In this document: positions 1-64,000 of the stretch, piece after piece
Layout of the letters: each line of letters begins with the position of its first letter
How positions within the stretch are numbered: the stretch's first letter is position 1
NCBI RefSeq assembly: GCF_016865485.1
Contig: NZ_AP024452.1
Location: 5,850,501 to 5,914,500, forward strand
Origin: Luteitalea sp. TBR-22
Lineage (GTDB): Bacteria; Acidobacteriota; Vicinamibacteria; Vicinamibacterales; Vicinamibacteraceae
DNA: 64,000 nt
Direction of reading: 5' to 3'
Made by a program: the position numbers and the translations under genes
The notes under the pieces: generated by a model
Databases searched by the model: none
Seen by the model: the letters and a program-made list of their open reading frames with translations, nothing else
What the model was told of the DNA's origin: nothing

Positions 1-437
1 AAACCGGAGTGGAACCCCGAGTCGGCGTTGATCGGCAGCAGGTACTCGCGGAAACGGAAGGCCGCCAGCCGGTCCTCGAGTTCGCCCCGGAACATGTCGA
101 GCGTGATGCGGTCGGCGTCAGGCAACGACGCGCCATCGAGCTTGCTGGCGGCGTCGAGGAACCGTTGGGTGTCCTGGGCGCGGCGCTGCTCGTCGGCGAT
201 GGACTCCTTCGAGAGCTGGCCGTCGAACCGGTGGTCGCCGACCGTGGTGGCAAACTGCGGGTTCTCCCGCAGCCGCCACTCCCACTCGGCGTCGAGCAGG
301 GCGGCCAGCTCGCGCTGGGTCGGCGTCCTGGCGTCTCCGGCACCGGCGGACGAGGGCGTGGTCGTCGCCTCCCGGCAGGCGCTGGCGGCCAGCAGCAGGA
401 CGACGAGGACGGGCGGGACGAGGAGGTTGGGGCGCAT
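1..437 (-). CDS. DUF885-family lipoprotein, N-terminal part, cut by the window edge
   Basis: The leftward reading frame opens with ATG at 435-437 and runs off the left edge, so about 145 N-terminal residues are visible. The first ~20 residues are a hydrophobic leader ending LLAASAC, a plausible lipobox with Cys 20. After a Thr/Ser/Ala-rich linker comes a segment with WEWRLRENPQFATTVGDHRF, typical of the start of DUF885 proteins, which are large exported proteins suspected to be metallopeptidases. The part that would carry catalytic residues lies outside the window. The family call rests on this N-terminal motif only. Confidence 0.7.
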   Translation of the reverse strand, partial: MRPNLLVPPVLVVLLLAASACREATTTPSSAGAGDARTPTQRELAALLDAEWEWRLRENPQFATTVGDHRFDGQLSKESIADEQRRAQDTQRFLDAASKLDGASLPDADRITLDMFRGELEDRLAAFRFREYLLPINADSGFHSG

Positions 438-633
438 CGGCGAGATTCCCCGGTCGGGCTTGACCGAACGGCTGCCAGCCTACTGCATCCGGCCGCCACC
501 CCGCCCCATCGTCAGAAGGGGAGGACGCGCGGGACCGGTGCCCCGGCCTGCCGGCGCCCGCCGCCCCTGTAGGCCGAGGGCGCTGATGGCGATACACTGC
601 AAGGTCGGACGCTCGGTCGTCCCGGAGGAACAC

Positions 634-1587
634 ATGTCTGCACTCAGGTTCGGCGCGCGCCTCGTGGCGGCGGCCACGATCGCGGTCGCATTCGTCCTGG
701 CGGGAACTCCCGCCGCTGCCCAGACCACCGGCGCCATCAGGGGCAAGGTGGTCGACGGCAAGGGTCAGCCGGTCGACAAGGCCGTGGTGACGATCGAGTT
801 CAAGGGCGGCACCGCCCAGGTCCGTGAGGTCAAGACCAACAAGCGTGGCGAGTTCACGCAGGTCGGCCTGCAGCCCGGTCCCTACTACGTCGTCGTGAAG
901 GCCGATGCCGGCCAGGCGGCCGACCAGATCCAGGTCCCGGTCGGCAACGCGCAGGAGATGAGCTTCACGCTCAAGCCGGCCTCCAAGGGCATGTCGGCCG
1001 AGGAGACCGCCTTCCGCAAGACGTTCGACGAGGGCGTGACGGCGCTCGGCGCCAAGAAGCACGACGAGGCGATCGCGAAGTTCAACGAGGCCATCAAGAT
1101 GCAGGCCGACTGCTACGCCTGCTACATGAACGTCGGCTCGGCGCACTACGAGAAGAAGGAACTCGACAAGGCCGAGGCCGCCTTCAAGAAGGCCGCCGAG
1201 CTCAAGCCCGACGACCCGAAGCCGGTGACCGTGCTGGCCGACCTGTACAACAGCCAGGGCAAGCGCGAGGAAGCCGCGGCCATGGCCACCAAGGCGGCGG
1301 CGCTCGGCGCGGCCGGTGGCGGCGGCTCGGCGCAGGACAGCTACAACCAGGGCGTGATCCTGTGGAACGCCGGCAAGATTGCCGAGGCCAAGGCCCAGTT
1401 CGAGGCAGCCGTGAAGGCCGATCCGAACTACGCCGAGGCCAACTACTGGGTCGGCATGTCCAACCTCAACGGCGGCAACATGCCGGAGGCCCTGAAGTAC
1501 TTCGAGAACTACCTGAAGCTCGCCCCCAACGGCCCCATGGCCGCCCAGGCCAAGGGCATCGTCGACCAGCTGAAGCCGAAGGAGTGA
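634..1587 (+). CDS. secreted TPR protein with carboxypeptidase-regulatory-like domain
   Basis: 317 aa. The start is ATG 634, chosen because GGAGG lies 9 nt upstream and a Sec signal peptide follows directly (residues 1-30, ending PAAAQ). Residues about 32-113 look like a carboxypeptidase regulatory-like beta-sandwich (GAIRGKVVDGKGQPV), a common extracellular domain in Acidobacteria and Bacteroidetes. Residues about 130-315 hold several TPR units (for example AIAKFNEAIKMQADCYACYM and AEAAFKKAAELKPDDPKPV), split by an Ala/Gly linker near residue 225. It is probably a periplasmic scaffold or binding protein; no enzymatic motif is visible. Its stop overlaps the yggS start by one base (TGATG), suggesting cotranscription. 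Confidence 0.85.
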   Translation: MSALRFGARLVAAATIAVAFVLAGTPAAAQTTGAIRGKVVDGKGQPVDKAVVTIEFKGGTAQVREVKTNKRGEFTQVGLQPGPYYVVVKADAGQAADQIQVPVGNAQEMSFTLKPASKGMSAEETAFRKTFDEGVTALGAKKHDEAIAKFNEAIKMQADCYACYMNVGSAHYEKKELDKAEAAFKKAAELKPDDPKPVTVLADLYNSQGKREEAAAMATKAAALGAAGGGGSAQDSYNQGVILWNAGKIAEAKAQFEAAVKADPNYAEANYWVGMSNLNGGNMPEALKYFENYLKLAPNGPMAAQAKGIVDQLKPKE

Positions 1588-2291
1588 TGGCGGACGCGCT
1601 GGATACCGGGATTGCCGGGCGGCTGGCCGCCATCCGGCAACGCGTCGCCAGCGCCGCGATCCGCAGCGGACGGTCTCCCGAGGCCGTCCGCCTCGTCGCC
1701 GTCAGCAAGACGTTCGGCCCCGAGGCGGTGCGAGCCGCCCATGCCGCCGGGCAGCTGGATTTCGGTGAGAACCGGGTCCAGGAGGGCCTAGCCAAGCAGG
1801 CCGCCACCGCCGACCTCCCCCTCCGGTGGCACCTGATCGGCCACCTGCAGTCCAACAAGGCCAACAAGGTGCCGGGCGTGTTCGCCTCGGTGGAGTCGGT
1901 GGACAGCATCGACCTGCTCGAACGGCTCTCACGCGCCGCCGCGCAGGGGCGCCGCCCGCTCTCGGTCCTGATCCAGGTCGACCTGGCGCACGAGGCCACC
2001 AAGTCCGGGCTCGACGAGGCCCTGCTGCGCCCCCTGCTCGCCCGGGCCGCCGAACTCCCCGGAGTGCGGGTGGATGGCCTGATGCTGCTGCCGCCGTTTG
2101 CCGACGACGTCGAGCAGGTGCGCCCGTGGTTCCGTCGCCTCCGGACCCTGCGCGACACGCTGCTGGCCGAAGGCGTGCCCGAGGCGCAATTGCGCGAGCT
2201 CTCCATGGGGATGTCGCACGATTTCGAGGTGGCCATCGAGGAAGGCGCCACCATCGTCCGCGTCGGGTCGGCCATTTTCGGCGCGCGGTGA
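1587..2291 (+). CDS. yggS: PLP homeostasis protein, YggS/PROSC family
   Basis: 234 aa, normal for the family. Single-domain TIM-barrel protein that binds pyridoxal 5'-phosphate and buffers cellular PLP; it has no known catalytic turnover. Diagnostic motifs are LVAVSKTF with the PLP-binding Lys 41, FGENRVQE, WHLIGHLQSNKA, a segment matching the usual SMGMSxDFExAIxxGAT, and the C-terminal VRVGSAIFGAR. The ATG at 1587 shares its A with the stop codon of the preceding TPR gene. In many bacteria yggS sits near cell-division genes; here the next gene is a DivIVA protein, which fits that pattern. Confidence 0.95.
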   Translation: MADALDTGIAGRLAAIRQRVASAAIRSGRSPEAVRLVAVSKTFGPEAVRAAHAAGQLDFGENRVQEGLAKQAATADLPLRWHLIGHLQSNKANKVPGVFASVESVDSIDLLERLSRAAAQGRRPLSVLIQVDLAHEATKSGLDEALLRPLLARAAELPGVRVDGLMLLPPFADDVEQVRPWFRRLRTLRDTLLAEGVPEAQLRELSMGMSHDFEVAIEEGATIVRVGSAIFGAR

Positions 2292-2300
2292 CCGTCCGGA

Positions 2301-2327
2301 GACCGTCGCCCAAGGGCGACGGCTACG
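2301..2327. repeat. short palindromic REP-like element
   Basis: Ten bases after the yggS stop there is an imperfect palindrome, CCGTCGCCCAAGGGCGACGG, followed by CTACG. The same core (an inverted repeat of CCGTCGC followed by CTACG) appears at 33376-33403 and 34473-34500. It may act as a weak transcription terminator or simply be an interspersed palindrome. It has no T-tract. Confidence 0.55.
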
Positions 2328-2353
2328 CCCGGGACCGGCGACGGCGGCGCAGT

Positions 2354-2462
2354 GGCAGGTGTAGGCCGGCCTTGGCAGGTGCAGGCGTCGGCCTTGGCAG
2401 GTGTAGGCGTCGGCTTGGCAGGTGTAGGCGTCGGCTTGGCAGGTGTAGGCGTCGGCCTTGGC
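2354..2462. repeat. tandem repeat, ~21 bp unit, five copies
   Basis: Five copies of a unit beginning GGCAGGTGTAGGCGTCGG start at 2354, 2374, 2396, 2417 and 2438, giving periods of 20, 22, 21 and 21 bp. The first copy is degenerate and the last three are near identical. The gap between yggS and the DivIVA gene is 349 bp (2292-2640). Apart from this array and the palindrome at 2301-2327 I see no gene or clear promoter in it. Twenty-one bp is three times the heptamer period seen in other spacers of this window. Confidence 0.8.
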
Positions 2463-2640
2463 CGACGCTGTGGACTCCGCACGACCCTGCCCCAACTCCG
2501 TCATTCCACGTCGGAGAATCGTCACCGCGCGGACCGTTTCCGACGACAGACCTACAGTTTGCCGGCGGAAATGCTGATACTTCTGGCGTGGTACGGTATG
2601 TGCTTCCTCAATCCACGCTGAATCGCAGGAGTTCCGGCTC

Positions 2641-3528
2641 ATGAAAGTCACGCCTCTCGATTTGCGCCAGACGCATCTCTCCTCGTCCCTTCGGGGTTAC
2701 GACCGCGACGAAGTGCGCACGCTGCTGGCCGACGCCGCCGACGACTACGAGGCGGCCCTGCGCGAGCTCGATCGCCTTCGGCAGGAACTGGCCGAGGCCA
2801 AGACCCAGCTCGGGGAGCACCGCGACCGCGAGGAGAACCTGCGCAACACCCTCCTCACGGCGCAGAAGGTCGCCGACCAGATCCGCGAGAACGCCGGCAA
2901 GGAAGCGGAAGTGCTCCTGCGCGACGCCGAGACGCGGTCACAGGCGATGCTCAAGGACGCCGAGCTCCGGTCGACGACCCAGCTGGGCGACGCGGAGTCC
3001 AAGGCGCAGGCCCTGGTCTCGACGGCGCAGACGCGCAGCATGAGCCTCACCACCGACGCCGAGATGCGCGCCGCCGCGACGCTCCGCGAGGCCGACGCCA
3101 AAGCGGAGGCGACGGTGCGCGACGCCTCGACGCGCGCCCAGGCGATGCTGGCCGACGCCGAGAGCCGCTCGCGCACGTTGCTCACCGACGCGCAGTTGCG
3201 CGCCGATGCGACGTTCAACGAGGCCCAGATGCGGTCGGACGCGATGGTCAAGGAGGCGCAGGCGCGCGTCGACGTCCTGCTGCAGAAGACCAACGCCCGG
3301 CTCGACGAGCTCGAGCACGCGGTGTCGGAGATGCGGCTGCGCAAGCGCGACGTCGAGGGCACCCTCGAGCAGTCGATCGCCTCGCTCACCTACGCCCTGG
3401 AGTTCGTGCGCACGCAGGACGCGCGCGACGACAAGGTACGCATGCTGCGTCCGCGGCACGGCGAAGGCAGCGCGGAGAACACGCCGCGCGCACAGCAGCA
3501 GGGCGGCGAGACCGCCATGCGGGGCTGA
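2641..3528 (+). CDS. DivIVA-domain protein with 11-residue repeat coiled coil
   Basis: 295 aa. Residues 1-60 match the DivIVA/Wag31 membrane-binding head: MKVTPLDLRQ, then GYDRDEVRTLLADAADDYE. Such proteins sense negatively curved membrane and organise poles or septa. Residues 84-215 are 12 consecutive 11-residue units of the form DAExRxxAxLx (such as DAETRSQAMLK and DAESRSRTLLT), predicting a long helix with hendecad rather than heptad phase. Residues 216-265 return to an ordinary coil (LDELEHAVSEMRLRKRDVEG). The tail from about 270 is charged and disordered. It is much longer than minimal DivIVA. It lies between yggS and a small membrane protein on the same strand. The head assignment is firm; the cellular role is inferred. 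Confidence 0.88.
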   Translation: MKVTPLDLRQTHLSSSLRGYDRDEVRTLLADAADDYEAALRELDRLRQELAEAKTQLGEHRDREENLRNTLLTAQKVADQIRENAGKEAEVLLRDAETRSQAMLKDAELRSTTQLGDAESKAQALVSTAQTRSMSLTTDAEMRAAATLREADAKAEATVRDASTRAQAMLADAESRSRTLLTDAQLRADATFNEAQMRSDAMVKEAQARVDVLLQKTNARLDELEHAVSEMRLRKRDVEGTLEQSIASLTYALEFVRTQDARDDKVRMLRPRHGEGSAENTPRAQQQGGETAMRG

Positions 3529-3543
3529 CACCGGGGGCGCGCC

Positions 3544-3891
3544 ATGGTCCGTACCCTCGTGCGCCTCGTCATCCTGGGACTGCTGCTGCACGCGGCCGTG
3601 CGCATCGTGCCGGAGTTCTGGCACTACCTGCAGTTCAAGGACGCGGTCGTCGAAGTGGCGAGCTACCCGGGGCGCCGGACCAACGATCAGCTCAGGGCGC
3701 GCATCGCGGAACTCGCCGACGAGAACCAGGTGCCCATCGTCGCCGACGACATCGCGGTCTCCCGCCAGGGGGACCGCGTGCTCGTCTCCACCGCCTGGAC
3801 GGCGCAGCTCGAGTACATCCCGCGCCGTTACTATCCCTACGACTTCATCATCGACGTCGAGGGGCGGCCGGAACGCTTCAACGGCTTCTAG
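3544..3891 (+). CDS. small membrane-anchored hypothetical protein
   Basis: 115 aa, starting 15 nt after the DivIVA stop, so probably in the same operon. Residues 4-20 (TLVRLVILGLLLHAAVR) form one N-terminal transmembrane helix or uncleaved signal. The rest is a soluble domain ending YYPYDFIIDVEGRPERFNGF. The pattern (N-terminal helix, aromatic-rich C-terminus) loosely resembles DUF4845-type proteins that neighbour lepB in other bacteria, and lepB is the convergent neighbour here. That similarity is a weak guess. The stop codon is followed directly by a heptamer array at 3892. Confidence 0.65.
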   Translation: MVRTLVRLVILGLLLHAAVRIVPEFWHYLQFKDAVVEVASYPGRRTNDQLRARIAELADENQVPIVADDIAVSRQGDRVLVSTAWTAQLEYIPRRYYPYDFIIDVEGRPERFNGF

Positions 3892-4020
3892 GAAATTTGA
3901 AATTCGAGATTTGAAATTCTCGCGGCGCGGGCCTTCGGCCACGCGCCTCGGGATGCTGCGCGCGAGCGAAGGCCCTCAGGCCGAGCCGCCCGGAATTTCA
4001 ACTTTCAAATTTCGAATTAC
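3892..4020. repeat. two inverted heptamer arrays between convergent genes
   Basis: Immediately after the stop of the 115-aa gene come four 7-bp units (GAAATTT, GAAATTC, GAGATTT, GAAATTC; 3892-3919). At 3993-4020 lies the inverse array (GAATTTC, AACTTTC, AAATTTC, GAATTAC), and the TAA stop of lepB (4017-4019, minus strand) falls in its last unit. Between them is GC-rich sequence with the inverted pair GGGCCTTCGGCC / GAAGGCCCTCAGGCC. The two AT-rich arms could pair, so this may work as a bidirectional terminator. It is strikingly AT-rich for this genome. Confidence 0.7.
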
Positions 4021-4708
4021 TGGATCTGCTTCCCCAACCGGTTCCACCGGGTCTTGGTGAAGAACCCGGTCAGGCCCGAGAAGAGCTGCTCCATGCCGGG
4101 GCGCTCGTAGTCGGCGGCGTCGCTCTCGAACGACCAGTAGACCGCCACGGCGCGGCCCTTCACGTAGGCCTGCGGCAGGAAGCCCCAGTAGCGGCTGTCC
4201 TGCGAGTTGTCGCGGTTGTCGCCCATCACGAACAGGTGCCCCTCGGGCACGGTCACCGGTCCGTAGGTCTCGCGCTTGTCGAAGGCGGTCATCTCCCCGT
4301 CGGGACGCGGCGGGAGGAGGTAGTGCACGTACGGCTCGTCGAGCGCAGTGCCGTTGACGTACACCTTCTTGTGCCGGAGTTCGAGGGTCTCGCCGGGCAG
4401 GCCGATCACGCGCTTGATGAAGTCGCGCTCGGGATCCTCGGGCGACTTGAACACGACGACGTCGCCGCGTCGGTACTGCCGGATGGGCAGCACGGACTTC
4501 TCGACGCCCGCAGGCGCGAAGAGGAACTTGTTGACGACGAGGTGATCGCCGATCAGCAGGTTGTTCTCCATCGAGCCGGTCGGGATCTTGAAGGCCTGGA
4601 AGCACCAGGTGCGCACGAAGAGCGCCAGGATCACGGCGACGACGATCGACTCGAAGTACTCGCGGGCGGTCCCCTTGGGCGGGGCGCCAACCGGGGCGAC
4701 AGGCGTGC

Positions 4709-4712
<4 letters not shown>
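4017..4712 (-). CDS. lepB: signal peptidase I
   Basis: 231 aa. Membrane-anchored serine protease that removes Sec and Tat signal peptides on the outer face of the inner membrane. One transmembrane helix at residues 22-40. Box B, PTGSMENN, holds the catalytic Ser 47. Box [14 protein letters not shown], holds the catalytic Lys 100. Box E is [14 protein letters not shown]. The ATG overlaps the TGA of lepA by 4 bp (4709-4712), the usual lepA-lepB arrangement implying translational coupling. The C-terminal codons and stop lie in an AT-rich heptamer array. Confidence 0.96.
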
Positions 4713-6514
<1,802 letters not shown>

Positions 6515-6567
6515 GAAAAGCCCTTCATTATAGCGCGCTCGGTGGATCCGGCCTCGCACGCTCGCCC

Positions 6568-6620
6568 TCGGCCTTGGGCCATGGGCCTTCGTACCAACGG
6601 GCTGGGGCTGGGCGCTGGGT
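6568..6620. repeat. left copy of a direct repeat flanking the toxin-antitoxin pair
   Basis: About 53 bp sharing GGGCCTTCGT, a following CCA, then GGGxTGGGG and GCGxTGGG blocks with 7392-7455, in the same orientation and about 70% identical by eye. The two copies bracket the PIN/RHH genes at 6663-7300. Confidence 0.55.
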
Positions 6621-6662
6621 GGGACGGGTGTCGCCCCGAGGCGCCTCGAGGCGCCGACCAGC

Positions 6663-7040
6663 TCAGGCCAGGATGAGAGGCACCGCCTGATCGAGCTGCC
6701 GCAGGTCGTCAGGGTCCGACGTGACGACGTGGTGACCGCGGGCGCGGGCACACAGGACGACCGACGCATCTATGACGTCGGCCGTTCCCGCGACGCCGCA
6801 CAGTTGCCCGGCGTCACGGGCGCGCCGATCGTCCAGGGCAACGACTTCCACCTCGGCCATCCGAAGCAGGCGCGACAGCCGCGCCTGTCGACGGCCGTCC
6901 CGCCAGACCTGCCCCACGACCCCGGCAGGAATCGCCAGTGACCGTCCGAGTTCGTGATTGCGCGCCAGCAGCAGGATGAGCGGGCGATGGTTGCGCTCGA
7001 AGGCGATCAGGGCTCCCGAGTCGAGCGTGAGGCCGGCCAT
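6663..7040 (-). CDS. PIN-domain ribonuclease toxin (VapC-like)
   Basis: 125 aa. PIN-fold nucleases of this size are Mg-dependent RNases that cleave tRNA, rRNA or mRNA when released from their antitoxin. The acidic residues expected at the active site are visible: Asp 7 ([12 protein letters not shown]), Glu 15, Asp 91 (DVIDASVV) and Asp 109/111 (TSDPDD). The gene begins 2 nt after the stop of the upstream RHH-type antitoxin, the usual antitoxin-first order. The target RNA cannot be told from sequence. Confidence 0.88.
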
Positions 7041-7042
7041 CG

Positions 7043-7300
7043 CTACGTCCGCCGCCTGGCGCCCGGCCGCCCGCCGAGCACCTTGTCGGCCTCGCGCCGC
7101 TCCGCTGGCGTCATCGGCCCGCCTGTCTCGGCGAGCATGTCGTCGAGCAGCACCGCGAGTTCATCGAGGTCCATCTTCTGTTCGAGGGCCGACGCCACGT
7201 AGGCGCTGACGCTCGCGGCGCGCCCCTGCCGCACCGCCTGCCGCGCCCGTTCGGCCAGCCCGCGCGGCAGACTGACCGCAATCTTCTCCGCCCCGTTCAT
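7043..7300 (-). CDS. ribbon-helix-helix antitoxin
   Basis: 85 aa. The N-terminus MNGAEKIAVSLPRGLAERAR, followed by SVSAYVASALEQ, fits the beta-strand, helix, helix pattern of CopG/RHH DNA-binding antitoxins. The charged C-terminal half (residues 45-85) would wrap the PIN toxin. Such proteins usually repress their own promoter, which would lie in 7301-7350. Family call is from pattern and position; the exact antitoxin subfamily is unclear. Confidence 0.8.
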   Translation of the reverse strand: MNGAEKIAVSLPRGLAERARQAVRQGRAASVSAYVASALEQKMDLDELAVLLDDMLAETGGPMTPAERREADKVLGGRPGARRRT

Positions 7301-7352
7301 ACCGGGAGTATGACCAGAATCAGCGTGGGGAACAAGCCCAGGGCTGGGTCAT

Positions 7353-7425
7353 TCCACCTCGCGCTTCGCGCTTCGGTGGAGAGGTCGGCCCCGACCTTCG
7401 GCTATGGGCCCTGGGCCTTCGTCCC
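7353..7425. repeat. interspersed intergenic repeat (copy 1)
   Basis: Begins CCACCTCGCGCTTCGCGCTT and continues through GGTCGGCC and CTGGGCCTTCGT. An inverted relative lies at 9281-9347 (read on the minus strand: CCACCTTCGCGCTCCGCGCT, then GGACAGGTCGGCC and GGGCCTTCG). It is non-coding, with no gene in 7301-7546. Confidence 0.6.
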
Positions 7426-7455
7426 AGTGGGTTGGGGATTCGGCGTTGGGGGGCT
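7392..7455. repeat. right copy of the direct repeat flanking the toxin-antitoxin pair
   Basis: Same orientation as 6568-6620, with the blocks TGGGCC, TGGGCCTTCGT, CCA, GGG, TGGGG and GCG. It overlaps the 3' part of the interspersed repeat at 7353-7425. Confidence 0.55.
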
Positions 7456-7546
7456 GGATTGGTAGGGTCGGCTCAGCGTTTAGTCTGGGCTTGGCCGTAC
7501 TGGCGGTAGCGCCCGCGAGAGGTAGGCGTGTTGGGCCATTCGGCCC

Positions 7547-9124
7547 TCATCGAGGCTTCCCGACCTCGTAGACGCAGAGGCCGTCGCCGCGTGCCGCCAC
7601 GCGGCCGCTGGCGCCGCAGCGCGTGGCGACCTCCAGGACCACGTCTTCCCGGCCACGGGGCGCGAAGTAGCTACCGAATACTGGAATCCACGGGTCGTCC
7701 ACCGTGACCTCGAACCCTTCACGGTAGGCGTGCAGGGCAATGCCAGCGCCGTGGGTCCAGATGAGGGGGCTGAAATGGAAGCGTGGTCGCTTCGCGCCGA
7801 TGGTTGCGAGATGGCGCGTCGTCTCGATGGCCACGACGTACCGAGTCGCGCGCTGCGCCACCTGGTTCAGGGCGTACTCCCGGGCACGCCAGACCACCCC
7901 CGCTGAGGCCGCCGCGAGCGCGACCACGATCACTGCTCGCAGTGCGGTAGTCGTGAACCTGACAATGGCTGGACCGCGCGCGACCGCGCTCAGGACATGC
8001 GCGGCGAGGCAGCCCGCGAGAAGAGCCCCGATGCCCGACATCCAGAACACCTGATAACTGCCCACGCGCCCGACGATCCGCGTCACCGACCACATTGCGA
8101 CAAGGGCGCCGAGCGCGGCGACTGCCGACACTCGTGAGAGCCCTGGATCGCACTTCCGTCGGACCGCCAGGAAGGCGGTGGCACTCACTAGCAGCACGGC
8201 AACCGCGGCCAGGGTCCAGGTCCCGCGCGGCGTGTAGGCGCCACCCCATGCCAGCGTGAACCCCGGCCGCCATGCGCTCGTCAGCGCATCACTCCAGATC
8301 AGCAGCGACTCGAACAAGGAGTGAGTGGGACGCGCAGCCGTGGCGAAGAACGACCAGATGCGCGTGACGTTACCCGGCTGCCCGGTCAGTTGCTCGAAGA
8401 CGGGGGGCAACCAGAGCAGCACGCCGACACCAGTTGCCATCAGCGTCGCGCGGAGCGCAGCAGGGTTCGGCGCGAGCGTCCGGAGCGCAAGTCCGCCCGT
8501 CAGGGCAACGACGACCACGGCGGTGATCCCGACCGACACGCTGGACTGCATGGCGAGCGATGCCGCGACCACGCCCCCCGCCAGCGCCAGTGGCCTGCCC
8601 AGACTGCCCGATGCGCACAGCACCACGGCGGTCATCAGGGGAATCACGATGACGTGGGCATTCCAGGCACTGCCGGCGAGGTCGCCCGCGCGCCAGACGT
8701 ACGCCGACACGGCTGCGGCGATGGCGAGAGCCGACAGGCGCGGCACTGCGGCCAGTCCTCGCCACAGGGCGGCGAGGGCAAGCCCGTTCACCCACAGAGC
8801 GGCCAGCGTGAGACTGAAGGTGGTCGAACCGGCGACGAAATAGACAGGCGCGTGCAGGTAGTACTGCAGCGGTCCAGGGTGATGCCAGCCGTACTGCGAG
8901 TACGGCCCCACGAGCACGGCCCTCCTCAGGGCCGCGCGGGTCGTCATCTCGATCACCGCGACATCGCCGAACGGCACAGCCGCTGGCGTGGTAGCCACAC
9001 ACCATGCCAGTACCAGCACGCATACGCACACGCAACCAACAGCTAGCCACGCCGTCCACGATGCGTCGCCTCGCAACCGGCCCGGCAGCGTCACAGGTAC
9101 AGGCACCCGTCCATGCAGGCCCAT
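7547..9124 (-). CDS. polytopic membrane protein, GT-C glycosyltransferase-like
   Basis: 525 aa from ATG 9122-9124; another in-frame ATG lies at 9155-9157 and neither has a strong ribosome-binding site. About ten hydrophobic segments span residues 20-430, followed by a ~90-residue soluble C-terminal domain. The first periplasmic loop carries PFGDVAVIEMTTRAAL, an acidic D...E pattern like that of lipid-phosphosugar-dependent GT-C enzymes, then YSQYGWHHPGPLQYYLHAPVY, a pattern seen in ArnT/PMT-like proteins. The donor and acceptor cannot be predicted. It stands alone between two repeats. A second GT-C-type protein lies at 55003-56760 but the two are not obvious paralogues. Confidence 0.6.
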   Translation of the reverse strand: MGLHGRVPVPVTLPGRLRGDASWTAWLAVGCVCVCVLVLAWCVATTPAAVPFGDVAVIEMTTRAALRRAVLVGPYSQYGWHHPGPLQYYLHAPVYFVAGSTTFSLTLAALWVNGLALAALWRGLAAVPRLSALAIAAAVSAYVWRAGDLAGSAWNAHVIVIPLMTAVVLCASGSLGRPLALAGGVVAASLAMQSSVSVGITAVVVVALTGGLALRTLAPNPAALRATLMATGVGVLLWLPPVFEQLTGQPGNVTRIWSFFATAARPTHSLFESLLIWSDALTSAWRPGFTLAWGGAYTPRGTWTLAAVAVLLVSATAFLAVRRKCDPGLSRVSAVAALGALVAMWSVTRIVGRVGSYQVFWMSGIGALLAGCLAAHVLSAVARGPAIVRFTTTALRAVIVVALAAASAGVVWRAREYALNQVAQRATRYVVAIETTRHLATIGAKRPRFHFSPLIWTHGAGIALHAYREGFEVTVDDPWIPVFGSYFAPRGREDVVLEVATRCGASGRVAARGDGLCVYEVGKPR

Positions 9125-9280
9125 GATGCTACCGCGGAGGTTGGACTTCGCCGTCATACGAGAGGCTGGGCACTTGGGGCTCTGCGCTGGCCCTGCGCGG
9201 AGCGTCCGTTCTTCGCGCGCCTGAGCGTCGACATGAATGCCGGCGCACACGAACTGCCTGACCTCAAAACCACCCCGCGG

Positions 9281-9347
9281 GCATGCGGACGAGCGAAGGC
9301 CCAAGGCCGACCTGTCCGCCGAAGCGCGGAGCGCGAAGGTGGAAGGC
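9281..9347. repeat. interspersed intergenic repeat (copy 2, inverted)
   Basis: Inverse relative of 7353-7425, between the GT-C gene start and the citrate synthase stop. The blocks GCGAAGG, AAGGCCGACCTGTCC and GCGAAGGTGG match. The two copies bracket the GT-C gene in opposite orientation. Confidence 0.55.
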
Positions 9348-9360
9348 CGTCAGGCTCCCC

Positions 9361-10494
9361 CTACCGCTGATCCCGTGGCACGAACCGCTGCGGGTACGTC
9401 GGGCCGGTGTAATCGGCTCTCGGGCGGATGAGCCGGTTGTTCGAGAGCTGCTCGAGCACGTGCGCCGTCCAGCCCGACACGCGGCTGACGGCGAAGATCG
9501 GCGTGTACAGGTCGATGGGGATGCCCATCGTGTAGTACGTCGAGGCCGAGTAGAAGTCGACGTTCGGAAACAGCTTCTTCTCGCCCGTGACGACCTGCTC
9601 GATGCGCTGCGAGATCTGGAACCAGCGCGGGTGACCCGCACGCTCGCCGAGTTCCTTGGACATCCGGCGCAGGTGCGTGGCGCGCGGGTCCTCGGTGCGG
9701 TACACGCGGTGGCCGAAGCCCGAGATCTTCTCCTTGCGCGCGAGCTTGGCGCGCACGAAGGCCTCGGCGCGCTCGTCGGTCGCGTCTTCGCCGAGGTCGA
9801 GCAGCATCTTCATGACCTCGGCGTTGGCGCCGCCGTGCAGCGGCCCCTTGAGCGTGCCGATGCCGGCGACGATGGCCGAATGGACGTCGCTCAGCGTCGC
9901 CGCGCAGACGCGCGCCGCGAACGTCGACGCGTTCAGCTCGTGGTCGGCGTGCAGGATCAGGCCGATGTCGAAGGCCCGCACCGAGGTCGGGTCCGGGCGC
10001 TTCCCCTGCAGCATGTAGAGGAAGTTGGCGGCCTGGCTGAGCGCCGGATCGGGCGCGATCACGCCGCCGCCCTGCAGCATGCGCCCGTAGGTCGCCACGA
10101 GCGTGCCCATCTGCGCGGTCAGGCGGACGGCCTTGCGGTAATTGGCCGCCGGGCTGTTGTCGCCCGCATCCGGGTCGTAGTGCGACAACGCCGACGTCAG
10201 CGTGCGCAGGGCGTCCATGCCGTCGCCCGGCGGCAGACTGCGCATCAGGCGCAGGACGCCCTCCGGCAGGGCCCGGGCCGAGGCCAGCTGCGAGTGGAGG
10301 TCGCCGAGCTCTGCCCGGTTCGGGAGGCGCCGGTGCCACAGGAGGTAGCAGACCTCCTCGAAGGTCGCCGACTGGGCGAGATCGTGGATGTCGTACCCGC
10401 AGTACGACAGCACGCCGCGCTCGCCGTCGATGAAGCAGATCGACGAGGAAGTCGCGACGACGTCTTCGAGGCCCCCTTTGGCCGCAGTGCTCAT
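9361..10494 (-). CDS. gltA: citrate synthase (type II, GltA/CitZ/PrpC family)
   Basis: 377 aa from ATG 10492-10494, chosen because MSTAAKGGLEDVVA matches the normal N-terminus of short citrate synthases; earlier in-frame ATGs add non-conserved residues. It condenses acetyl-CoA with oxaloacetate in the TCA cycle. The catalytic triad is visible: His in LKGPLHGGANAEV, His in GFGHRVYRTEDPRA and Asp in FPNVDFYSAS. The length fits the Gram-positive/archaeal dimeric form rather than the longer NADH-regulated GltA. A 2-methylcitrate synthase (PrpC) would look nearly the same. No other TCA gene is nearby, so the methylcitrate role cannot be excluded. Confidence 0.93.
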   Translation of the reverse strand: MSTAAKGGLEDVVATSSSICFIDGERGVLSYCGYDIHDLAQSATFEEVCYLLWHRRLPNRAELGDLHSQLASARALPEGVLRLMRSLPPGDGMDALRTLTSALSHYDPDAGDNSPAANYRKAVRLTAQMGTLVATYGRMLQGGGVIAPDPALSQAANFLYMLQGKRPDPTSVRAFDIGLILHADHELNASTFAARVCAATLSDVHSAIVAGIGTLKGPLHGGANAEVMKMLLDLGEDATDERAEAFVRAKLARKEKISGFGHRVYRTEDPRATHLRRMSKELGERAGHPRWFQISQRIEQVVTGEKKLFPNVDFYSASTYYTMGIPIDLYTPIFAVSRVSGWTAHVLEQLSNNRLIRPRADYTGPTYPQRFVPRDQR

Positions 10495-10574
10495 GGCGCT
10501 CAGCATACTGACAAAGGCAAAGCGGCGGAAGGCGCCAGGCGCGCCCGCCGCCGCTCGCCTCAAGTGGTGACGGT

Positions 10575-11423
10575 TCAGCGGGCGTGCCGGGCCCGTCGCG
10601 CCGCGGCCAGTCCGGCAACGCCGAGCAGCAGCACCGTCACCGGCTCGGGGACGTCGTGGCCGGGGTCGGTCGACGGCGACGTGTTGGCCGCGGCGGCGAA
10701 GTAGTTGAGCGCCAGGATGGCGTTGTCGGGATCGGGCGCGATGCCGCCGCCGGGCCAGAAGTAGTTCATGAACAGCACGTCGCCGAGCACGAGCACGCGC
10801 CCGGAGTTCGGCGCGAGGGCTCCCGGGGCCATCTCCGACACGAGGACGTGGCTGCCGTACGTGGCGACGGCGGTCGAGCGGCTGCCGAGCGTGATGCCCG
10901 CGCCGGGCGAACCGCCGAGCGCCTGGCCCGCGAGGTTGCCGAAGGGGCCGGCCAGCAGGGCGGAGCTGCCACCCAGCGCGTAGACGTCGCTGCCGGTCGT
11001 GCCGTGGAAGCCGCCGATGGAGCTGCCGTCGAGGGCCTGCAGGACCGCGTCGATGGCGGCGTTGCCCTCGCTCTCGCTGACCATCAGCAGCGAACGTCCG
11101 CTGAGGACGAAGGCCTTCAGGGCGTCGATCTCGGCTGTGCTGAGCGCCTCGTAGGGCTCGTTGAGGAAAAACGTATCGACACCGGCGAGGTACTGCCCGG
11201 TGATCGGCCCGCCGGGTGCGGCAAACTGCACGGGCCGGTCGACAACTCCCCCGGGGCCGAAGCGCTGCGGGTCGAGGAGGGCGCCACGAAGGCTCGAGTA
11301 GACCGAATCGGACACCCAGCGTCCGGCGTTGCTGGTGGTGCCGACAACGAACGGGGCGGCCGACGCGGACGCGCCAATGGCGACCGCGAGAAGCGTGAAG
11401 ACGAGCTGACGAATGACGCGCAT
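10575..11423 (-). CDS. PEP-CTERM-anchored exported protein
   Basis: 282 aa. ATG 11421-11423 has AAGGAG 8 nt upstream. Signal peptide residues 1-23 (ends SASAAPF). The body has Rossmann-like stretches (DTFFLNEPYEALSTAEIDAL, FVLSGRSLLMVSESEGN, RVLVLGDVLFMNYF), resembling DUF4350/GATase-like folds that detect 'empty' active sites. The C-terminus VPEPVTVLLLGVAGLAAARR is a classic PEP-CTERM signal: a PEP motif, a hydrophobic helix and a basic tail. An exosortase should cleave it, though none is in this window. Such proteins are usually cell-surface or extracellular-matrix components. Function unknown. Confidence 0.85.
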   Translation of the reverse strand: MRVIRQLVFTLLAVAIGASASAAPFVVGTTSNAGRWVSDSVYSSLRGALLDPQRFGPGGVVDRPVQFAAPGGPITGQYLAGVDTFFLNEPYEALSTAEIDALKAFVLSGRSLLMVSESEGNAAIDAVLQALDGSSIGGFHGTTGSDVYALGGSSALLAGPFGNLAGQALGGSPGAGITLGSRSTAVATYGSHVLVSEMAPGALAPNSGRVLVLGDVLFMNYFWPGGGIAPDPDNAILALNYFAAAANTSPSTDPGHDVPEPVTVLLLGVAGLAAARRARHAR

Positions 11424-11642
11424 GACCTGACTCCTTGACGGGTTATGAAGGGCGACCGGAAGACTCGCGGTCACGCAACCTGAGTGGAGTCCTGCGCGCG
11501 AAACGTGACACCAAACGACGACACGGCGCTCGAATCCGGGCGCCGTGTCGATTTCTCGCGATGTGCCGGAACTTACTGCCGGCGTCTTACGTATCATGCC
11601 GCGCTCGGCGCGGGCCGACTGCGGCCCGCGTTCCCTCGTGCC

Positions 11643-11822
11643 TCGCGCTACTCGCCCGCTGCCTGCGTGCGGAGCTCGGCTTGCTGGCCGCCTGAACGAA
11701 GAAGGGAGCGGCCCGGTCCTCCGGCGCCGCTCCCGCGATCCTTCCTGATCCCTTGTCCCTCGAGCTGCGTCAGTCCTTGTCCCTCGTGCCTCGCAGCCCT
11801 GGTGACTGGCGTACTCGTCCCT
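11643..11822. repeat. interspersed composite repeat, copy 1 (blocks C-B-A)
   Basis: Three blocks recur at 14539-14697. C is 11643-11693 (CTCGCGCTACTCGCCCGC...), B is the hairpin at 11704-11734, and A is 11790-11822 (GCAGCCCTGGTGACTGGCGT...). In the second locus the order is B-A-C. In minus-strand translation block C here gives QQAELRTQAAGE and a stop, echoing the C-terminus of the GT2 protein (EQAELSTQVAGE). The spacer between the PEP-CTERM gene and the CadC-like gene is 403 bp (11424-11826). Apart from this repeat I see no gene there. Confidence 0.75.
11704..11734 (-). terminator. hairpin, probable terminator of the CadC-like gene
   Basis: GGGAGCGGC and GCCGCTCCC pair over 9 bp, with an inner CCGG/CCGG extension. 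On the minus strand it is followed by TTCTTCG. It lies 93 bp after the stop of the 11827-13809 gene. The same hairpin recurs at 14534-14569. Confidence 0.6.
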
Positions 11823-11826
11823 TGCA

Positions 11827-13809
11827 CTACCGGCTGCGAAAGCCGCATCGGGCAAGAATCGCCATGAATCCCGGGTCGGCGCGGTAGGGGTCCCACTTCG
11901 GATCGACCGGCAGGTAGATGAGGTGCACGTCGCGCACGGCGTAGGCCCGCTCCAGCCAATCGATCGCCGACGCCCGCTCGTCGAGGCCGGCGTGGATGAG
12001 GGCCATCGCGTACGGCGGCACGTACTGCTCGCGGGAGCGAGCCTCGAGCGAAGAGAGCACGGCCCGCGCCTCTGTGGTCCGCCCTGCCTTTGCGAGCGTG
12101 TAGCCGTGCAGGGACACGGGCTTGCTGTTGTCGCCCGACAGGGCCATGGCGCGTGACGAGGCGAGGAGCGAGGCCTCAGTGAGCCCGAGCGCCTGCTGCG
12201 CCTGTGCCAGCATGTGGTAGCCAAACCAGAACCGGGGATTGAGCTCGATGGCTCGTTGCGCGTACGCGAGAGCCGCGCGATGGTCACGCGCCTGATAGGC
12301 GACCTGGGACGACAGGGCGACGGCGACCGGATCGAGGGGATCCAGCTCGCGCGCCCGCTGCAGTTGCGCGAGGCCCTCCGCGTGCCGCCCCATTTGCGAC
12401 AGCAGGTGGCCGAGGGTCTGCCGCCCGAGCCCATAGCTCGGGTCGAGAGTCAGGGCGCGCCGGAACATGGCCTCGGCGGCGGGCCACTGCCAGTCGAGCA
12501 GCCAGTAGACGAAAGCCACCGCCGTCTGGGCCTCGGGCAAGTCGGAATCGGCGCTGATCGCACGCGTGGCTGCCTCGCTCGCCGGCGGCAGCATCTGGCG
12601 GGGGTCGGCGTCACTGTTGATGGTGCGACCGGTGTAGGCCACAGCCAGCCCCGCCCATGCCAGTGCGTATCCGGGATCGGCTGCCGTGGCCGCCTGGAAT
12701 GCCGTCACCGCGTCGCGCATCGCCGCGGGCGTGCGGAGGTTGAAAGACGCGCGACCGCGAAGGAATTGAACGAAGGCCTCCTGGTTGCGACTGTGGAACT
12801 GGTCGAGTGCCAGGCTGCGCGCTGGCGACAGTGTCGCCCGGACCTGCTCAGCGATGTGGCGACTCAGTTCCTGCTGGACGCCGAGGGTGCTGTTGCGCTC
12901 GCGGTCCATCGAGTCGGACCAGACCTGGCGCTGGTCGGCCACCCGAATCAGCCGCCACGTGACACGCACGCTGCCGGCCTCGCTGCGCAACGATCCCTCG
13001 ACGAGGTAGTCCGCGCCAAGTTCGCGCCCGATCTCGGAGACCGACTTGGGCGTGCCGCGGTAGATGAACATCGACGTGCGCCCGATCACCGACACGCGCG
13101 CCGGATCGACTCGCCCCAGCGAGACGATCGTGTCCTCGGTGAGTCCGTCCGCGAAGATGGCGACCGACGGGTCGGCGCCGATCGCCTCGAACGGCAGGAC
13201 CGCGATCGTCAGCGGCCTGGCAGGCGGCCCGCTCGTCGGCCGCCAGGTCGACCAGCCGGCGATGCCGAGGATCGCAGCCGCTGCGATCACGACAGCCACT
13301 GCCATCGCGGGGCGACCCGACCGTGGACGACCAGGGCGCCGGGGTGGTGCGTCCGGTTCTTGCCCGGCGTGCGAACCGGATTCAGCCATGGCCTCGCTGG
13401 TGCTGACCAGAGGCGCGACTGCCGGTGTGATGGGCGTCGGCATGGCCGGCGCCGTTGGGTCGGTGGGCGGGTCGATGACCTCCACCGGGGCCACGAAGCG
13501 ATAGCCCCGACCAGGCACCGTCTCGATGAACGTCGGGGCCTCGGGCGAGTCCCGCAAGGCCTGGCGAATCTTCCGGATCGCGGTGTGCACGCCGGTCTCG
13601 ACGTCGACGAAGACGTCCTTGCCCCACAGGGCGTCGACGATCTCGTCGCGCCTGACGAGTTCTCCGCGTCGCTCCACCAGGAGGATCAGCAGGTCCATCG
13701 GCTGGCGTTCGAGACGCACAGTGCGACCGTCTCGCCGCAGTTCGAAGGCGCCGAGGTCCAGCACGACATCGCGGATACGAAGCGTCAGCCTCGGCACACG
13801 GGCGGACAT
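11827..13809 (-). CDS. CadC-like regulator: winged helix, TM helix, TolB-like and TPR domains
   Basis: 660 aa. Residues 10-107 are an OmpR/CadC-type winged helix (LGAFELRRDGRTVRLERQP, then LVRRDEIVDALWG, ending VPGRGYRFVAPV). A Pro-rich linker leads to a transmembrane helix near residues 166-186. Residues ~197-300 are a TolB/FlgO-like amino-terminal domain (TIAVLPFEAIGADPSVAIFADGLTED, also typical of Acidobacteria adenylate-cyclase-like regulators). The rest is TPR repeats (residues ~350-620). This architecture suggests a one-component membrane-bound transcription factor that senses periplasmic protein complexes. It is divergent from the small secreted protein at 13995, a possible target. The last residues are GFRSR. 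Confidence 0.82.
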   Translation of the reverse strand: MSARVPRLTLRIRDVVLDLGAFELRRDGRTVRLERQPMDLLILLVERRGELVRRDEIVDALWGKDVFVDVETGVHTAIRKIRQALRDSPEAPTFIETVPGRGYRFVAPVEVIDPPTDPTAPAMPTPITPAVAPLVSTSEAMAESGSHAGQEPDAPPRRPGRPRSGRPAMAVAVVIAAAAILGIAGWSTWRPTSGPPARPLTIAVLPFEAIGADPSVAIFADGLTEDTIVSLGRVDPARVSVIGRTSMFIYRGTPKSVSEIGRELGADYLVEGSLRSEAGSVRVTWRLIRVADQRQVWSDSMDRERNSTLGVQQELSRHIAEQVRATLSPARSLALDQFHSRNQEAFVQFLRGRASFNLRTPAAMRDAVTAFQAATAADPGYALAWAGLAVAYTGRTINSDADPRQMLPPASEAATRAISADSDLPEAQTAVAFVYWLLDWQWPAAEAMFRRALTLDPSYGLGRQTLGHLLSQMGRHAEGLAQLQRARELDPLDPVAVALSSQVAYQARDHRAALAYAQRAIELNPRFWFGYHMLAQAQQALGLTEASLLASSRAMALSGDNSKPVSLHGYTLAKAGRTTEARAVLSSLEARSREQYVPPYAMALIHAGLDERASAIDWLERAYAVRDVHLIYLPVDPKWDPYRADPGFMAILARCGFRSR

Positions 13810-13994
13810 GGTCTGGGTGGTCGCACAACGATGTCACAACCCAATGGGTGCCGCCAGTTGGCGGTACAGGAAAAGAACAGGCGTTATCCAGACGCGCTCC
13901 ATGGCCAGCCGCGCGCGGCGCGCCCACAGTGGCGCTCGACGCTGCGGACGTTGGGTTCGCGGCCGACACGGCCCCTCAACCAGGAGACACTCGC

Positions 13995-14501
13995 ATGACC
14001 TCAGGTATCTCGGTGACTCGCACGTTCGGCGTGGTAGTGCTGCTCGGCTTCGCCATGGCGGCGGCCGCGGCGGCCCAGCCCAGTGGTTCGGAAGGGCGCG
14101 GCGTGGAAGGCACCTGGTACGTGCAGGTGGTCCCGACCATCTGCGCGACGGGCGCGCCCATTCCGGGCGTGTCGCCGGTGCAGGCCCTCGTGACGTTCCA
14201 CGCAGGAGGGTCGCTGAGTGAAACGGCGGGCGGCACGGGCTTCGCCCCCGGGCAGCGCAGTCCCGGACACGGCACGTGGCGGCACGACGCCGGACAGACC
14301 TTCACCCAGCGGTTCACCGCCCTGATCAACTTCACGACCGTGCCCGGCTTTCAGGAAGCCGGCTGGCAGGTGGTGACCCAGTCGGTCGAGCTGATCGACC
14401 GCGACACGCTGGCCTCATCGGGGCGCAACGCGTTCTACCGCACCGACGGGACGCTCTACCGGACCGGGTGCTCGACCGCCACGGGCAAGCGCTTCGAATA
14501 G
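13995..14501 (+). CDS. small secreted protein of unknown function
   Basis: 168 aa. The ATG at 13995 follows CAGGAGAC. Signal peptide about residues 1-27 (VVVLLGFAMAAAAAAQ). The mature part has segments VEGTWYVQVVPTICATGAPIPG, AGGSLSETAGGTGF and SPGHGTWRHDAGQTFTQRFTAL. These suggest a lipocalin-like or beta-sandwich fold with alternating strands and two Cys residues that could form a disulfide. I do not recognise the family. It is read away from the CadC-like regulator across a 185-bp divergent spacer, so it may be controlled by it. Confidence 0.7.
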   Translation: MTSGISVTRTFGVVVLLGFAMAAAAAAQPSGSEGRGVEGTWYVQVVPTICATGAPIPGVSPVQALVTFHAGGSLSETAGGTGFAPGQRSPGHGTWRHDAGQTFTQRFTALINFTTVPGFQEAGWQVVTQSVELIDRDTLASSGRNAFYRTDGTLYRTGCSTATGKRFE

Positions 14502-14533
14502 GACCACGGACCCGGCCTGCGCCGACGCACGAC

Positions 14534-14569
14534 AAAAAGGGAGCGGCCCGGTCCCCCGGCGCCGCTCCC
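14534..14569 (-). terminator. intrinsic terminator of the GT2 gene
   Basis: The stem GGGAGCGGC (14539-14547) pairs with GCCGCTCCC (14561-14569). On the minus strand it is followed by TTTTT (complement of 14534-14538). It sits 84 bp beyond the GT2 stop at 14653. For the plus-strand gene ending at 14501 there is no T-tract on the far side. Confidence 0.8.
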
Positions 14570-14652
14570 TCGATCCTCCTGCTCCCTCGTCCCCTGGCCT
14601 GCTTGGGCCTTGTCCCTCGCAGCCCTGGTGACTGGCGTACTCGTCCCTCGCG

Positions 14653-16149
<1,497 letters not shown>

Positions 16150-16312
16150 AGACGGCAGCTGTCTCTACGGTTCGTGCCCAGACACACGAAGACCACAGGG
16201 TACCCTGTCGGGCCGAACGTGGTCAAACCAATACATGGATCGGAGAAGGCCACGCCAGTGGTAGACTAGGAGGTTCGTCCGCGCACCTTCACGCGCAGGC
16301 GACCCCACTGCC

Positions 16313-18775
16313 ATGCACGCCCCCACGCTCCGCGCGCTCGAGTTCGACCAGATCGCGGCCGTGGTGCGCTCGTATGCCGTGACGCCGCTCGGGGCGCAGC
16401 GCCTCGACAGACTGGTCCCATCGACCGATCCGGTGCGGGTGGCCGGCGCCCTCGATCTGACCGGCGAAGCGCTCCTGCTGCTCCAGGACCATCAGGCCCT
16501 CCCGCTCCGCGGTGGCGAAGCCGTGGCCGCCGCGCTCGACGGCCTGGCCCTGCAGGGACGTCCCCTGGAGCCCCTGCGACTGCTGGCGCTGGCCGACTTC
16601 TTCGATTCGGTCGATCGCACCGTCGCGCTCGTCGAGCGCGCCGCGACCCGCCTGCCCGCGCTGGCCGCCGTCGCTCGCCGCGCCGAGCGCTTCGCCGACG
16701 AGAATGCCCGCGTTCGCAAGGCGATCAGCCAGCACGGCGAGGTGGTCGACGAGGCCAGCCCCGCCCTGGCGGGCATCCGCGACAAGCTCCGACGGCAACG
16801 CCAACGCCTGCGCGGCACCCTCGAGTCGTACCTGCGCGGCCGCGACACGGTGAAGTACCTGCAGGAACAGGTGGTGACCGAGCGGAACGGCCGCTACGTG
16901 CTCGTCGTGCGCGCCGAGCATCGCGGCGCCATCCCCGGCCTGGTCCACGGCGCCTCGGCCAGCGGCGCCAGCCTCTACCTCGAGCCGCTCAGCACCGTCG
17001 AGGTGAACAACGACATCGTCGCCCTCGAGGAGCAGGAGGCCGAGGAAGTCCGCCGCATCCTGCTGGCCCTGACCGACGGCTATCGCGCCAGGGCTGCCGA
17101 CCTGCAGCAGACGGTCGAGGCCGCCACGGAGCTGGACGTCATCCAGGCCCGCGCGCGCTGCTCGATGTCGTTCAACGGCGTCCGGCCGGCGCTCTCGCAC
17201 GACGGCCGGCTCGAACTGCGCCACGCGCGGCACCCGCTCCTGATTCCTGCCGTCGCCCGCCGGTTGCCCGAGTCCGAGGGCCGCGTCGCTCGTGAGGTCG
17301 AACCCGTCGCCAGCGACCTGCTGGTCATCCCGCCAGCCCGGGCGCTGGTGGTCACCGGCCCCAACACCGGCGGCAAGACGGTCGCCCTCAAGACCGCGGG
17401 CCTGCTGGTGCTCATGGCGCAGGCCGGGCTCTTCGTGCCGGCCGAGGCCGGCTCGCGCCTGCCGGTCTTCCGCAGCGTGTTTGCCGACATCGGCGACGAG
17501 CAGTCGATCGCGGCCAACCTCAGCACCTTCTCGTGGCACATGACCAGCATCGTCGCCATGGACAAGGCGCTGACCCTGCCGGCGCTGGTCCTCCTCGACG
17601 AGGTGGGCAACGGCACCGACCCCATCGAGGGCGGCGCCCTCGGCGTGGCGATCATCGACCACTTCCGCAAGCGCGGCGCGGTGGTCGTCGCGACGACGCA
17701 CTACGAGACGATCAAGACGTACGCGACCAGCACCGAGGGCGTGACGTGTGCGGCCTTCGGCTTCGAGCCGGGCACGTTCGCACCGACGTACCGCCTGATC
17801 TACGGGTCGCCGGGCGGCAGCCTCGCCTTCGAGATCGCCGCGCGCCTGGGCCTGCCCCGCCCTGTGCTCGACGCCGCGGCGGCGTGGCGCAGCGACACCG
17901 AGAAGCGCGTCTCGGAGCAGATGGCCAAGCTCGATCGGGAGCTGCAATCGCTCGATCACGAACGTCGGCTCACCGCGCAGGCGCGCCTGCAGGCCGAGAC
18001 CGCCGAGCGGCAGCTGCGGCTGCGGGAGGAGCAGCTGCGCGAGCGCGAGGCGCAGTTCACGCGCAAGCTCGAACAGCGCCTCAACGAACAGCTCCGCGAC
18101 GCCCGCGCCGAGGTCGACCGCATCGTCACGGATCTGCGGCAGCAGGCCGCCGCGCTCGAGAAGAAGCAGCAGAAGCAGATTGCCGCCCTGCCGACCGGCG
18201 TGGTGGGCGACCTGCGCGTGTCGGCTCGTGGCGCGCTGGACGCCGTTGCCGACCGCGTGCGCGAGGGCGGCGCCGTGGCCCCGTCCGCCCCGGTCATGCC
18301 CCCGCCGCCGGAGGCCACCGGGCCGCTGGGCGTGGGGGACCGGGTCGAGGTGGGTTCGTTGCGTCTGCAGGGCGTGGTCCGGGCGCTGTCGGGCAAGGAC
18401 GCCGACGTCGACGTCAACGGCAAGCGCATGCGCGTCAGGACCACCGAACTGCGCAAGATCGGGGGAGCCGGGACGCAGGCGGCGCCGGCGGTGCGGGTGA
18501 CGCTGGCCGAGCGCAGTGGGTCGGTCGGCAGCGGCGGCGACCTGAACGTCATCGGGTGCACGGTCGACGAGGCCATCGACCGCGCCGACAAGTTCCTCGA
18601 CCAGGCCGCGATGCAGGAACTGCGGACGGTGCGAGTGATTCATGGCCACGGCACGGGGAAGCTCCGGCAGGCGCTCAGCGGGTACCTCAACACGCACCCG
18701 CTGGTGCTGCGTGCGGCGCCGGCGCCCAACGACATGGGCGGCAGCGCCGTGACGCTCGTGGAGTTGAGGGAGTAG
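16313..18775 (+). CDS. mutS2: MutS2 endonuclease / ribosome-rescue ATPase
   Basis: 820 aa, slightly long for MutS2. Core and clamp regions fill residues 1-330. The ABC ATPase has Walker A GPNTGGKT (349-356), then LSTFSWHMTSI and the Walker B region ALVLLDEVGNGTDP. A long Arg/Glu-rich coiled coil follows (about 520-620), then a KOW-like segment (GVGDRVEVGSLRLQGVVRAL) and the C-terminal Smr nuclease domain with VIHGHGTGKLRQ. MutS2 suppresses recombination, and in Bacillus it also splits collided ribosomes. The ATG at 16313 opens MHAPTLRALEFDQI, a typical N-terminus. It is followed 7 nt later by dnaG. Confidence 0.95.
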   Translation: MHAPTLRALEFDQIAAVVRSYAVTPLGAQRLDRLVPSTDPVRVAGALDLTGEALLLLQDHQALPLRGGEAVAAALDGLALQGRPLEPLRLLALADFFDSVDRTVALVERAATRLPALAAVARRAERFADENARVRKAISQHGEVVDEASPALAGIRDKLRRQRQRLRGTLESYLRGRDTVKYLQEQVVTERNGRYVLVVRAEHRGAIPGLVHGASASGASLYLEPLSTVEVNNDIVALEEQEAEEVRRILLALTDGYRARAADLQQTVEAATELDVIQARARCSMSFNGVRPALSHDGRLELRHARHPLLIPAVARRLPESEGRVAREVEPVASDLLVIPPARALVVTGPNTGGKTVALKTAGLLVLMAQAGLFVPAEAGSRLPVFRSVFADIGDEQSIAANLSTFSWHMTSIVAMDKALTLPALVLLDEVGNGTDPIEGGALGVAIIDHFRKRGAVVVATTHYETIKTYATSTEGVTCAAFGFEPGTFAPTYRLIYGSPGGSLAFEIAARLGLPRPVLDAAAAWRSDTEKRVSEQMAKLDRELQSLDHERRLTAQARLQAETAERQLRLREEQLREREAQFTRKLEQRLNEQLRDARAEVDRIVTDLRQQAAALEKKQQKQIAALPTGVVGDLRVSARGALDAVADRVREGGAVAPSAPVMPPPPEATGPLGVGDRVEVGSLRLQGVVRALSGKDADVDVNGKRMRVRTTELRKIGGAGTQAAPAVRVTLAERSGSVGSGGDLNVIGCTVDEAIDRADKFLDQAAMQELRTVRVIHGHGTGKLRQALSGYLNTHPLVLRAAPAPNDMGGSAVTLVELRE

Positions 18776-18782
18776 GGGGCCG

Positions 18783-20549
18783 GTGCGCTATCCGCGCGAG
18801 CTCATCGACCAGATCCGGCACGCGGCGGACATCGTGCAGGTGGTGCAGGAGTACGTCCCGCTGAAGCGGGCGGGCGCCACTTACAAGGGCTTGTGCCCGT
18901 TTCACGGGGAGCGGACGCCGTCATTCACGGTGAACCGCGACAAGGGGTTCTTCCACTGCTTCGGCTGTGGACAGGGCGGCGACGTCTTCAAGTTCGTGGA
19001 GCTCCAGGAGGGCGTGGGGTTCCAGGACGCGGTCAAGCGGGTGGCGAGCCGCTGCGGGATCACGCTGCCGGAGGCGCCCTCCTCACCTGAGGCGCACGCG
19101 GAGGAGGTCGAGCGCGAGGCGTTGCTGAAGGCCCACGAGCTGGCGCGGGCCTTCTATGCCGAGCAGTTGCAGGGAGCATCGGGCGCGGCGGCACGCGACC
19201 TGCTGAAGCGGCGGGATGTCCGGTCGGAGGCCGTGGAGACGTTTGGGATCGGGTACGCCCCCGCGTCACGGGACCTGCTGGTCCGTCATCTCCGGAAGCA
19301 GGGGTTCTCGCCGGCCCTGCTGGTGCGGGGCGGCCTGGCAGTGCAGCGCGACGACGGGTCGGTGGTGGATCGGTTCCGGCAACGCCTTTTGTTCCCTATC
19401 CATAGGGAGGGCGGGTCGGTCGTGGCGTTCGGCGGACGGGCGATGGCCGACGATCAGGTGCCCAAGTACCTGAACTCGCCGGAGACCCCGCTCTATACCA
19501 AGGGACGGGTGCTGTACGGCCTCCACCTGAGCAAGCACGCCATCAGGAAGGTTGGCAGCGTCGTAATGATGGAGGGGTACTTCGACGTCATCCAGGCGTG
19601 GCAGGGCGGGGTGACGCACGTGGTGGCCTCGAGCGGGACGGCCCTCACCCAGGCGCAGGCGCAGACGTTGCGGCGGTTCGCGTCGAAGGTGGTGTTGAGT
19701 TTCGATGCCGACGGGGCCGGCCAGAACGCGGCGGCCAAGTCGGGGGATCTGCTGGTGGCCGAGGGCTTCCAGGTGAGCGTGGCCCTGCTGCCGGAGGGCG
19801 AGGATCCCGATACGTTCGTTCGGCGGTACGGCGGCGACGCCTACCGGCAGAAGGTCGAGGAGGCCCGGCCGTACCTGGACTTCGTGCTCGACCGGGCGGC
19901 GGCCCGCCACAACGTGAAGGATCCGACCGGCCGGGTCGCGTTCCTGAACGAGATGCTCGGCGTGGCCGCGCGCATCCCCGAGGCGATGGCCCGGGACCAG
20001 TTCGCGGATCGGCTCGCGCACCGCGCGCAGGTGGGCGAGGAGACGATTCGGCAGGAGATTCGCAAGGCAGCCGTGACCAGGCAGGAGACCCTGCCCGACA
20101 CGGCCCGCCGTGCGTCGATGCCCGGGGTGACCCGGGCGGAACGCGAGCTGATCGTCGGCGTGATGACCACGCCGCGCGAGGCATTGCTCGCGATGGATGC
20201 GCTCGAGGAGGCAGACCTCGAGCCGTTGCGCACCGCGCGCCTGTTGCGCCTGGTGCTGACACTGGACGTGCCGGACCCGGAACAGTTGCCCGGGCAGGTG
20301 CTGGCAGGTCTCACAGAAGAGGAGCGCCGGTGGGTCACCGGGTTGACGATGAGCGCGGGCGTCGTGGCGACGCCCGAGTCGTGCGTACGGGAGATAAGCG
20401 CGATGCGGCTGGAGCGGGAGCGAGCCAGCGTGCAGCGGGAGATCGACCAGCTGCAGGAGGCCGGAGGCGCGGCGAACACGCAGCGAATCATGGCGCTGTG
20501 GCTGCAAAAAAAGGCGCTGCTGGAACGGATCGCGTCGCTGAGGGGATAA
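18783..20549 (+). CDS. dnaG: DNA primase
   Basis: 588 aa with a GTG start at 18783, giving the normal N-terminus [20 protein letters not shown]. It makes RNA primers for replication. The CHC2 zinc finger uses Cys 38, His 41 ([11 protein letters not shown]), Cys 59 and Cys 62 (CFGCGQGGD). The TOPRIM domain is shown by [10 protein letters not shown] (catalytic Glu) and [13 protein letters not shown] (DxD). The C-terminal helicase-interaction region is present but weakly conserved. It lies between mutS2 and rpoD. This is the dnaG-rpoD part of the macromolecular synthesis operon, without rpsU upstream. Confidence 0.97.
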
Positions 20550-20599
20550 TCGAGGATCGCCCGCCCTCTCCTCGCGCGGGCCGAGGAGGCCAAGCCGAC

Positions 20600-22315
<1,716 letters not shown>

Positions 22316-22323
22316 GCACGCCG

Positions 22324-22358
22324 TGATGCGGCGATGCCGAATGCCGGAAGGCTGAAGG
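22324..22358. repeat. degenerate heptamer array after rpoD
   Basis: Nine bases after the rpoD stop come five imperfect 7-bp units: TGATGCG, GCGATGC, CGAATGC, CGGAAGG, CTGAAGG. This is much weaker than the arrays listed elsewhere but has the same period and the same 3'-end position. Confidence 0.4.
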
Positions 22359-22362
22359 CATA

Positions 22363-22387
22363 GGGCGCCTCGCCGGAGGCGCCCTTT
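22363..22387 (+). terminator. intrinsic terminator of rpoD operon
   Basis: Perfect 9-bp stem GGGCGCCTC / GAGGCGCCC with the tetraloop GCCG, followed by TTTCT. It ends the mutS2-dnaG-rpoD unit 48 bp after the rpoD stop. Confidence 0.88.
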
Positions 22388-22435
22388 CTGCTTCTGTCGA
22401 TCCGCTCGACGGTGCACAATGCTGGCGCCACCGAC

Positions 22436-23386
22436 ATGGATCCCGTCCTCCTCTTCTTCCTCTTCGGCCTGGCGGCGGGTCTGCTGCGCTCCGAGTTGCG
22501 CCTGCCGGCAGCCGCCTACGACCTGGTCAGCATGCTCCTGTTGCTGTCCATCGGGCTGAAGGGGGGCGTCGAGATCGCGCACCAGTCACTGGCGATGCTC
22601 GCGGGGCAGGCCTGCGTGGTGATTGCGATGGCCATGCTGTTGCCCATCATCGGGTTCCAGGTCCTGCGCACGCTCGGGAGGCTCGGGCGCGCCGACGCCG
22701 CCGCCATTGCCGCGCACTACGGCTCGGTGAGCGTCGGCACGTACGCCGTGGCCGTGGCGTACTTCACGCGTCGCCAGGTCGCCTTCGAGCCGCACATGTC
22801 GTTCCTGCTGGCGATCATGGAAGTGCCGGCCATCGTCGTCGGCATCCTGCTGGCCAGGGGGCTCGCCCGGACGCCGGCGCTGGGTACGCTGGCGCGCGAG
22901 GTGCTCCTCGGCAAGGGCATCGTGCTGCTCGCGGGCGGCCTGGCCATCGGCTGGGCGAGCGGCGCCGAGGCGCTCGCGCCGGTCACGCCGCTCTTCTTCG
23001 ACCTGTTCAAGGGCTTCCTGGCGCTGTTCCTGCTGGAGATGGGCCTGGTGACGTCGACCCAGATCGGCGCCCTCCGCCAGCACGGTCCGTTCCTGCTGGT
23101 GTTCGCCATCGCGATGCCCCTCTTCTCGTCGGTGGTCGGCACGGCAGTCGGGCTCGCGCTCGGCCTGTCGCTCGGCGGCACGGCCATGCTGGCCACCCTG
23201 GCCGCGAGCGCGTCCTACATCGCCGTACCGGCGGCCATGCGCGTCGCCGTACCGGAGGCCAACCCCACGCTGTCGCTCGCCGCGTCGCTGGGCGTGACCT
23301 TCCCCTTCAACATCCTCATCGGCATCCGCCTCTATCACGCGCTGGCGATCAAGGCGACGTCGCTGGCGGCGCTGGCCCGGCCATGA
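22436..23386 (+). CDS. sbtA: SbtA-family sodium-dependent bicarbonate transporter
   Basis: 316 aa from ATG 22436; a GTG eight codons earlier is possible. It has about ten hydrophobic helices in two inverted halves. Signature segments of the SbtA (DUF897) family are visible: [26 protein letters not shown] in the first half, and [15 protein letters not shown] followed by LLEMGLVTS and [17 protein letters not shown]. In cyanobacteria SbtA imports bicarbonate with Na+ for the CO2-concentrating mechanism. The stop overlaps the next gene by 4 bp (ATGA), and that gene is the PII-like SbtB. No carboxysome or Rubisco gene is in the window, so the role here is probably anaplerotic or pH-related bicarbonate uptake (inferred). 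Confidence 0.9.
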
Positions 23387-23685
23387 CCCACTCCAGGCGC
23401 ACCCTGCTGACGATCGTGACGGAAGCGGCGCTGGAGGCCGCGCTCGCCGAGGACGTGGAGCGCCTCGGCGCCCACGGGTACACGGTCGCCGACGTGCGGG
23501 GCAAGGGCAGCCGTGGGTACCGCGGGGCCGGATGGGAGGAGAGCCGCAACATCCGCATGGAGGTCGTCTGCGACCGCGCCACCGCCGAGACGATCGCGGC
23601 GCACGTGCGGACGAGTTATTACGACAACTACGCGATGGTGCTGTTCATGACCGAGGTCGAGGTGCTGCGGCCGCAGAAGTTCTGA
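23383..23685 (+). CDS. sbtB: SbtB-like PII-family regulator
   Basis: 100 aa. Small PII-like trimer-forming protein, recognised by size, by the pattern LTIVTEAALEAALAEDVERLGAHGYTV, GKGSRGYRGAGWEESRNIRMEVVC and ENY-like YYDNYAMVLFMTEVEVLRPQKF, and by its 4-bp overlap with sbtA. In cyanobacteria SbtB binds adenine nucleotides (cAMP, AMP, ADP, ATP) or c-di-AMP and plugs SbtA. The classical PII T-loop signature (the uridylylated Tyr) is absent, as expected for SbtB. The C-terminus stops at LRPQKF, so the Cys-containing redox R-loop seen in some cyanobacterial SbtB is missing. Confidence 0.88.
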   Translation: MTHSRRTLLTIVTEAALEAALAEDVERLGAHGYTVADVRGKGSRGYRGAGWEESRNIRMEVVCDRATAETIAAHVRTSYYDNYAMVLFMTEVEVLRPQKF

Positions 23686-23710
23686 GGGGCAATCTGGCAG
23701 AATCGTCGGC

Positions 23711-24976
23711 ATGCCGGCCCTGACGCGCTTTGCCGCCTCCACCTTCGCCCTGCTGCTGCTCCTCGCGATCCCGACCTTCGCTGCCGCGCAGGCGCCCGAT
23801 GCGGCGGTCGTCGCGAAGGCCCGCGCGATCCACGAGCGGGTCATCACGCTCGACACGCACGTCGATATCAACCCGCGCAATTTCGTCGCGGGCCCCAGGG
23901 ACTACTCCACCGCGCTCGACACGCAGGTGAACCTGCCGAAGATGGAGAAGGGCGGCCTCGACGCGGCGTTCTTCATCGTCTATGTCGGCCAGGGGCCCCT
24001 CACGCAGGCCGGGTACGACAAGGCCTACGCCGATGCGATCGCCAAGTTCGACGCCATCCACCGGCTCACCGAGGTGATCGCGCCCAAACGCATCGGGCTG
24101 GCGACGACATCTGCCGAGGTGCGGTCGATCGCCGCGTCTGGACGCAAGGTGGCGCTCATCGGGGTCGAGAACGCGTACTCGCTCGGTACCGACCTGTCGC
24201 GCATCGCCGACTTCCAGAAGCGCGGCGCGCGCTACATGTCGCTCGCGCACAACGGCCACAGCCAGTTCGCCGACTCCAACACCGGCGAACGCGAGGGCTG
24301 GAAGCACAACGGGCTCAGCGACCTCGGCAAGCAGGCGGTCGCCGAGCTCAATCGCGTCGGCATCATGATCGACCTGTCGCACCCCTCGAAGCAGGCCAAC
24401 CTGCAGGCCATCGCGCTGTCGAAGGCGCCGGTGATCGCCTCCCACTCGGGGGCGCGCGCCCTCGCCGATCACTCGCGTAATCTCGACGATGAGCAGCTCG
24501 AGGCGATCCGGAAGAACGGCGGCGTGGTGCAGGCGGTGGCCTTCGACGGCTACGTGAAGATCAAGCCGGCCGACTCGCCCGAGCGCGCCGCCGCCGTCGC
24601 GGAGGCCCGCAAGGGGATGCCGGCCGGTGGCGTGAGTGCCTGGACCGACGAGCAGTTCGCGCAGTTCCGGGCGCGGATGGCCGAGGTGAACAGGAAGTTC
24701 CCGCAGCCGCGCGCGACGGTCGCCGACTTCGTCGACCACATCGACTACCTGGTGAAGAAGATCGGCATCGATCACGTCGGCATCTCGTCGGACTTCGACG
24801 GCGGCGGCGGCGTCGACGGCTGGAACGGCGCCGAGGAGACGTTCAACGTCACGCTGGAACTGGTGCGCCGCGGCTACACCGAGGAACAGATCGCGAAGCT
24901 GTGGAGCGGCAACCTGCTGCGCGTGATGGACGAGGTGCAGGCCGTGGCGACGAAGCTGCAGCAGGCCACCAAGTAG
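23711..24976 (+). CDS. exported membrane dipeptidase (peptidase M19)
   Basis: 421 aa. Signal peptide about residues 1-27 ([14 protein letters not shown]). The rest is one M19 amidohydrolase-fold domain, a dinuclear zinc dipeptidase. Metal ligands are visible: LDTHVDIN (His 50, Asp 52), the Glu of [11 protein letters not shown], His in DLSHPSKQ, His in [15 protein letters not shown] and Asp in [12 protein letters not shown]. It likely cleaves dipeptides in the periplasm; renal-dipeptidase relatives also hydrolyse beta-lactams. It starts 26 nt after sbtB on the same strand, though it need not share function. Confidence 0.92.
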
Positions 24977-25002
24977 CGGCCGATCACCGAGCACCGACGC
25001 GC

Positions 25003-25827
25003 ATGGCTGCCCGGACACCGCTGCCCGAGCACGTGGAGGCACACCGGGACCGGCAGTGGTGCCGCGAGGAGTCGCGCCGCGTCGGCACGCCGGGCGAGGC
25101 GGAGCGCTTCGTCGAGCGGGCGGGATTCGCTGCGTGCCTGACCGACGCGCGCCGCCCCGGGCCGTCCCTGTACGTCGCCGTCTGCGGCCGACGCGACGCG
25201 GTCCTCCCCCGCAACGTCCAGCACGACGCCGAGGCCTCCCTCGCCTGGCGCCTCAAGGACGAGGTCCTCCGCCGCGGACAGGCCTATTACGCGAAGCTCG
25301 GGCGAGGACGCGCGATGTTCGTGGCGCCGCGGCTCGTGCCCGCGTTCCACGCGCTGTGGGGCGTCAGGAAGGCCGACGAAACGCGCCTGCTCGGGGGCGA
25401 CGCGCGCGCCGTGCTCCGCGTGTTGCGGGCCGAGTGGGAGATGGCCACGGCCGACCTGCGCGAGGAGTCGGGCGTGCGCGACGGCAAGCGCTTCGCCGCG
25501 GCGATGGACGCGCTGCAGGCGGCGATGCTCGTGGTGCCGAGCGAGGTGCTGTACGAGCCGCGGTTCACCTACATCTGGACGCTCGCGGTGGGGCGCTTCC
25601 CGGCGCTCGCCCGCAGCCGCATGTCGCGCGAGGCGGCGCTCCGCGAGGTGGCCCGGGCCTTCCTCGACGGCGCCGGCATGACCGTCCGCGGCGAACTCGC
25701 CCGCGTCGCCGGCCTGTCGCGGCAGGACGCCGGCCTCGGCAACCGCGCGCTGGTGGCCGACGGCACGGCCGTGATGCTGGGCACCGGCGTCTACGCCCTG
25801 CAGCGAATGGCGGACGCCGGGCACTGA
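25003..25827 (+). CDS. hypothetical protein, possibly AlkZ/YcaQ-like winged-helix protein
   Basis: 274 aa from ATG 25003. It is Arg-rich with no signal peptide. Segments [44 protein letters not shown] and [44 protein letters not shown] look like helix-rich winged-helix units. This overall pattern recalls AlkZ-type DNA glycosylases (HTH_42 superfamily), but I do not see the catalytic Q-x-Q/D motif typical of AlkZ. If related, it may not be an active glycosylase. It is convergent with the lipoprotein gene at 25835. Function remains uncertain. Confidence 0.55.
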
Positions 25828-25834
25828 CGCGCGG

Positions 25835-26452
25835 CTAGCGCGGGCGGCCCGGTTGCATCGAGACGGCGACGCGGTTGCACGTGGCGCGAGCACCGGCGGC
25901 GTCGCTGAAGGTCACGCGACCTTGCGCCAGCGCATTCACGAACGCGCCAGTCAGCCTGATCTCGCCGTCAACGCTCGCGGCTCCACCCTCCCCGGCCGCG
26001 CCCGCACTGATGGCCAGCCCACTTGCGGCACGCGCGGCACCGTCGTCGGGCGCGCTGCCACGCAGCGAGCCCTCGACGGCGAAGAGCTCCGAGCTGAAGG
26101 AACGCGTCGCGACGCGCAAGCGCAGGACGAGGTCGGTGCCGGGACGGTCGCTCCTGAACACCCAATCCTCGCCGTCGCGCGACACGGTGCCTGCGATGGT
26201 GATCCGCTTGCCCGCCGGCGGCTGGCCCGGGGGACTGCAGCCGGGCAACTGCGGGTCGCCGCCGACCGCGTCCTCGCCCGACACTTCCAGGGTGTAAGCG
26301 CCTGGCTGCAGGCCGGTCTGGAGACCCGACGGCAGGGTGGGCAGGATCGCCGGCGACGAGCCGCCCGAGCAGGCTCCGCACGCCACGAGCGCGACCGCGC
26401 CGAGCAGGCCGACACGCCTCGCGGCCCGGCGCGCGCGCCGATGTGGGTTCAC
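25835..26452 (-). CDS. lipoprotein of unknown function
   Basis: 205 aa if it starts at GTG 26450-26452. That start gives an Arg-rich n-region (NPHRRARRAARR), a hydrophobic core (VGLLGAVALVAC) and a lipobox LVAC. No in-frame ATG gives a better signal. The mature protein has a beta-rich profile (GAYTLEVSGEDAVGGDP, ITIAGTVSRDGEDWVFRSD, LVLRLRVATRSFSSELFAVEGSLRG), suggesting a small surface or periplasmic beta-sandwich. Family not recognised. It is read convergently with the gene ending at 25827 and away from the tRNA. Confidence 0.6.
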   Translation of the reverse strand: MNPHRRARRAARRVGLLGAVALVACGACSGGSSPAILPTLPSGLQTGLQPGAYTLEVSGEDAVGGDPQLPGCSPPGQPPAGKRITIAGTVSRDGEDWVFRSDRPGTDLVLRLRVATRSFSSELFAVEGSLRGSAPDDGAARAASGLAISAGAAGEGGAASVDGEIRLTGAFVNALAQGRVTFSDAAGARATCNRVAVSMQPGRPR

Positions 26453-26612
26453 CTTGGCACCATGCTCCACATGATGACTGACGCGTGCTGATGAGGTCGG
26501 GTCCCTTGGCGTGGCTCGGGTGTCGCGTGAGGGCCGCAGGGAGGAACTGGCGTTTTCTGGCACAATCGCGGAGCCGCCGTCCGGTTCGCTCCGGGCACGT
26601 GGCGCACCGAGG

Positions 26613-26685
26613 GGGCCCATAGCTCAGCGGTCAGAGCCGCCGGCTCATAACCGGCCCGTCCCAGGTTCGAATCCTGGTGGGCCCA
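26613..26685 (+). tRNA. tRNA with CAU anticodon (probably tRNA-Ile2, alternatively elongator tRNA-Met)
   Basis: 73 nt. The acceptor arms GGGCCCA (26613-26619) and TGGGCCC (26678-26684) pair perfectly, with discriminator A at 26685. The D-arm starts GCTCAG. The anticodon loop is CTCATAA, so the anticodon is CAU. The T-arm is CCAGG TTCGAAT CCTGG. No CCA is encoded. The C4:G69 and C5:G68 pairs favour a TilS-modified isoleucine tRNA reading AUA over elongator Met, but this is an inference. It is not an initiator, since the acceptor's first pair is G:C. A tandem array starts directly after it. Confidence 0.92.
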
Positions 26686-26707
26686 CTTCTCCTCGCTTCG
26701 CTCGTCG

Positions 26708-27175
26708 AGTGGGCCCACCGGGCTTCAGGCCCTCCGGCTCCGGTCCTGCGGACCTCGCCTGCGGGCTCGAATCCTGGCCTTCACGCCCCTTCCCTCGTCG
26801 AGTGGGCCCACCGGGCTTCAGGCCCTCCGGCTCCGGTCCTGCGGACCTCGCCTGCGGGCTCGAATCCTGGCCTTCACGCCCCTTCCCTCGTCGAGGGGGC
26901 CCACCGGGCTTCAGGCCCTCCGGCTCCGGTCCTGTGGACCTCGCCTGCGGGCTCGAATCCTGGCCTTCACGCCCCTTCCCTCGTCGAGTGGGCCCACCGG
27001 GCTTCAGGCCCTCCGGCTCCGGTCCTGCGGACCTCGCCTGCGGGCTCGAATCCTGGCCTTCACGCCCCTTCCCTCGTCGAGTGGGCCCACCGGGCTTCAG
27101 GCCCTCCGGCTCCGGTCCTGCGGACCTCGCCTGCGGGCTCGAATCCTCGCACGTACGCCACGCTTCCCTCGTCGA
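26708..27175. repeat. 93-bp tandem array downstream of the tRNA
   Basis: Five units with boundaries at 26708, 26801, 26894, 26987 and 27080 (exactly 93 bp apart), then a diverged end at about 27175. Each unit has GTGGGCCCACC (a palindrome echoing the tRNA acceptor end), the hairpins GGGCTTCAGGCCC and GGTCCTGCGGACC, and CTCGAATCCTGG, which matches the tRNA's T-loop and 3' T-stem. Copies differ by only a few bases. The 770-bp stretch 26686-27455 holds no credible gene. Its second half (27176-27455) is lower in GC and I see nothing identifiable there. Confidence 0.9.
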
Positions 27176-27455
27176 GGGCGCTGCCGTCTGGCAGGTGGGA
27201 CGGCCACGATTGGCAGACAGAAGATCGGAACCAAGCTGACTTCTGGCGTGGCGAGGGCCTCGAGGCGACCTCTCGATTCGCGCTAAGTGCGGCAGATGAA
27301 GGTGTTGTCGACATGCGCCGAACTGAGCCGTTCTCGGAACGCTGATTGCAGCCATCGTTGGATTCGTTGCAGATTCCTTACCGCTACGAAGGGGACGAGT
27401 GGCAGATGTCCGGTCATTCGATCACGCAGCGTCACGAAAACGACAAGGGAGCGAG

Positions 27456-28148
27456 ATGAAATTTCAGGTTCTGGGACTGGTAGTCGTGGGGCTGCTGGCC
27501 GGGCAGTTCGCGGATTCAGCGTCAGCCGCCACGATCGTCGGCAATTGTGGTCCGGCCTCAGACACGGCGACGGGTATCGCCGAGCCCTTCGCCGAGTGTC
27601 AGCCGTTCGATTCCAGCCTCGGCACGCTGACCGGAATCACATTCTCGATGTCTGCGAGGTACTCCGGCTCTTTTGTCTTCTTGAACCTGGGCGGCGTACC
27701 GGGAACTCGGACCGCCGGGACGGGGGTCATCAACATACAGCTGTTCGACGACTACCGTCTGTACCTCGATGACTTCGATGAGATCGACATTCCTGAGACG
27801 ACGCTGCAACCCGGCGAACGTTTGACCGTGCCGTACGACGCGACTGCGATGGCAAGCGGCTCCATCGCGCCGGTCGAGTTCAGCGAGTTCGTCGACTTTC
27901 CATTCGGCATCGGGGCCATGATTGGGGTGATGAGTCTGCCGTCGGACATCGGCGAGTGCAGTTTCATAGGTCAGCCCGAACTCTGCATCTTCACTCCAGA
28001 TCCGGAGATCAGTGTGACGCTGTCCGGGGCCTTCACGTACACCTATGATCCTGTCGTCGTCCCCCCTGTCCCCGAACCCGGGATCCTTGCGCTGCTCGGG
28101 CTGGGCGTGACAGGCCTCCTGCGGCGCCGGAACCGCAGCGCGGCCTGA
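27456..28148 (+). CDS. PEP-CTERM exported protein (possible choice-of-anchor E type)
   Basis: 230 aa. ATG 27456 has AAGGGAG just upstream. Signal peptide residues 1-25 (ends ASAATI). The body includes FDSSLGTLTGITFSMSARYSG, resembling choice-of-anchor E proteins, and Asp-rich segments (FDDYRLYLDDFDEIDIPETTL). The C-terminus is VPEPGILALLGLGVTGLLRR, a textbook PEP-CTERM sorting signal needing an exosortase. Codon use and GC are visibly lower than in neighbours, so recent transfer is possible. An intrinsic terminator follows directly. This is the second PEP-CTERM gene in the window. Confidence 0.85.
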   Translation: MKFQVLGLVVVGLLAGQFADSASAATIVGNCGPASDTATGIAEPFAECQPFDSSLGTLTGITFSMSARYSGSFVFLNLGGVPGTRTAGTGVINIQLFDDYRLYLDDFDEIDIPETTLQPGERLTVPYDATAMASGSIAPVEFSEFVDFPFGIGAMIGVMSLPSDIGECSFIGQPELCIFTPDPEISVTLSGAFTYTYDPVVVPPVPEPGILALLGLGVTGLLRRRNRSAA

Positions 28149-28168
28149 GCTCGTCACGCAAGCCCCAG

Positions 28169-28196
28169 GAGCCCGGCCATGCGCCGGGCTCTTTTC
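28169..28196 (+). terminator. intrinsic terminator of the PEP-CTERM gene
   Basis: Perfect 9-bp stem GAGCCCGGC / GCCGGGCTC with loop CATGC, followed by TTTTCT. It starts 20 bp past the stop codon. Confidence 0.9.
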
Positions 28197-28273
28197 TCGC
28201 GGGTGGCGGCAACCATCAACGGTGACCTGACTGCCGTACCCGGGCACGCCGCCGGCACGTCCAATCGCATTCC

Positions 28274-29029
28274 CTACGCCGGCGCCTTCTCCTTCAGGGC
28301 GGCGATGCGGTTCTCGAGGCGACCGGGCGTGTGGCAGTTCCGGCACGTCAGGTTGGTCGTCGCCGCGATCGAGGGATTGGCCTTCCACTGTTGCGCGAGC
28401 GACGCGTACGGGGTGTCGGCCAGCAGCGTGAGCATCTTGTCGAGGTATCGTGCGGCGTCCTCGGTGCGCCCGGTGCGCTGCGCCGACTGCGTCACGCCCG
28501 ACAGGACCTCTCCCCGGTGATGCACCGGGAGCTTTTCCATGTCGGCTTCCTGTTCCGTCCAGAGCCGCGAGTAGTTGTCGTAGGCCAGTTGCCAGGCAGC
28601 AGCCCGCTTGTCCTCCGGCAGCCGATCGGCAAACAGCGCCATCGTCCCCCCGGTGATGGCCTTGACGCCGCCGTTGCCGGACGTCGCCCTGCCGGCCTCC
28701 TCGAAGCCGGCGAGCGCTGCGGCGTAGTAGCGAGCGAACGCGTCAGGTTGCCCCGCCTCGTGCGCGAGCACGGCTCGATACACGGCTGCCCCCGACTTCC
28801 ACGCGAGCAGGTTGGGCCGTTCCTCAGGTCGTTGCTTCAGCAGCACCTCGACGTTCCGCTCGGCCCGCTCGAGGCGCGGCATGTTGTCGCTCCGCCAGCC
28901 CGCGAACATGTCCTCGCGCACCAGCGTGTGCACCGACAGCCGCGTGTCGGAGAGCACGTCGTCGGGCGACTGTGCCGACGGGGCAGCGATGACTGCGACA
29001 GCGACGAGCACTCCGAAGAGCAATCGCAT
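28274..29029 (-). CDS. secreted protein with a single C-terminal CxxCH motif
   Basis: 251 aa from ATG 29027-29029, preceded by AGGAGG. Signal peptide residues about 1-21 ([18 protein letters not shown]). The middle is helical with a TPR-like feel ([64 protein letters not shown]). Near residue 230, [15 protein letters not shown] has one CxxCH, a potential c-type haem site. Proteins with one such motif in a helical context can bind haem or serve in cytochrome assembly, but no distal Met is obvious. It is divergent from the hydrolase at 29091 across a 61-bp gap. Confidence 0.7.
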
Positions 29030-29090
29030 CGGCACCTCCTGTCCTTCGATGGTGGAGCCGGTATCATACGACTCCCGAGGAGACACGACC

Positions 29091-30032
29091 ATGCCGAGAT
29101 CGGCGGCGAGCCTGGCGCTCGCACTCACCCTGCTGTCGGCGACGGCCCTGCGCGCCCAGCAGAAGGACGTCTTCGATCGCGTCGAGCACGGCTACGCGGT
29201 CTCCGACGCGGGCGTGAAGATCCACTACGCGTCCCTGGGCAAGGGGCCGCTGGTCGTGATGATTCACGGCTTCCCGGACTTCTGGTACTCGTGGCGCCAC
29301 CAGATGGCCGCTCTGTCGGCATCGTTCCAGGTCGTCGCGATCGACCAACGCGGCTACAACCTGAGCGACAAGCCGAAGGGCGTGGAGGCGTACGACATGC
29401 GCCTGCTGGTGGGCGACGTCGCGGCCGTGATCCGGCACCTCGGGCGCGACAAGGCGACCATCGTCGGGCACGACTGGGGAGGGATGGTGGCATGGCAGTT
29501 CGCGATGACGCAGCCGGCGATGACCGAGCGGCTGATCGTCCTGAACCTGCCGCATCCGCGCGGCCTCGTCCGCGAGTTGCAGACCAACCAGGAGCAGATC
29601 AGGAACAGCGAGTACGCCCGCACGTTCCAGCGCGGCACGCCTGCCGATCCCGCGGTCTTCTTCGGCCAGCCGATGACGCCGCAGACCCTCTCGGGATGGG
29701 TGAAGGACGTCGCCGCACGCAGGCGCTACGTCGAGGCATTCGAGCGGTCGGACTTCGACGCGATGCTCAACTACTACAAGGCCAACTACCCGAAGGCCTC
29801 GGGACCGGACCTGCCGCCGATGTCCGACCTCCCGAAGGTGAAGGCTCCCGTGTTGATGTTCCACGGCCTCGGCGATCGCGCGCTGCACGCCAACGGCCTC
29901 TCGGGCACGTGGGACTGGGTAGAGCAGGACCTGACGCTGGTCACGGTGCCCGGCGCGAGCCACTTCGTGCAGCAGGACGCCGCCGACCTGGTCACGTCGA
30001 CGATGACGTGGTGGCTGGCGATGCGGAAGTGA
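29091..30032 (+). CDS. exported alpha/beta hydrolase, epoxide hydrolase-like
   Basis: 313 aa. Signal peptide about 1-23 ([16 protein letters not shown]). The alpha/beta-hydrolase domain has the oxyanion motif [10 protein letters not shown] (59-68) and the nucleophile elbow GHDWGG with Asp 128, which with the aromatic-rich cap is typical of epoxide hydrolases or haloalkane dehalogenases rather than esterases (which use Ser). The catalytic His is probably in [11 protein letters not shown]. The natural substrate is unknown. Its short divergent spacer with the CxxCH protein may hold a shared promoter region. Confidence 0.85.
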
Positions 30033-30087
30033 CGCCACGGCCAGCGGTGCCGCCGCGCACGCGCTCCGGCACTCGCGAGGGGCGCCG

Positions 30088-31407
30088 ATGACGCGATCGA
30101 TCGCGTGGGGCGTGGGGGCGGTGATGACGGTGCTGGCGCTCGCCGGCGTCGGCTGGCTGGTGTCGCGCGGCCAGGTGACGTTCGAGTCCCCGGAGCGCCA
30201 GGGGCCGCCCGCGCTGATCGAGAGCGGGCGCGGTGCGCAGTTGTGGCTCGCGACGCGGCAGGTGGAGACGCGGTCCTATCGGCTCCCGCGAAGCCGGACC
30301 TGGATCCTCGAGACCCGATACCACCTGCGAGTGCAGGCCCACGCGCCGGAGACGACACAGCGCACCTGGATCAAGGAACTGGCACTCGTCATCGAGCGCA
30401 GCAACGATCGACGCGTGGTGAACGCCGGCCCCGTCCGCCTGCTGGGACAGGAACGCGACGTGGTCTGGGTCTGGGCGCACGACCAGTTGCTGGCGCTGTC
30501 GGCCGATGACGCCAGCGTGCGGGCGGATCGCGCGCGCCTCGAGGCGGCCAATCCGTCGCTGACCGGCCTGTTTCCCACCAGCCTCGACGAGGTCGCGTGG
30601 TTCGGCGGGATGGTCGTCACGCTCGTCGACGGCCGTCGCGTACGCCTCACGCTGCCCGACTTCCGCGCCGAACCCTGGACGGTGCCGGCGGGCCAGGAGC
30701 GTGCCTTCGACCGCGCCGCGTCGATGAGCCACACGTATTGGGGCGGCGCGTACACGACCGCGGACTTCGGCGTGCGTCACACCGTCGCCGGCGGCCGCTG
30801 GGTGGGCCTGCTCAGCGAGCGTGAGGCGCGCGACGCCGAGGACGACGCCAATGGCGACAACTTCGCCGGCTCCGAGTGGATTGTCGACGAGGGGCGCCTG
30901 GCCCGTCGCGGCTTCTGGCTGGCCACGTCCCTCGGCCGCACGCCCGCACGTCGCGCCGCCCCCGAGCCGCGGCTCCAGCGCCTCGAGCGACTGCCCGGGA
31001 CCGGCGACTACCTGCAGGGCCGCATGCTCAAGGGCCCGCGAGCCGCTGGCGAGCCCGAATGGCAATGGCGTGGCGTGAGCGCACGCCCCGCGCCGCGCGA
31101 GCCGCTTCGTTTCGCCGACCAGGGAGTGCTCGTGCTGTTCCGCACGCGCCTCGATGAGCAGGGGCAGTTGGGGATCGCCCGCACGACGGCCGACTACCAC
31201 GAACGGTGGCGGGTCCTGCTGCCGATCGACGAACTCCAGAATCGCTGGCAGGTCGGTGACCGCCTGGTGCTCATGGGATCGGCGCCTGGCGCGGCAGGAA
31301 GCGGCGGCGCACGCCGTCGGGAGATCCTGCTGACGCTGCACGGCCATACTGGCGGGTGGTCAGGCTGGGACGTCGCCACGGAGCGCGCGGTTTCGCCCAA
31401 TCCCTGA
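30088..31407 (+). CDS. membrane-anchored hypothetical protein
   Basis: 439 aa. One N-terminal transmembrane helix (residues 6-25, WGVGAVMTVLALAGVGWLV), then a large soluble part outside the membrane. Residues 40-200 resemble a beta-propeller-like or repeat fold (ALIESGRGAQLWLATRQVETRSYRLPRSRTWILETRYHL, RDVVWVWAHDQLLALSADD). It may belong with the poorly known PA2928-type proteins, but I hold that loosely. No catalytic motif is seen. It begins 56 nt after the hydrolase stop and may be cotranscribed with it. Confidence 0.6.
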   Translation: MTRSIAWGVGAVMTVLALAGVGWLVSRGQVTFESPERQGPPALIESGRGAQLWLATRQVETRSYRLPRSRTWILETRYHLRVQAHAPETTQRTWIKELALVIERSNDRRVVNAGPVRLLGQERDVVWVWAHDQLLALSADDASVRADRARLEAANPSLTGLFPTSLDEVAWFGGMVVTLVDGRRVRLTLPDFRAEPWTVPAGQERAFDRAASMSHTYWGGAYTTADFGVRHTVAGGRWVGLLSEREARDAEDDANGDNFAGSEWIVDEGRLARRGFWLATSLGRTPARRAAPEPRLQRLERLPGTGDYLQGRMLKGPRAAGEPEWQWRGVSARPAPREPLRFADQGVLVLFRTRLDEQGQLGIARTTADYHERWRVLLPIDELQNRWQVGDRLVLMGSAPGAAGSGGARRREILLTLHGHTGGWSGWDVATERAVSPNP

Positions 31408-31593
31408 GTCGCCGGACGGCTGCCCCGTGGGCCGATCCCGCCGCCCGTCTGCCTGTCGCGATTTCGCGTTGCTGCTGAGTTGGCTCGACACCGGCGCCGT
31501 GCGATGCTCGGCTGGCCCATGCGCGTCACCGCGCCGCGCACCTCGATGCGGGTTGGCTGCGGTGTGCCGTGAGCGAACGAAAGGAGTGTTCCC

Positions 31594-33345
31594 ATGCGCA
31601 CCAGCGCCCGGATCGTCGTCTCGCTGACGCTGCTGTCGACCGTGCCGGCAACCCGGGCGGGCGCCCAGGCCGATGCCCAGCCGACCAGCGGCTCGCACAA
31701 GCACTATGAGGCGCCAGCGACCACGGCGGCGCAGCCAGGTCCGAACGGCGAGATCGCGCCGCGCCTGCAGAAGCTCGGCACGCACACCTTCCCGGTGAGC
31801 ACCACGCGCCCGAGCGCACAGCGCTTCTTCGATCAGGGCCTGAGGCTGGCCTATGCGTTCAATCATGCGGAAGCCCGACGCGCGTTCCGTGAAGCCGCGC
31901 GCCTCGACCCGGGCCTCGCGATGGCCTACTGGGGCCAGGCGCTGGTGCTCGGCCCCAACATCAACGCGCTGATGGAGCCCAACGACGAGCCGCACGCCCT
32001 CGAACTCGTCAGGGAGGCCCAGGCACGCAAGGGTCGCGCGACGCCGCGTGAACGCGCGCTGATCGATGCCCTCGCGGCCCGCTACTCGGGGACGCCGGAT
32101 CACCGCGTTGCCAACGACCGGGCGTACGCCGACGCGATGCGGCAGGTGCAGCGGCGCTTCCCTGCCGACCCCGACATCGCCATGCTGTATGTCGAGTCGA
32201 TGATGGACCTGCGCCCGTGGGGCTACTGGATGCCCGATGGACGCCCGCACGAGGGCACCGCGGAGATCGTCGCGCTGACCGAGCGCGTGATGCGCGCGCA
32301 CCCGAAGCATCCGGGCGCGTTGCACATGTACATCCACCTGATCGAGCCGACCGCCACGCCCGAGCGCGCCGAGCGCGCCGCCGACGTCCTGCTGACCCTG
32401 ATGCCGGCCGCCGGCCACATGGTGCACATGGCCTCGCACATCTACCAGCGTGTGGGGCGCTACGCCGACGCGATGGAGAGCAACCGCCTCGCCATCGCCG
32501 CCGACGAGGACTACATCACGCAGTGTCGCGCCCAGGGGCTCTATCCCATGGGGTATTACCCCCACAACGTGCACTTCCTCTGGTTCGCGGCCGCGGCAGA
32601 TGGCCAGAGTCGGGTGGCCATCGAGGCCGCCCGCAAGGTGGCCGCACGCATCGACGACGCGCAGTTGGCCGGGATGCCGATGCTGGCCGGCTTCCGAGTG
32701 GTCCCCTACTGGGCGCACCTCCGGTTCGGCCGCTGGGCGGACATGCTCGCCGAGCCCGCGCCGCCCGCGACCAACGCGTTCCTGCGCGGCGCATGGCACT
32801 ACGGTCGCGGGCAGGCGCTCGTCGCGACCGGCCAGACCGACGCCGCGGAGCGCGAACTGCGCATGCTCGAGGCCCTGTTGCCGGACAAGGGCCTCGACCA
32901 GCCGCTGTTCTCGCCCAACACCGGGCGCACGATCCTGTCGATTGCGCCCGCGATGCTCGGTGGCGAGATTGCCGCCGCACGCGGCGACTACCCGACGGCC
33001 ATCGCACGCCTCGAACACGCCGTCAGGCTCGAGGACGCGCTCGTGTACACCGAGCCTGCCGAGTGGCACTCGCCGCCGCGACTCGCGCTCGGCGCCGTGC
33101 TGCTCGAGGCCGGTCGCGCCAGCGAGGCCGAGACCGTCTACTGGGAGGACCTGAAGCGGAACCGCGACAGCGGCTGGGCGCTGTTCGGGCTGCACCAGGC
33201 CCTGCGCGCGCAAGGCAAGGACGATCAGGCCGCGATCGTGAAGGCGCGCTTCGACAAGGCGTGGGCACGCGCCGACCTCTCGCTGACGTCGTCGCGCGCC
33301 GGGCGCCCGGCGCGTGCGGCCGCCGCGACCGGCGCCCAGCCGTGA
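31594..33345 (+). CDS. secreted TPR-repeat protein
   Basis: 583 aa. The ATG at 31594 has AAAGGAG upstream. Signal peptide residues 1-25 (ends TRAGAQ). Helical TPR units run from residue 65 to the end: QRFFDQGLRLAYAFNHAEARRAFREAARLDP, then HMASHIYQRVGRYADAMESNR and PAMLGGEIAAARGDYPTAIARLEHAV. A His-containing N-terminal SHKHYE is seen. The set with GLRLAYAFNHAEA and HMYIHLIEPTATPERAERAAD is found in widespread acidobacterial and proteobacterial proteins, usually annotated only as TPR. Probably a periplasmic interaction scaffold. Confidence 0.8.
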   Translation: MRTSARIVVSLTLLSTVPATRAGAQADAQPTSGSHKHYEAPATTAAQPGPNGEIAPRLQKLGTHTFPVSTTRPSAQRFFDQGLRLAYAFNHAEARRAFREAARLDPGLAMAYWGQALVLGPNINALMEPNDEPHALELVREAQARKGRATPRERALIDALAARYSGTPDHRVANDRAYADAMRQVQRRFPADPDIAMLYVESMMDLRPWGYWMPDGRPHEGTAEIVALTERVMRAHPKHPGALHMYIHLIEPTATPERAERAADVLLTLMPAAGHMVHMASHIYQRVGRYADAMESNRLAIAADEDYITQCRAQGLYPMGYYPHNVHFLWFAAAADGQSRVAIEAARKVAARIDDAQLAGMPMLAGFRVVPYWAHLRFGRWADMLAEPAPPATNAFLRGAWHYGRGQALVATGQTDAAERELRMLEALLPDKGLDQPLFSPNTGRTILSIAPAMLGGEIAAARGDYPTAIARLEHAVRLEDALVYTEPAEWHSPPRLALGAVLLEAGRASEAETVYWEDLKRNRDSGWALFGLHQALRAQGKDDQAAIVKARFDKAWARADLSLTSSRAGRPARAAAATGAQP

Positions 33346-33375
33346 CAGACGTCCGCGCCGTGCTCGCGTGAGCGT

Positions 33376-33403
33376 GTAGCCGTCGCGCTTGCGCGACGGT
33401 CAG
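33376..33403. repeat. REP-like palindrome, left of the threonine dehydratase
   Basis: GTAGCCGTCGCGC, TT, GCGCGACGG, TCAG. It is the reverse complement, apart from one loop base, of 34473-34500, so the two copies face each other around the dehydratase gene. A related GTCCGGCAAGCCGGAC-CCTACG palindrome is at 33425-33448. Confidence 0.7.
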
Positions 33404-33443
33404 TGATGAGTCTCTCGGATCGCGCGTCCGGCAAGCCGGACGC

Positions 33444-34418
33444 CTACGACCGTGGCGTCGCCGCGGCCGCGAACGTCCTCGCGTAGGTCATCCAGTCGTC
33501 CAGCGACACGTTGCCACCGCAGATGACCAGGACGACGTGGTCGTCCGGGCCGAAGCGGTGGCGCATCCGCCGTGCGGCGGCGAGGGTGCACGACGCGGCG
33601 AGCTCGGTGTTCAGCTTTGTTCGCTCGAGCAGGAACCGCGCCGCCTCGAAGGCCTCGCGGTCGCTCACGACCACGTGGCGTTCCGCGTGCCGCTGCATCA
33701 CCGTGAGCGCATCCTCGGCCACGTACGGGGCACTGAGCGTGCGCGCGAGCGACGTCGGCGTGAACGGCACCACGCGGCCGGCCGCGAGCGCGGCGCCCAT
33801 CGCGTGAGCGCCCTCGGTCTCGACGCCCCACACGCGAATCCCGGGCACCAGCGCCTCGAGCGCGACGGCGATGCCGGTGATCAGCCCGCCTCCGCCGATG
33901 CTGATCACCGCGTCGGTCACCTGCGGGACGGCTTCGTGGATCTCGAGGCCGATCGTGCCGACACCCGCCATCTGATGCGCGTCGTCGAAGGGGTGCAGCA
34001 ACCGGGCGCCTGCGGCACGCAACGCCTCCGCGCGCGCGAAGACCTCGGGGAACGTCGGCGAGAGTTCCACCGTGGCCCCGTACGCCCGTGTGGCCTCGAC
34101 CGATGCCCGTGGCGCCGTGTCGGGCATGCAGATCGTCGTCGGCGCGCCGAGGGTGCGACCGGCATCGGCAAGGGCCTGCGCGTAGTTGCCGCCGCTCACG
34201 CCCACCACGCCGCCGGCCCGCTCGTCCGGCGCCAGCGAGAGCAGCTGGTTGAAGGCGCCGCGAGGCTTGAACGATCCGGTCCGCTGGAAGAGCTCGCACT
34301 TCAGGTACACGTGCGTCCCGAGTTCGGTGCTGAGCGTGCGGCTGCGCTCGAGGGGAGTCCGTCGGACGTAGGGCGCGATGCGTGGGCGCGCGGCGAGGAT
34401 GTCGTCGAGGGTGATCAT
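33444..34418 (-). CDS. threonine/serine dehydratase (PLP-dependent)
   Basis: 324 aa; fold-type II PLP enzyme that deaminates L-threonine to 2-oxobutyrate and/or serine to pyruvate. The PLP Lys 51 is in RTGSFKPRGA, and the phosphate-binding loop is SIGGGGLITG. The substrate loop reads VGVSGGNYAQALAD instead of the usual SSGNHAQG of IlvA; this substitution (Gly for Ser, Tyr for His) could shift substrate preference. No ACT regulatory domain, so it resembles the catabolic/short form, or a related ammonia-lyase such as threo-3-hydroxyaspartate dehydratase. It is divergent from the ribulokinase operon. Confidence 0.85.
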   Translation of the reverse strand: MITLDDILAARPRIAPYVRRTPLERSRTLSTELGTHVYLKCELFQRTGSFKPRGAFNQLLSLAPDERAGGVVGVSGGNYAQALADAGRTLGAPTTICMPDTAPRASVEATRAYGATVELSPTFPEVFARAEALRAAGARLLHPFDDAHQMAGVGTIGLEIHEAVPQVTDAVISIGGGGLITGIAVALEALVPGIRVWGVETEGAHAMGAALAAGRVVPFTPTSLARTLSAPYVAEDALTVMQRHAERHVVVSDREAFEAARFLLERTKLNTELAASCTLAAARRMRHRFGPDDHVVLVICGGNVSLDDWMTYARTFAAAATPRS

Positions 34419-34472
34419 GGCGCGGCGAACACGAACAGCATACCGGCCTTCGGGTCCTTCACTGACGTGCCC

Positions 34473-34500
34473 CTGACCGTCGCGCAGGCGCGACGGCTAC
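34473..34500. repeat. REP-like palindrome, right of the threonine dehydratase
   Basis: CTGACCGTCGCGC, AG, GCGCGACGG, CTAC; the mirror-image partner of 33376-33403. It lies in the divergent spacer between the dehydratase and ribulokinase genes. Confidence 0.7.
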
Positions 34501-34576
34501 GTCCGGACACCTGCCGTCCGCGTGTGCTGCGGGCAACCGGCATCTCGGCATGCGCACAATCGATAAGATTGAGGCC

Positions 34577-35845
34577 ATGTCGCGTGAGGTGGTGCTCGGA
34601 ATCGACGTGGGGACGTCGGGCGTACGCGTCGCCGCCGTGGACCGCGCGCTGCAGGCGCGGGCGATGGCCGCCGTGCCGATGCCGCCCCCCGCGCAGGCCG
34701 ACGGGCGTTCCCGACAGGCTCCGGCGACGTGGTGGGCCGCGACGCGCGAGGCCCTGGCGCGCCTCGACCTGTCCGGCCTCGTCGTGCGCGCGATCGCCGT
34801 GGACGGCACGTCGGGCACCATCCTCCCCGTCGCCGCCGATGGCACGCCGCTGGACGATGCCTCGATGTACGACGAGCGGGCGCCGGGCGCCGCGGTCGAG
34901 GCCGTGGCCGCCGTGGCTCCCGACGACACGGCCGCGCGCAGCAGCGCGTCGCCTCTGGCGCGAGCCCTCGCGTGGGGCGACCGCCAGGCGCGGCTGCTGC
35001 ACCAGGCCGACTGGATCGCGGCGCAGTTCACCGGTCGGCTCGGTCTCACCGACGAGAACAACGCGCTCAAGACCGGGTACGACCCCGTGCGCCGGGCCTG
35101 GCCCGACTGGATCGCAGGCACGGGCCTGGACATGACGCGGTTGCCGGCGGTCGTCCCTGCCGGCACAGCCGTCGGCCACGTCCGCGCCGACCTGGCGACG
35201 CAACTGGATTTTCCTGACGACGTGGTCATTGTCACCGGCACGACGGACGGCTGCGCCGCGTTCCTCGCCAGCGGTGCGTCGGTCGCCGGCGACGGCGTCA
35301 CCTCGCTCGGCACCACGCTCACGCTGAAGCTCCTCTCCGACCGACCCGTGGTCGATGCGTCGCGGGGCGTGTACAGCCATCGCCTCGGCGATCGCTGGCT
35401 CGCCGGGGGAGCCTCCAACAGCGGCGGCGCCGTGCTGCTCGCACACTTCACCCGCGAGCGGCTCGTGGAGCTCTCTGCGCTGCTGGCGCCCGATCCGCCC
35501 ACCGGCCTCGACTACTACCCTCTCTGCCGCCCCGGCGAGCGCTTCCCCATCAACGACGCGTCGCTGCCGCCGCGCCTGTCGCCACGACCGTCCGACGACG
35601 CGACGTTCCTGAAGGCGATGCTCGAGGGCATGGCGGCGATCGAGGCGCGAGGCTACGAGGCGCTGGCCTCGCTCGGCTCGACGCCGCTCCGGACGATGCG
35701 TACGGTGGGCGGCGGCGCGGGCAATGCCGCGTGGACGGGCATCAGGACACGGCACCTCGGCGTGCCCATGGTGGCGGTCGACAGCGAGCACGCCGCCGTC
35801 GGCGTCGCCAGGCTCGCCTGGCAGGGCATCGGCCATGCGTGTTGA
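34577..35845 (+). CDS. FGGY-family sugar kinase, D-ribulokinase-like
   Basis: 422 aa from ATG 34577 (GAGG just upstream). The actin/hsp70-type ATPase motif VVLGIDVGTSGVRVAAVD includes Asp 10. GTTDGCAAFLASGA contains the probable catalytic Asp of FGGY kinases. The pattern DGVTSLGTTLTLKLLSDRPV with RWLAGGASNSGGAVLL is closer to the plant/cyanobacterial D-ribulokinase group than to xylulokinase. It would make D-ribulose 5-phosphate. Its end overlaps the next gene's start by 11 bp, the first link of a three-gene operon (kinase, HAD phosphatase, class II aldolase). Confidence 0.82.
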   Translation: MSREVVLGIDVGTSGVRVAAVDRALQARAMAAVPMPPPAQADGRSRQAPATWWAATREALARLDLSGLVVRAIAVDGTSGTILPVAADGTPLDDASMYDERAPGAAVEAVAAVAPDDTAARSSASPLARALAWGDRQARLLHQADWIAAQFTGRLGLTDENNALKTGYDPVRRAWPDWIAGTGLDMTRLPAVVPAGTAVGHVRADLATQLDFPDDVVIVTGTTDGCAAFLASGASVAGDGVTSLGTTLTLKLLSDRPVVDASRGVYSHRLGDRWLAGGASNSGGAVLLAHFTRERLVELSALLAPDPPTGLDYYPLCRPGERFPINDASLPPRLSPRPSDDATFLKAMLEGMAAIEARGYEALASLGSTPLRTMRTVGGGAGNAAWTGIRTRHLGVPMVAVDSEHAAVGVARLAWQGIGHAC

Positions 35846-36623
35846 TCGCCTGTCGTCCATCGCGGCGCAGTTCGATGGCGTGTTGCTCGACCAGTTCGGC
35901 GTGTTGCACGACGGCCGCGCCCTGTACCCGGGCGCGCTCGAGGTGCTGGAGGGCCTGAAGGCCGCCGACACGCCCGTCGCCATCCTCACCAACTCGGGCA
36001 AGCGCACCGCCGCGAACCGCGAACGGCTGCTCGCGATGGGTATCCCGCGCGACACGTTCACCGACGTCGTCACGTCGGGCGAGTTGGCGTATCACGCGCT
36101 GATGGTCGGCTTCGAGACGACCGGCCGCGCCCCGTACGCCTTCATCGTCGGCACGCCTGGGGAGGACTACGGCTTCGACCTCGTGCCCACGGTCGACGAT
36201 CCGCGCGAGGCCGACGTGCTGCTCTTCCTGGGTTCCGACGCGCCGCGCACCTCCCTCGACGCCTATCGCGCCCGTCTCGCCGGCGTCCGCGCGCCGGCGA
36301 TCTGCTGCAATCCCGACCGCTGGCGCATCACGCGTGAGGGCCTGCAGCCCGGCGCAGGCGCGATCGCGGAACTGTACGAACAGATGGGCGGTCAGGTGAC
36401 GTGGGTGGGCAAGCCCTATCCCGAGATCTACCTGAACGCCTGTTCGGAACTCGGCGGTGCCGCTCGCGTGCTGTGCATCGGCGACAGCGCGGAGCACGAC
36501 GTCGCCGGTGGGCGCGCCGCGGGCCTGGCCACGATGCTGGTGATGACGGGGGTCTCGGCGGGCCTCGACGGCGAGCGCGTGGAGCCACGCCCCGATTACT
36601 GGATGGAACGACTGCGATGGTGA
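35835..36623 (+). CDS. HAD class IIA phosphatase (TIGR01459-like)
   Basis: 262 aa from ATG 35835, inside the end of the kinase gene. Motif I is LLDQFGVLHDG with nucleophile Asp 19; the family's usual DxDG is replaced by DQFGV, as in NagD-like class IIA members. Motif II is ILTNSGKR. Motif III/IV is WVGKPYPEIY and IGDSAEHDVAGGRAAG. The cap is type C2. Such enzymes dephosphorylate sugar phosphates or other small phosphorylated molecules. Position between a ribulokinase and a class II aldolase suggests a phosphorylated pentulose or its product as substrate (inferred). Confidence 0.85.
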   Translation: MRVDRLSSIAAQFDGVLLDQFGVLHDGRALYPGALEVLEGLKAADTPVAILTNSGKRTAANRERLLAMGIPRDTFTDVVTSGELAYHALMVGFETTGRAPYAFIVGTPGEDYGFDLVPTVDDPREADVLLFLGSDAPRTSLDAYRARLAGVRAPAICCNPDRWRITREGLQPGAGAIAELYEQMGGQVTWVGKPYPEIYLNACSELGGAARVLCIGDSAEHDVAGGRAAGLATMLVMTGVSAGLDGERVEPRPDYWMERLRW

Positions 36624-37603
36624 ACCTGGATCAGTTGCGCACCCTTTCGGCGCGTGTCGGCGCCGACCCACTGCTGGTGCAGGCGGCCGGCGGCAACACC
36701 TCGCAGAAGGACGGCGACGTGCTGTGGATCAAGGCGTCGGGCACGTGGCTGCGCGACGCCGCCAGCCGCGACGTGTTCGTGCCGGTCGACCTCCCGGCCC
36801 TGCGAGACGCGCTGCGGCAGCGCGATCCGGCGGCCGACGCGTGCCAGCCGTTCGTGCGCGCCGACCTGAACACGTCCGGCCTGCGGCCCTCCATCGAGAC
36901 CAGCGTGCACGCCCTCATGCCGCAGCGCGTCGTCGTCCACGTGCACTGCGTGAACACGATTGCCTGGGCGATCCGCGCCGACGCGGAAGCCGCGCTCGCG
37001 ACGCGCCTCGACGGGTTCGACTGGGCCTTCGTGCCGTATGCGCGCCCGGGCCTGCCGCTTGCCGACGCGATCGCGCCGCGCCTGCGTCCGGGCGTCGACG
37101 TGCTGGTGCTCGGCAACCATGGACTGGTCGTGGCCGCCGACTCGGTGGGCGCCGCCGAGGCGCTGCTCGAACGGGTGGTCGGCACGCTGGAGCGTCCCGC
37201 GCGAGAGCTCACGCTGCCCGACGTCGACGCGCTCGAAGCGATGTGCGAAGGCACGCGCTACCGCCTGGCGGTCAGCGACGACACCCATGCGCTCGCGACC
37301 GACGAGCACGCGCTGGCGATGGGCGGCGCGCACGTCCTCTATCCCGACCATGTGGTGTTCCTGGGAGTGGGTGTCGCCACCGACCTGGCGAGCGACGCCA
37401 CCCTCGTCGCCGTGCCCGGCGGCGGCGTCCTGGTGCGCGACGATGCGAAGCCCGCCGCGGAAGCGATGGGCCGGTGCCTTGCCGACGTCCTGCGCCGCGT
37501 CGAGCCCGGCACTGCGCTCAACCAGCTCGACGCCGCCCAGATCGATCAGCTGATCAACTGGGACGCCGAGAAGTACCGGCAGGGGTTGACGTCTGACGTC
37601 TGA
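36617..37603 (+). CDS. class II aldolase/adducin-family protein
   Basis: 328 aa; the ATG overlaps the HAD stop (ATGGTGA). Fold of the L-fuculose-1-phosphate aldolase/ribulose-5-phosphate 4-epimerase superfamily. The phosphate loop is QAAGGNTSQKDGD, with WIKASGTWL after it. Candidate zinc ligands are in ETSVHALMP, VVVHVHCVN and GNHGLVV. The C-terminal third (about residues 230-328) lies beyond the usual small aldolase and may be a second lobe. The last codons and stop fall in a heptamer array. The reaction is unknown; context points to a sugar phosphate made by the upstream kinase. Confidence 0.8.
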   Translation: MVNLDQLRTLSARVGADPLLVQAAGGNTSQKDGDVLWIKASGTWLRDAASRDVFVPVDLPALRDALRQRDPAADACQPFVRADLNTSGLRPSIETSVHALMPQRVVVHVHCVNTIAWAIRADAEAALATRLDGFDWAFVPYARPGLPLADAIAPRLRPGVDVLVLGNHGLVVAADSVGAAEALLERVVGTLERPARELTLPDVDALEAMCEGTRYRLAVSDDTHALATDEHALAMGGAHVLYPDHVVFLGVGVATDLASDATLVAVPGGGVLVRDDAKPAAEAMGRCLADVLRRVEPGTALNQLDAAQIDQLINWDAEKYRQGLTSDV

Positions 37604-37636
37604 CGTCTGACGTCAAACGTCAGACGTCAAACGTTA
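37588..37636. repeat. heptamer array covering two convergent stop codons
   Basis: Seven consecutive 7-bp units: GACGTCT three times, then GACGTCA, AACGTCA, GACGTCA, AACGTTA. It includes the last codons and TGA (37601-37603) of the aldolase and the TAA (37634-37636, minus strand) of the ThuA gene. GACGTC is itself a palindrome. Confidence 0.85.
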
Positions 37637-38569
37637 CTCACCCTTCGGCACCTTCGACAGATCGAAGCTTTCGGGGGCGACGTAGGGGGTGACCGGCGTC
37701 GCGTCGGCGCCACCCTTCGGGATGTCGCGGCCGAGCGCCCAGAGGATGCCGTTCACCACCAGGCGGCGCATCGACTCCTGCTCGAAGTCCGCCGGGTGGC
37801 CCAGCGTGGTGAAGAAGACGCGACCGCCCTTGTGCTCGCGCGTCCACGCGACGGGCTGGTGCGTCGGGTACTTGTTGTCGGGCTTGATGGCCTGCTGAGA
37901 GTTCAGGCTGTCGCCCTCGAGCAGGATCGTCGCCGGGCCGTTCAGCGGCTCCACGTGATAGAGCCACGAGCGCGCCGGGAACGGGCCGACGCCGCGCAGG
38001 ATCGGGTGCTGCGCCTGTGCCGCGCTCACGGTGACGGCGGTCGTCGACTTGTTGCCGTGGTGCGTGATCCACTTCTGCCCGAACACGTCGCGCCCGAAGC
38101 CGTCGTTGAGCGCGGCGTGGGGGCTGCCCTCGGGATAGAGGAACGCGTGCGTGCTGGTGCGCAGGCCGACCACCGGCTTGCCCGCGTCCACGTACTTCAT
38201 GATCCGCGCGAGCTGGTCGTCGGGCAGCGCCCGGAAGCGCGTGAACATCACCATGAGGTCGGCGCTCTCGAGCGCCTCGAGGCCCTCGATGTTGGCCTTG
38301 GTCTGCGGGATCGGCCTGGCGTAGGCGACCGAGGTCCGCAGGCCGTGCTTCTTCTCGAGGATCGCCGCGATCATCGGCATGGTGATCTCGGACCGGTACT
38401 CGTCGTCTCCGGTCACGAACACGACGTGCGGCGCCCGCCCCTGCGCCCGCAGCGCCACGCCGGCGCCCGCGGTGAGCAGCCCTGCGGCCACGCCAGCCAC
38501 GCCGAGTGCCTGGAGCACCTGCCGGCGACCTGCCCGCCTCATCGTCGTCATCGACTGCCGCCTGATCAT
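37634..38569 (-). CDS. ThuA-like domain protein, exported
   Basis: 311 aa from ATG 38567-38569; two later in-frame ATGs exist (38551 and 38542). The N-terminus RRAGRRQVLQALGVAGVAAG is a Tat-like twin-Arg leader. The rest is a class I glutamine-amidotransferase-like (ThuA/DUF1080-associated) domain: HVVFVTGDDEYRSEITMPMI, GLRTSTHAFLYPEG, WITHHG, PILRGVGPF, TREHKGGRVFFTTLGHPADF. ThuA is linked to trehalose and related sugar utilisation. It starts 5 nt after the stop of the giant cupredoxin gene and is the last gene of that operon. Confidence 0.85.
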   Translation of the reverse strand: MIRRQSMTTMRRAGRRQVLQALGVAGVAAGLLTAGAGVALRAQGRAPHVVFVTGDDEYRSEITMPMIAAILEKKHGLRTSVAYARPIPQTKANIEGLEALESADLMVMFTRFRALPDDQLARIMKYVDAGKPVVGLRTSTHAFLYPEGSPHAALNDGFGRDVFGQKWITHHGNKSTTAVTVSAAQAQHPILRGVGPFPARSWLYHVEPLNGPATILLEGDSLNSQQAIKPDNKYPTHQPVAWTREHKGGRVFFTTLGHPADFEQESMRRLVVNGILWALGRDIPKGGADATPVTPYVAPESFDLSKVPKGE

Positions 38570-38574
38570 GGTCC

Positions 38575-41500
38575 TCACTGTGGTGACACCTGGGACGGCT
38601 CCCGCACCACCTGCACGATGCCGTTCATCGTGCGCCAGTGGCCCGGGAACGTGCACACGAAGGGGTAGTTGCCCGGCTGCGCCGGGGCGGTGAAGCGCGC
38701 CTGCAGCGTCTCGCCGGGCTGCAGGAGCCGGATGGCGAACAGCACTTCCGGCGTCTTCGGGATGAAGCTCTTGCCGAAGGCGTCCGGCGAGGACACCATC
38801 GCCTCGGCCGCCAGGCCCACCGTCTCGAGCGCCCCTTCCTTGGCGACCAGGAAGTTGTGCGGCATCTCGTCGCGGTTGACGAACTCGATGACGACTTCCT
38901 CGCCGGCGACGACGGTGATGCGCGACAGGTCGAACTTCATCTGCGCGGCCACGGCCTCGATCCGGATGATCCTGACCACGAGTTCGTCGAGCGCCCTGGT
39001 GAAGCGCTGCCGTTGGTCGGCCGGGAGCTTCAGGGCGAGTTCGTGACCGAAGCCCATCGCATCGAGGAACGCCTGCCCGGTGCGGTCGGCCGGCGGGATC
39101 GCGCGCACGTGGGCGAGCACGGTGTCGGCCAGGGGCGCCACCTCGCTGGCCGGCCACGCCGTCGCGGGGAGGCGGCGAATCGCGGCCATCGCGGCCTGCC
39201 GCTGCGTCGCGTCGCGCATGAAGGCCGACAGCACGCTCACGGCCTCCGCCTCCTGCCCCTTCAGTTGCGGCAGCACGGCGATGCCCGCCGCGTTGACCAT
39301 CGTGGTCAGGTCGCCGCCGAGCGTCACCGTCTCTGGCGCCCTCGAGATGCGCAGTCCGTCGCGCATGAACACGACCTTGCGACTTGCGTCCAGCACCGCC
39401 ACGTAGAGGCCCGATCGGGTGTCCTGGGCGGCGGGCCACAGCCTGACCTCGTCGAGCGGCAGGTCGGCGCCGAGGTCGACCTCCCACCACGGATCCTGCT
39501 CCGCGCTGGTGAACGCGTGCGTGCCGGTGAGCGGGTCCTTGCCGGCGCTCGCCGCCATGTCGACGCCGCCGTCGATGGCGCGGGGCGCGTGCCCGCCCGT
39601 CGCGCCGCCGGCAACCACGCTCGACTGGGTGGCCGTGCCCTTGCGCGCGACGTTCTCGCCGCGGCTCATGATCTCGACCTCGGTCACGCTGAGCACCTGC
39701 CCGCGCCCGGGACGGACCAGCCGCACGTAGCGACCGGTCACCGGCGCGGCGACCTGGCGCGGTGCGCCGGCGGTCGCCGCCGTGCGCAGCGCCGGCAACA
39801 GCAGGCCCTGCAGGCTGGTGAGGGCCGGGCCGGCCGGCAGCTTCGTGGCCCCACGCAACATGTCGATGCGCAGGCGCGGCGAGGCGGCAGCGAGTTCCCA
39901 AGAGGCTGCGGCACTGCCGTCGATCTGCATCAGGGCCAGGAACGCCCCTTCGCGCACGCTGTCGGTCCGGGCCTCGCGCGCCAGCCGCTCGACGGCCGAC
40001 CGCTCGGGCGCAAGCTGCGCCGGAGAGAGCGTGCCGAGCACCTGCATGAGGTCGGCCGCGGCCGACCCGCTGCCGGGCTTGCCATCGAGGCGATCGACGG
40101 CCGCGATGATCTCGTGCAACAGCGTCGTGCCGTGCTGGGCCGCGAGCGCGTCGAGGGCCTCCCGTCGCGCGGTCGCCGCGATGCCGGGGCGGGCCAGCAG
40201 GGCCTCGTACACCGGCGTGCTCCGCTTGACCTGCACGAGGTCGGCCGGCGCCAGGCGGTCGAGCACGAAGGCGAGGCCGGGGGCGTTCCCCTCCGCGAAC
40301 GTCCCGCCCGTGGTCAGCACCGGCTTCCACGCGGGCTCGAGGGTGGTGATCGTCGAGTCGAGGACGTAGTGCAGGTAGTAATCCATCGGGTGACGCAGCA
40401 CCCGCAGCGCGATGCTCGCCGACTCGGCGGTCGGCACGAAGCTGAGGGCGCGCACCGCCTCGAGGCGCACGCGCGGCTCGGGATCGTCGACGGCGGCCGC
40501 CAGCAGCGCCAGGCCGTCGGGCACGCGATCGAACCAGTGCTGCAGCACGCGGACCGCCGCGGCACGCGCCCGGAACTCCTTCGCGCCGAGCAGTTGCTCG
40601 AGCAGCGGCAGGTTGACGCGATCGTGGTGCTCGTGCACCCACAGCGCCTCGAGCAGGTGGTGCTCGTACTCGGCGTCGTTGCGATCGAGTCCGGCGATCC
40701 ACTGCTCCACGGCCGGGAACAGCTCCGCCGCATCGCGCTCGCGCAGTGCGAGTCGCGCCTGGTACCGGGTGCGGTCCTCGTAGGCCTTCAGCAGATCGAG
40801 TTGCTGGGTAATCGTCGCGCCCTCGATCTTCGGCGGCGTCAGGAGCGGGCGGCCCTTCGCCGTGATGCGCCACACCCGGCCGCGCGACTTGTCGCGCCGC
40901 GGGTCGCGAATGGAGTACTGCATGTGGCCGATCAGCGGGTTGAACCAGTCGATCACGTACAGCGCGCCGTCGGGCCCGAACTGCATGCCCACCGGGCGGA
41001 AGTTCGGGTCGGTGGACTGGAGCAGCGGCTCGACCTCGACGCCGACGAAGCCGGACCCCTCCTCGACGGTCCTGTACTGCTTGATCCCGAGGAACCCGAT
41101 GACGTTGTTGTAGAGGAAGTTGCCCTGCGCCGACTCCGGGAAGTGGCGGCTCCTGACGAACTCGCTGCCACTGGTCGGACGCACGCGCGTCAGCGTCCAC
41201 TCCTGCATCGGCTTCTGCTTCTGCGGGTAGTTGACGTGGCCCGAGAACGGGGTGCCCCAGTAGTTGTAGCCGTTGGAGGCGTCGGAGATGAAGTTCTGGC
41301 CCCACTTGTCGATGACGTGGCCCCACGGGTTGGCGAAGGGATACGACACGAACACGTCGAGCTTCTCGGTCCGCGGCTCGTAGCGCCACACCCCCGCGTA
41401 CGCCATGCGGCGAGGACCGTAGGGCGTCTCGACCTGCGAGTGCAGGAACGTGCCCTCCTGGAAGTACAGCGCGCCGTCGGGTCCCCACTGCCACGCGTGA

Positions 41501-42075
41501 ATCGAGTGGTGGCTGTCCTCGGTGCCGAACCCGTGCAGCAGGATGCGCCGCTCGTCGGCCTTGCCGTCCCCGTTGGTGTCCTTGAGGAACATCAGGTTCG
41601 GCTGCTGCGCGATGTACACGCCGCCGTCGCCGAGCGCGAACCCCGTCGGGATGTACAGCTGGTCGGCGAAGACGGTGCTCCGGTCGGCGCGACCATCGCG
41701 GTTGGTGTCCTCGAGCACGATCAGCTTGTCGTTCGGCTTCTCGTCGGGCAGCGCGTGCGGATAGGTGGGCGAGGTCAGCACCCACAACCGGCCGCGGGTG
41801 TCGAAGGTCATCTGCAGCGGCTTGGCGAGGTCCGGGAACTCGACCTCGGACGCAAACAGGTTCACCTGATAGCCGTCGGCGACCTTGATGCGCTCGAGGG
41901 CCACCTTCGGATCCTGCGACGCCAGGTCGAGCGCCGCGCCACGATTGGGCTCCTGCCGATCGGCGACCTGCGCGGGCGCCACCGACGCGCCCGCAAGCCA
42001 CGCGAGCAGGCAGCCTGCAGCCTGCAGCACCAGGGCCCGCGGTTGCAGAAGCGAACCGACACACGGGACACGCAT
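38575..42075 (-). CDS. giant exported dehydrogenase-like protein with HEAT repeats, discoidin-like and C-terminal cupredoxin domains
   Basis: 1166 aa from ATG 42073-42075, chosen for GGGAGAG upstream; a GTG at 42099 would add 8 residues. Signal peptide ends near ASVAPAQ. Residues ~55-420 are the PVC-type dehydrogenase/beta-propeller (DUF7133) domain (VNLFASEVEFPDLAKPLQMTFD, DTNRDGRADRSTVF, FGPDGALYVIDWFNPLIGHMQ). Then HEAT-like repeats (~430-690), a probable F5/8 type C module (ARKGTATQSSVVAGGATGGH, WWEVDLGADLPLDEVRL) and a C-terminal blue-copper domain with MPHNFLV and CTFPGHWRTM as Cu ligands. In Planctomycetes the same enzyme usually ends in a cytochrome c; here a cupredoxin replaces the haem domain. 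It probably oxidises a sugar or sugar-alcohol in the periplasm (inferred). Confidence 0.85.
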   Translation of the reverse strand: MRVPCVGSLLQPRALVLQAAGCLLAWLAGASVAPAQVADRQEPNRGAALDLASQDPKVALERIKVADGYQVNLFASEVEFPDLAKPLQMTFDTRGRLWVLTSPTYPHALPDEKPNDKLIVLEDTNRDGRADRSTVFADQLYIPTGFALGDGGVYIAQQPNLMFLKDTNGDGKADERRILLHGFGTEDSHHSIHAWQWGPDGALYFQEGTFLHSQVETPYGPRRMAYAGVWRYEPRTEKLDVFVSYPFANPWGHVIDKWGQNFISDASNGYNYWGTPFSGHVNYPQKQKPMQEWTLTRVRPTSGSEFVRSRHFPESAQGNFLYNNVIGFLGIKQYRTVEEGSGFVGVEVEPLLQSTDPNFRPVGMQFGPDGALYVIDWFNPLIGHMQYSIRDPRRDKSRGRVWRITAKGRPLLTPPKIEGATITQQLDLLKAYEDRTRYQARLALRERDAAELFPAVEQWIAGLDRNDAEYEHHLLEALWVHEHHDRVNLPLLEQLLGAKEFRARAAAVRVLQHWFDRVPDGLALLAAAVDDPEPRVRLEAVRALSFVPTAESASIALRVLRHPMDYYLHYVLDSTITTLEPAWKPVLTTGGTFAEGNAPGLAFVLDRLAPADLVQVKRSTPVYEALLARPGIAATARREALDALAAQHGTTLLHEIIAAVDRLDGKPGSGSAAADLMQVLGTLSPAQLAPERSAVERLAREARTDSVREGAFLALMQIDGSAAASWELAAASPRLRIDMLRGATKLPAGPALTSLQGLLLPALRTAATAGAPRQVAAPVTGRYVRLVRPGRGQVLSVTEVEIMSRGENVARKGTATQSSVVAGGATGGHAPRAIDGGVDMAASAGKDPLTGTHAFTSAEQDPWWEVDLGADLPLDEVRLWPAAQDTRSGLYVAVLDASRKVVFMRDGLRISRAPETVTLGGDLTTMVNAAGIAVLPQLKGQEAEAVSVLSAFMRDATQRQAAMAAIRRLPATAWPASEVAPLADTVLAHVRAIPPADRTGQAFLDAMGFGHELALKLPADQRQRFTRALDELVVRIIRIEAVAAQMKFDLSRITVVAGEEVVIEFVNRDEMPHNFLVAKEGALETVGLAAEAMVSSPDAFGKSFIPKTPEVLFAIRLLQPGETLQARFTAPAQPGNYPFVCTFPGHWRTMNGIVQVVREPSQVSPQ

Positions 42076-42095
42076 TCGTGCTCTCCCGATCGCGG

Positions 42096-43112
42096 TCACG
42101 GCTGTGCCCCCTGCTGATCGGGCGAGACGGCGGACCCGGTCGGGCGCGGCGGCGTCGCCGGCTTGATCGAGCGCGCCTGCTTCCAGATCCTCTTCTCCTG
42201 CTGGGCGATCAACTCGTCGAGCCGCTTCATCTCCGGCGGGAAGCTCACCGACCCGAAGGGATCGACGCGACGCCCGACGACGTACTCGGCGTTGAGTGGC
42301 CGGTAGCGGAGGAAGAACAGGCGGTTCTTCTCGTTGATCAGCGCGCGCAGGTCGGTGTAGCCCTTCGACGACGCCGGCAGCTGCTCCGGCGCGAGGCCGA
42401 GCGCCGTCAGCAGCGCGACGGCGAACACCTTGTCGCCCTCCTCGTTCAGGTGCATGCCGTTGATGGTCAGCGGCGCCCTGGCCTCGCCCATCGCCTTCAG
42501 CATCGGCGTGAACACGTCGGCGAACGGCACGCCCACCTTCGCCGCAACCCGTCGCATCGCGTCGGTGTAGCGCGCGAGTTCACGGTTGCGCCCGGCGACG
42601 TCCACGTGCACGAGCCGTTCGAGCTTCTCGTGCGCGATCGGCGACACGAGCGCCAGTCGCGGCGCCTCGACGCCGTTGTACTTCCTCGCGAGATGGCCGC
42701 GCAGGTAGTCCTCGAGGTCCTTCTCGAACTGCGGCAGGCCGGCCTCGCCCTCGAACGACTCGTTGGCGCCGAAGAACAGCAACACCACGTCGGCCTCGTA
42801 CTGGGCCAGGTGCGTGGGCGTCTCTCCGAAGTTCAGCGGTCGGGGCTGGAGCGTGATCGTGTCGGCGCTCCGCCCCATGTTGCGCATCGACAGGTCGAGC
42901 TGGGGATACAGCGCGAGCAGCAGCGTCTCGAAGTTGTTGAAGTACTGCTGCCGGTCGGCCAGCGTGTTGCCGACGAGGACGATGCGGTCACCGGCGCGGA
43001 GTTCGAGTCGCGGGGTGGAGGCCGGCTGGGCGGCGAGCGGGGCCGCGGCCAGCAGCACGCAGGCCGCCAACCACCGCGCCCGGCGGACGGGCGTGATCGA
43101 CATGATGGACAT
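42096..43112 (-). CDS. exported SGNH/GDSL hydrolase
   Basis: 338 aa from ATG 43110-43112; an alternative ATG is at 43101-43103. Signal peptide ends near LAAQPAS. The SGNH fold shows GDRIVLVGNTLADRQQYFNNFETLL (block I with Asn replacing the usual GDS Ser context), NMGRSADT (block II-like), LFFGANESF (block III) and NGMHLNEEGDKVFA (block V with His). Block I lacks a canonical GDSx Ser, so activity is unproven. This exact pattern recurs in Planctomycete-like clusters with ThuA and DUF7133 proteins. The stop overlaps a possible GTG start of the next gene. Confidence 0.8.
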   Translation of the reverse strand: MSIMSITPVRRARWLAACVLLAAAPLAAQPASTPRLELRAGDRIVLVGNTLADRQQYFNNFETLLLALYPQLDLSMRNMGRSADTITLQPRPLNFGETPTHLAQYEADVVLLFFGANESFEGEAGLPQFEKDLEDYLRGHLARKYNGVEAPRLALVSPIAHEKLERLVHVDVAGRNRELARYTDAMRRVAAKVGVPFADVFTPMLKAMGEARAPLTINGMHLNEEGDKVFAVALLTALGLAPEQLPASSKGYTDLRALINEKNRLFFLRYRPLNAEYVVGRRVDPFGSVSFPPEMKRLDELIAQQEKRIWKQARSIKPATPPRPTGSAVSPDQQGAQP

Positions 43113-43162
43113 CCTGATCTGTGGCGACTGTAAGCCGCTTCGGGCCCGGGCGGCAAGGCGGC

Positions 43163-43239
43163 GGGAGTCGGGAGTGGGGAGTGGGGAGTTGGGAGTCGGG
43201 AGTGGGGAGGCGGGAGTCGGGAGTGGGGAGGCGGGAGGG
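43163..43239. repeat. heptamer array, 11 units
   Basis: Eleven 7-bp units of the form GGGAGTC/GGGAGTG/GGGAGGC, with no breaks in phase over 77 bp. It ends 4 nt before the stop codon (43244-43246) of the AAC(3) gene. Confidence 0.88.
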
Positions 43240-43243
43240 ACAG

Positions 43244-44083
43244 TCAGCGGGGCCGGGCGCCGGCCAGCAGGGCGGCGGCGTCCTCAGGGGCCTCGACCAG
43301 GGCGCGCATCACCTCGAGGGCGAAGCGCTTCAGGGGCTCGGCGTCCATGACCCAGCAGTCGGCCAGGCCGATGCGGCCGCCGGCGTTGCCCGTCCTGGCC
43401 AGATACGCGTCCGTGATGCGGCGGAAGAAGTCCTCCGGCCAGGCGGGATGAGCCGGCTCGGAGGTGTCGAACTCCTCGCAAGGCGTCCACACCCGCTGCC
43501 CGTCCACCAGCCGGGGCACTTCGTAGCGGACGACCCGCTTGCCGGGCACGTCGACGAGGTGCTCGGCGTGGTGGAGGAAGGTCACCTGATCGTGGTCGCT
43601 GCCGAGCAGCAGGATGCGGCCGCCGAGGGCCGCGAACCGGGCCAACGGCGAGTCGTCCCCGTACGCGTAGTTCCAGGCCTGTGGGGCGAAGAGCTGCGCC
43701 GCGTGGGGGCCACGGCAGACGAAGCGCACCACGTGGTCGTTGGCCACCGTGCCCGGCCAGGTGCGCAGCAGCTCGACCAGCGCGCCGTTGTCGCGCGCCG
43801 ATCGGGCCGTCGCCGGGTCGAAGGCCGGCAACGCCTCGAGCAATCGGGCCTCGACCTCGGGTGCGTGGTCGCCCCGCCCGACCTCGTCGTAGTACGCCGG
43901 ACACGACGCGTACATGAAGAGCGATCCGTCGTCGCCCACGGCATCCTTCAACGCGAGGTGAATCTGGTCGGGGCCGCCGATGACCGGTCCCACCGCACGC
44001 ACAGACGCATGGATCATCAGCAGGTCGCCCTCCCTGATGCCGAGGGCGCGCGCGTCAAGGACGAGATCGGATCGGGAGAACAT
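43244..44083 (-). CDS. AAC(3)-family N-acetyltransferase
   Basis: 279 aa. Antibiotic N-acetyltransferase fold (aminoglycoside 3-N-acetyltransferase/YokD family), using acetyl-CoA. The N-terminal motif LMIHASVRAVGPVIGGPDQI and the segments LFMYASCPAYYDE, RTWPGTVANDHVVRFVCRGPHAAQLFAPQAW, LGSDHDQVTFLHHAEHLVD with RVVRYEVPRLVDG are typical. Chromosomal members often have unknown natural substrates rather than a resistance role. Its neighbour is the thiol-reductase-like YpdA gene, 127 nt upstream. Confidence 0.9.
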   Translation of the reverse strand: MFSRSDLVLDARALGIREGDLLMIHASVRAVGPVIGGPDQIHLALKDAVGDDGSLFMYASCPAYYDEVGRGDHAPEVEARLLEALPAFDPATARSARDNGALVELLRTWPGTVANDHVVRFVCRGPHAAQLFAPQAWNYAYGDDSPLARFAALGGRILLLGSDHDQVTFLHHAEHLVDVPGKRVVRYEVPRLVDGQRVWTPCEEFDTSEPAHPAWPEDFFRRITDAYLARTGNAGGRIGLADCWVMDAEPLKRFALEVMRALVEAPEDAAALLAGARPR

Positions 44084-44093
44084 TGTCGGCTTA

Positions 44094-44135
44094 CGACTTA
44101 CGGCTCAGGGGCTCAGGGGCTCAGGGCTCGGAAAG
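44094..44135. repeat. short repeats of mixed 7/8-bp period
   Basis: CTTACGA, CTTACGG, then CTCAGGGG twice and CTCAGGG, in the spacer between the AAC(3) start and the YpdA stop. The period drifts between 7 and 8. Confidence 0.5.
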
Positions 44136-44181
44136 CATTCAGATCCGGGGCCGGTGGCTCTCGAGCCTTGCGTCGCTTGAC

Positions 44182-44216
44182 GTCAAACGTCAAACGTCAC
44201 TCGTCACTCGTCACTC
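44182..44216. repeat. heptamer array over the YpdA stop codon
   Basis: Five 7-bp units: GTCAAAC twice and GTCACTC three times. The YpdA stop (44211-44213, minus strand) lies in the last unit. Confidence 0.82.
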
Positions 44217-45242
44217 CTCCGTCTTCCAGTGCATCTCGCCGAAGCGGATCGCCTCCGGATGCTGCCCGGCGATGTGCCTGACGATCTGCTGCGCGTGGAA
44301 GCGCCCGTTCTCGATGAACCAGCGGTTGGTCTTCAGGCCCCCGCACACGGTGCCGGCCACGAACAGGCCGGCCCGCGCCGTCTCGAACGTCGCCTCGTCG
44401 AAGATCGGCGTGCGGAACTCGTCGGCCGCGAACGTCACGCCGAGCGTCTCGAGGAACGCGAAGTCCGGACGGTAGCCGGTCATTGCCAGCACGAAGTCGT
44501 TGGGAATCTCCACGGCGCCCTCCGGCGTTCTCAGGAGGAGCGACTCCTCGCGGATCACCTCGATGGTCGACGAGAAGTACGCGCGGATGGTTCCCTCCTT
44601 GATGCGGTTCTCGAGGTCGGGCCTGATCCAGTACTTGACCGTCTCCGACAACGCCGGCGCCCGCACCACCATCGTCACCTCGGCGCCGTGGCGGTAGCAG
44701 TCGAGTGCCGCCTTGGCCGCCGAGTTGCGCGCACCGACGACGGCGACCCGCTGCTGCACGTAGGGGAACGGCTCGCGGTAGTAGTGGGTGACCTTGGGCA
44801 GGTCCTCGCCGGGCACGCCGAGCGGGTTGGGGATGTCGAAGAAGCCCGTGGCCAGGACGACGTGCCGGGCGTGATGGGTCGCGCGCGAGGTCTCGACGCG
44901 GAAATCGCCGCGCGTGCCCTTCAGCGCGGTCACCCGCTCGTACAACCGCACGTCGAGGCCTTCACGCGCCGCCACGCCCCGGTAGTACTCGAGCCCCTCC
45001 TCGCGCGTCGGCTTGTATCCCTGCACCGGGAACGGGTGGCCGCCGATCTCGATGAGGTCCGGCGTCGAGAAGAACTCCATCCGCGCCGGGTAGCCGACGA
45101 TGGAGTTCACCAGGGCGCCCTTGTCGAGCACGCGCGCCCGCAGGCCGTGGCGCCGGGCCTCGATGGCGCACGCCAGCCCCACCGGGCCGGCGCCGACGAC
45201 AAGCAGGTCGAGGATCGGTTCGGACGTCTCGCCGTTCTGCAC
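44211..45242 (-). CDS. ypdA: YpdA-family FAD/NAD(P) thiol-disulfide reductase
   Basis: 343 aa with GTG start at 45240-45242 and GGAG 5 nt upstream; the near ATG is out of frame. FAD-binding GAGPVGLACAIEA at residues 17-29; a second GxGxxxA/G-type motif is VVGARNSAAKAAL. The segments VNSIVGYPARMEFFSTPD, YREPFPYVQQRVAVVG, FVLAMTGYRPDF and ARAGLFVAGTVCGGLKTNRWFIENGRFHA mark the YpdA/bacillithiol-disulfide reductase group. It implies that this organism makes bacillithiol; no bsh genes are in the window. Upstream lies the CheB-CheR gene, read the same way. Confidence 0.9.
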   Translation of the reverse strand: MQNGETSEPILDLLVVGAGPVGLACAIEARRHGLRARVLDKGALVNSIVGYPARMEFFSTPDLIEIGGHPFPVQGYKPTREEGLEYYRGVAAREGLDVRLYERVTALKGTRGDFRVETSRATHHARHVVLATGFFDIPNPLGVPGEDLPKVTHYYREPFPYVQQRVAVVGARNSAAKAALDCYRHGAEVTMVVRAPALSETVKYWIRPDLENRIKEGTIRAYFSSTIEVIREESLLLRTPEGAVEIPNDFVLAMTGYRPDFAFLETLGVTFAADEFRTPIFDEATFETARAGLFVAGTVCGGLKTNRWFIENGRFHAQQIVRHIAGQHPEAIRFGEMHWKTEE

Positions 45243-45289
45243 GGCTCCATTGTCGCCGCTCCGGCCGCCCGGAGGGCCGTGAACCTCCC

Positions 45290-48263
45290 TCAGGCGGGCG
45301 GCACGTCGGCCGGCAGTCGCTCCCGCAGGCCCGGAAGGTCGAGCGCCCGGACCGCGGCGACCCAGTCCCTGAGGTGTTCCTCCCTGAGGACCCGTTGGCT
45401 GATGTCGAAGTGCTGCACGACGGCGCCACCGGTGGCCAGCGGCGAGACCACCATGCGGTACCACCGGCGCTGCTGCGGAGCGTGGCAGGGATACTCGAGG
45501 TCGAACGCCGGGAGCTGCCGACTCAGCACGCCCCGGATCCCGTCGGCCGCCGCGATCGCGATCGGATCGCCCGGCTGCGAGCGGCACGCCTCGAGGTAGT
45601 TCAGCCCGACGCCGCTGCCGACGACGGCGGGCGCCTGGTTGGCCGAGGCGAACTCGGCCCAGTGGCGGTTGGCCCGCAGGATGACGCCGTCGGGGCCGAG
45701 CACCGCGACGTTGCCGGGGATGGCGTCGATGATCGCCTGCAGTTGCCGCTCCCGGTCGCGCAGTTCGGAGACCTCCAGCATCACCACCACGAGGCCGCTG
45801 CGCTGCTGCATCTCGTCGAGGTACGGCAACACCCGCACGAGGACCTCGGAGCCGTCCGGCAGCGTGACGTCGATCGACTCGGGCACGCCGTGTCCGAGGA
45901 CCCGCCTGGCCGGCGCGACCAGGTCGATGTCGTGCGCGGTCGGCACGACGTGGTCGATCGGCCGGCCGATGTCGTGCGGCAGCAGGTTGAGGATGCGGGT
46001 GGCGGCCGTCGTGTACTTGCGCAGCCGCAGCTCGTGGTCGAGGAAGACGACGCCGACGCCGCTGGTGCGGAGGAGGTTGTCGATGTCGTTGTTGAGGCCG
46101 GTCAGCTCGGCGATCTTGTTCTGGTACTCGGCGTTGACGGTGTGCAGTTCCTCGTTGACCGACTGCAGTTCCTCGTTGGTGCTCTGCAGTTCCTCGTTGG
46201 AGGCCAGCAGCTCCTCGTTGGTGGCCTGCAGTTCCTCGTTGGAGGTCTCGAGTTCCTCGATCGTCGCCTGCAGGTGCTCGCGCGAGTACTGGAGCTCCTG
46301 CTCGAGCACGGCGATGCGCGACTCGGCGCGGCTGTCGCTCTGGATGGCCTCCGACGGCAGGTCGGCGAGCGGGTTGGTGCCGCGCGAGAAGAACACGACG
46401 AAGCAGCGCCCGCGATCGGGGCCGAGATCGATCGGCCGCACCTGGATGCGGAGCGGCGTGGAGCCGTCGCCGGGGTCGACGTTCTCGTACGAGACGTCCA
46501 TCCCGGTCTTGATCGTGCGCGCGAGCGCGGCGCGCAGGGTCGTGGCCAGCTGGCGCGGCAGCAACCGGGCGATCTCGAGGGTCGAGCGCCCCTGCGGCAC
46601 CTGGAGCAAAGCGCCGGCGTCGCCGAACGTGTGCAGCAGGTTGAAGTCGGCGTCGAGCACGAGGCAGCGCAACTGCAGGACGTCGGCCAGTTCCTGGTAG
46701 ACGCGCTCCAGCAGGCCGGGATCGTGCAGGCCGGCCCGGACGCGCGGCCGGCTGCCCTCGTCGGGCAGGGTGATGCGCCGCCCGGCGATCGGCATGACCT
46801 CGAGCAGCCGCTGCCGCGACGGGCTCAGCGAGCGGTACAGCCGCCAACGCGCGTCGACGGGCTCGAACAGGTGCGCCAGGCCACCGAGCGTCTCGCTCGG
46901 GCCGAGGAAGAGGATGCCCTGCGGCTGCAGTGCGTAGCCGAGCAGGGCGATTGCCCTCGGCTGCACGTCGGGCTGCAGGTAGATCAGCATGTTCCGGCAC
47001 GACACCAGGTGCATGCGCGTCAGCGGCGGATCCCGCAGCAGGTTGTGGCGGGCGAAGATGACGTGCTCGCGCAGGGCCCGCGCGGCGCGGAAGCGATCGC
47101 CGTCGCGCAGGAAGAACCGCGACAGGCGCTCGGGCTCGAGGTCGGCGGCGATGCTTTCCGGATAGAGCCCGTTGGATGCGAACTCGACCGAGTCGGGATC
47201 GATGTCGGTGGCGAAGACCTTCACCAGGGGCGCCGGCCCCTGCTTGGGCAGTTGCTCCAGCAGCAGCATCGCGATGGAGTACGCCTCCTCGCCGGTGGAG
47301 CAGGCAGGAACCCACACGCGGAGCTCGCGCTCGCGGGCGGCCTGCCGCATCAGGTCCGGGATGACCCGGTCGCGCAGGACCGCGAAGGCTTCGGGGTCGC
47401 GCATGAAGCGCGTGACGCCGATCAGGAGATCGCGCTGCAGTTGCCGCAACTCGGTGGGCGAGTCCTCGAGGAGGGCGAGGTACTGGTCCCAGTCGAGGCC
47501 GCGCAGCAAGCCCATGCGCCGCTCCATGCGGCGCAGCATCGTCTGCGGCTTGTAGCCGGAGAAGTCGGCGCCGAGCCGCTCGCGGAGCAGCGTGAGCACG
47601 CGCTGGTACTGCGACTCGGGCGCGAGCCCGGTCCGCGGCTGCGGTGAGGCGCTCGTCGCCCTGGCGAGCAGCGCCGCGTACCGCTGGACGAGGGTGGGCA
47701 ACTCGGCGACGTCGGCCACCTGGTCGGCCAGGCCCGTCGACACGGCCGACTGCGGCATGCCGTCGAACTGCGCCTCGTCGGGCGACTGCACCAGGACCAG
47801 GCCGTTGCTTTCCTTGATGGCCCGTGCCCCCCGCGTGCCGTCGCTGCCGGAGCCCGAGAGGATGACGCCGATGGCGTGTTCGCCAAGCGCGGCCGCGAGC
47901 GACTGGAAGCAGACGTCGATGGGCAGGTGCAGCGAGCCGGGGCTGAGCGTCGGCTCGTGGAGCCGCAGCCGGTTCCCCTCGAGCACCATGTCGGTCTTGG
48001 GGGGATTCAGGTAGATCGTGTCGGGCTCGAGCGCCATGCCGTCGGCGGCCCTGATCACCCGCAAGCGCGTATGACGGGCCAGCAACTCCGCCATGAGGCT
48101 CTTGTGGTCCGGCGAGAGGTGTTGCACCACCAGGAACGCCATACCGGTGGGGGGATGGACGTGGGCGAAGAACCGCTCGAGCGGCTCGAGGCCGCCGGCG
48201 CTCGCCCCGACGGCGCACACAGGCATGCGGTCCGTGGCGCCGGCGATGTCGGTCGAACGGAAA

Positions 48264-48280
<17 letters not shown>
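45290..48280 (-). CDS. CheB-CheR-PAS fusion protein
   Basis: 996 aa. Residues ~20-205 are a CheB-type methylesterase domain: [13 protein letters not shown] with Ser 27, [11 protein letters not shown] with the His, and [17 protein letters not shown] with the Asp. Residues ~215-480 are CheR methyltransferase, with [19 protein letters not shown] (SAM site) and CRNMLIYL. A coiled coil (~665-735) has repeating NEELQ heptads. Two PAS domains follow (~735-970). There is no receiver domain on CheB. Such fusions act in stress or biofilm signalling, not flagellar chemotaxis. It overlaps the histidine kinase gene by 17 bp. Confidence 0.92.
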
Positions 48281-50513
<2,233 letters not shown>

Positions 50514-50684
50514 CACGCGTCGGCCTGTGGCAGACCGTGAACCCGCGCACGCCGCCACCCTCCGGCAGCATAATCGTCAGGCCATCAAAAAGGTAGAGCT
50601 TGCTCCTCGGAACCGGGCGCAGGATCGTGCCCGTGGGCTCGGCACCGGTACCCGCGTCCCGCTGGCGGTGATACCGTCCCTGTC

Positions 50685-51416
50685 GTGCATCCCAGCCTCG
50701 ACCAGTTGCGCCGCCTCCAGGATCTCGAGCGGCAGGCCGCCGCGCTCCGCGCCGACATCGACATGGTGGACCAGCGTCGCCGCGACATCGAGGTGCCGGT
50801 CCTGGAAGCACGGGCCGCCCTCGAGGCGCTCACGCGCACCATCGACGACCGCCAGGCGCAGCGCCGCACCGGCGATCGCGACGTGGCCGCCATCCAGCAG
50901 CGGCTGACCAAGTACCGGCAGCAGTTGATGGCGGTGACCAACTCGCGCGAGTACGACGCCGCGCAGCACGAAATCGCCACCGCCGAGGCCGACCTGAAGG
51001 CGCGCGAGGACCAGACCATCGCGCTGCTGTTCGAGCTCGACGAGTTGACTCCGCAAGCCGAGCACGCCCGGCAGGTGCTGGCCAGCCGCGAGGACGCGTC
51101 GGGGGTGGCGCTGGCCAGCCTCGCCGACGAGACACAGCGGCACAAGCTCGAGCTGGCCAACATCGAGGGCAGCATCACCGCGCTCCGGCCCACCATCGAC
51201 GCCGGAGCACTCGCCCTCTACGACCGCGTGTCGAAGCGTTATCCACGCGGCGCGGTCGGCGAACTGAGAGGCGACCTCTGCATCGCCTGCAACGTCAGGA
51301 TCCGCCCCATGCTCGCATCGGCCGTCCGCAAGGGCGAGCAGATCATGCAGTGCGAGAACTGCACGCGCCTGCTGTACGCGGTCAAGCCGGCCGCCCCCCC
51401 GGCCCCGCCCGCCTGA
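50685..51416 (+). CDS. coiled-coil zinc-ribbon protein (CT398/CdsZ-like)
   Basis: 243 aa, GTG start at 50685 (MHPSLDQLRRLQDLERQAAALRADID). Residues 5-180 are a long antiparallel coiled coil. The C-terminus has two CxxC pairs, CIACNVRIRP and CENCTRLLY, a zinc ribbon. The family is widespread (zf-C4/CT398) and has been linked to sigma-54 or secretion contexts, but its core function is unsettled. It is divergent from the hybrid kinase gene (171-bp gap). The loop VTNSREYDAAQHEI is characteristic of the family. Confidence 0.88.
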   Translation: MHPSLDQLRRLQDLERQAAALRADIDMVDQRRRDIEVPVLEARAALEALTRTIDDRQAQRRTGDRDVAAIQQRLTKYRQQLMAVTNSREYDAAQHEIATAEADLKAREDQTIALLFELDELTPQAEHARQVLASREDASGVALASLADETQRHKLELANIEGSITALRPTIDAGALALYDRVSKRYPRGAVGELRGDLCIACNVRIRPMLASAVRKGEQIMQCENCTRLLYAVKPAAPPAPPA

Positions 51417-51443
51417 ACGGCTCACCCGTCGAGCGTCGGCGCC

Positions 51444-51464
51444 CGGCGTGCGGCGTGCGGCGTT
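51444..51464. repeat. short heptamer array before rtcB
   Basis: Three units: CGGCGTG, CGGCGTG, CGGCGTT, 28 bp after the stop of the zinc-ribbon gene. A similar unit occurs at 53514-53534. Confidence 0.55.
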
Positions 51465-51532
51465 CGAGACCCGCCGATGGGCGCCTGACGGCGCGCGGCG
51501 AGTCCGGTGTTCCGAGTGTGTAGCCTGATCCC

Positions 51533-52762
51533 ATGCAGATCTTCGGTGAGCACGACGAGGCCACGCTGCGCCAGTTGCGGGACGTGGCCTCGCGCGCCGA
51601 CCGCGTCGCCCTGATGGCCGACGGGCACGTCGGTTACGTCATGCCGATCGGTGGGGTGGCCGCCTACCGGAACAAGGTGTCGGTGGTCGGCGTCGGGTTC
51701 GACATCGCCTGTGGCAACGCCGCCATCCTGACCGACGCGTACCTCGACGACCTCGGCGCGACGGCCGCCGAGCGGCACGCGGCGCTGGCCACCCTGGCCG
51801 ACGACATCGCGTCGACGGTGAGCTTCGGCCTCGGCCGGCGCAATCGCGCCGACGACGCCCCGACCGACGACGCGCTGTTCGAGGACGCGGCGTGGGAGGC
51901 GGTGCCCCGCGGCCAGCGGCAGGCACTGCGCGACAAGGCCCGCTCGCAGCTCGGCACGGTGGGCAGCGGCAACCACTACGTCGACGTCTTCGCCGACGAG
52001 GCCGACCGGCTCTGGGTCGGCGTGCACTTCGGCAGCCGGGGCTTCGGTCACACGATCGCGTCGGCGTTCCTGGCGCTGTCGCAGGGCGCCAGGTGGGGCG
52101 CGCGCGTCCCCGAGCGTGAGGTGCTGCTCGACGTCGACAGGTCCATCGGGGCCGACTACTGGGCGTTGATGACGCTCGCGGGGCGGTACGCGTACGCGGG
52201 GCGCGAATGGGTCGCCCGAAAGGTCGTCGGGCTGCTCGGCGCGCGGGAGCAGGACCTGGTGCACAACCACCACAACTTCGCCTGGCGGGAGCGGCACTGG
52301 GGCGACGACCTGATCGTGGTGCGCAAGGGCGCCACGCCGGCCTACCCGGGTCAGCGGGGCTTCGTCGGCGGGTCGATGGGAGACGACGCGGTGATCGTGG
52401 AAGGCGTGGACACCGCGCGCCACGTGGCGCCGGAGGTGCACGACCTGCAGCGCCGCGCGCTGTTCTCGACGGTGCACGGAGCCGGGCGGGTGATGTCGCG
52501 GACGCAAGCGGCCGGCAAGGTCGACAGGCGCACGGGACGTGTCCGCCTGCCCGGTGCCATCTCACCGCAGATGATGCGCGAATGGGTCGAGCGCAAGGGC
52601 GTCGTGCTGCGTGGCGGGGGCACCGACGAGAGCCCGCACGTGTACCGCCGCCTGCCCGATGTCCTCGCCCACCAGCGCGGCACCGTCCGCGTCCTCCATA
52701 CCCTCCGCCCCCTCATCGTCGTGATGGCCGGCGCCCACGAGGTGGATCCATACAAGGACTGA
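51533..52762 (+). CDS. rtcB: RtcB RNA ligase
   Basis: 409 aa. GTP- and Mn-dependent ligase joining 2',3'-cyclic phosphate (or 3'-phosphate) to 5'-OH RNA ends. Visible motifs include MADGHVGYVMPIGGVAAY, VGFDIACGNAA with the metal Cys, SGNHYVDVF, VHFGSRGFGH, NHHNFAWRE, RKGATPAYPG, GSMGDDAV and the guanylylated-His region STVHGAGRVMSR. Length and order fit the family (canonical ~400-480 aa). It might serve RNA repair. No archease or RtcA is adjacent. A heptamer array begins at the first base after its stop codon. Confidence 0.95.
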   Translation: MQIFGEHDEATLRQLRDVASRADRVALMADGHVGYVMPIGGVAAYRNKVSVVGVGFDIACGNAAILTDAYLDDLGATAAERHAALATLADDIASTVSFGLGRRNRADDAPTDDALFEDAAWEAVPRGQRQALRDKARSQLGTVGSGNHYVDVFADEADRLWVGVHFGSRGFGHTIASAFLALSQGARWGARVPEREVLLDVDRSIGADYWALMTLAGRYAYAGREWVARKVVGLLGAREQDLVHNHHNFAWRERHWGDDLIVVRKGATPAYPGQRGFVGGSMGDDAVIVEGVDTARHVAPEVHDLQRRALFSTVHGAGRVMSRTQAAGKVDRRTGRVRLPGAISPQMMREWVERKGVVLRGGGTDESPHVYRRLPDVLAHQRGTVRVLHTLRPLIVVMAGAHEVDPYKD

Positions 52763-52872
52763 CCGGGCACCGGGCACCGGGCACCGGGCACCGGGGCACC
52801 GGCTACCGGGCACCGGGCACGGAGCGCCGGATGCCGGGCACCGGGTTCCGGGTACCGGGTACCGGGTACCGG
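52763..52872. repeat. long heptamer array directly after rtcB
   Basis: About 15 units of CCGGGCA and variants (CCGGGTA, CCGGATG) with one 8-bp slip, beginning at the base after the rtcB TGA (52760-52762). The array covers most of the rtcB-rnhA spacer. No gene is present. Confidence 0.9.
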
Positions 52873-52947
52873 AAAGCCGGGCCGGTGGCGTCGATTGCGG
52901 CATGCCCACTGCCGACCCACGGGCGAGCATCGGCTACGATCGTCGCG

Positions 52948-53493
52948 ATGATCACGGCGTACACGGACGGGGGCGCGCGGGGCAATCCCGGGCCGGCAGG
53001 CTATGGAGTGCACATCCTCGATGAGGCGGGCGCGACGCTTGCCGAGCTCGTCGGGCCGCTGGGCCATGCAACCAACAACGTGGCCGAGTACTCGGGGCTG
53101 ATCGCCGCGCTGACGTGGGCGGTCGAACACGGCCACGACCAGGTGCGCGTGAAGATGGACTCCGAGCTGGTCATCAAGCAGATGCGTGGCGAGTACAAGG
53201 TGAAGCACGCGCAGATGCAGGTGCTGCACGCCGAGGCGCGCGCGCTGATCGGCCGGCTCGGGCGGGTGACGTTCGAGCACGTGCGGCGGGAGCAGAACAA
53301 GGTGGCCGACGCGCTGTCCAACCGCGCGATGGACATGGTGGAGGGCAAGCCCGTCGCGGAGGAAGTGGCGCCACTGAAGAAGGCGCCGGCGCCCGAGGAG
53401 CCGCTCGCCCCGCGCGCGATCAGCATCCCGCGCCCCCCACGCCCCGCTCATGCGCGTCCCGCCGCGCCGCGATTCGACTTCGACGTGGAGTGA
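52948..53493 (+). CDS. rnhA: ribonuclease HI-family protein
   Basis: 181 aa, ATG 52948. RNase H fold: ITAYTDGGARGNPGPAGYG with Asp 7, NNVAEYSGLIAAL with Glu 47, VKMDSELVIKQM with Asp 71, and EQNKVADALSN with Asp 121, all four catalytic acids. It lacks the basic protrusion of E. coli RNase HI, like archaeal/Bacillus-type short RNases H. A ~45-residue Pro/Ala-rich tail follows (about 138-181), unlike the typical enzyme. It degrades RNA in RNA-DNA hybrids. The next gene converges on it. Confidence 0.9.
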   Translation: MITAYTDGGARGNPGPAGYGVHILDEAGATLAELVGPLGHATNNVAEYSGLIAALTWAVEHGHDQVRVKMDSELVIKQMRGEYKVKHAQMQVLHAEARALIGRLGRVTFEHVRREQNKVADALSNRAMDMVEGKPVAEEVAPLKKAPAPEEPLAPRAISIPRPPRPAHARPAAPRFDFDVE

Positions 53494-53513
53494 GCCCACC
53501 GCCGAACAGCGAA

Positions 53514-53534
53514 CGGCGTTCGGCGTTCGGCGTT
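53514..53534. repeat. short heptamer array at the pgeF stop
   Basis: CGGCGTT three times, ending on the first base of the pgeF stop codon (53534-53536, minus strand). Confidence 0.65.
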
Positions 53535-54307
53535 TACGAACGTCTCCGAATCGCCGCCACCATGCGCCCGGCCGCTGCCCCATCGACCCGATAGGAGTGC
53601 AGCACGTCGTGATGCGTCACCGTGCACAGCCCCGCAAGGTGCATGCGCTCGGGCGCGACGCCCGCCAGTGCGAGCTGGTCGCGGGTGATCGTCCAGAGGT
53701 CGAGCAGGTACTTGCCTGCGGTTGCTCCGGCACGCCACCAGGTGCCTCGCGCCACCTCGGCCGGCCAGGTGGCGGCGAAGGCATCAACCACGTCCTGACC
53801 GACCTCGTACGCGTCGGGCCCCACACACGGGCCGATCGCGACGACCAGATCGGCAGGAGCCGTCCCGAATCGCGCCCGCATGATCTCGACCATGCGGCCT
53901 GAGGCGCCGGCCACCGTGCCGCGCCAGCCGGCGTGCACGGCGGCCACGGCCCCACCGCGCGCGTCGGCGTAGAGCAGCGGCACACAGTCGGCGGTCCTGA
54001 TCGCCAGGGCCACGTCATGGCGATCGGTGGCCAGCAGGTCGCCGGCCGGCCAGGTGCCGTCGCACGGCGCCACGCCATGGGTGTGCGCCTCCACCCCATG
54101 TACCTGCCGGAGTCTCCAGACGTCGTCGGTCGCCACGCCGATCCAGGAGGCCAGCAGCCCCCATCCCTCGCCCGCATCGGCGTGCGGCACGTCGAGGCCG
54201 CGCGCGCTGAACACGTGGCGGGCGTACGGACGGAGGGCAGCGCACTGCAGCGCCGTCCCCCATGGCGTGTCCACCCACTCGAAGGGCGGCATCGGCGCGG
54301 GGAGCAT
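53534..54307 (-). CDS. pgeF: peptidoglycan editing factor PgeF (laccase-domain protein)
   Basis: 257 aa from ATG 54305-54307, chosen since upstream residues are not conserved. YfiH/DUF152 family: a zinc enzyme with reported roles as purine nucleoside phosphorylase/adenosine deaminase and in preventing L-Ser misincorporation in peptidoglycan. Motifs: RQVHGVEAHT, LAIRTADCVPLLYAD, AAVHAGWRGTVAG, VVAIGPCVGPDAYEVG and CTVTHHDVLHSYRVDGAAAGRM. It is convergent with the RNase H gene. Confidence 0.92.
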   Translation of the reverse strand: MLPAPMPPFEWVDTPWGTALQCAALRPYARHVFSARGLDVPHADAGEGWGLLASWIGVATDDVWRLRQVHGVEAHTHGVAPCDGTWPAGDLLATDRHDVALAIRTADCVPLLYADARGGAVAAVHAGWRGTVAGASGRMVEIMRARFGTAPADLVVAIGPCVGPDAYEVGQDVVDAFAATWPAEVARGTWWRAGATAGKYLLDLWTITRDQLALAGVAPERMHLAGLCTVTHHDVLHSYRVDGAAAGRMVAAIRRRS

Positions 54308-54684
54308 CACTCCATCATGCAACGCGGGTTGCCCCCGGCCAACTGCGGTCACCTGCGGCCACCGCCGCGATGTCCGCGCCAATGGCCAGAACTGGCGCGG
54401 CGTGGCGGCGTCGCCGGTAACCGCGGTTGTCACGACCTGCGCGGGAACGCCGAGCGCTGGCCGGGCGCGTCGCGCGACCGTCGCCACAAGTGACTGGTAT
54501 TCATGAACTTACGCGAATGGGCCGGGAACGGGCGACGGTTGGCGCGGTTCGTGGAACGGGTGAGGGTGGACGGAGGACCCCGATCATGTGGCGCCATGTC
54601 GCCACTCCGGCCAGACGGCCGACGCCGGGTCTCCGTCCGCCAATCCGCCACCGGCCCTGGTGGCGCCATACGGAGGAGCGCACC
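54308..54684. other. 377-bp spacer without a recognisable gene
   Basis: Divergent region between pgeF and the small gene at 54685. GTGGCGCCAT occurs twice (54588-54597 and 54660-54669), the second just upstream of a GGAGGAG ribosome-binding site. A TTCATGAA palindrome is near 54499. I see no promoter I can defend. Confidence 0.5.
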
Positions 54685-54993
54685 ATGACCATCAAGATCG
54701 TCGCCGCCAACGACCAGGCCAGCCCCGCCGGCAAGCTCGCCGAGGCCGAACTCCACTTCCCTGACGGGCCGCTCGTCGGCCTGAAGCTGATCGGCTTTGC
54801 CATCTGGGAGCGCCGGTCGCCCTCCGGCCGGCGGAACGTGACGTTCCCGGCGCGGACCTATTCGGTCAACGGCGAGCGACGCAGCTTCTCGCTGTTGCGG
54901 CCCATCGGCGATGTCGACTCGCAGGACCGCCTGCGCGAGGAGATCCTGGCCGCTTACACGCAGCATGAGTCGCAGAACGCGCTGGCGCGCTGA
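54685..54993 (+). CDS. small conserved-looking protein, possibly SpoVG-like
   Basis: 102 aa from ATG 54685 with GGAGGAGC upstream. One short beta-rich domain: EAELHFPDGPLVGLKLIGFAIWERR, RRNVTFPARTYSVNGERRSFSLLRP, then an amphipathic helix DRLREEILAAYTQHE. This strand-strand-helix layout with FPAR and a terminal helix is reminiscent of SpoVG-fold nucleic-acid-binding proteins. I do not claim homology without a structural comparison. It is convergent with the 55003 gene. Confidence 0.6.
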   Translation: MTIKIVAANDQASPAGKLAEAELHFPDGPLVGLKLIGFAIWERRSPSGRRNVTFPARTYSVNGERRSFSLLRPIGDVDSQDRLREEILAAYTQHESQNALAR

Positions 54994-55002
54994 TCGGGAG
55001 CG

Positions 55003-56760
55003 TCAGGGCCCGGTGATCCTCGTCGTACGCACGCGGCCTCCGGCCCGATATGGCTCGCGGTCCTCGTCGACCCACACGCGCGTCGCCACCGGTCGCCCGA
55101 CCTCGGCCCTCGGCGGCCAGTCGAGCGCCGCCGGGCCCTGCTCGCCGAACCGCTGGCGCAGCATGGCCGGCTCGGCCTCGTCGAGCACGAACGCGATCGG
55201 TCGCCGTGCGGCGCGGGCCCAGTTCACGAGCGCGGCAAACGCATCGGGCGTGAGCAGGTCCGCGCGCACCACCGGGCGTTGCCCGTAGTAGGCAGCCGAG
55301 GCGCTGTGCTGCGTGGCGACGACGATCGCCGTCGCGGGCAACTGCGAGCGGACGAACTCGCCGGCGGCCTGGTAGCGGAACTCGCGCTGTCGCACGCTGA
55401 ACACGGTCAGTCTCCGGGCCTGCACGAGGTTGGGCAGCACCACGACCAGCACGGCCACCGCGAAGACGGGGAATCGCCACCGCGGCGCGCGGCAGTCCTC
55501 GCGCGTGGCCAACAGTGCGCCCGCCCCGACAGGCAGGATGGCGAGCGGCACGAGGATGAAGCGCAGGTAGCTCCAGGAGTCGAACGGCGCGTACACGAGG
55601 TACAGCACCAGCGTGAGGAGGGCCATGGCGATCGGGGGACGAGCCTGCGGCTGACGCACGGCCTGCACGCTCCACCACGCGAGGCCGGCGACCAGGGCGA
55701 GTACGGTGGCTGCTCCGCACGACTCCAGGATCCACCCGGGATAGAGGCGGAGGTTCGACGCGACGTTGGAGAGCGCGAACAGCTCCGATGCACTGCCGTA
55801 TCCCGACTGCGTCGGCGACCCGTAGAGTCGCCACTGCACGAGCGCGACGATGACCACGGCGGCGATGGTCGACGCGCCGATGGCCAGGGCGCGGGCGGCC
55901 GGCCGCCGGGGCGAGGAGGAGGTCCACGCCTGCCAGGCGACCGGCAGGGCGAGGGGCGCGAGGTTCGGCCGCACGAGGATGGTGACCAGCGTCGCGATGC
56001 TGGCGCCTGCCAGCGCCGCGCCTGACCGACGGCCGGCCAGCGCCAGCGCGACGATCCAGCCCGCGAGCGCCGGCACGTCCGACATCGGCTGCAGTGCCTG
56101 GTAGAGGAAGGTCGGCAAGGACGCGAGCGTGACCACCGCGAACGCCGCCCCTGCCGGCCCCACGCGGGGGCGCGCGAGGGCCCAGAGGCCGAGCAGGGCG
56201 GCGAGGGCGGCCGCCAGCGGCAGTCCGCGCACGGCCAGCGCCTCGCCGCCGGCCGCGAGGGCCAGCGCTTCGAGCCACGGCAGGCCCGGTGGGTAGGTGG
56301 GCACCGTGCCGGTGCCGTGGGGATCGGGCCGCGTGCCAAGCGTGCTCTGCGGCCACGCGCCCGGCAGGCCCGGCACCACGAGGGGCAGCGGTTGCCTGAC
56401 CTGGCCGTGCAGCCAGCGGCGCGCCTGCAGCAGGTATCCGGCGGAGTCGGCGCCGCCGACGTTGGTGGCGCCCCTGACACCGAGGAGCGCGGCCATCAGC
56501 GCGCCGGCCAGCACGAGTGTCGCAGCGTACGGGACGACGCTGCGGGAGAGGTCGTCGAGCAGTCCGGCCAGGCTGCGTCGCAGGGCGATGGCCGCAATCA
56601 GGAGCAGGGCCGCCACCGCACTCGGGCGGGTGGGATCGGAGATGGAGAGACGGATGGCGGGCACCGACAACGGCCCCATGACCACGACGATCGCGGCGAT
56701 GCACGCGGCACACCAGGCGAGCGAGGCCAGCAGGGTGGCCGCGGGACGGCGAGACTCCAC
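55003..56760 (-). CDS. GT-C-type integral membrane glycosyltransferase
   Basis: 585 aa. About 12 hydrophobic segments up to residue 465, then a ~110-residue soluble domain. The first long loop has NVGGADSAGYLLQARRWLHGQ, whose Asp fits the catalytic acid position of PMT/ArnT-like GT-C enzymes, followed by TVPTYPPGLPWLEALAL. FAPFDSW- and FVLDEAEP-like segments are family-typical. The donor is probably a polyprenyl-phosphate sugar (inferred). It starts 17 nt after the radical SAM gene's stop, so may be cotranscribed. Not obviously paralogous to the 7547 gene. Confidence 0.7.
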   Translation of the reverse strand: MESRRPAATLLASLAWCAACIAAIVVVMGPLSVPAIRLSISDPTRPSAVAALLLIAAIALRRSLAGLLDDLSRSVVPYAATLVLAGALMAALLGVRGATNVGGADSAGYLLQARRWLHGQVRQPLPLVVPGLPGAWPQSTLGTRPDPHGTGTVPTYPPGLPWLEALALAAGGEALAVRGLPLAAALAALLGLWALARPRVGPAGAAFAVVTLASLPTFLYQALQPMSDVPALAGWIVALALAGRRSGAALAGASIATLVTILVRPNLAPLALPVAWQAWTSSSPRRPAARALAIGASTIAAVVIVALVQWRLYGSPTQSGYGSASELFALSNVASNLRLYPGWILESCGAATVLALVAGLAWWSVQAVRQPQARPPIAMALLTLVLYLVYAPFDSWSYLRFILVPLAILPVGAGALLATREDCRAPRWRFPVFAVAVLVVVLPNLVQARRLTVFSVRQREFRYQAAGEFVRSQLPATAIVVATQHSASAAYYGQRPVVRADLLTPDAFAALVNWARAARRPIAFVLDEAEPAMLRQRFGEQGPAALDWPPRAEVGRPVATRVWVDEDREPYRAGGRVRTTRITGP

Positions 56761-56776
56761 GGCAGGGCGGTTCGTG

Positions 56777-58525
56777 TCAGGGCAACACGGGCAGGAGCCT
56801 GGCGTTCTCCTGCTGGCGCTTGGGGGGCAGCGTCCATTCGCCGCGCATCCCCTTGTCGAACTCGCTGCGGAAGAACGCGTCCTTCATGCCGGCATCGATG
56901 ACGTCCCACGGCATGAACGCGTCACGGCTGCGGTCGCGGAAGATGTAGAAGGCCGCGTCGACGCCCGCTGCCTCCACGGCCTCGCGCCAGTTGCCGCCGT
57001 TGCGCTCCACGATGTCGATGACCGGCGCGACGCGCCGGTCGCCGAGCGACATCAGTGCCTGGTAGTACGAGTGCCGCTCCGACTTGACCGTGAAGTACAC
57101 GTTGTCGAGGTCGGCCACCAGCTTCTTCAGCCGCTTGGCCTTCCTGTCGGTGATGGCGGGATCCTCCATCGGCAGCCACTGGTACGCCGTGCCCGGCTTG
57201 GGGATCAGCGGGTTCACGCTGGCGACGATCCGGCCGATGCGGCCGCGGCTGCGCTGCTGGTCGAGCATGATGCCGCGCAGTTGCGCGGTCAGGTCCCGCA
57301 TCGCCACCAGGTCCTCGTCGGTCTCGGTGGGCAGGCCGATCATGAAGTACAGCTTGAGGTTCTCGACGCCGTTGGCAAACAGCAGCTGGGCCTTGTCGAG
57401 GATCTCCTCGTTGGTGAACGTCTTGTTGATCACCCGCCGCAGCCGGTCCGATCCGGCCTCCGGCGCGATGGTCACGCCGCGCTCGCCACTGTCGACCAGG
57501 CGACGCACGATGCGTTCGTTCAGGTCGTCGAGGCGCAGCGACGCCGGGCTGATCGAGTACCCCATCCCGGCCAGCCGCTCGAGAATCAGCTCGATGTCCG
57601 GGTGGTCGCACAGGGCGATCGACACCAGGCCGACGCGATTGGCGTAGGGCCGGGCTGCCTCGGCCAGCGCGAGGATACGGCCGGTGTCGAACGCGCGCAC
57701 CGGCAGGTAGTTGTAGCCTGCCCAGCAGAACCGGCACAGGTTGGCGCAGCCGCGCACCACCTCGATGAGGAATCGCGATCCCAGTTCGGTGTCGGGCGTG
57801 AACACCTGCGTGTGGGGCGGATCGAGCAGGTCGGTGCCCTTGACGGCCGCCTTCCGCACCGGTGCCGCGCCGCCGCGTGCCGGATCGCCCACCATGCCGC
57901 GCAGGGTGCCGTCGGGCGCGTACTCGGGGGTCCACGCCGACGGGATGTAGAAGCCCCGCTCGTGGCCCAGCGACTCGAGCAGCGACGCGCGGCCGGTGGC
58001 CTCGCGGATCTTCTGCACGAGCGTCGGCACCAGCACCTCGCCCTCGCCGGCGGCGACGACGTCGGCAAACAGCGCGAGGGGCTCGGGGTTGACGAACGTG
58101 ACCGCCCCGCCGAGCACCACCAGCGGGTCGCGCCCCTGCTGTCGTTCCGACGCGTAGATGGGCAGCCCCGCCAGCCGCAGCATCGTCAGCACGTTCGGGT
58201 AGTCCCATTCGAAGGAGACCGAGAACGCGAAGACGTCGAACTCCTTGACCGGGGTCTGCGACTCGATCGTCAGGAGCTTGAGGCCGGCGGCGCGCTGCTC
58301 CTGCAGTTCCTGCCGCGGCGGCAGGAACACCCGCTCGCAGACCACGTCGTCCATCTCGTTGAAGAGACGGTAGACGGTCTGGAAGCCGAGGTTCGACATC
58401 CCGATGCTGTAGGTGTTCGGGAAGGCGAGCGCGACGCGGAGGCGCTGCCCGTGCGGTTTCACGAGTGCGCCAGCTTCGCGGGCCAGAGTGGCCCGGGCAC
58501 GATCGCGGAGGTCCTGCGCCTTCAT
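56777..58525 (-). CDS. B12-binding-like radical SAM protein (TIGR03960 type)
   Basis: 582 aa from ATG 58523-58525. N-terminal B12-binding-like domain (VALAFPNTYSIGMSNLGFQTVYRLFNE), then the radical SAM core with EVVRGCANLCRFCWAGYNY, the CxxxCxxC cluster site. Signature text of the TIGR03960 group includes GERGVTIAPEAGSDRLRRVINK and YFMIGLPTETDEDL. In other bacteria it is fused with or next to a TIGR03936 (DUF2344) gene near RNase E/G; no such partner is seen here. It lies downstream of ftsZ, separated by a hairpin. The modified substrate is unknown. Confidence 0.88.
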   Translation of the reverse strand: MKAQDLRDRARATLAREAGALVKPHGQRLRVALAFPNTYSIGMSNLGFQTVYRLFNEMDDVVCERVFLPPRQELQEQRAAGLKLLTIESQTPVKEFDVFAFSVSFEWDYPNVLTMLRLAGLPIYASERQQGRDPLVVLGGAVTFVNPEPLALFADVVAAGEGEVLVPTLVQKIREATGRASLLESLGHERGFYIPSAWTPEYAPDGTLRGMVGDPARGGAAPVRKAAVKGTDLLDPPHTQVFTPDTELGSRFLIEVVRGCANLCRFCWAGYNYLPVRAFDTGRILALAEAARPYANRVGLVSIALCDHPDIELILERLAGMGYSISPASLRLDDLNERIVRRLVDSGERGVTIAPEAGSDRLRRVINKTFTNEEILDKAQLLFANGVENLKLYFMIGLPTETDEDLVAMRDLTAQLRGIMLDQQRSRGRIGRIVASVNPLIPKPGTAYQWLPMEDPAITDRKAKRLKKLVADLDNVYFTVKSERHSYYQALMSLGDRRVAPVIDIVERNGGNWREAVEAAGVDAAFYIFRDRSRDAFMPWDVIDAGMKDAFFRSEFDKGMRGEWTLPPKRQQENARLLPVLP

Positions 58526-58680
58526 GAGGGGATGCCGCCCGGCCGGGGAGCCCGACACGGGTCCGTGGGCACGGGGGGAACATCCCAATCTAGCACGCGG
58601 CCGCCGGCCGAGGCGGGTCGCGCTGACGAGTTCCGGCGCCCGGACGACGGGCCGGACGCCGGACGGACGAAAGTTCGACG

Positions 58681-58707
58681 GGGCCGGCGGACGGGGGTCG
58701 CCGGCCC
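58681..58707 (-). terminator. strong hairpin after ftsZ
   Basis: Perfect 9-bp stem GGGCCGGCG / CGCCGGCCC with a 9-nt loop, 32 bp beyond the ftsZ stop. There is no T-tract, so it could be a terminator or an mRNA-stabilising hairpin. Confidence 0.55.
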
Positions 58708-58738
58708 TGACGGGCGCCCGGGTGGACGCCTTGGAGTG

Positions 58739-60007
58739 CTAGCTGTCGTGCCCGCGGTTCAGGAACGACGGCGTGAAGTCGACAGGCGCGGCGTCGTCGG
58801 TACCGGTGGCCAGGTGCCGATCGTCGTCGAGCAGCATCGGGGGCGGCGCCACCGGAGAGCGGCGCCCCGGGGTGAAGGCGATGCCCGAGGTGCCGGTGGC
58901 CGCCGGCGGGGTCCAGTTCCCGTGCGTCTGGTACTCCGCCAGGCCGACGGGGGTGCGGCTCGGGGTGTGCTGCGACGTGCCGGGCTTGTCGAAGCCGGTG
59001 GCGATCACCGTGATCTTGATGGTGCCGGCCATCGTCGGGTCGACCACGGCGCCGAAGATGATGTTGGCATCCTCGTGCGCGGCGTCCTGGATGATGGCCG
59101 AGGCTTCGGCGACCTCGGTCAGCGAGATGTCGGTGCCGCCGGTCACGTTGATGATCACGCCGCGGGCGCCCTTGACCGACGCGTCCTCGAGCAGCGGGCT
59201 GGAGATCGCGCGGTTGGCGGCCTGCATGGCGCGGTCCTCGCCCTCGGCGACGCCGGTGCCCATGATGGCCAGGCCCATGTGCGACATGATCGTCTTCACG
59301 TCGGCGAAGTCGAGGTTGATCAGGCCGGGCACGAGGATGAGGTCCGAGATGCCCTGGATGGCCTGCCGCAGGATGTCGTCGGCGGCCGCGAACGCTTCCG
59401 GCAGCGGCGTGCGGCGGTCGATCGTCGCGAGCAGGCGCTCGTTGGGGATGGTGATCACCGTGTCGACGCACTCGCGCAGGTCGGTCAGGCCGCGCTCGGC
59501 CTGCTCGGACCGGCGCTTGCCCTCGAACTTGAAGGGCTTGGTGACGACCGCGATCGTCAGCGCGCCGAGCTCGGTGGCGAGGCTGGCGATGACGGGCGCG
59601 GCCCCGGTGCCGGTGCCGCCGCCGAGGCCGGTCGTGACAAACACCATGTCGGCGCCGTCGAGCACCTCGATCAGGCGGTCGGTGTCCTCGAGCGCGGCGT
59701 TGCGGCCGACGTTGGGATCGGCGCCGGCGCCGAGGCCCTTGGTCAGCTTCCCGCCGATCTGGATCTTGGTCGACGCGGGGCTCTGCTGCAGTGCCTGCAG
59801 GTCGGTGTTGGCGACGATGAACTCCACGCCGCTGACGCCGGAGCGCACCATGCGGTTGACGGCGTTGCTGCCGCCGCCGCCCACGCCCACCACCTTGATC
59901 CGCGCGCCGGCGCGCACCTCCGTGTCGAGCGTCAGCCGCAGTGCCTGATCCTCGGCGCTGCCGGCGCCGCGTCGACGGCCAGTGCCGTCAAGTTCGTTGA
60001 TGTACAT
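58739..60007 (-). CDS. ftsZ: cell division GTPase FtsZ
   Basis: 422 aa. Tubulin-like GTPase that forms the Z-ring. Upstream GGGGGAGA supports ATG 60005-60007. GTP-binding signature GGGTGTG at 129-135, [12 protein letters not shown] (40-50), NTDLQAL, and the T7 loop [11 protein letters not shown]. The C-terminal linker is ~75 residues, Pro/Thr-rich. The tail [11 protein letters not shown] keeps the FLxR-type core used to bind FtsA/ZipA. An N-terminal extension of ~25 residues ([15 protein letters not shown]) precedes the domain, slightly longer than usual. Confidence 0.97.
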
Positions 60008-60043
60008 GCGTTCTCCCCCGTCCCCGTTCCCGTTACCGACGTC

Positions 60044-61282
60044 TCAACGCCCGATGAAGAAATTGTTGAACAGCGAGCTGACGGCCTCGAGCAGCCGTCG
60101 GACGCCGATCGGCGACGAGGCTGGCGCGGTGGGCCGGTTGCGGCTCGCGTACATGACGGCGCCGACGGCCGTCGCATAGATCGGACTGCTGGCCTGATCG
60201 CCGAGCCCGGCGGCTCCGGCCGGCACGCCGCGGCGCACCGGCAGGTCGAAGATCTGCTCGGCGATCTCGGCCATGCCGTCGAGGGCCGCGCCGCCGCCGG
60301 TCAGCACGATGCCCGAGTGCAGCGAGTTGCTGCAGCCGGCCTTGTCGATTTCGTCCCACAGCATGTGGAACACCTGCTCGGCGCGCGGCTGCAGGATCTG
60401 CGACAGGATGCGGCGCGACATGACGCGCGGCCGACGGCCACCGACGCTGGCCACCTCCATCGTCTCGTCCTCGCCGACCATCGAGTTCAGCGCGCAGCCG
60501 CAGCGGCGCTTCAGCTTCTCGGCGTCCGGCACCGGCGTGCGGAGCCCGACGGCGATGTCGTTGGTGAAGTGGTCGCCGCCGATCGCGACGACGCCCGTGT
60601 GCCAGAGGCTGCCGCGCTCGAAGATCGCGAAGTCGGTGGTGCCGCCGCCGATGTCGACCACGGCGACGCCGAGCTCGCGCTCGTCGGGCGTGAGCACGGC
60701 CTCGGCGGCCGCGATCTGCTCGAGCACCGTGTCGACGACGTTGACGCCGGCGCGATTGACGCAGGCGATCAGGTTCTGCATCGACGCCGCGCCGCCGGTC
60801 ACGATGTGGACGTTGACGTCGAGGCGCGAGCCGGTCATCCCGACGGGATCGGCGATGCCCTCCTCGTCGTCGACGGCGAAGTCCTGCGGCAGCACGTGCA
60901 GGATCTCGCGGCCGCTCGGCAGGGCGAAGGCCTTGGCGGCGTCGATGGCGCGCCGGACGTCCTCGCGCGTGATCTCGCGCGTCTTGCCCGAGACGGCGAC
61001 GACGCCCCGGCTGTTGAAGCCCTTGATGTGCGCGCCCGAGAGCGTCAGGTAGGCCGAGTCGATCTCGATGCCGGCCGTGAGCTCGGCTTCCTCGACCGCC
61101 TTCTTGATCGACTCGACGGCCTCCTCGAGGTTCACCACCGCGCCGCGACGGATGCCGCGCGCGTCGGCGGTGCCGATGCCGATGATCTCCACCCCGCCGT
61201 CGTCGGTGACCTCGCCGACGATCGCGGCGACCTTGGTCGTCCCGACGTCGAGGCCGACCAGGTATCGTTCATTCCGAGGCAC
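60044..61282 (-). CDS. ftsA: cell division protein FtsA
   Basis: 412 aa with GTG start at 61280-61282 and GGGAGGG upstream. Actin-like ATPase that tethers FtsZ to the membrane. VGLDVGTTKVAAIVGEV (phosphate 1) and DIGGGTTDFAIFERG (phosphate 2) are clear, with GIVLTGGGAALDGMAE (adenosine). The 1C domain with AYLTLSGAHIKGFNSRGVV is present. The C-terminal amphipathic helix RRLLEAVSSLFNNFFIGR is the membrane-targeting sequence. It lies 36 bp before ftsZ. Confidence 0.96.
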   Translation of the reverse strand: MPRNERYLVGLDVGTTKVAAIVGEVTDDGGVEIIGIGTADARGIRRGAVVNLEEAVESIKKAVEEAELTAGIEIDSAYLTLSGAHIKGFNSRGVVAVSGKTREITREDVRRAIDAAKAFALPSGREILHVLPQDFAVDDEEGIADPVGMTGSRLDVNVHIVTGGAASMQNLIACVNRAGVNVVDTVLEQIAAAEAVLTPDERELGVAVVDIGGGTTDFAIFERGSLWHTGVVAIGGDHFTNDIAVGLRTPVPDAEKLKRRCGCALNSMVGEDETMEVASVGGRRPRVMSRRILSQILQPRAEQVFHMLWDEIDKAGCSNSLHSGIVLTGGGAALDGMAEIAEQIFDLPVRRGVPAGAAGLGDQASSPIYATAVGAVMYASRNRPTAPASSPIGVRRLLEAVSSLFNNFFIGR

Positions 61283-61311
61283 GGTGCCCTCCCACTGGTT
61301 GCCTCATGAGT

Positions 61312-62250
61312 TCAGTGCTGTTCATCAGCGTCCTCTGGCTCCGCCAGCGCTTCCGCCACGGTTTCCCCGTCGGGGACCTGTGGCATCGACGCGAAGGTCA
61401 CGCCCGCCTTGCGCGGGCGGACGTACACGCGGTTGTCGAACCGCAAATCCACCGATTCCACCTGCTGGACCATGCGGGCGAGCCGCTCCTGCATGTCCAG
61501 GTAGCCCTGCACGCGCTCGGCGAACCGCTCGTGCCCGACCTGCAGCTGTGCGGCATCGCCCGAGAGCATGACGACGACGTTGCGCGGGTTGCGGACGTCG
61601 ATCTGCGACACCCGCCCGAGCAGGCTGGCGTCGCGCAGCGACACGAGCACCGACGAGACCAGCGCCACGCGCGCCTCGTCGGGCGGGGTCTGGGGCGCCG
61701 CCGCCGGATCGATCAGGCCGTCGACGATCGGCAGGTCCAGCCGCCCGTAACGGGGCCCGAACTCGTCGACCACCGCGCCCTGCTCGTCGATCAACAGCAG
61801 CAGGTCGCCGGCCCGCGCCACCGCCATCGGCAGGCGCTCGGTGATGCGCACCTCGATGGTCGACGGCAGCGCCCGGCGCAGGCTCGCCTCGCGCACCCAC
61901 GGCGAGGCCAGCAGCTTCTGGCGCCACGGCTCGAGGCTGGTCCTGACGATGTTGCGCCCCACCAGTCCGTCGAGCAGGCCCTGCACCTCGCCCTGCGACA
62001 GGCGCGACACGCCGATCACGTGCAGTCGCTGCACGGCGAACGCCTCGCTGCTGGTCATCACGTCCTGCACGTACCAGCCCGACCCGACCAGCGCGACGGC
62101 CAGCGTGGCGATGCGCGCGACGGTCCAGGCACGGGCGCGCCAGGCCTGCGCGCCGCGGGCGCCGCCGTCACGGGCACGCAGCAACCGCGGGTCGCGGGTC
62201 GCGGTCCCGGGCACCCGGCGGGTGCCGCGTACGGGCGTGCGCGGCGGCAT
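61312..62250 (-). CDS. ftsQ: cell division protein FtsQ/DivIB
   Basis: 312 aa. Arg-rich cytoplasmic N-terminus (residues 1-43), one transmembrane helix (about 44-62, VARIATLAVALVGSGWYV), then the POTRA domain (AVQRLHVIGVSRLSQGEV) and the FtsQ-beta domain (SPWVREASLRRALPSTIEVRITERLPMAVARAG, DEQGAVVDEFG). It links FtsB/FtsL to the divisome. Its ATG overlaps the murC stop by one base (TGATG). The stop is 29 bp before ftsA. Confidence 0.94.
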   Translation of the reverse strand: MPPRTPVRGTRRVPGTATRDPRLLRARDGGARGAQAWRARAWTVARIATLAVALVGSGWYVQDVMTSSEAFAVQRLHVIGVSRLSQGEVQGLLDGLVGRNIVRTSLEPWRQKLLASPWVREASLRRALPSTIEVRITERLPMAVARAGDLLLLIDEQGAVVDEFGPRYGRLDLPIVDGLIDPAAAPQTPPDEARVALVSSVLVSLRDASLLGRVSQIDVRNPRNVVVMLSGDAAQLQVGHERFAERVQGYLDMQERLARMVQQVESVDLRFDNRVYVRPRKAGVTFASMPQVPDGETVAEALAEPEDADEQH

Positions 62251-63656
62251 CAGGCGCCTCCCCCGAGCGCGTCCAGCAGGCGCGGTCCGAGGCTGCCGAC
62301 CGATCCGGCGCCCAGCGTCACCACCAGGTCGCCGGGCCGGGCCAGTGCCGCCACGGTGTCGGGCGCGACGTCCAGGCCGTCGATCAGCGTGACGGGCATG
62401 GCGTGGCGGGCCGTGATGCGCTCGGCGAGGGCGGCCGAGGAGATGCCCGGCAGCGGATCCTCGCTCGCGGCGTAGATCGGCAGCAGGCAGACCTGGTCGG
62501 CGCGCGCGAGCACGTCGGCGAACTCGTCCATCAGACCGGCGGTGCGCGTGTAGCGGTGCGGCTGGAACAGCAGCACCAGCCGTCGGCTCCAGGCCTCGCG
62601 GCACGCGGCGACTACGGCGGCGATCTCGGTCGGGTGATGACCGTAGTCGTCCACCACCAGGACGCCGGCGCGCTCGCCGACCACCTGCAGCCGCCGCTCG
62701 GCGCCACGGAACTCCGCCAGGCCGGCGACGATGCGGTCGAAGGGCACGTCGAGCTCGAGCCCGACGCCGACCGCCGCCAACGCGTTGCGGAGGTTGTGCC
62801 GGCCGGGCACGTGGATCGTCAGGCGCCCGAGGCACTCGTGCGCCTGGCCGGCGTCGCCGCGGGAGGGACGGCGCCACACGGTGCACGACGACTGCCCGTT
62901 GCCGCTCTCGATGTCGCGCGCCACCAGCGTCGCGTCCTGGTGGTCGGTGGCGTAGGTCACCACCGTGCGCGTCATGCGGGGGAGCAGGCCGGCCAGCACG
63001 GGATCGTCGGCGCACACGACCACCGCGCCGTCGAAGGGCACCTTGTTGGCGAACTCGACGAACGCGTCGAGCGCCCGCTCGAAGGTGCCGTAGTGATCGA
63101 GGTGCTCGCGATCGACGTTGGTGATCACGCTGATCACCGGCGAGAGCTTCAGGAACGAGCCGTCGCTCTCGTCGGCCTCGGCGACGATCACGTCGCCCTG
63201 CCCCAGGCGCGCGTTGCTGCCGAAGGCGCTGAGCCGGCCGCCGATGACCGCGGTCGGGTCGAGCCCGGCGCGCTCGAGCATGAGCGCCACCATCGACGTG
63301 GTCGTCGTCTTGCCGTGCGCGCCGCCGATGGCGATGCCGATGCGGCGCAGGCGCATCAGTTCGGCGAGCATCTCGGCCCGCGCGATGACCGGCACGCCGC
63401 GGCGCCGTGCCTCGACGATCTCGGGGTTGTCCTGCCGGGCCGCCGACGTGACGACCACCACGTGGGCGTCGCCGACGTGCGCGGCGTCGTGTCCCTCGTG
63501 CACTCGCACGCCCATCGACGCGAGCCGTCGCGTGATGTCGGTGGACCGCGCGTCCGATCCGCTGACCACGTACCCGAGGTTGACCAGCAGCTCGGCGATG
63601 CCGCTCATGCCGATGCCGCCGATCCCGACGAAGTGCACGTGCCTGGGGCCCGACAT
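62250..63656 (-). CDS. murC: UDP-N-acetylmuramate--L-alanine ligase
   Basis: 468 aa. Adds L-Ala to UDP-MurNAc with ATP, the first step of the peptidoglycan stem peptide, in the cytoplasm. The N-terminal Rossmann motif is HFVGIGGIGMSGIAELL, the ATP P-loop GGAHGKTTTTSM, and EADESDGSFLKLSP, TNVDREHLDHYG and DDYGHHPTEIAA are typical of MurC. The ATG (63654-63656) is 1 nt from the murG stop (63658). No murB lies between murC and ftsQ; that gene must be elsewhere. Confidence 0.97.
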   Translation of the reverse strand: MSGPRHVHFVGIGGIGMSGIAELLVNLGYVVSGSDARSTDITRRLASMGVRVHEGHDAAHVGDAHVVVVTSAARQDNPEIVEARRRGVPVIARAEMLAELMRLRRIGIAIGGAHGKTTTTSMVALMLERAGLDPTAVIGGRLSAFGSNARLGQGDVIVAEADESDGSFLKLSPVISVITNVDREHLDHYGTFERALDAFVEFANKVPFDGAVVVCADDPVLAGLLPRMTRTVVTYATDHQDATLVARDIESGNGQSSCTVWRRPSRGDAGQAHECLGRLTIHVPGRHNLRNALAAVGVGLELDVPFDRIVAGLAEFRGAERRLQVVGERAGVLVVDDYGHHPTEIAAVVAACREAWSRRLVLLFQPHRYTRTAGLMDEFADVLARADQVCLLPIYAASEDPLPGISSAALAERITARHAMPVTLIDGLDVAPDTVAALARPGDLVVTLGAGSVGSLGPRLLDALGGGA

Positions 63657-63657
63657 G

Positions 63658-64000
63658 TCAGCGCCCCTCCTGCATGAGCGACTCGGCCTTCGCCGCGATC
63701 ACGTCGGCCGCGTCGGGCCGCGCCAGTCCGCGGGCCCGCGTCGCCATCGCCTGCCGCCGCTCGTCGTCGAGCAGCAGCCCGCGGATCTCCTGGGCGAGCC
63801 GTTCGCCGGTGAGCCCGACCTCGTCGAGCATCACGGCGGCGCCGGCTGCCTCGAGCGTCCGCGCGTTGGCCCGCTGGTGATCGTCGGTGGCCTGCGGGAA
63901 CGGGATGAGGATCCCGACCCGCCCGGCCGCCGTGAGCTCGGCGAGCGTGGTGGCGCCGGCCCGGCACACCACGACGTCGGCGGCGGCCATCTGCTGTGGC
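63658..64000 (-). CDS. murG: MurG, C-terminal part, cut by the window edge
   Basis: The leftward frame enters at the right edge; about 114 C-terminal residues are seen. [43 protein letters not shown] is the typical UDP-GlcNAc-binding C-terminal part of MurG, which makes lipid II from lipid I at the inner membrane. It ends [14 protein letters not shown] and is immediately followed by murC, so the dcw order murG-murC-ftsQ-ftsA-ftsZ is clear. Confidence 0.93.

Follow-up and report, generated by a model that had tools for sequence, protein, structure and literature searches.

A tandem array behind the CAU tRNA gene

The genome of Luteitalea sp. TBR-22 (here G000) is complete and consists of a single contig of 6,468,984 bases. 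Within the window, by which we mean the whole stretch of 64,000 nucleotides that was analysed, a tRNA gene with the anticodon CAU is located on the forward strand at 26613–26686. It was called as Met by ARAGORN and is probably Ile2-like. At the CCA position (26686–26688) the gene carries CTT, and most tRNA genes of the genome encode CCA; the same position reads CCA, CTA, TCA and CCA in the relatives G001 to G004, respectively.

Behind this gene, TRF reported a tandem array at 26696–27176 with a period of 93, 5.2 copies, 97% matches and a score of 893. When the surrounding 4 kb were randomised 200 times with a first-order Markov model, 20 arrays were found in total, the best of which scored 85 and none of which had a period of at least 60. 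The five near-identical 93-bp units that the preliminary description had placed after the tRNA were thus confirmed. On the forward strand, units 1 to 5 occupy 26708–26800, 26801–26893, 26894–26986, 26987–27079 and 27080–27172. There is no difference among units 1, 2 and 4; unit 3 departs from them at 2 of 93 positions, and unit 5 shows 15 differences in 93 positions in an ungapped comparison, all of them towards its diverged 3' end.

Each part of the array can be assigned on the forward strand. The tail of the tRNA from the T-loop onwards (D0, CGAATCCTGGTGGGCCCAC, 26668–26686) is the source of the copies and is followed by a spacer (h, CTCCTCGCTTCGCTCGTCG, 26689–26707). Unit 1 then presents an inverted copy of the tail (D', 26709–26721), which reads GTGGGCCCACCGG compared with GTGGGCCCACCAG for a perfect one and recurs in units 2 to 5 from 26802, 26895, 26988 and 27081. 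The core of unit 1 (GCTTCAGGCCC...GGGCTCGA, 26722–26770) recurs every 93 bp, and a direct copy of T-loop and T-stem (D1, CGAATCCTGG) follows at 26768–26777, with further copies at 26861, 26954 and 27047 and an altered one at 27140. The initial claim that CGAATCCTGG and the palindrome GTGGGCCCAC occur in every unit holds for the tRNA and four of the five units in both cases; unit 5 carries CGAATCCTCG in place of the former, and unit 3 carries GGGGGCCCAC in place of the latter. When single units were folded, z values of −0.15 and −1.52 were obtained for the forward strand, −3.14 if the unit was started in the tRNA tail, and −0.33 for the reverse strand, so the predicted folding of a single unit is unremarkable or register-dependent. 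The window contains three more tandem arrays, with a 7-bp period, at 37587–37634, 43162–43237 and 52762–52872.

The same element behind other tRNA genes

A search of the genome with the array DNA returned two further places, behind tRNA-Pro(TGG) and tRNA-Arg(CCG). We then read the 3' flanks of all 44 tRNA genes of G000 and of another 44 in G001, a congeneric relative with 7.48 Mb; the latter are the G001 genes that scored above the family cut-off, four sub-threshold rows being left aside. From these flanks a common order emerged: the tail D0, the spacer h, the inverted tail D', a conserved core (GCTTCAGGCCCnCGGCTCCGCCTnCGGCTCGCCnTCGGGCTCGA) and the direct tail D1. D' often begins with TGG and D1 begins in the T-loop. 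The spacer resembles CTCGCTTCGCTCGTC or is a perfect hairpin of varying sequence; the type found in the window is common to other tRNA loci, and several other loci carry the hairpin instead. The duplication of a tRNA 3' end proposed in the preliminary description is therefore real and extends beyond one locus, many tRNA genes being followed by their own tail in both inverted and direct orientation.

A covariance model (R1) gave 20 matches in G000 with E values of 2.3e-7 or better. R1 was built from 24 modules which a script and inspection by eye had first located in these same loci, and its searches therefore favour the known core. Eighteen of the 20 matches adjoin the 3' ends of 11 tRNA genes, about a quarter of the 44, and the remaining two stand alone, 7 kb past tRNA-Lys(CTT) and 15 kb past tRNA-Leu(TAA), carrying the tails of those tRNAs. 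A strict core pattern matched twice in G000, each time behind a tRNA. Tandem units were found five times at the window locus and twice each at Arg-CCG, Leu-GAG and Ser-CGA. At Gln-TTG (L078), the plan is the same but the core differs, and the locus was missed by R1.

A second palindromic kind, consisting of variants of CCTTCG...GGCTGGCAAGCC, was noticed by eye immediately behind the CCA of other tRNAs (L071, L103, L058, L091, L118 and L124; Val, Tyr, Gly, Thr, Ser), and a match to the own tail was not evident by eye in these palindromes. The Rfam models Plastid-ycf2 (RF04354) and Plastid-psbl-rps4 (RF04351) gave matches below cut-off antisense to tRNA genes, e.g., on the minus strand of 26613–26686, which points to tRNA sequence within these models.

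Both arms follow the host tRNA

Initially, tails of mostly 16 bases were compared in 400 nt of flank, and the own tail was ranked among all tails. It was the best direct match for 8 and the best inverted match for 6 of the 44 tRNAs of G000, and for 4 of 44 in each of the two orientations in G001. For a set of 38 modules that adjoin a tRNA, drawn from several genomes, D' reached a score of 21.6 with the own tail compared with 13.3 with others, and the corresponding values for D1 were 20.6 and 13.0. None of 5000 permutations matched the observed sum for D', and none of 5000 did so for D1. For 68 control tRNAs of G000 and G001 outside this set, among which Gln-TTG was included, 2154 of 5000 permutations reached the sum. 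The own tail was better than every other tail for 18 of 38 D' arms and 20 of 38 D1 arms. Both arms match the host tRNA rather than other tRNAs.

The two arms are preserved to different degrees. D1 has decayed at several loci, including the window, where its acceptor part is lost, and D' mirrors the tail in all five window units, unit 3 having a single change. In both species, the D' of tRNA-Asn matches, and D1 does not extend past the T-loop. Since D' persists where D1 has lost its acceptor part or is confined to the T-loop, D' appears to be maintained against D0 and not against D1. Transitions in D' were found at 4 of 214 sites where they give G-U and at 13 of 373 where they give A-C, a comparison with little power.

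Distribution in the Acidobacteriota

Strict filters were applied in the searches of 100 relatives and of a phylum sample of 396 genomes, both including G000. An R1 match with an E value of 0.01 or better was found in 31 of the former, several of the weakest of which (L185, L186, L189, L190) look like chance, and a match at 1e-4 was found in 12 of the latter, one of which, G041, was counted for the single locus L180, which we read as chance. A total of 46 loci was examined, namely those outside G000 minus three second units (L211–L213) plus the two lone matches of G000. By script, 29 of them have a tRNA directly upstream, one has a tmRNA, three have a tail without a gene body and 13 have neither. 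From these 13, L142, L188, L208 and L215 were read as displaced modules and L170 as a damaged tRNA-Asp; six look like chance by eye (L180, L185, L186, L189, L190, L217), and L173 and L179 gave no clear reading by eye. The module lies behind tRNA-Glu in two genomes that belong to one other family, with a perfect 21-base D' in one of them (L203). The module behind a tmRNA was observed in a distant member of the phylum (L204, 1149–1499 and following). When named contigs were scanned with the strict core pattern, only LNDN01000105.1 of Acidobacteria bacterium Ga0077522 matched.

G001 carries a related array with units unlike those of the window, and G002 to G004, as we parse them, carry one or two units. 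The five units of the window and the different ones of G001 point to local amplification, as recombination between tail copies would give. Cores of one tRNA in different genomes had an identity of 0.727 (40 pairs), compared with 0.637 for different tRNAs of one genome (102 pairs) and 0.575 if neither was shared (804 pairs). The nearest neighbour of a core came from the same tRNA in 16, from the same genome in 9 and from neither in 19 of 44 cases. Together, these patterns indicate that some modules have long resided at their tRNA, and that others were homogenised within a genome or spread there. Among the titles and abstract openings listed from the open-licence literature, none concerned tRNA-cognate repeats in Acidobacteria.

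Comparison with known repeats

The closest parallel is RtT, which was described in 1991 and is known from Enterobacteria and Pasteurellaceae. A part of RtT in the stringent response has been suggested and little tested (PMC4986893, PMC2965389). The RtT model (RF00391) gave 7 matches in 3 of 9 E. coli stretches used as a positive control (tyrT/V, serX, proK). In the tyrT/tyrV region of E. coli K-12, the order is tail, spacer, inverted stretch, hairpin core and direct tail, with the inverted stretch reading GGGGAAGGAT in tyrV and a near form of it in tyrT. The direct tail is the own one in 4 of 4 loci tested. The own tail also had the best inverted score at three of the four loci, narrowly at tyrT (17.0 vs. 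15.5), and further at tyrV (20.0 vs. 14.5) and serX (17.0 vs. 13.0, at a different place than in the reading by eye), but not at proK (13.0 vs. 14.5). The cognate rule is hence firm in E. coli RtT for D1 only.

Like RtT, the module lies behind tRNA genes with a copy of the tRNA 3' end, places a direct own tail and a short inverted piece around a hairpin core, and forms tandem units at more than one tRNA. However, the module unit measures about 93 bp compared with 178 bp in RtT, and its D' is much longer, beginning about 20 nt from the tRNA. A hairpin with a T-run, seen by eye between tRNA and repeat at serX and proK, is missing between tRNA and D' of the module. The host belongs to the Acidobacteriota, and no match to RF00391 above the cut-off of 45 bits was found in 7 genomes; the sole match below it came from G006 (20.2 bits, E value 0.585). 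No match was found in 26300–27500 at E values up to 1, and none in 10 module loci at E values up to 5. A covarying pair in RtT is mentioned in PMC7657543.

Other known systems are more distant. In the accessible text of PMC2965389, RtT-like elements are placed among the BIMEs, and the module shares with REP/BIME the clustering of short palindromic elements. In contrast to the general intergenic dispersal of REP/BIME, it is confined to tRNA and tmRNA 3' ends and fitted to each tRNA, and all 20 strong matches in G000 lie at tRNA tails or displaced tails. The E. coli trailer RNA 3'ETS-leuZ, which functions as a sponge, also lies directly behind a tRNA, but no tail copies were seen in it. The attL/attR sites of islands also contain the tRNA tail in direct orientation, beginning at the T-loop, but lack the inverted copy and the conserved core between the tails. 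The accessible part of PMC2884548 contains no mention of such repeats. The window array is best described as an amplified copy of an element that mirrors the tRNA tail; it is of the RtT kind by plan and, judged by the Rfam model, is not a member of RF00391.

Covariation of the core

In the alignment of 24 modules, 17 pairs were supported, 12 of which showed changes on both sides. Standard pairs made up 91.7% of the cells compared with a mean of 78.1% after shuffling, and 50 cells showed double changes compared with 12.6 in the shuffles. If the partner was slid by one column, the paired cells fell to about half and the covariation score dropped from 0.367 to 0.04–0.07. One of the 17 pairs, columns 45 and 97, includes a T-loop base which varies among tRNAs, and its partner in the left arm varies with it. 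The bases TCAGG and CTCGA of the core are nearly invariant inside and outside the stems.

The larger alignment comprised 69 of 72 rows, with three doubtful ones dropped and several rows being units of one array. It contained 84 G-U cells, 55 of which came from one nearly constant pair (24 of 24 rows in the smaller alignment, 54 of 69 in the larger). Without this pair, 29 G-U cells stood against 33 A-C cells. Selection at the RNA level should favour G-U, and since G-U was not in excess, a role at the RNA level is not supported by this measure. The preliminary description had foreseen neutral satellite DNA if relatives lacked the array, or if the copies drifted freely with no compensatory changes in the hairpins and no transcription; the relatives carry the element, and its stems covary.

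Proposed action of the palindromic repeat at the DNA level

We give about an even chance to the explanation that the array is a DNA-level hitchhiker, i.e., an amplified palindromic repeat of RtT build which copies the tRNA tail and resides at the tRNA and tmRNA 3' ends of Acidobacteriota. This explanation is supported by the concentration of the matches at tRNA genes, the cognate arms, the covariation, the related units in G001 to G004, the lack of a G-U excess and the recombinase-bearing stretches inserted between two tRNA genes and their modules. Unequal crossing-over or slippage between the two direct tails, D0 and D1, would allow the unit to expand and to contract, and would also keep the units of a species alike. 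Copying from the immovable tRNA tail, by gene conversion or by template switching at the palindrome, would both create the inverted arm and maintain its complementarity to that tail. Because pairing would act at the DNA level, the element would mainly be a hitchhiker and not a needed RNA, adding spare attachment sites behind the tRNA.

Several observations count against this explanation. The nearly invariant TCAGG and CTCGA suggest recognition by something, and the near-constant G-U pair would be explained by an RNA or by a shifted pairing. RNAs of the RtT family were detected on northern blots in Actinobacillus, according to the accessible text of PMC4986893. Furthermore, cores often group by tRNA type across genomes, and slow co-evolution could replace the re-copying. 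The decay of D1 at several loci also counts against it, as does the fact that the own tail ranked first for only 18 (D') and 20 (D1) of the 38 modules.

Alternative explanations

A functional trailer RNA is possible, if rather doubtful. Here, the module would be transcribed with the tRNA and excised; it would then work either as a small RNA or in cis, as a switch whose D' competes for the tail. The strong covariation and the northern-blot RNAs fit this explanation, and RttR and 3'ETS-leuZ are annotated as tRNA-trailer RNAs in E. coli. In equilibrium predictions, which ignore co-transcriptional folding, h and D' (+42 nt) abolished the acceptor stem of 26 of 37 module tRNAs compared with 14 of 66 controls. 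However, the full module (+110 nt) restored the stem in only 3 of those 26, so that a clean switch is not predicted, and a switch that relies on D1 to free the tRNA tail was rejected; with +110 nt of flank, the stem was lost in 33 of 37 tRNAs with a module and in 31 of 66 controls. The lack of a G-U excess over A-C also speaks against a trailer RNA, and no promoter- or terminator-like site was found in 26300–27500. T-run terminators followed none of 20 tRNAs with a module compared with 8 of 68 without, numbers too small to tell, and a function of the module as an intrinsic terminator was rejected.

It is unlikely that the array is attachment-site debris, in which the repeated integration and loss of tail-carrying mobile elements would have left behind tails and a shared end sequence. 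Integrases often cross over in the T-loop, where the tail copies start, and recombinase genes adjoin the same tails. In G000, the stretch from tRNA-Lys(CTT) to its displaced module contains a large serine recombinase, and that from tRNA-Leu(TAA) contains a tyrosine integrase, a VapE/primase protein and a terminase-like ATPase; we read both as putative islands which entered at the tRNA tail and displaced the module downstream. Some D1 copies precede a sequence that resembles an island end, by eye only. However, the tails of a module are only about 60–70 bp apart, too short for a recombinase gene, and recombinase genes were found only in the stretches beside modules. The same 60–70 bp recur with compensatory changes at many different tRNAs, and attachment sites do not need an inverted tail. 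The integration scar considered in the preliminary description is hence retained insofar as recombinase-bearing stretches begin at the same tails, but what lies between the tails is a conserved element.

Two observations on these stretches may be added. The 15-kb stretch behind tRNA-Leu(TAA) (L221) resembles a phage satellite. Serine-recombinase genes with the same Pfam domains lie beside tRNA-Lys(CTT) tails in two families of the order (L220, L222), and the frame in L222 is without a resolvase domain.

A neutral satellite, arisen by slippage at the CAU tRNA alone, is very improbable: the window units are homogeneous and unlike those of G001, but the core is common to 11 tRNA loci and to other families, the arms are cognate and the stems covary. 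Pure slippage was rejected for the element on account of the common core and the covariation, and only the copy number in the window may be neutral. A repetitive protein gene is hardly credible and was rejected, since the open frames of 222–242 aa on both strands follow from a period of 93, a multiple of 3, and unit spacings elsewhere are not all such multiples (94 in G002, 97 at G001 Pro, 104 at Ser-CGA and at G001 Asn). In the window, frames of 222 to 242 codons on both strands span 26511–27355 and may be annotated as proteins.

Implications

Beyond the DNA-level hitchhiker, a broader proposal can be made, which we consider improbable. A class of mobile repeats might copy the tail of its host tRNA or tmRNA into both arms on arrival, with RtT being a second, independently diverged branch. 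The copied tail would run from T-loop position 57/58 to the end, and one core would fit any tRNA. Reverse transcriptases stop at modified A58, where the copy boundary falls, and it is conceivable that the tRNA itself serves as the template of a copying step.

The RtT-like plan recurs in Acidobacteriota, behind many tRNAs and a tmRNA, without a detectable sequence match. Such elements escape the RtT model, and spurious proteins may be predicted in them by gene finders. A testable rule is gained from this comparison, namely that both arms follow the host tRNA, and it raises the questions of how the repeat is refitted for each tRNA and whether the tails serve as spare landing sites for islands.
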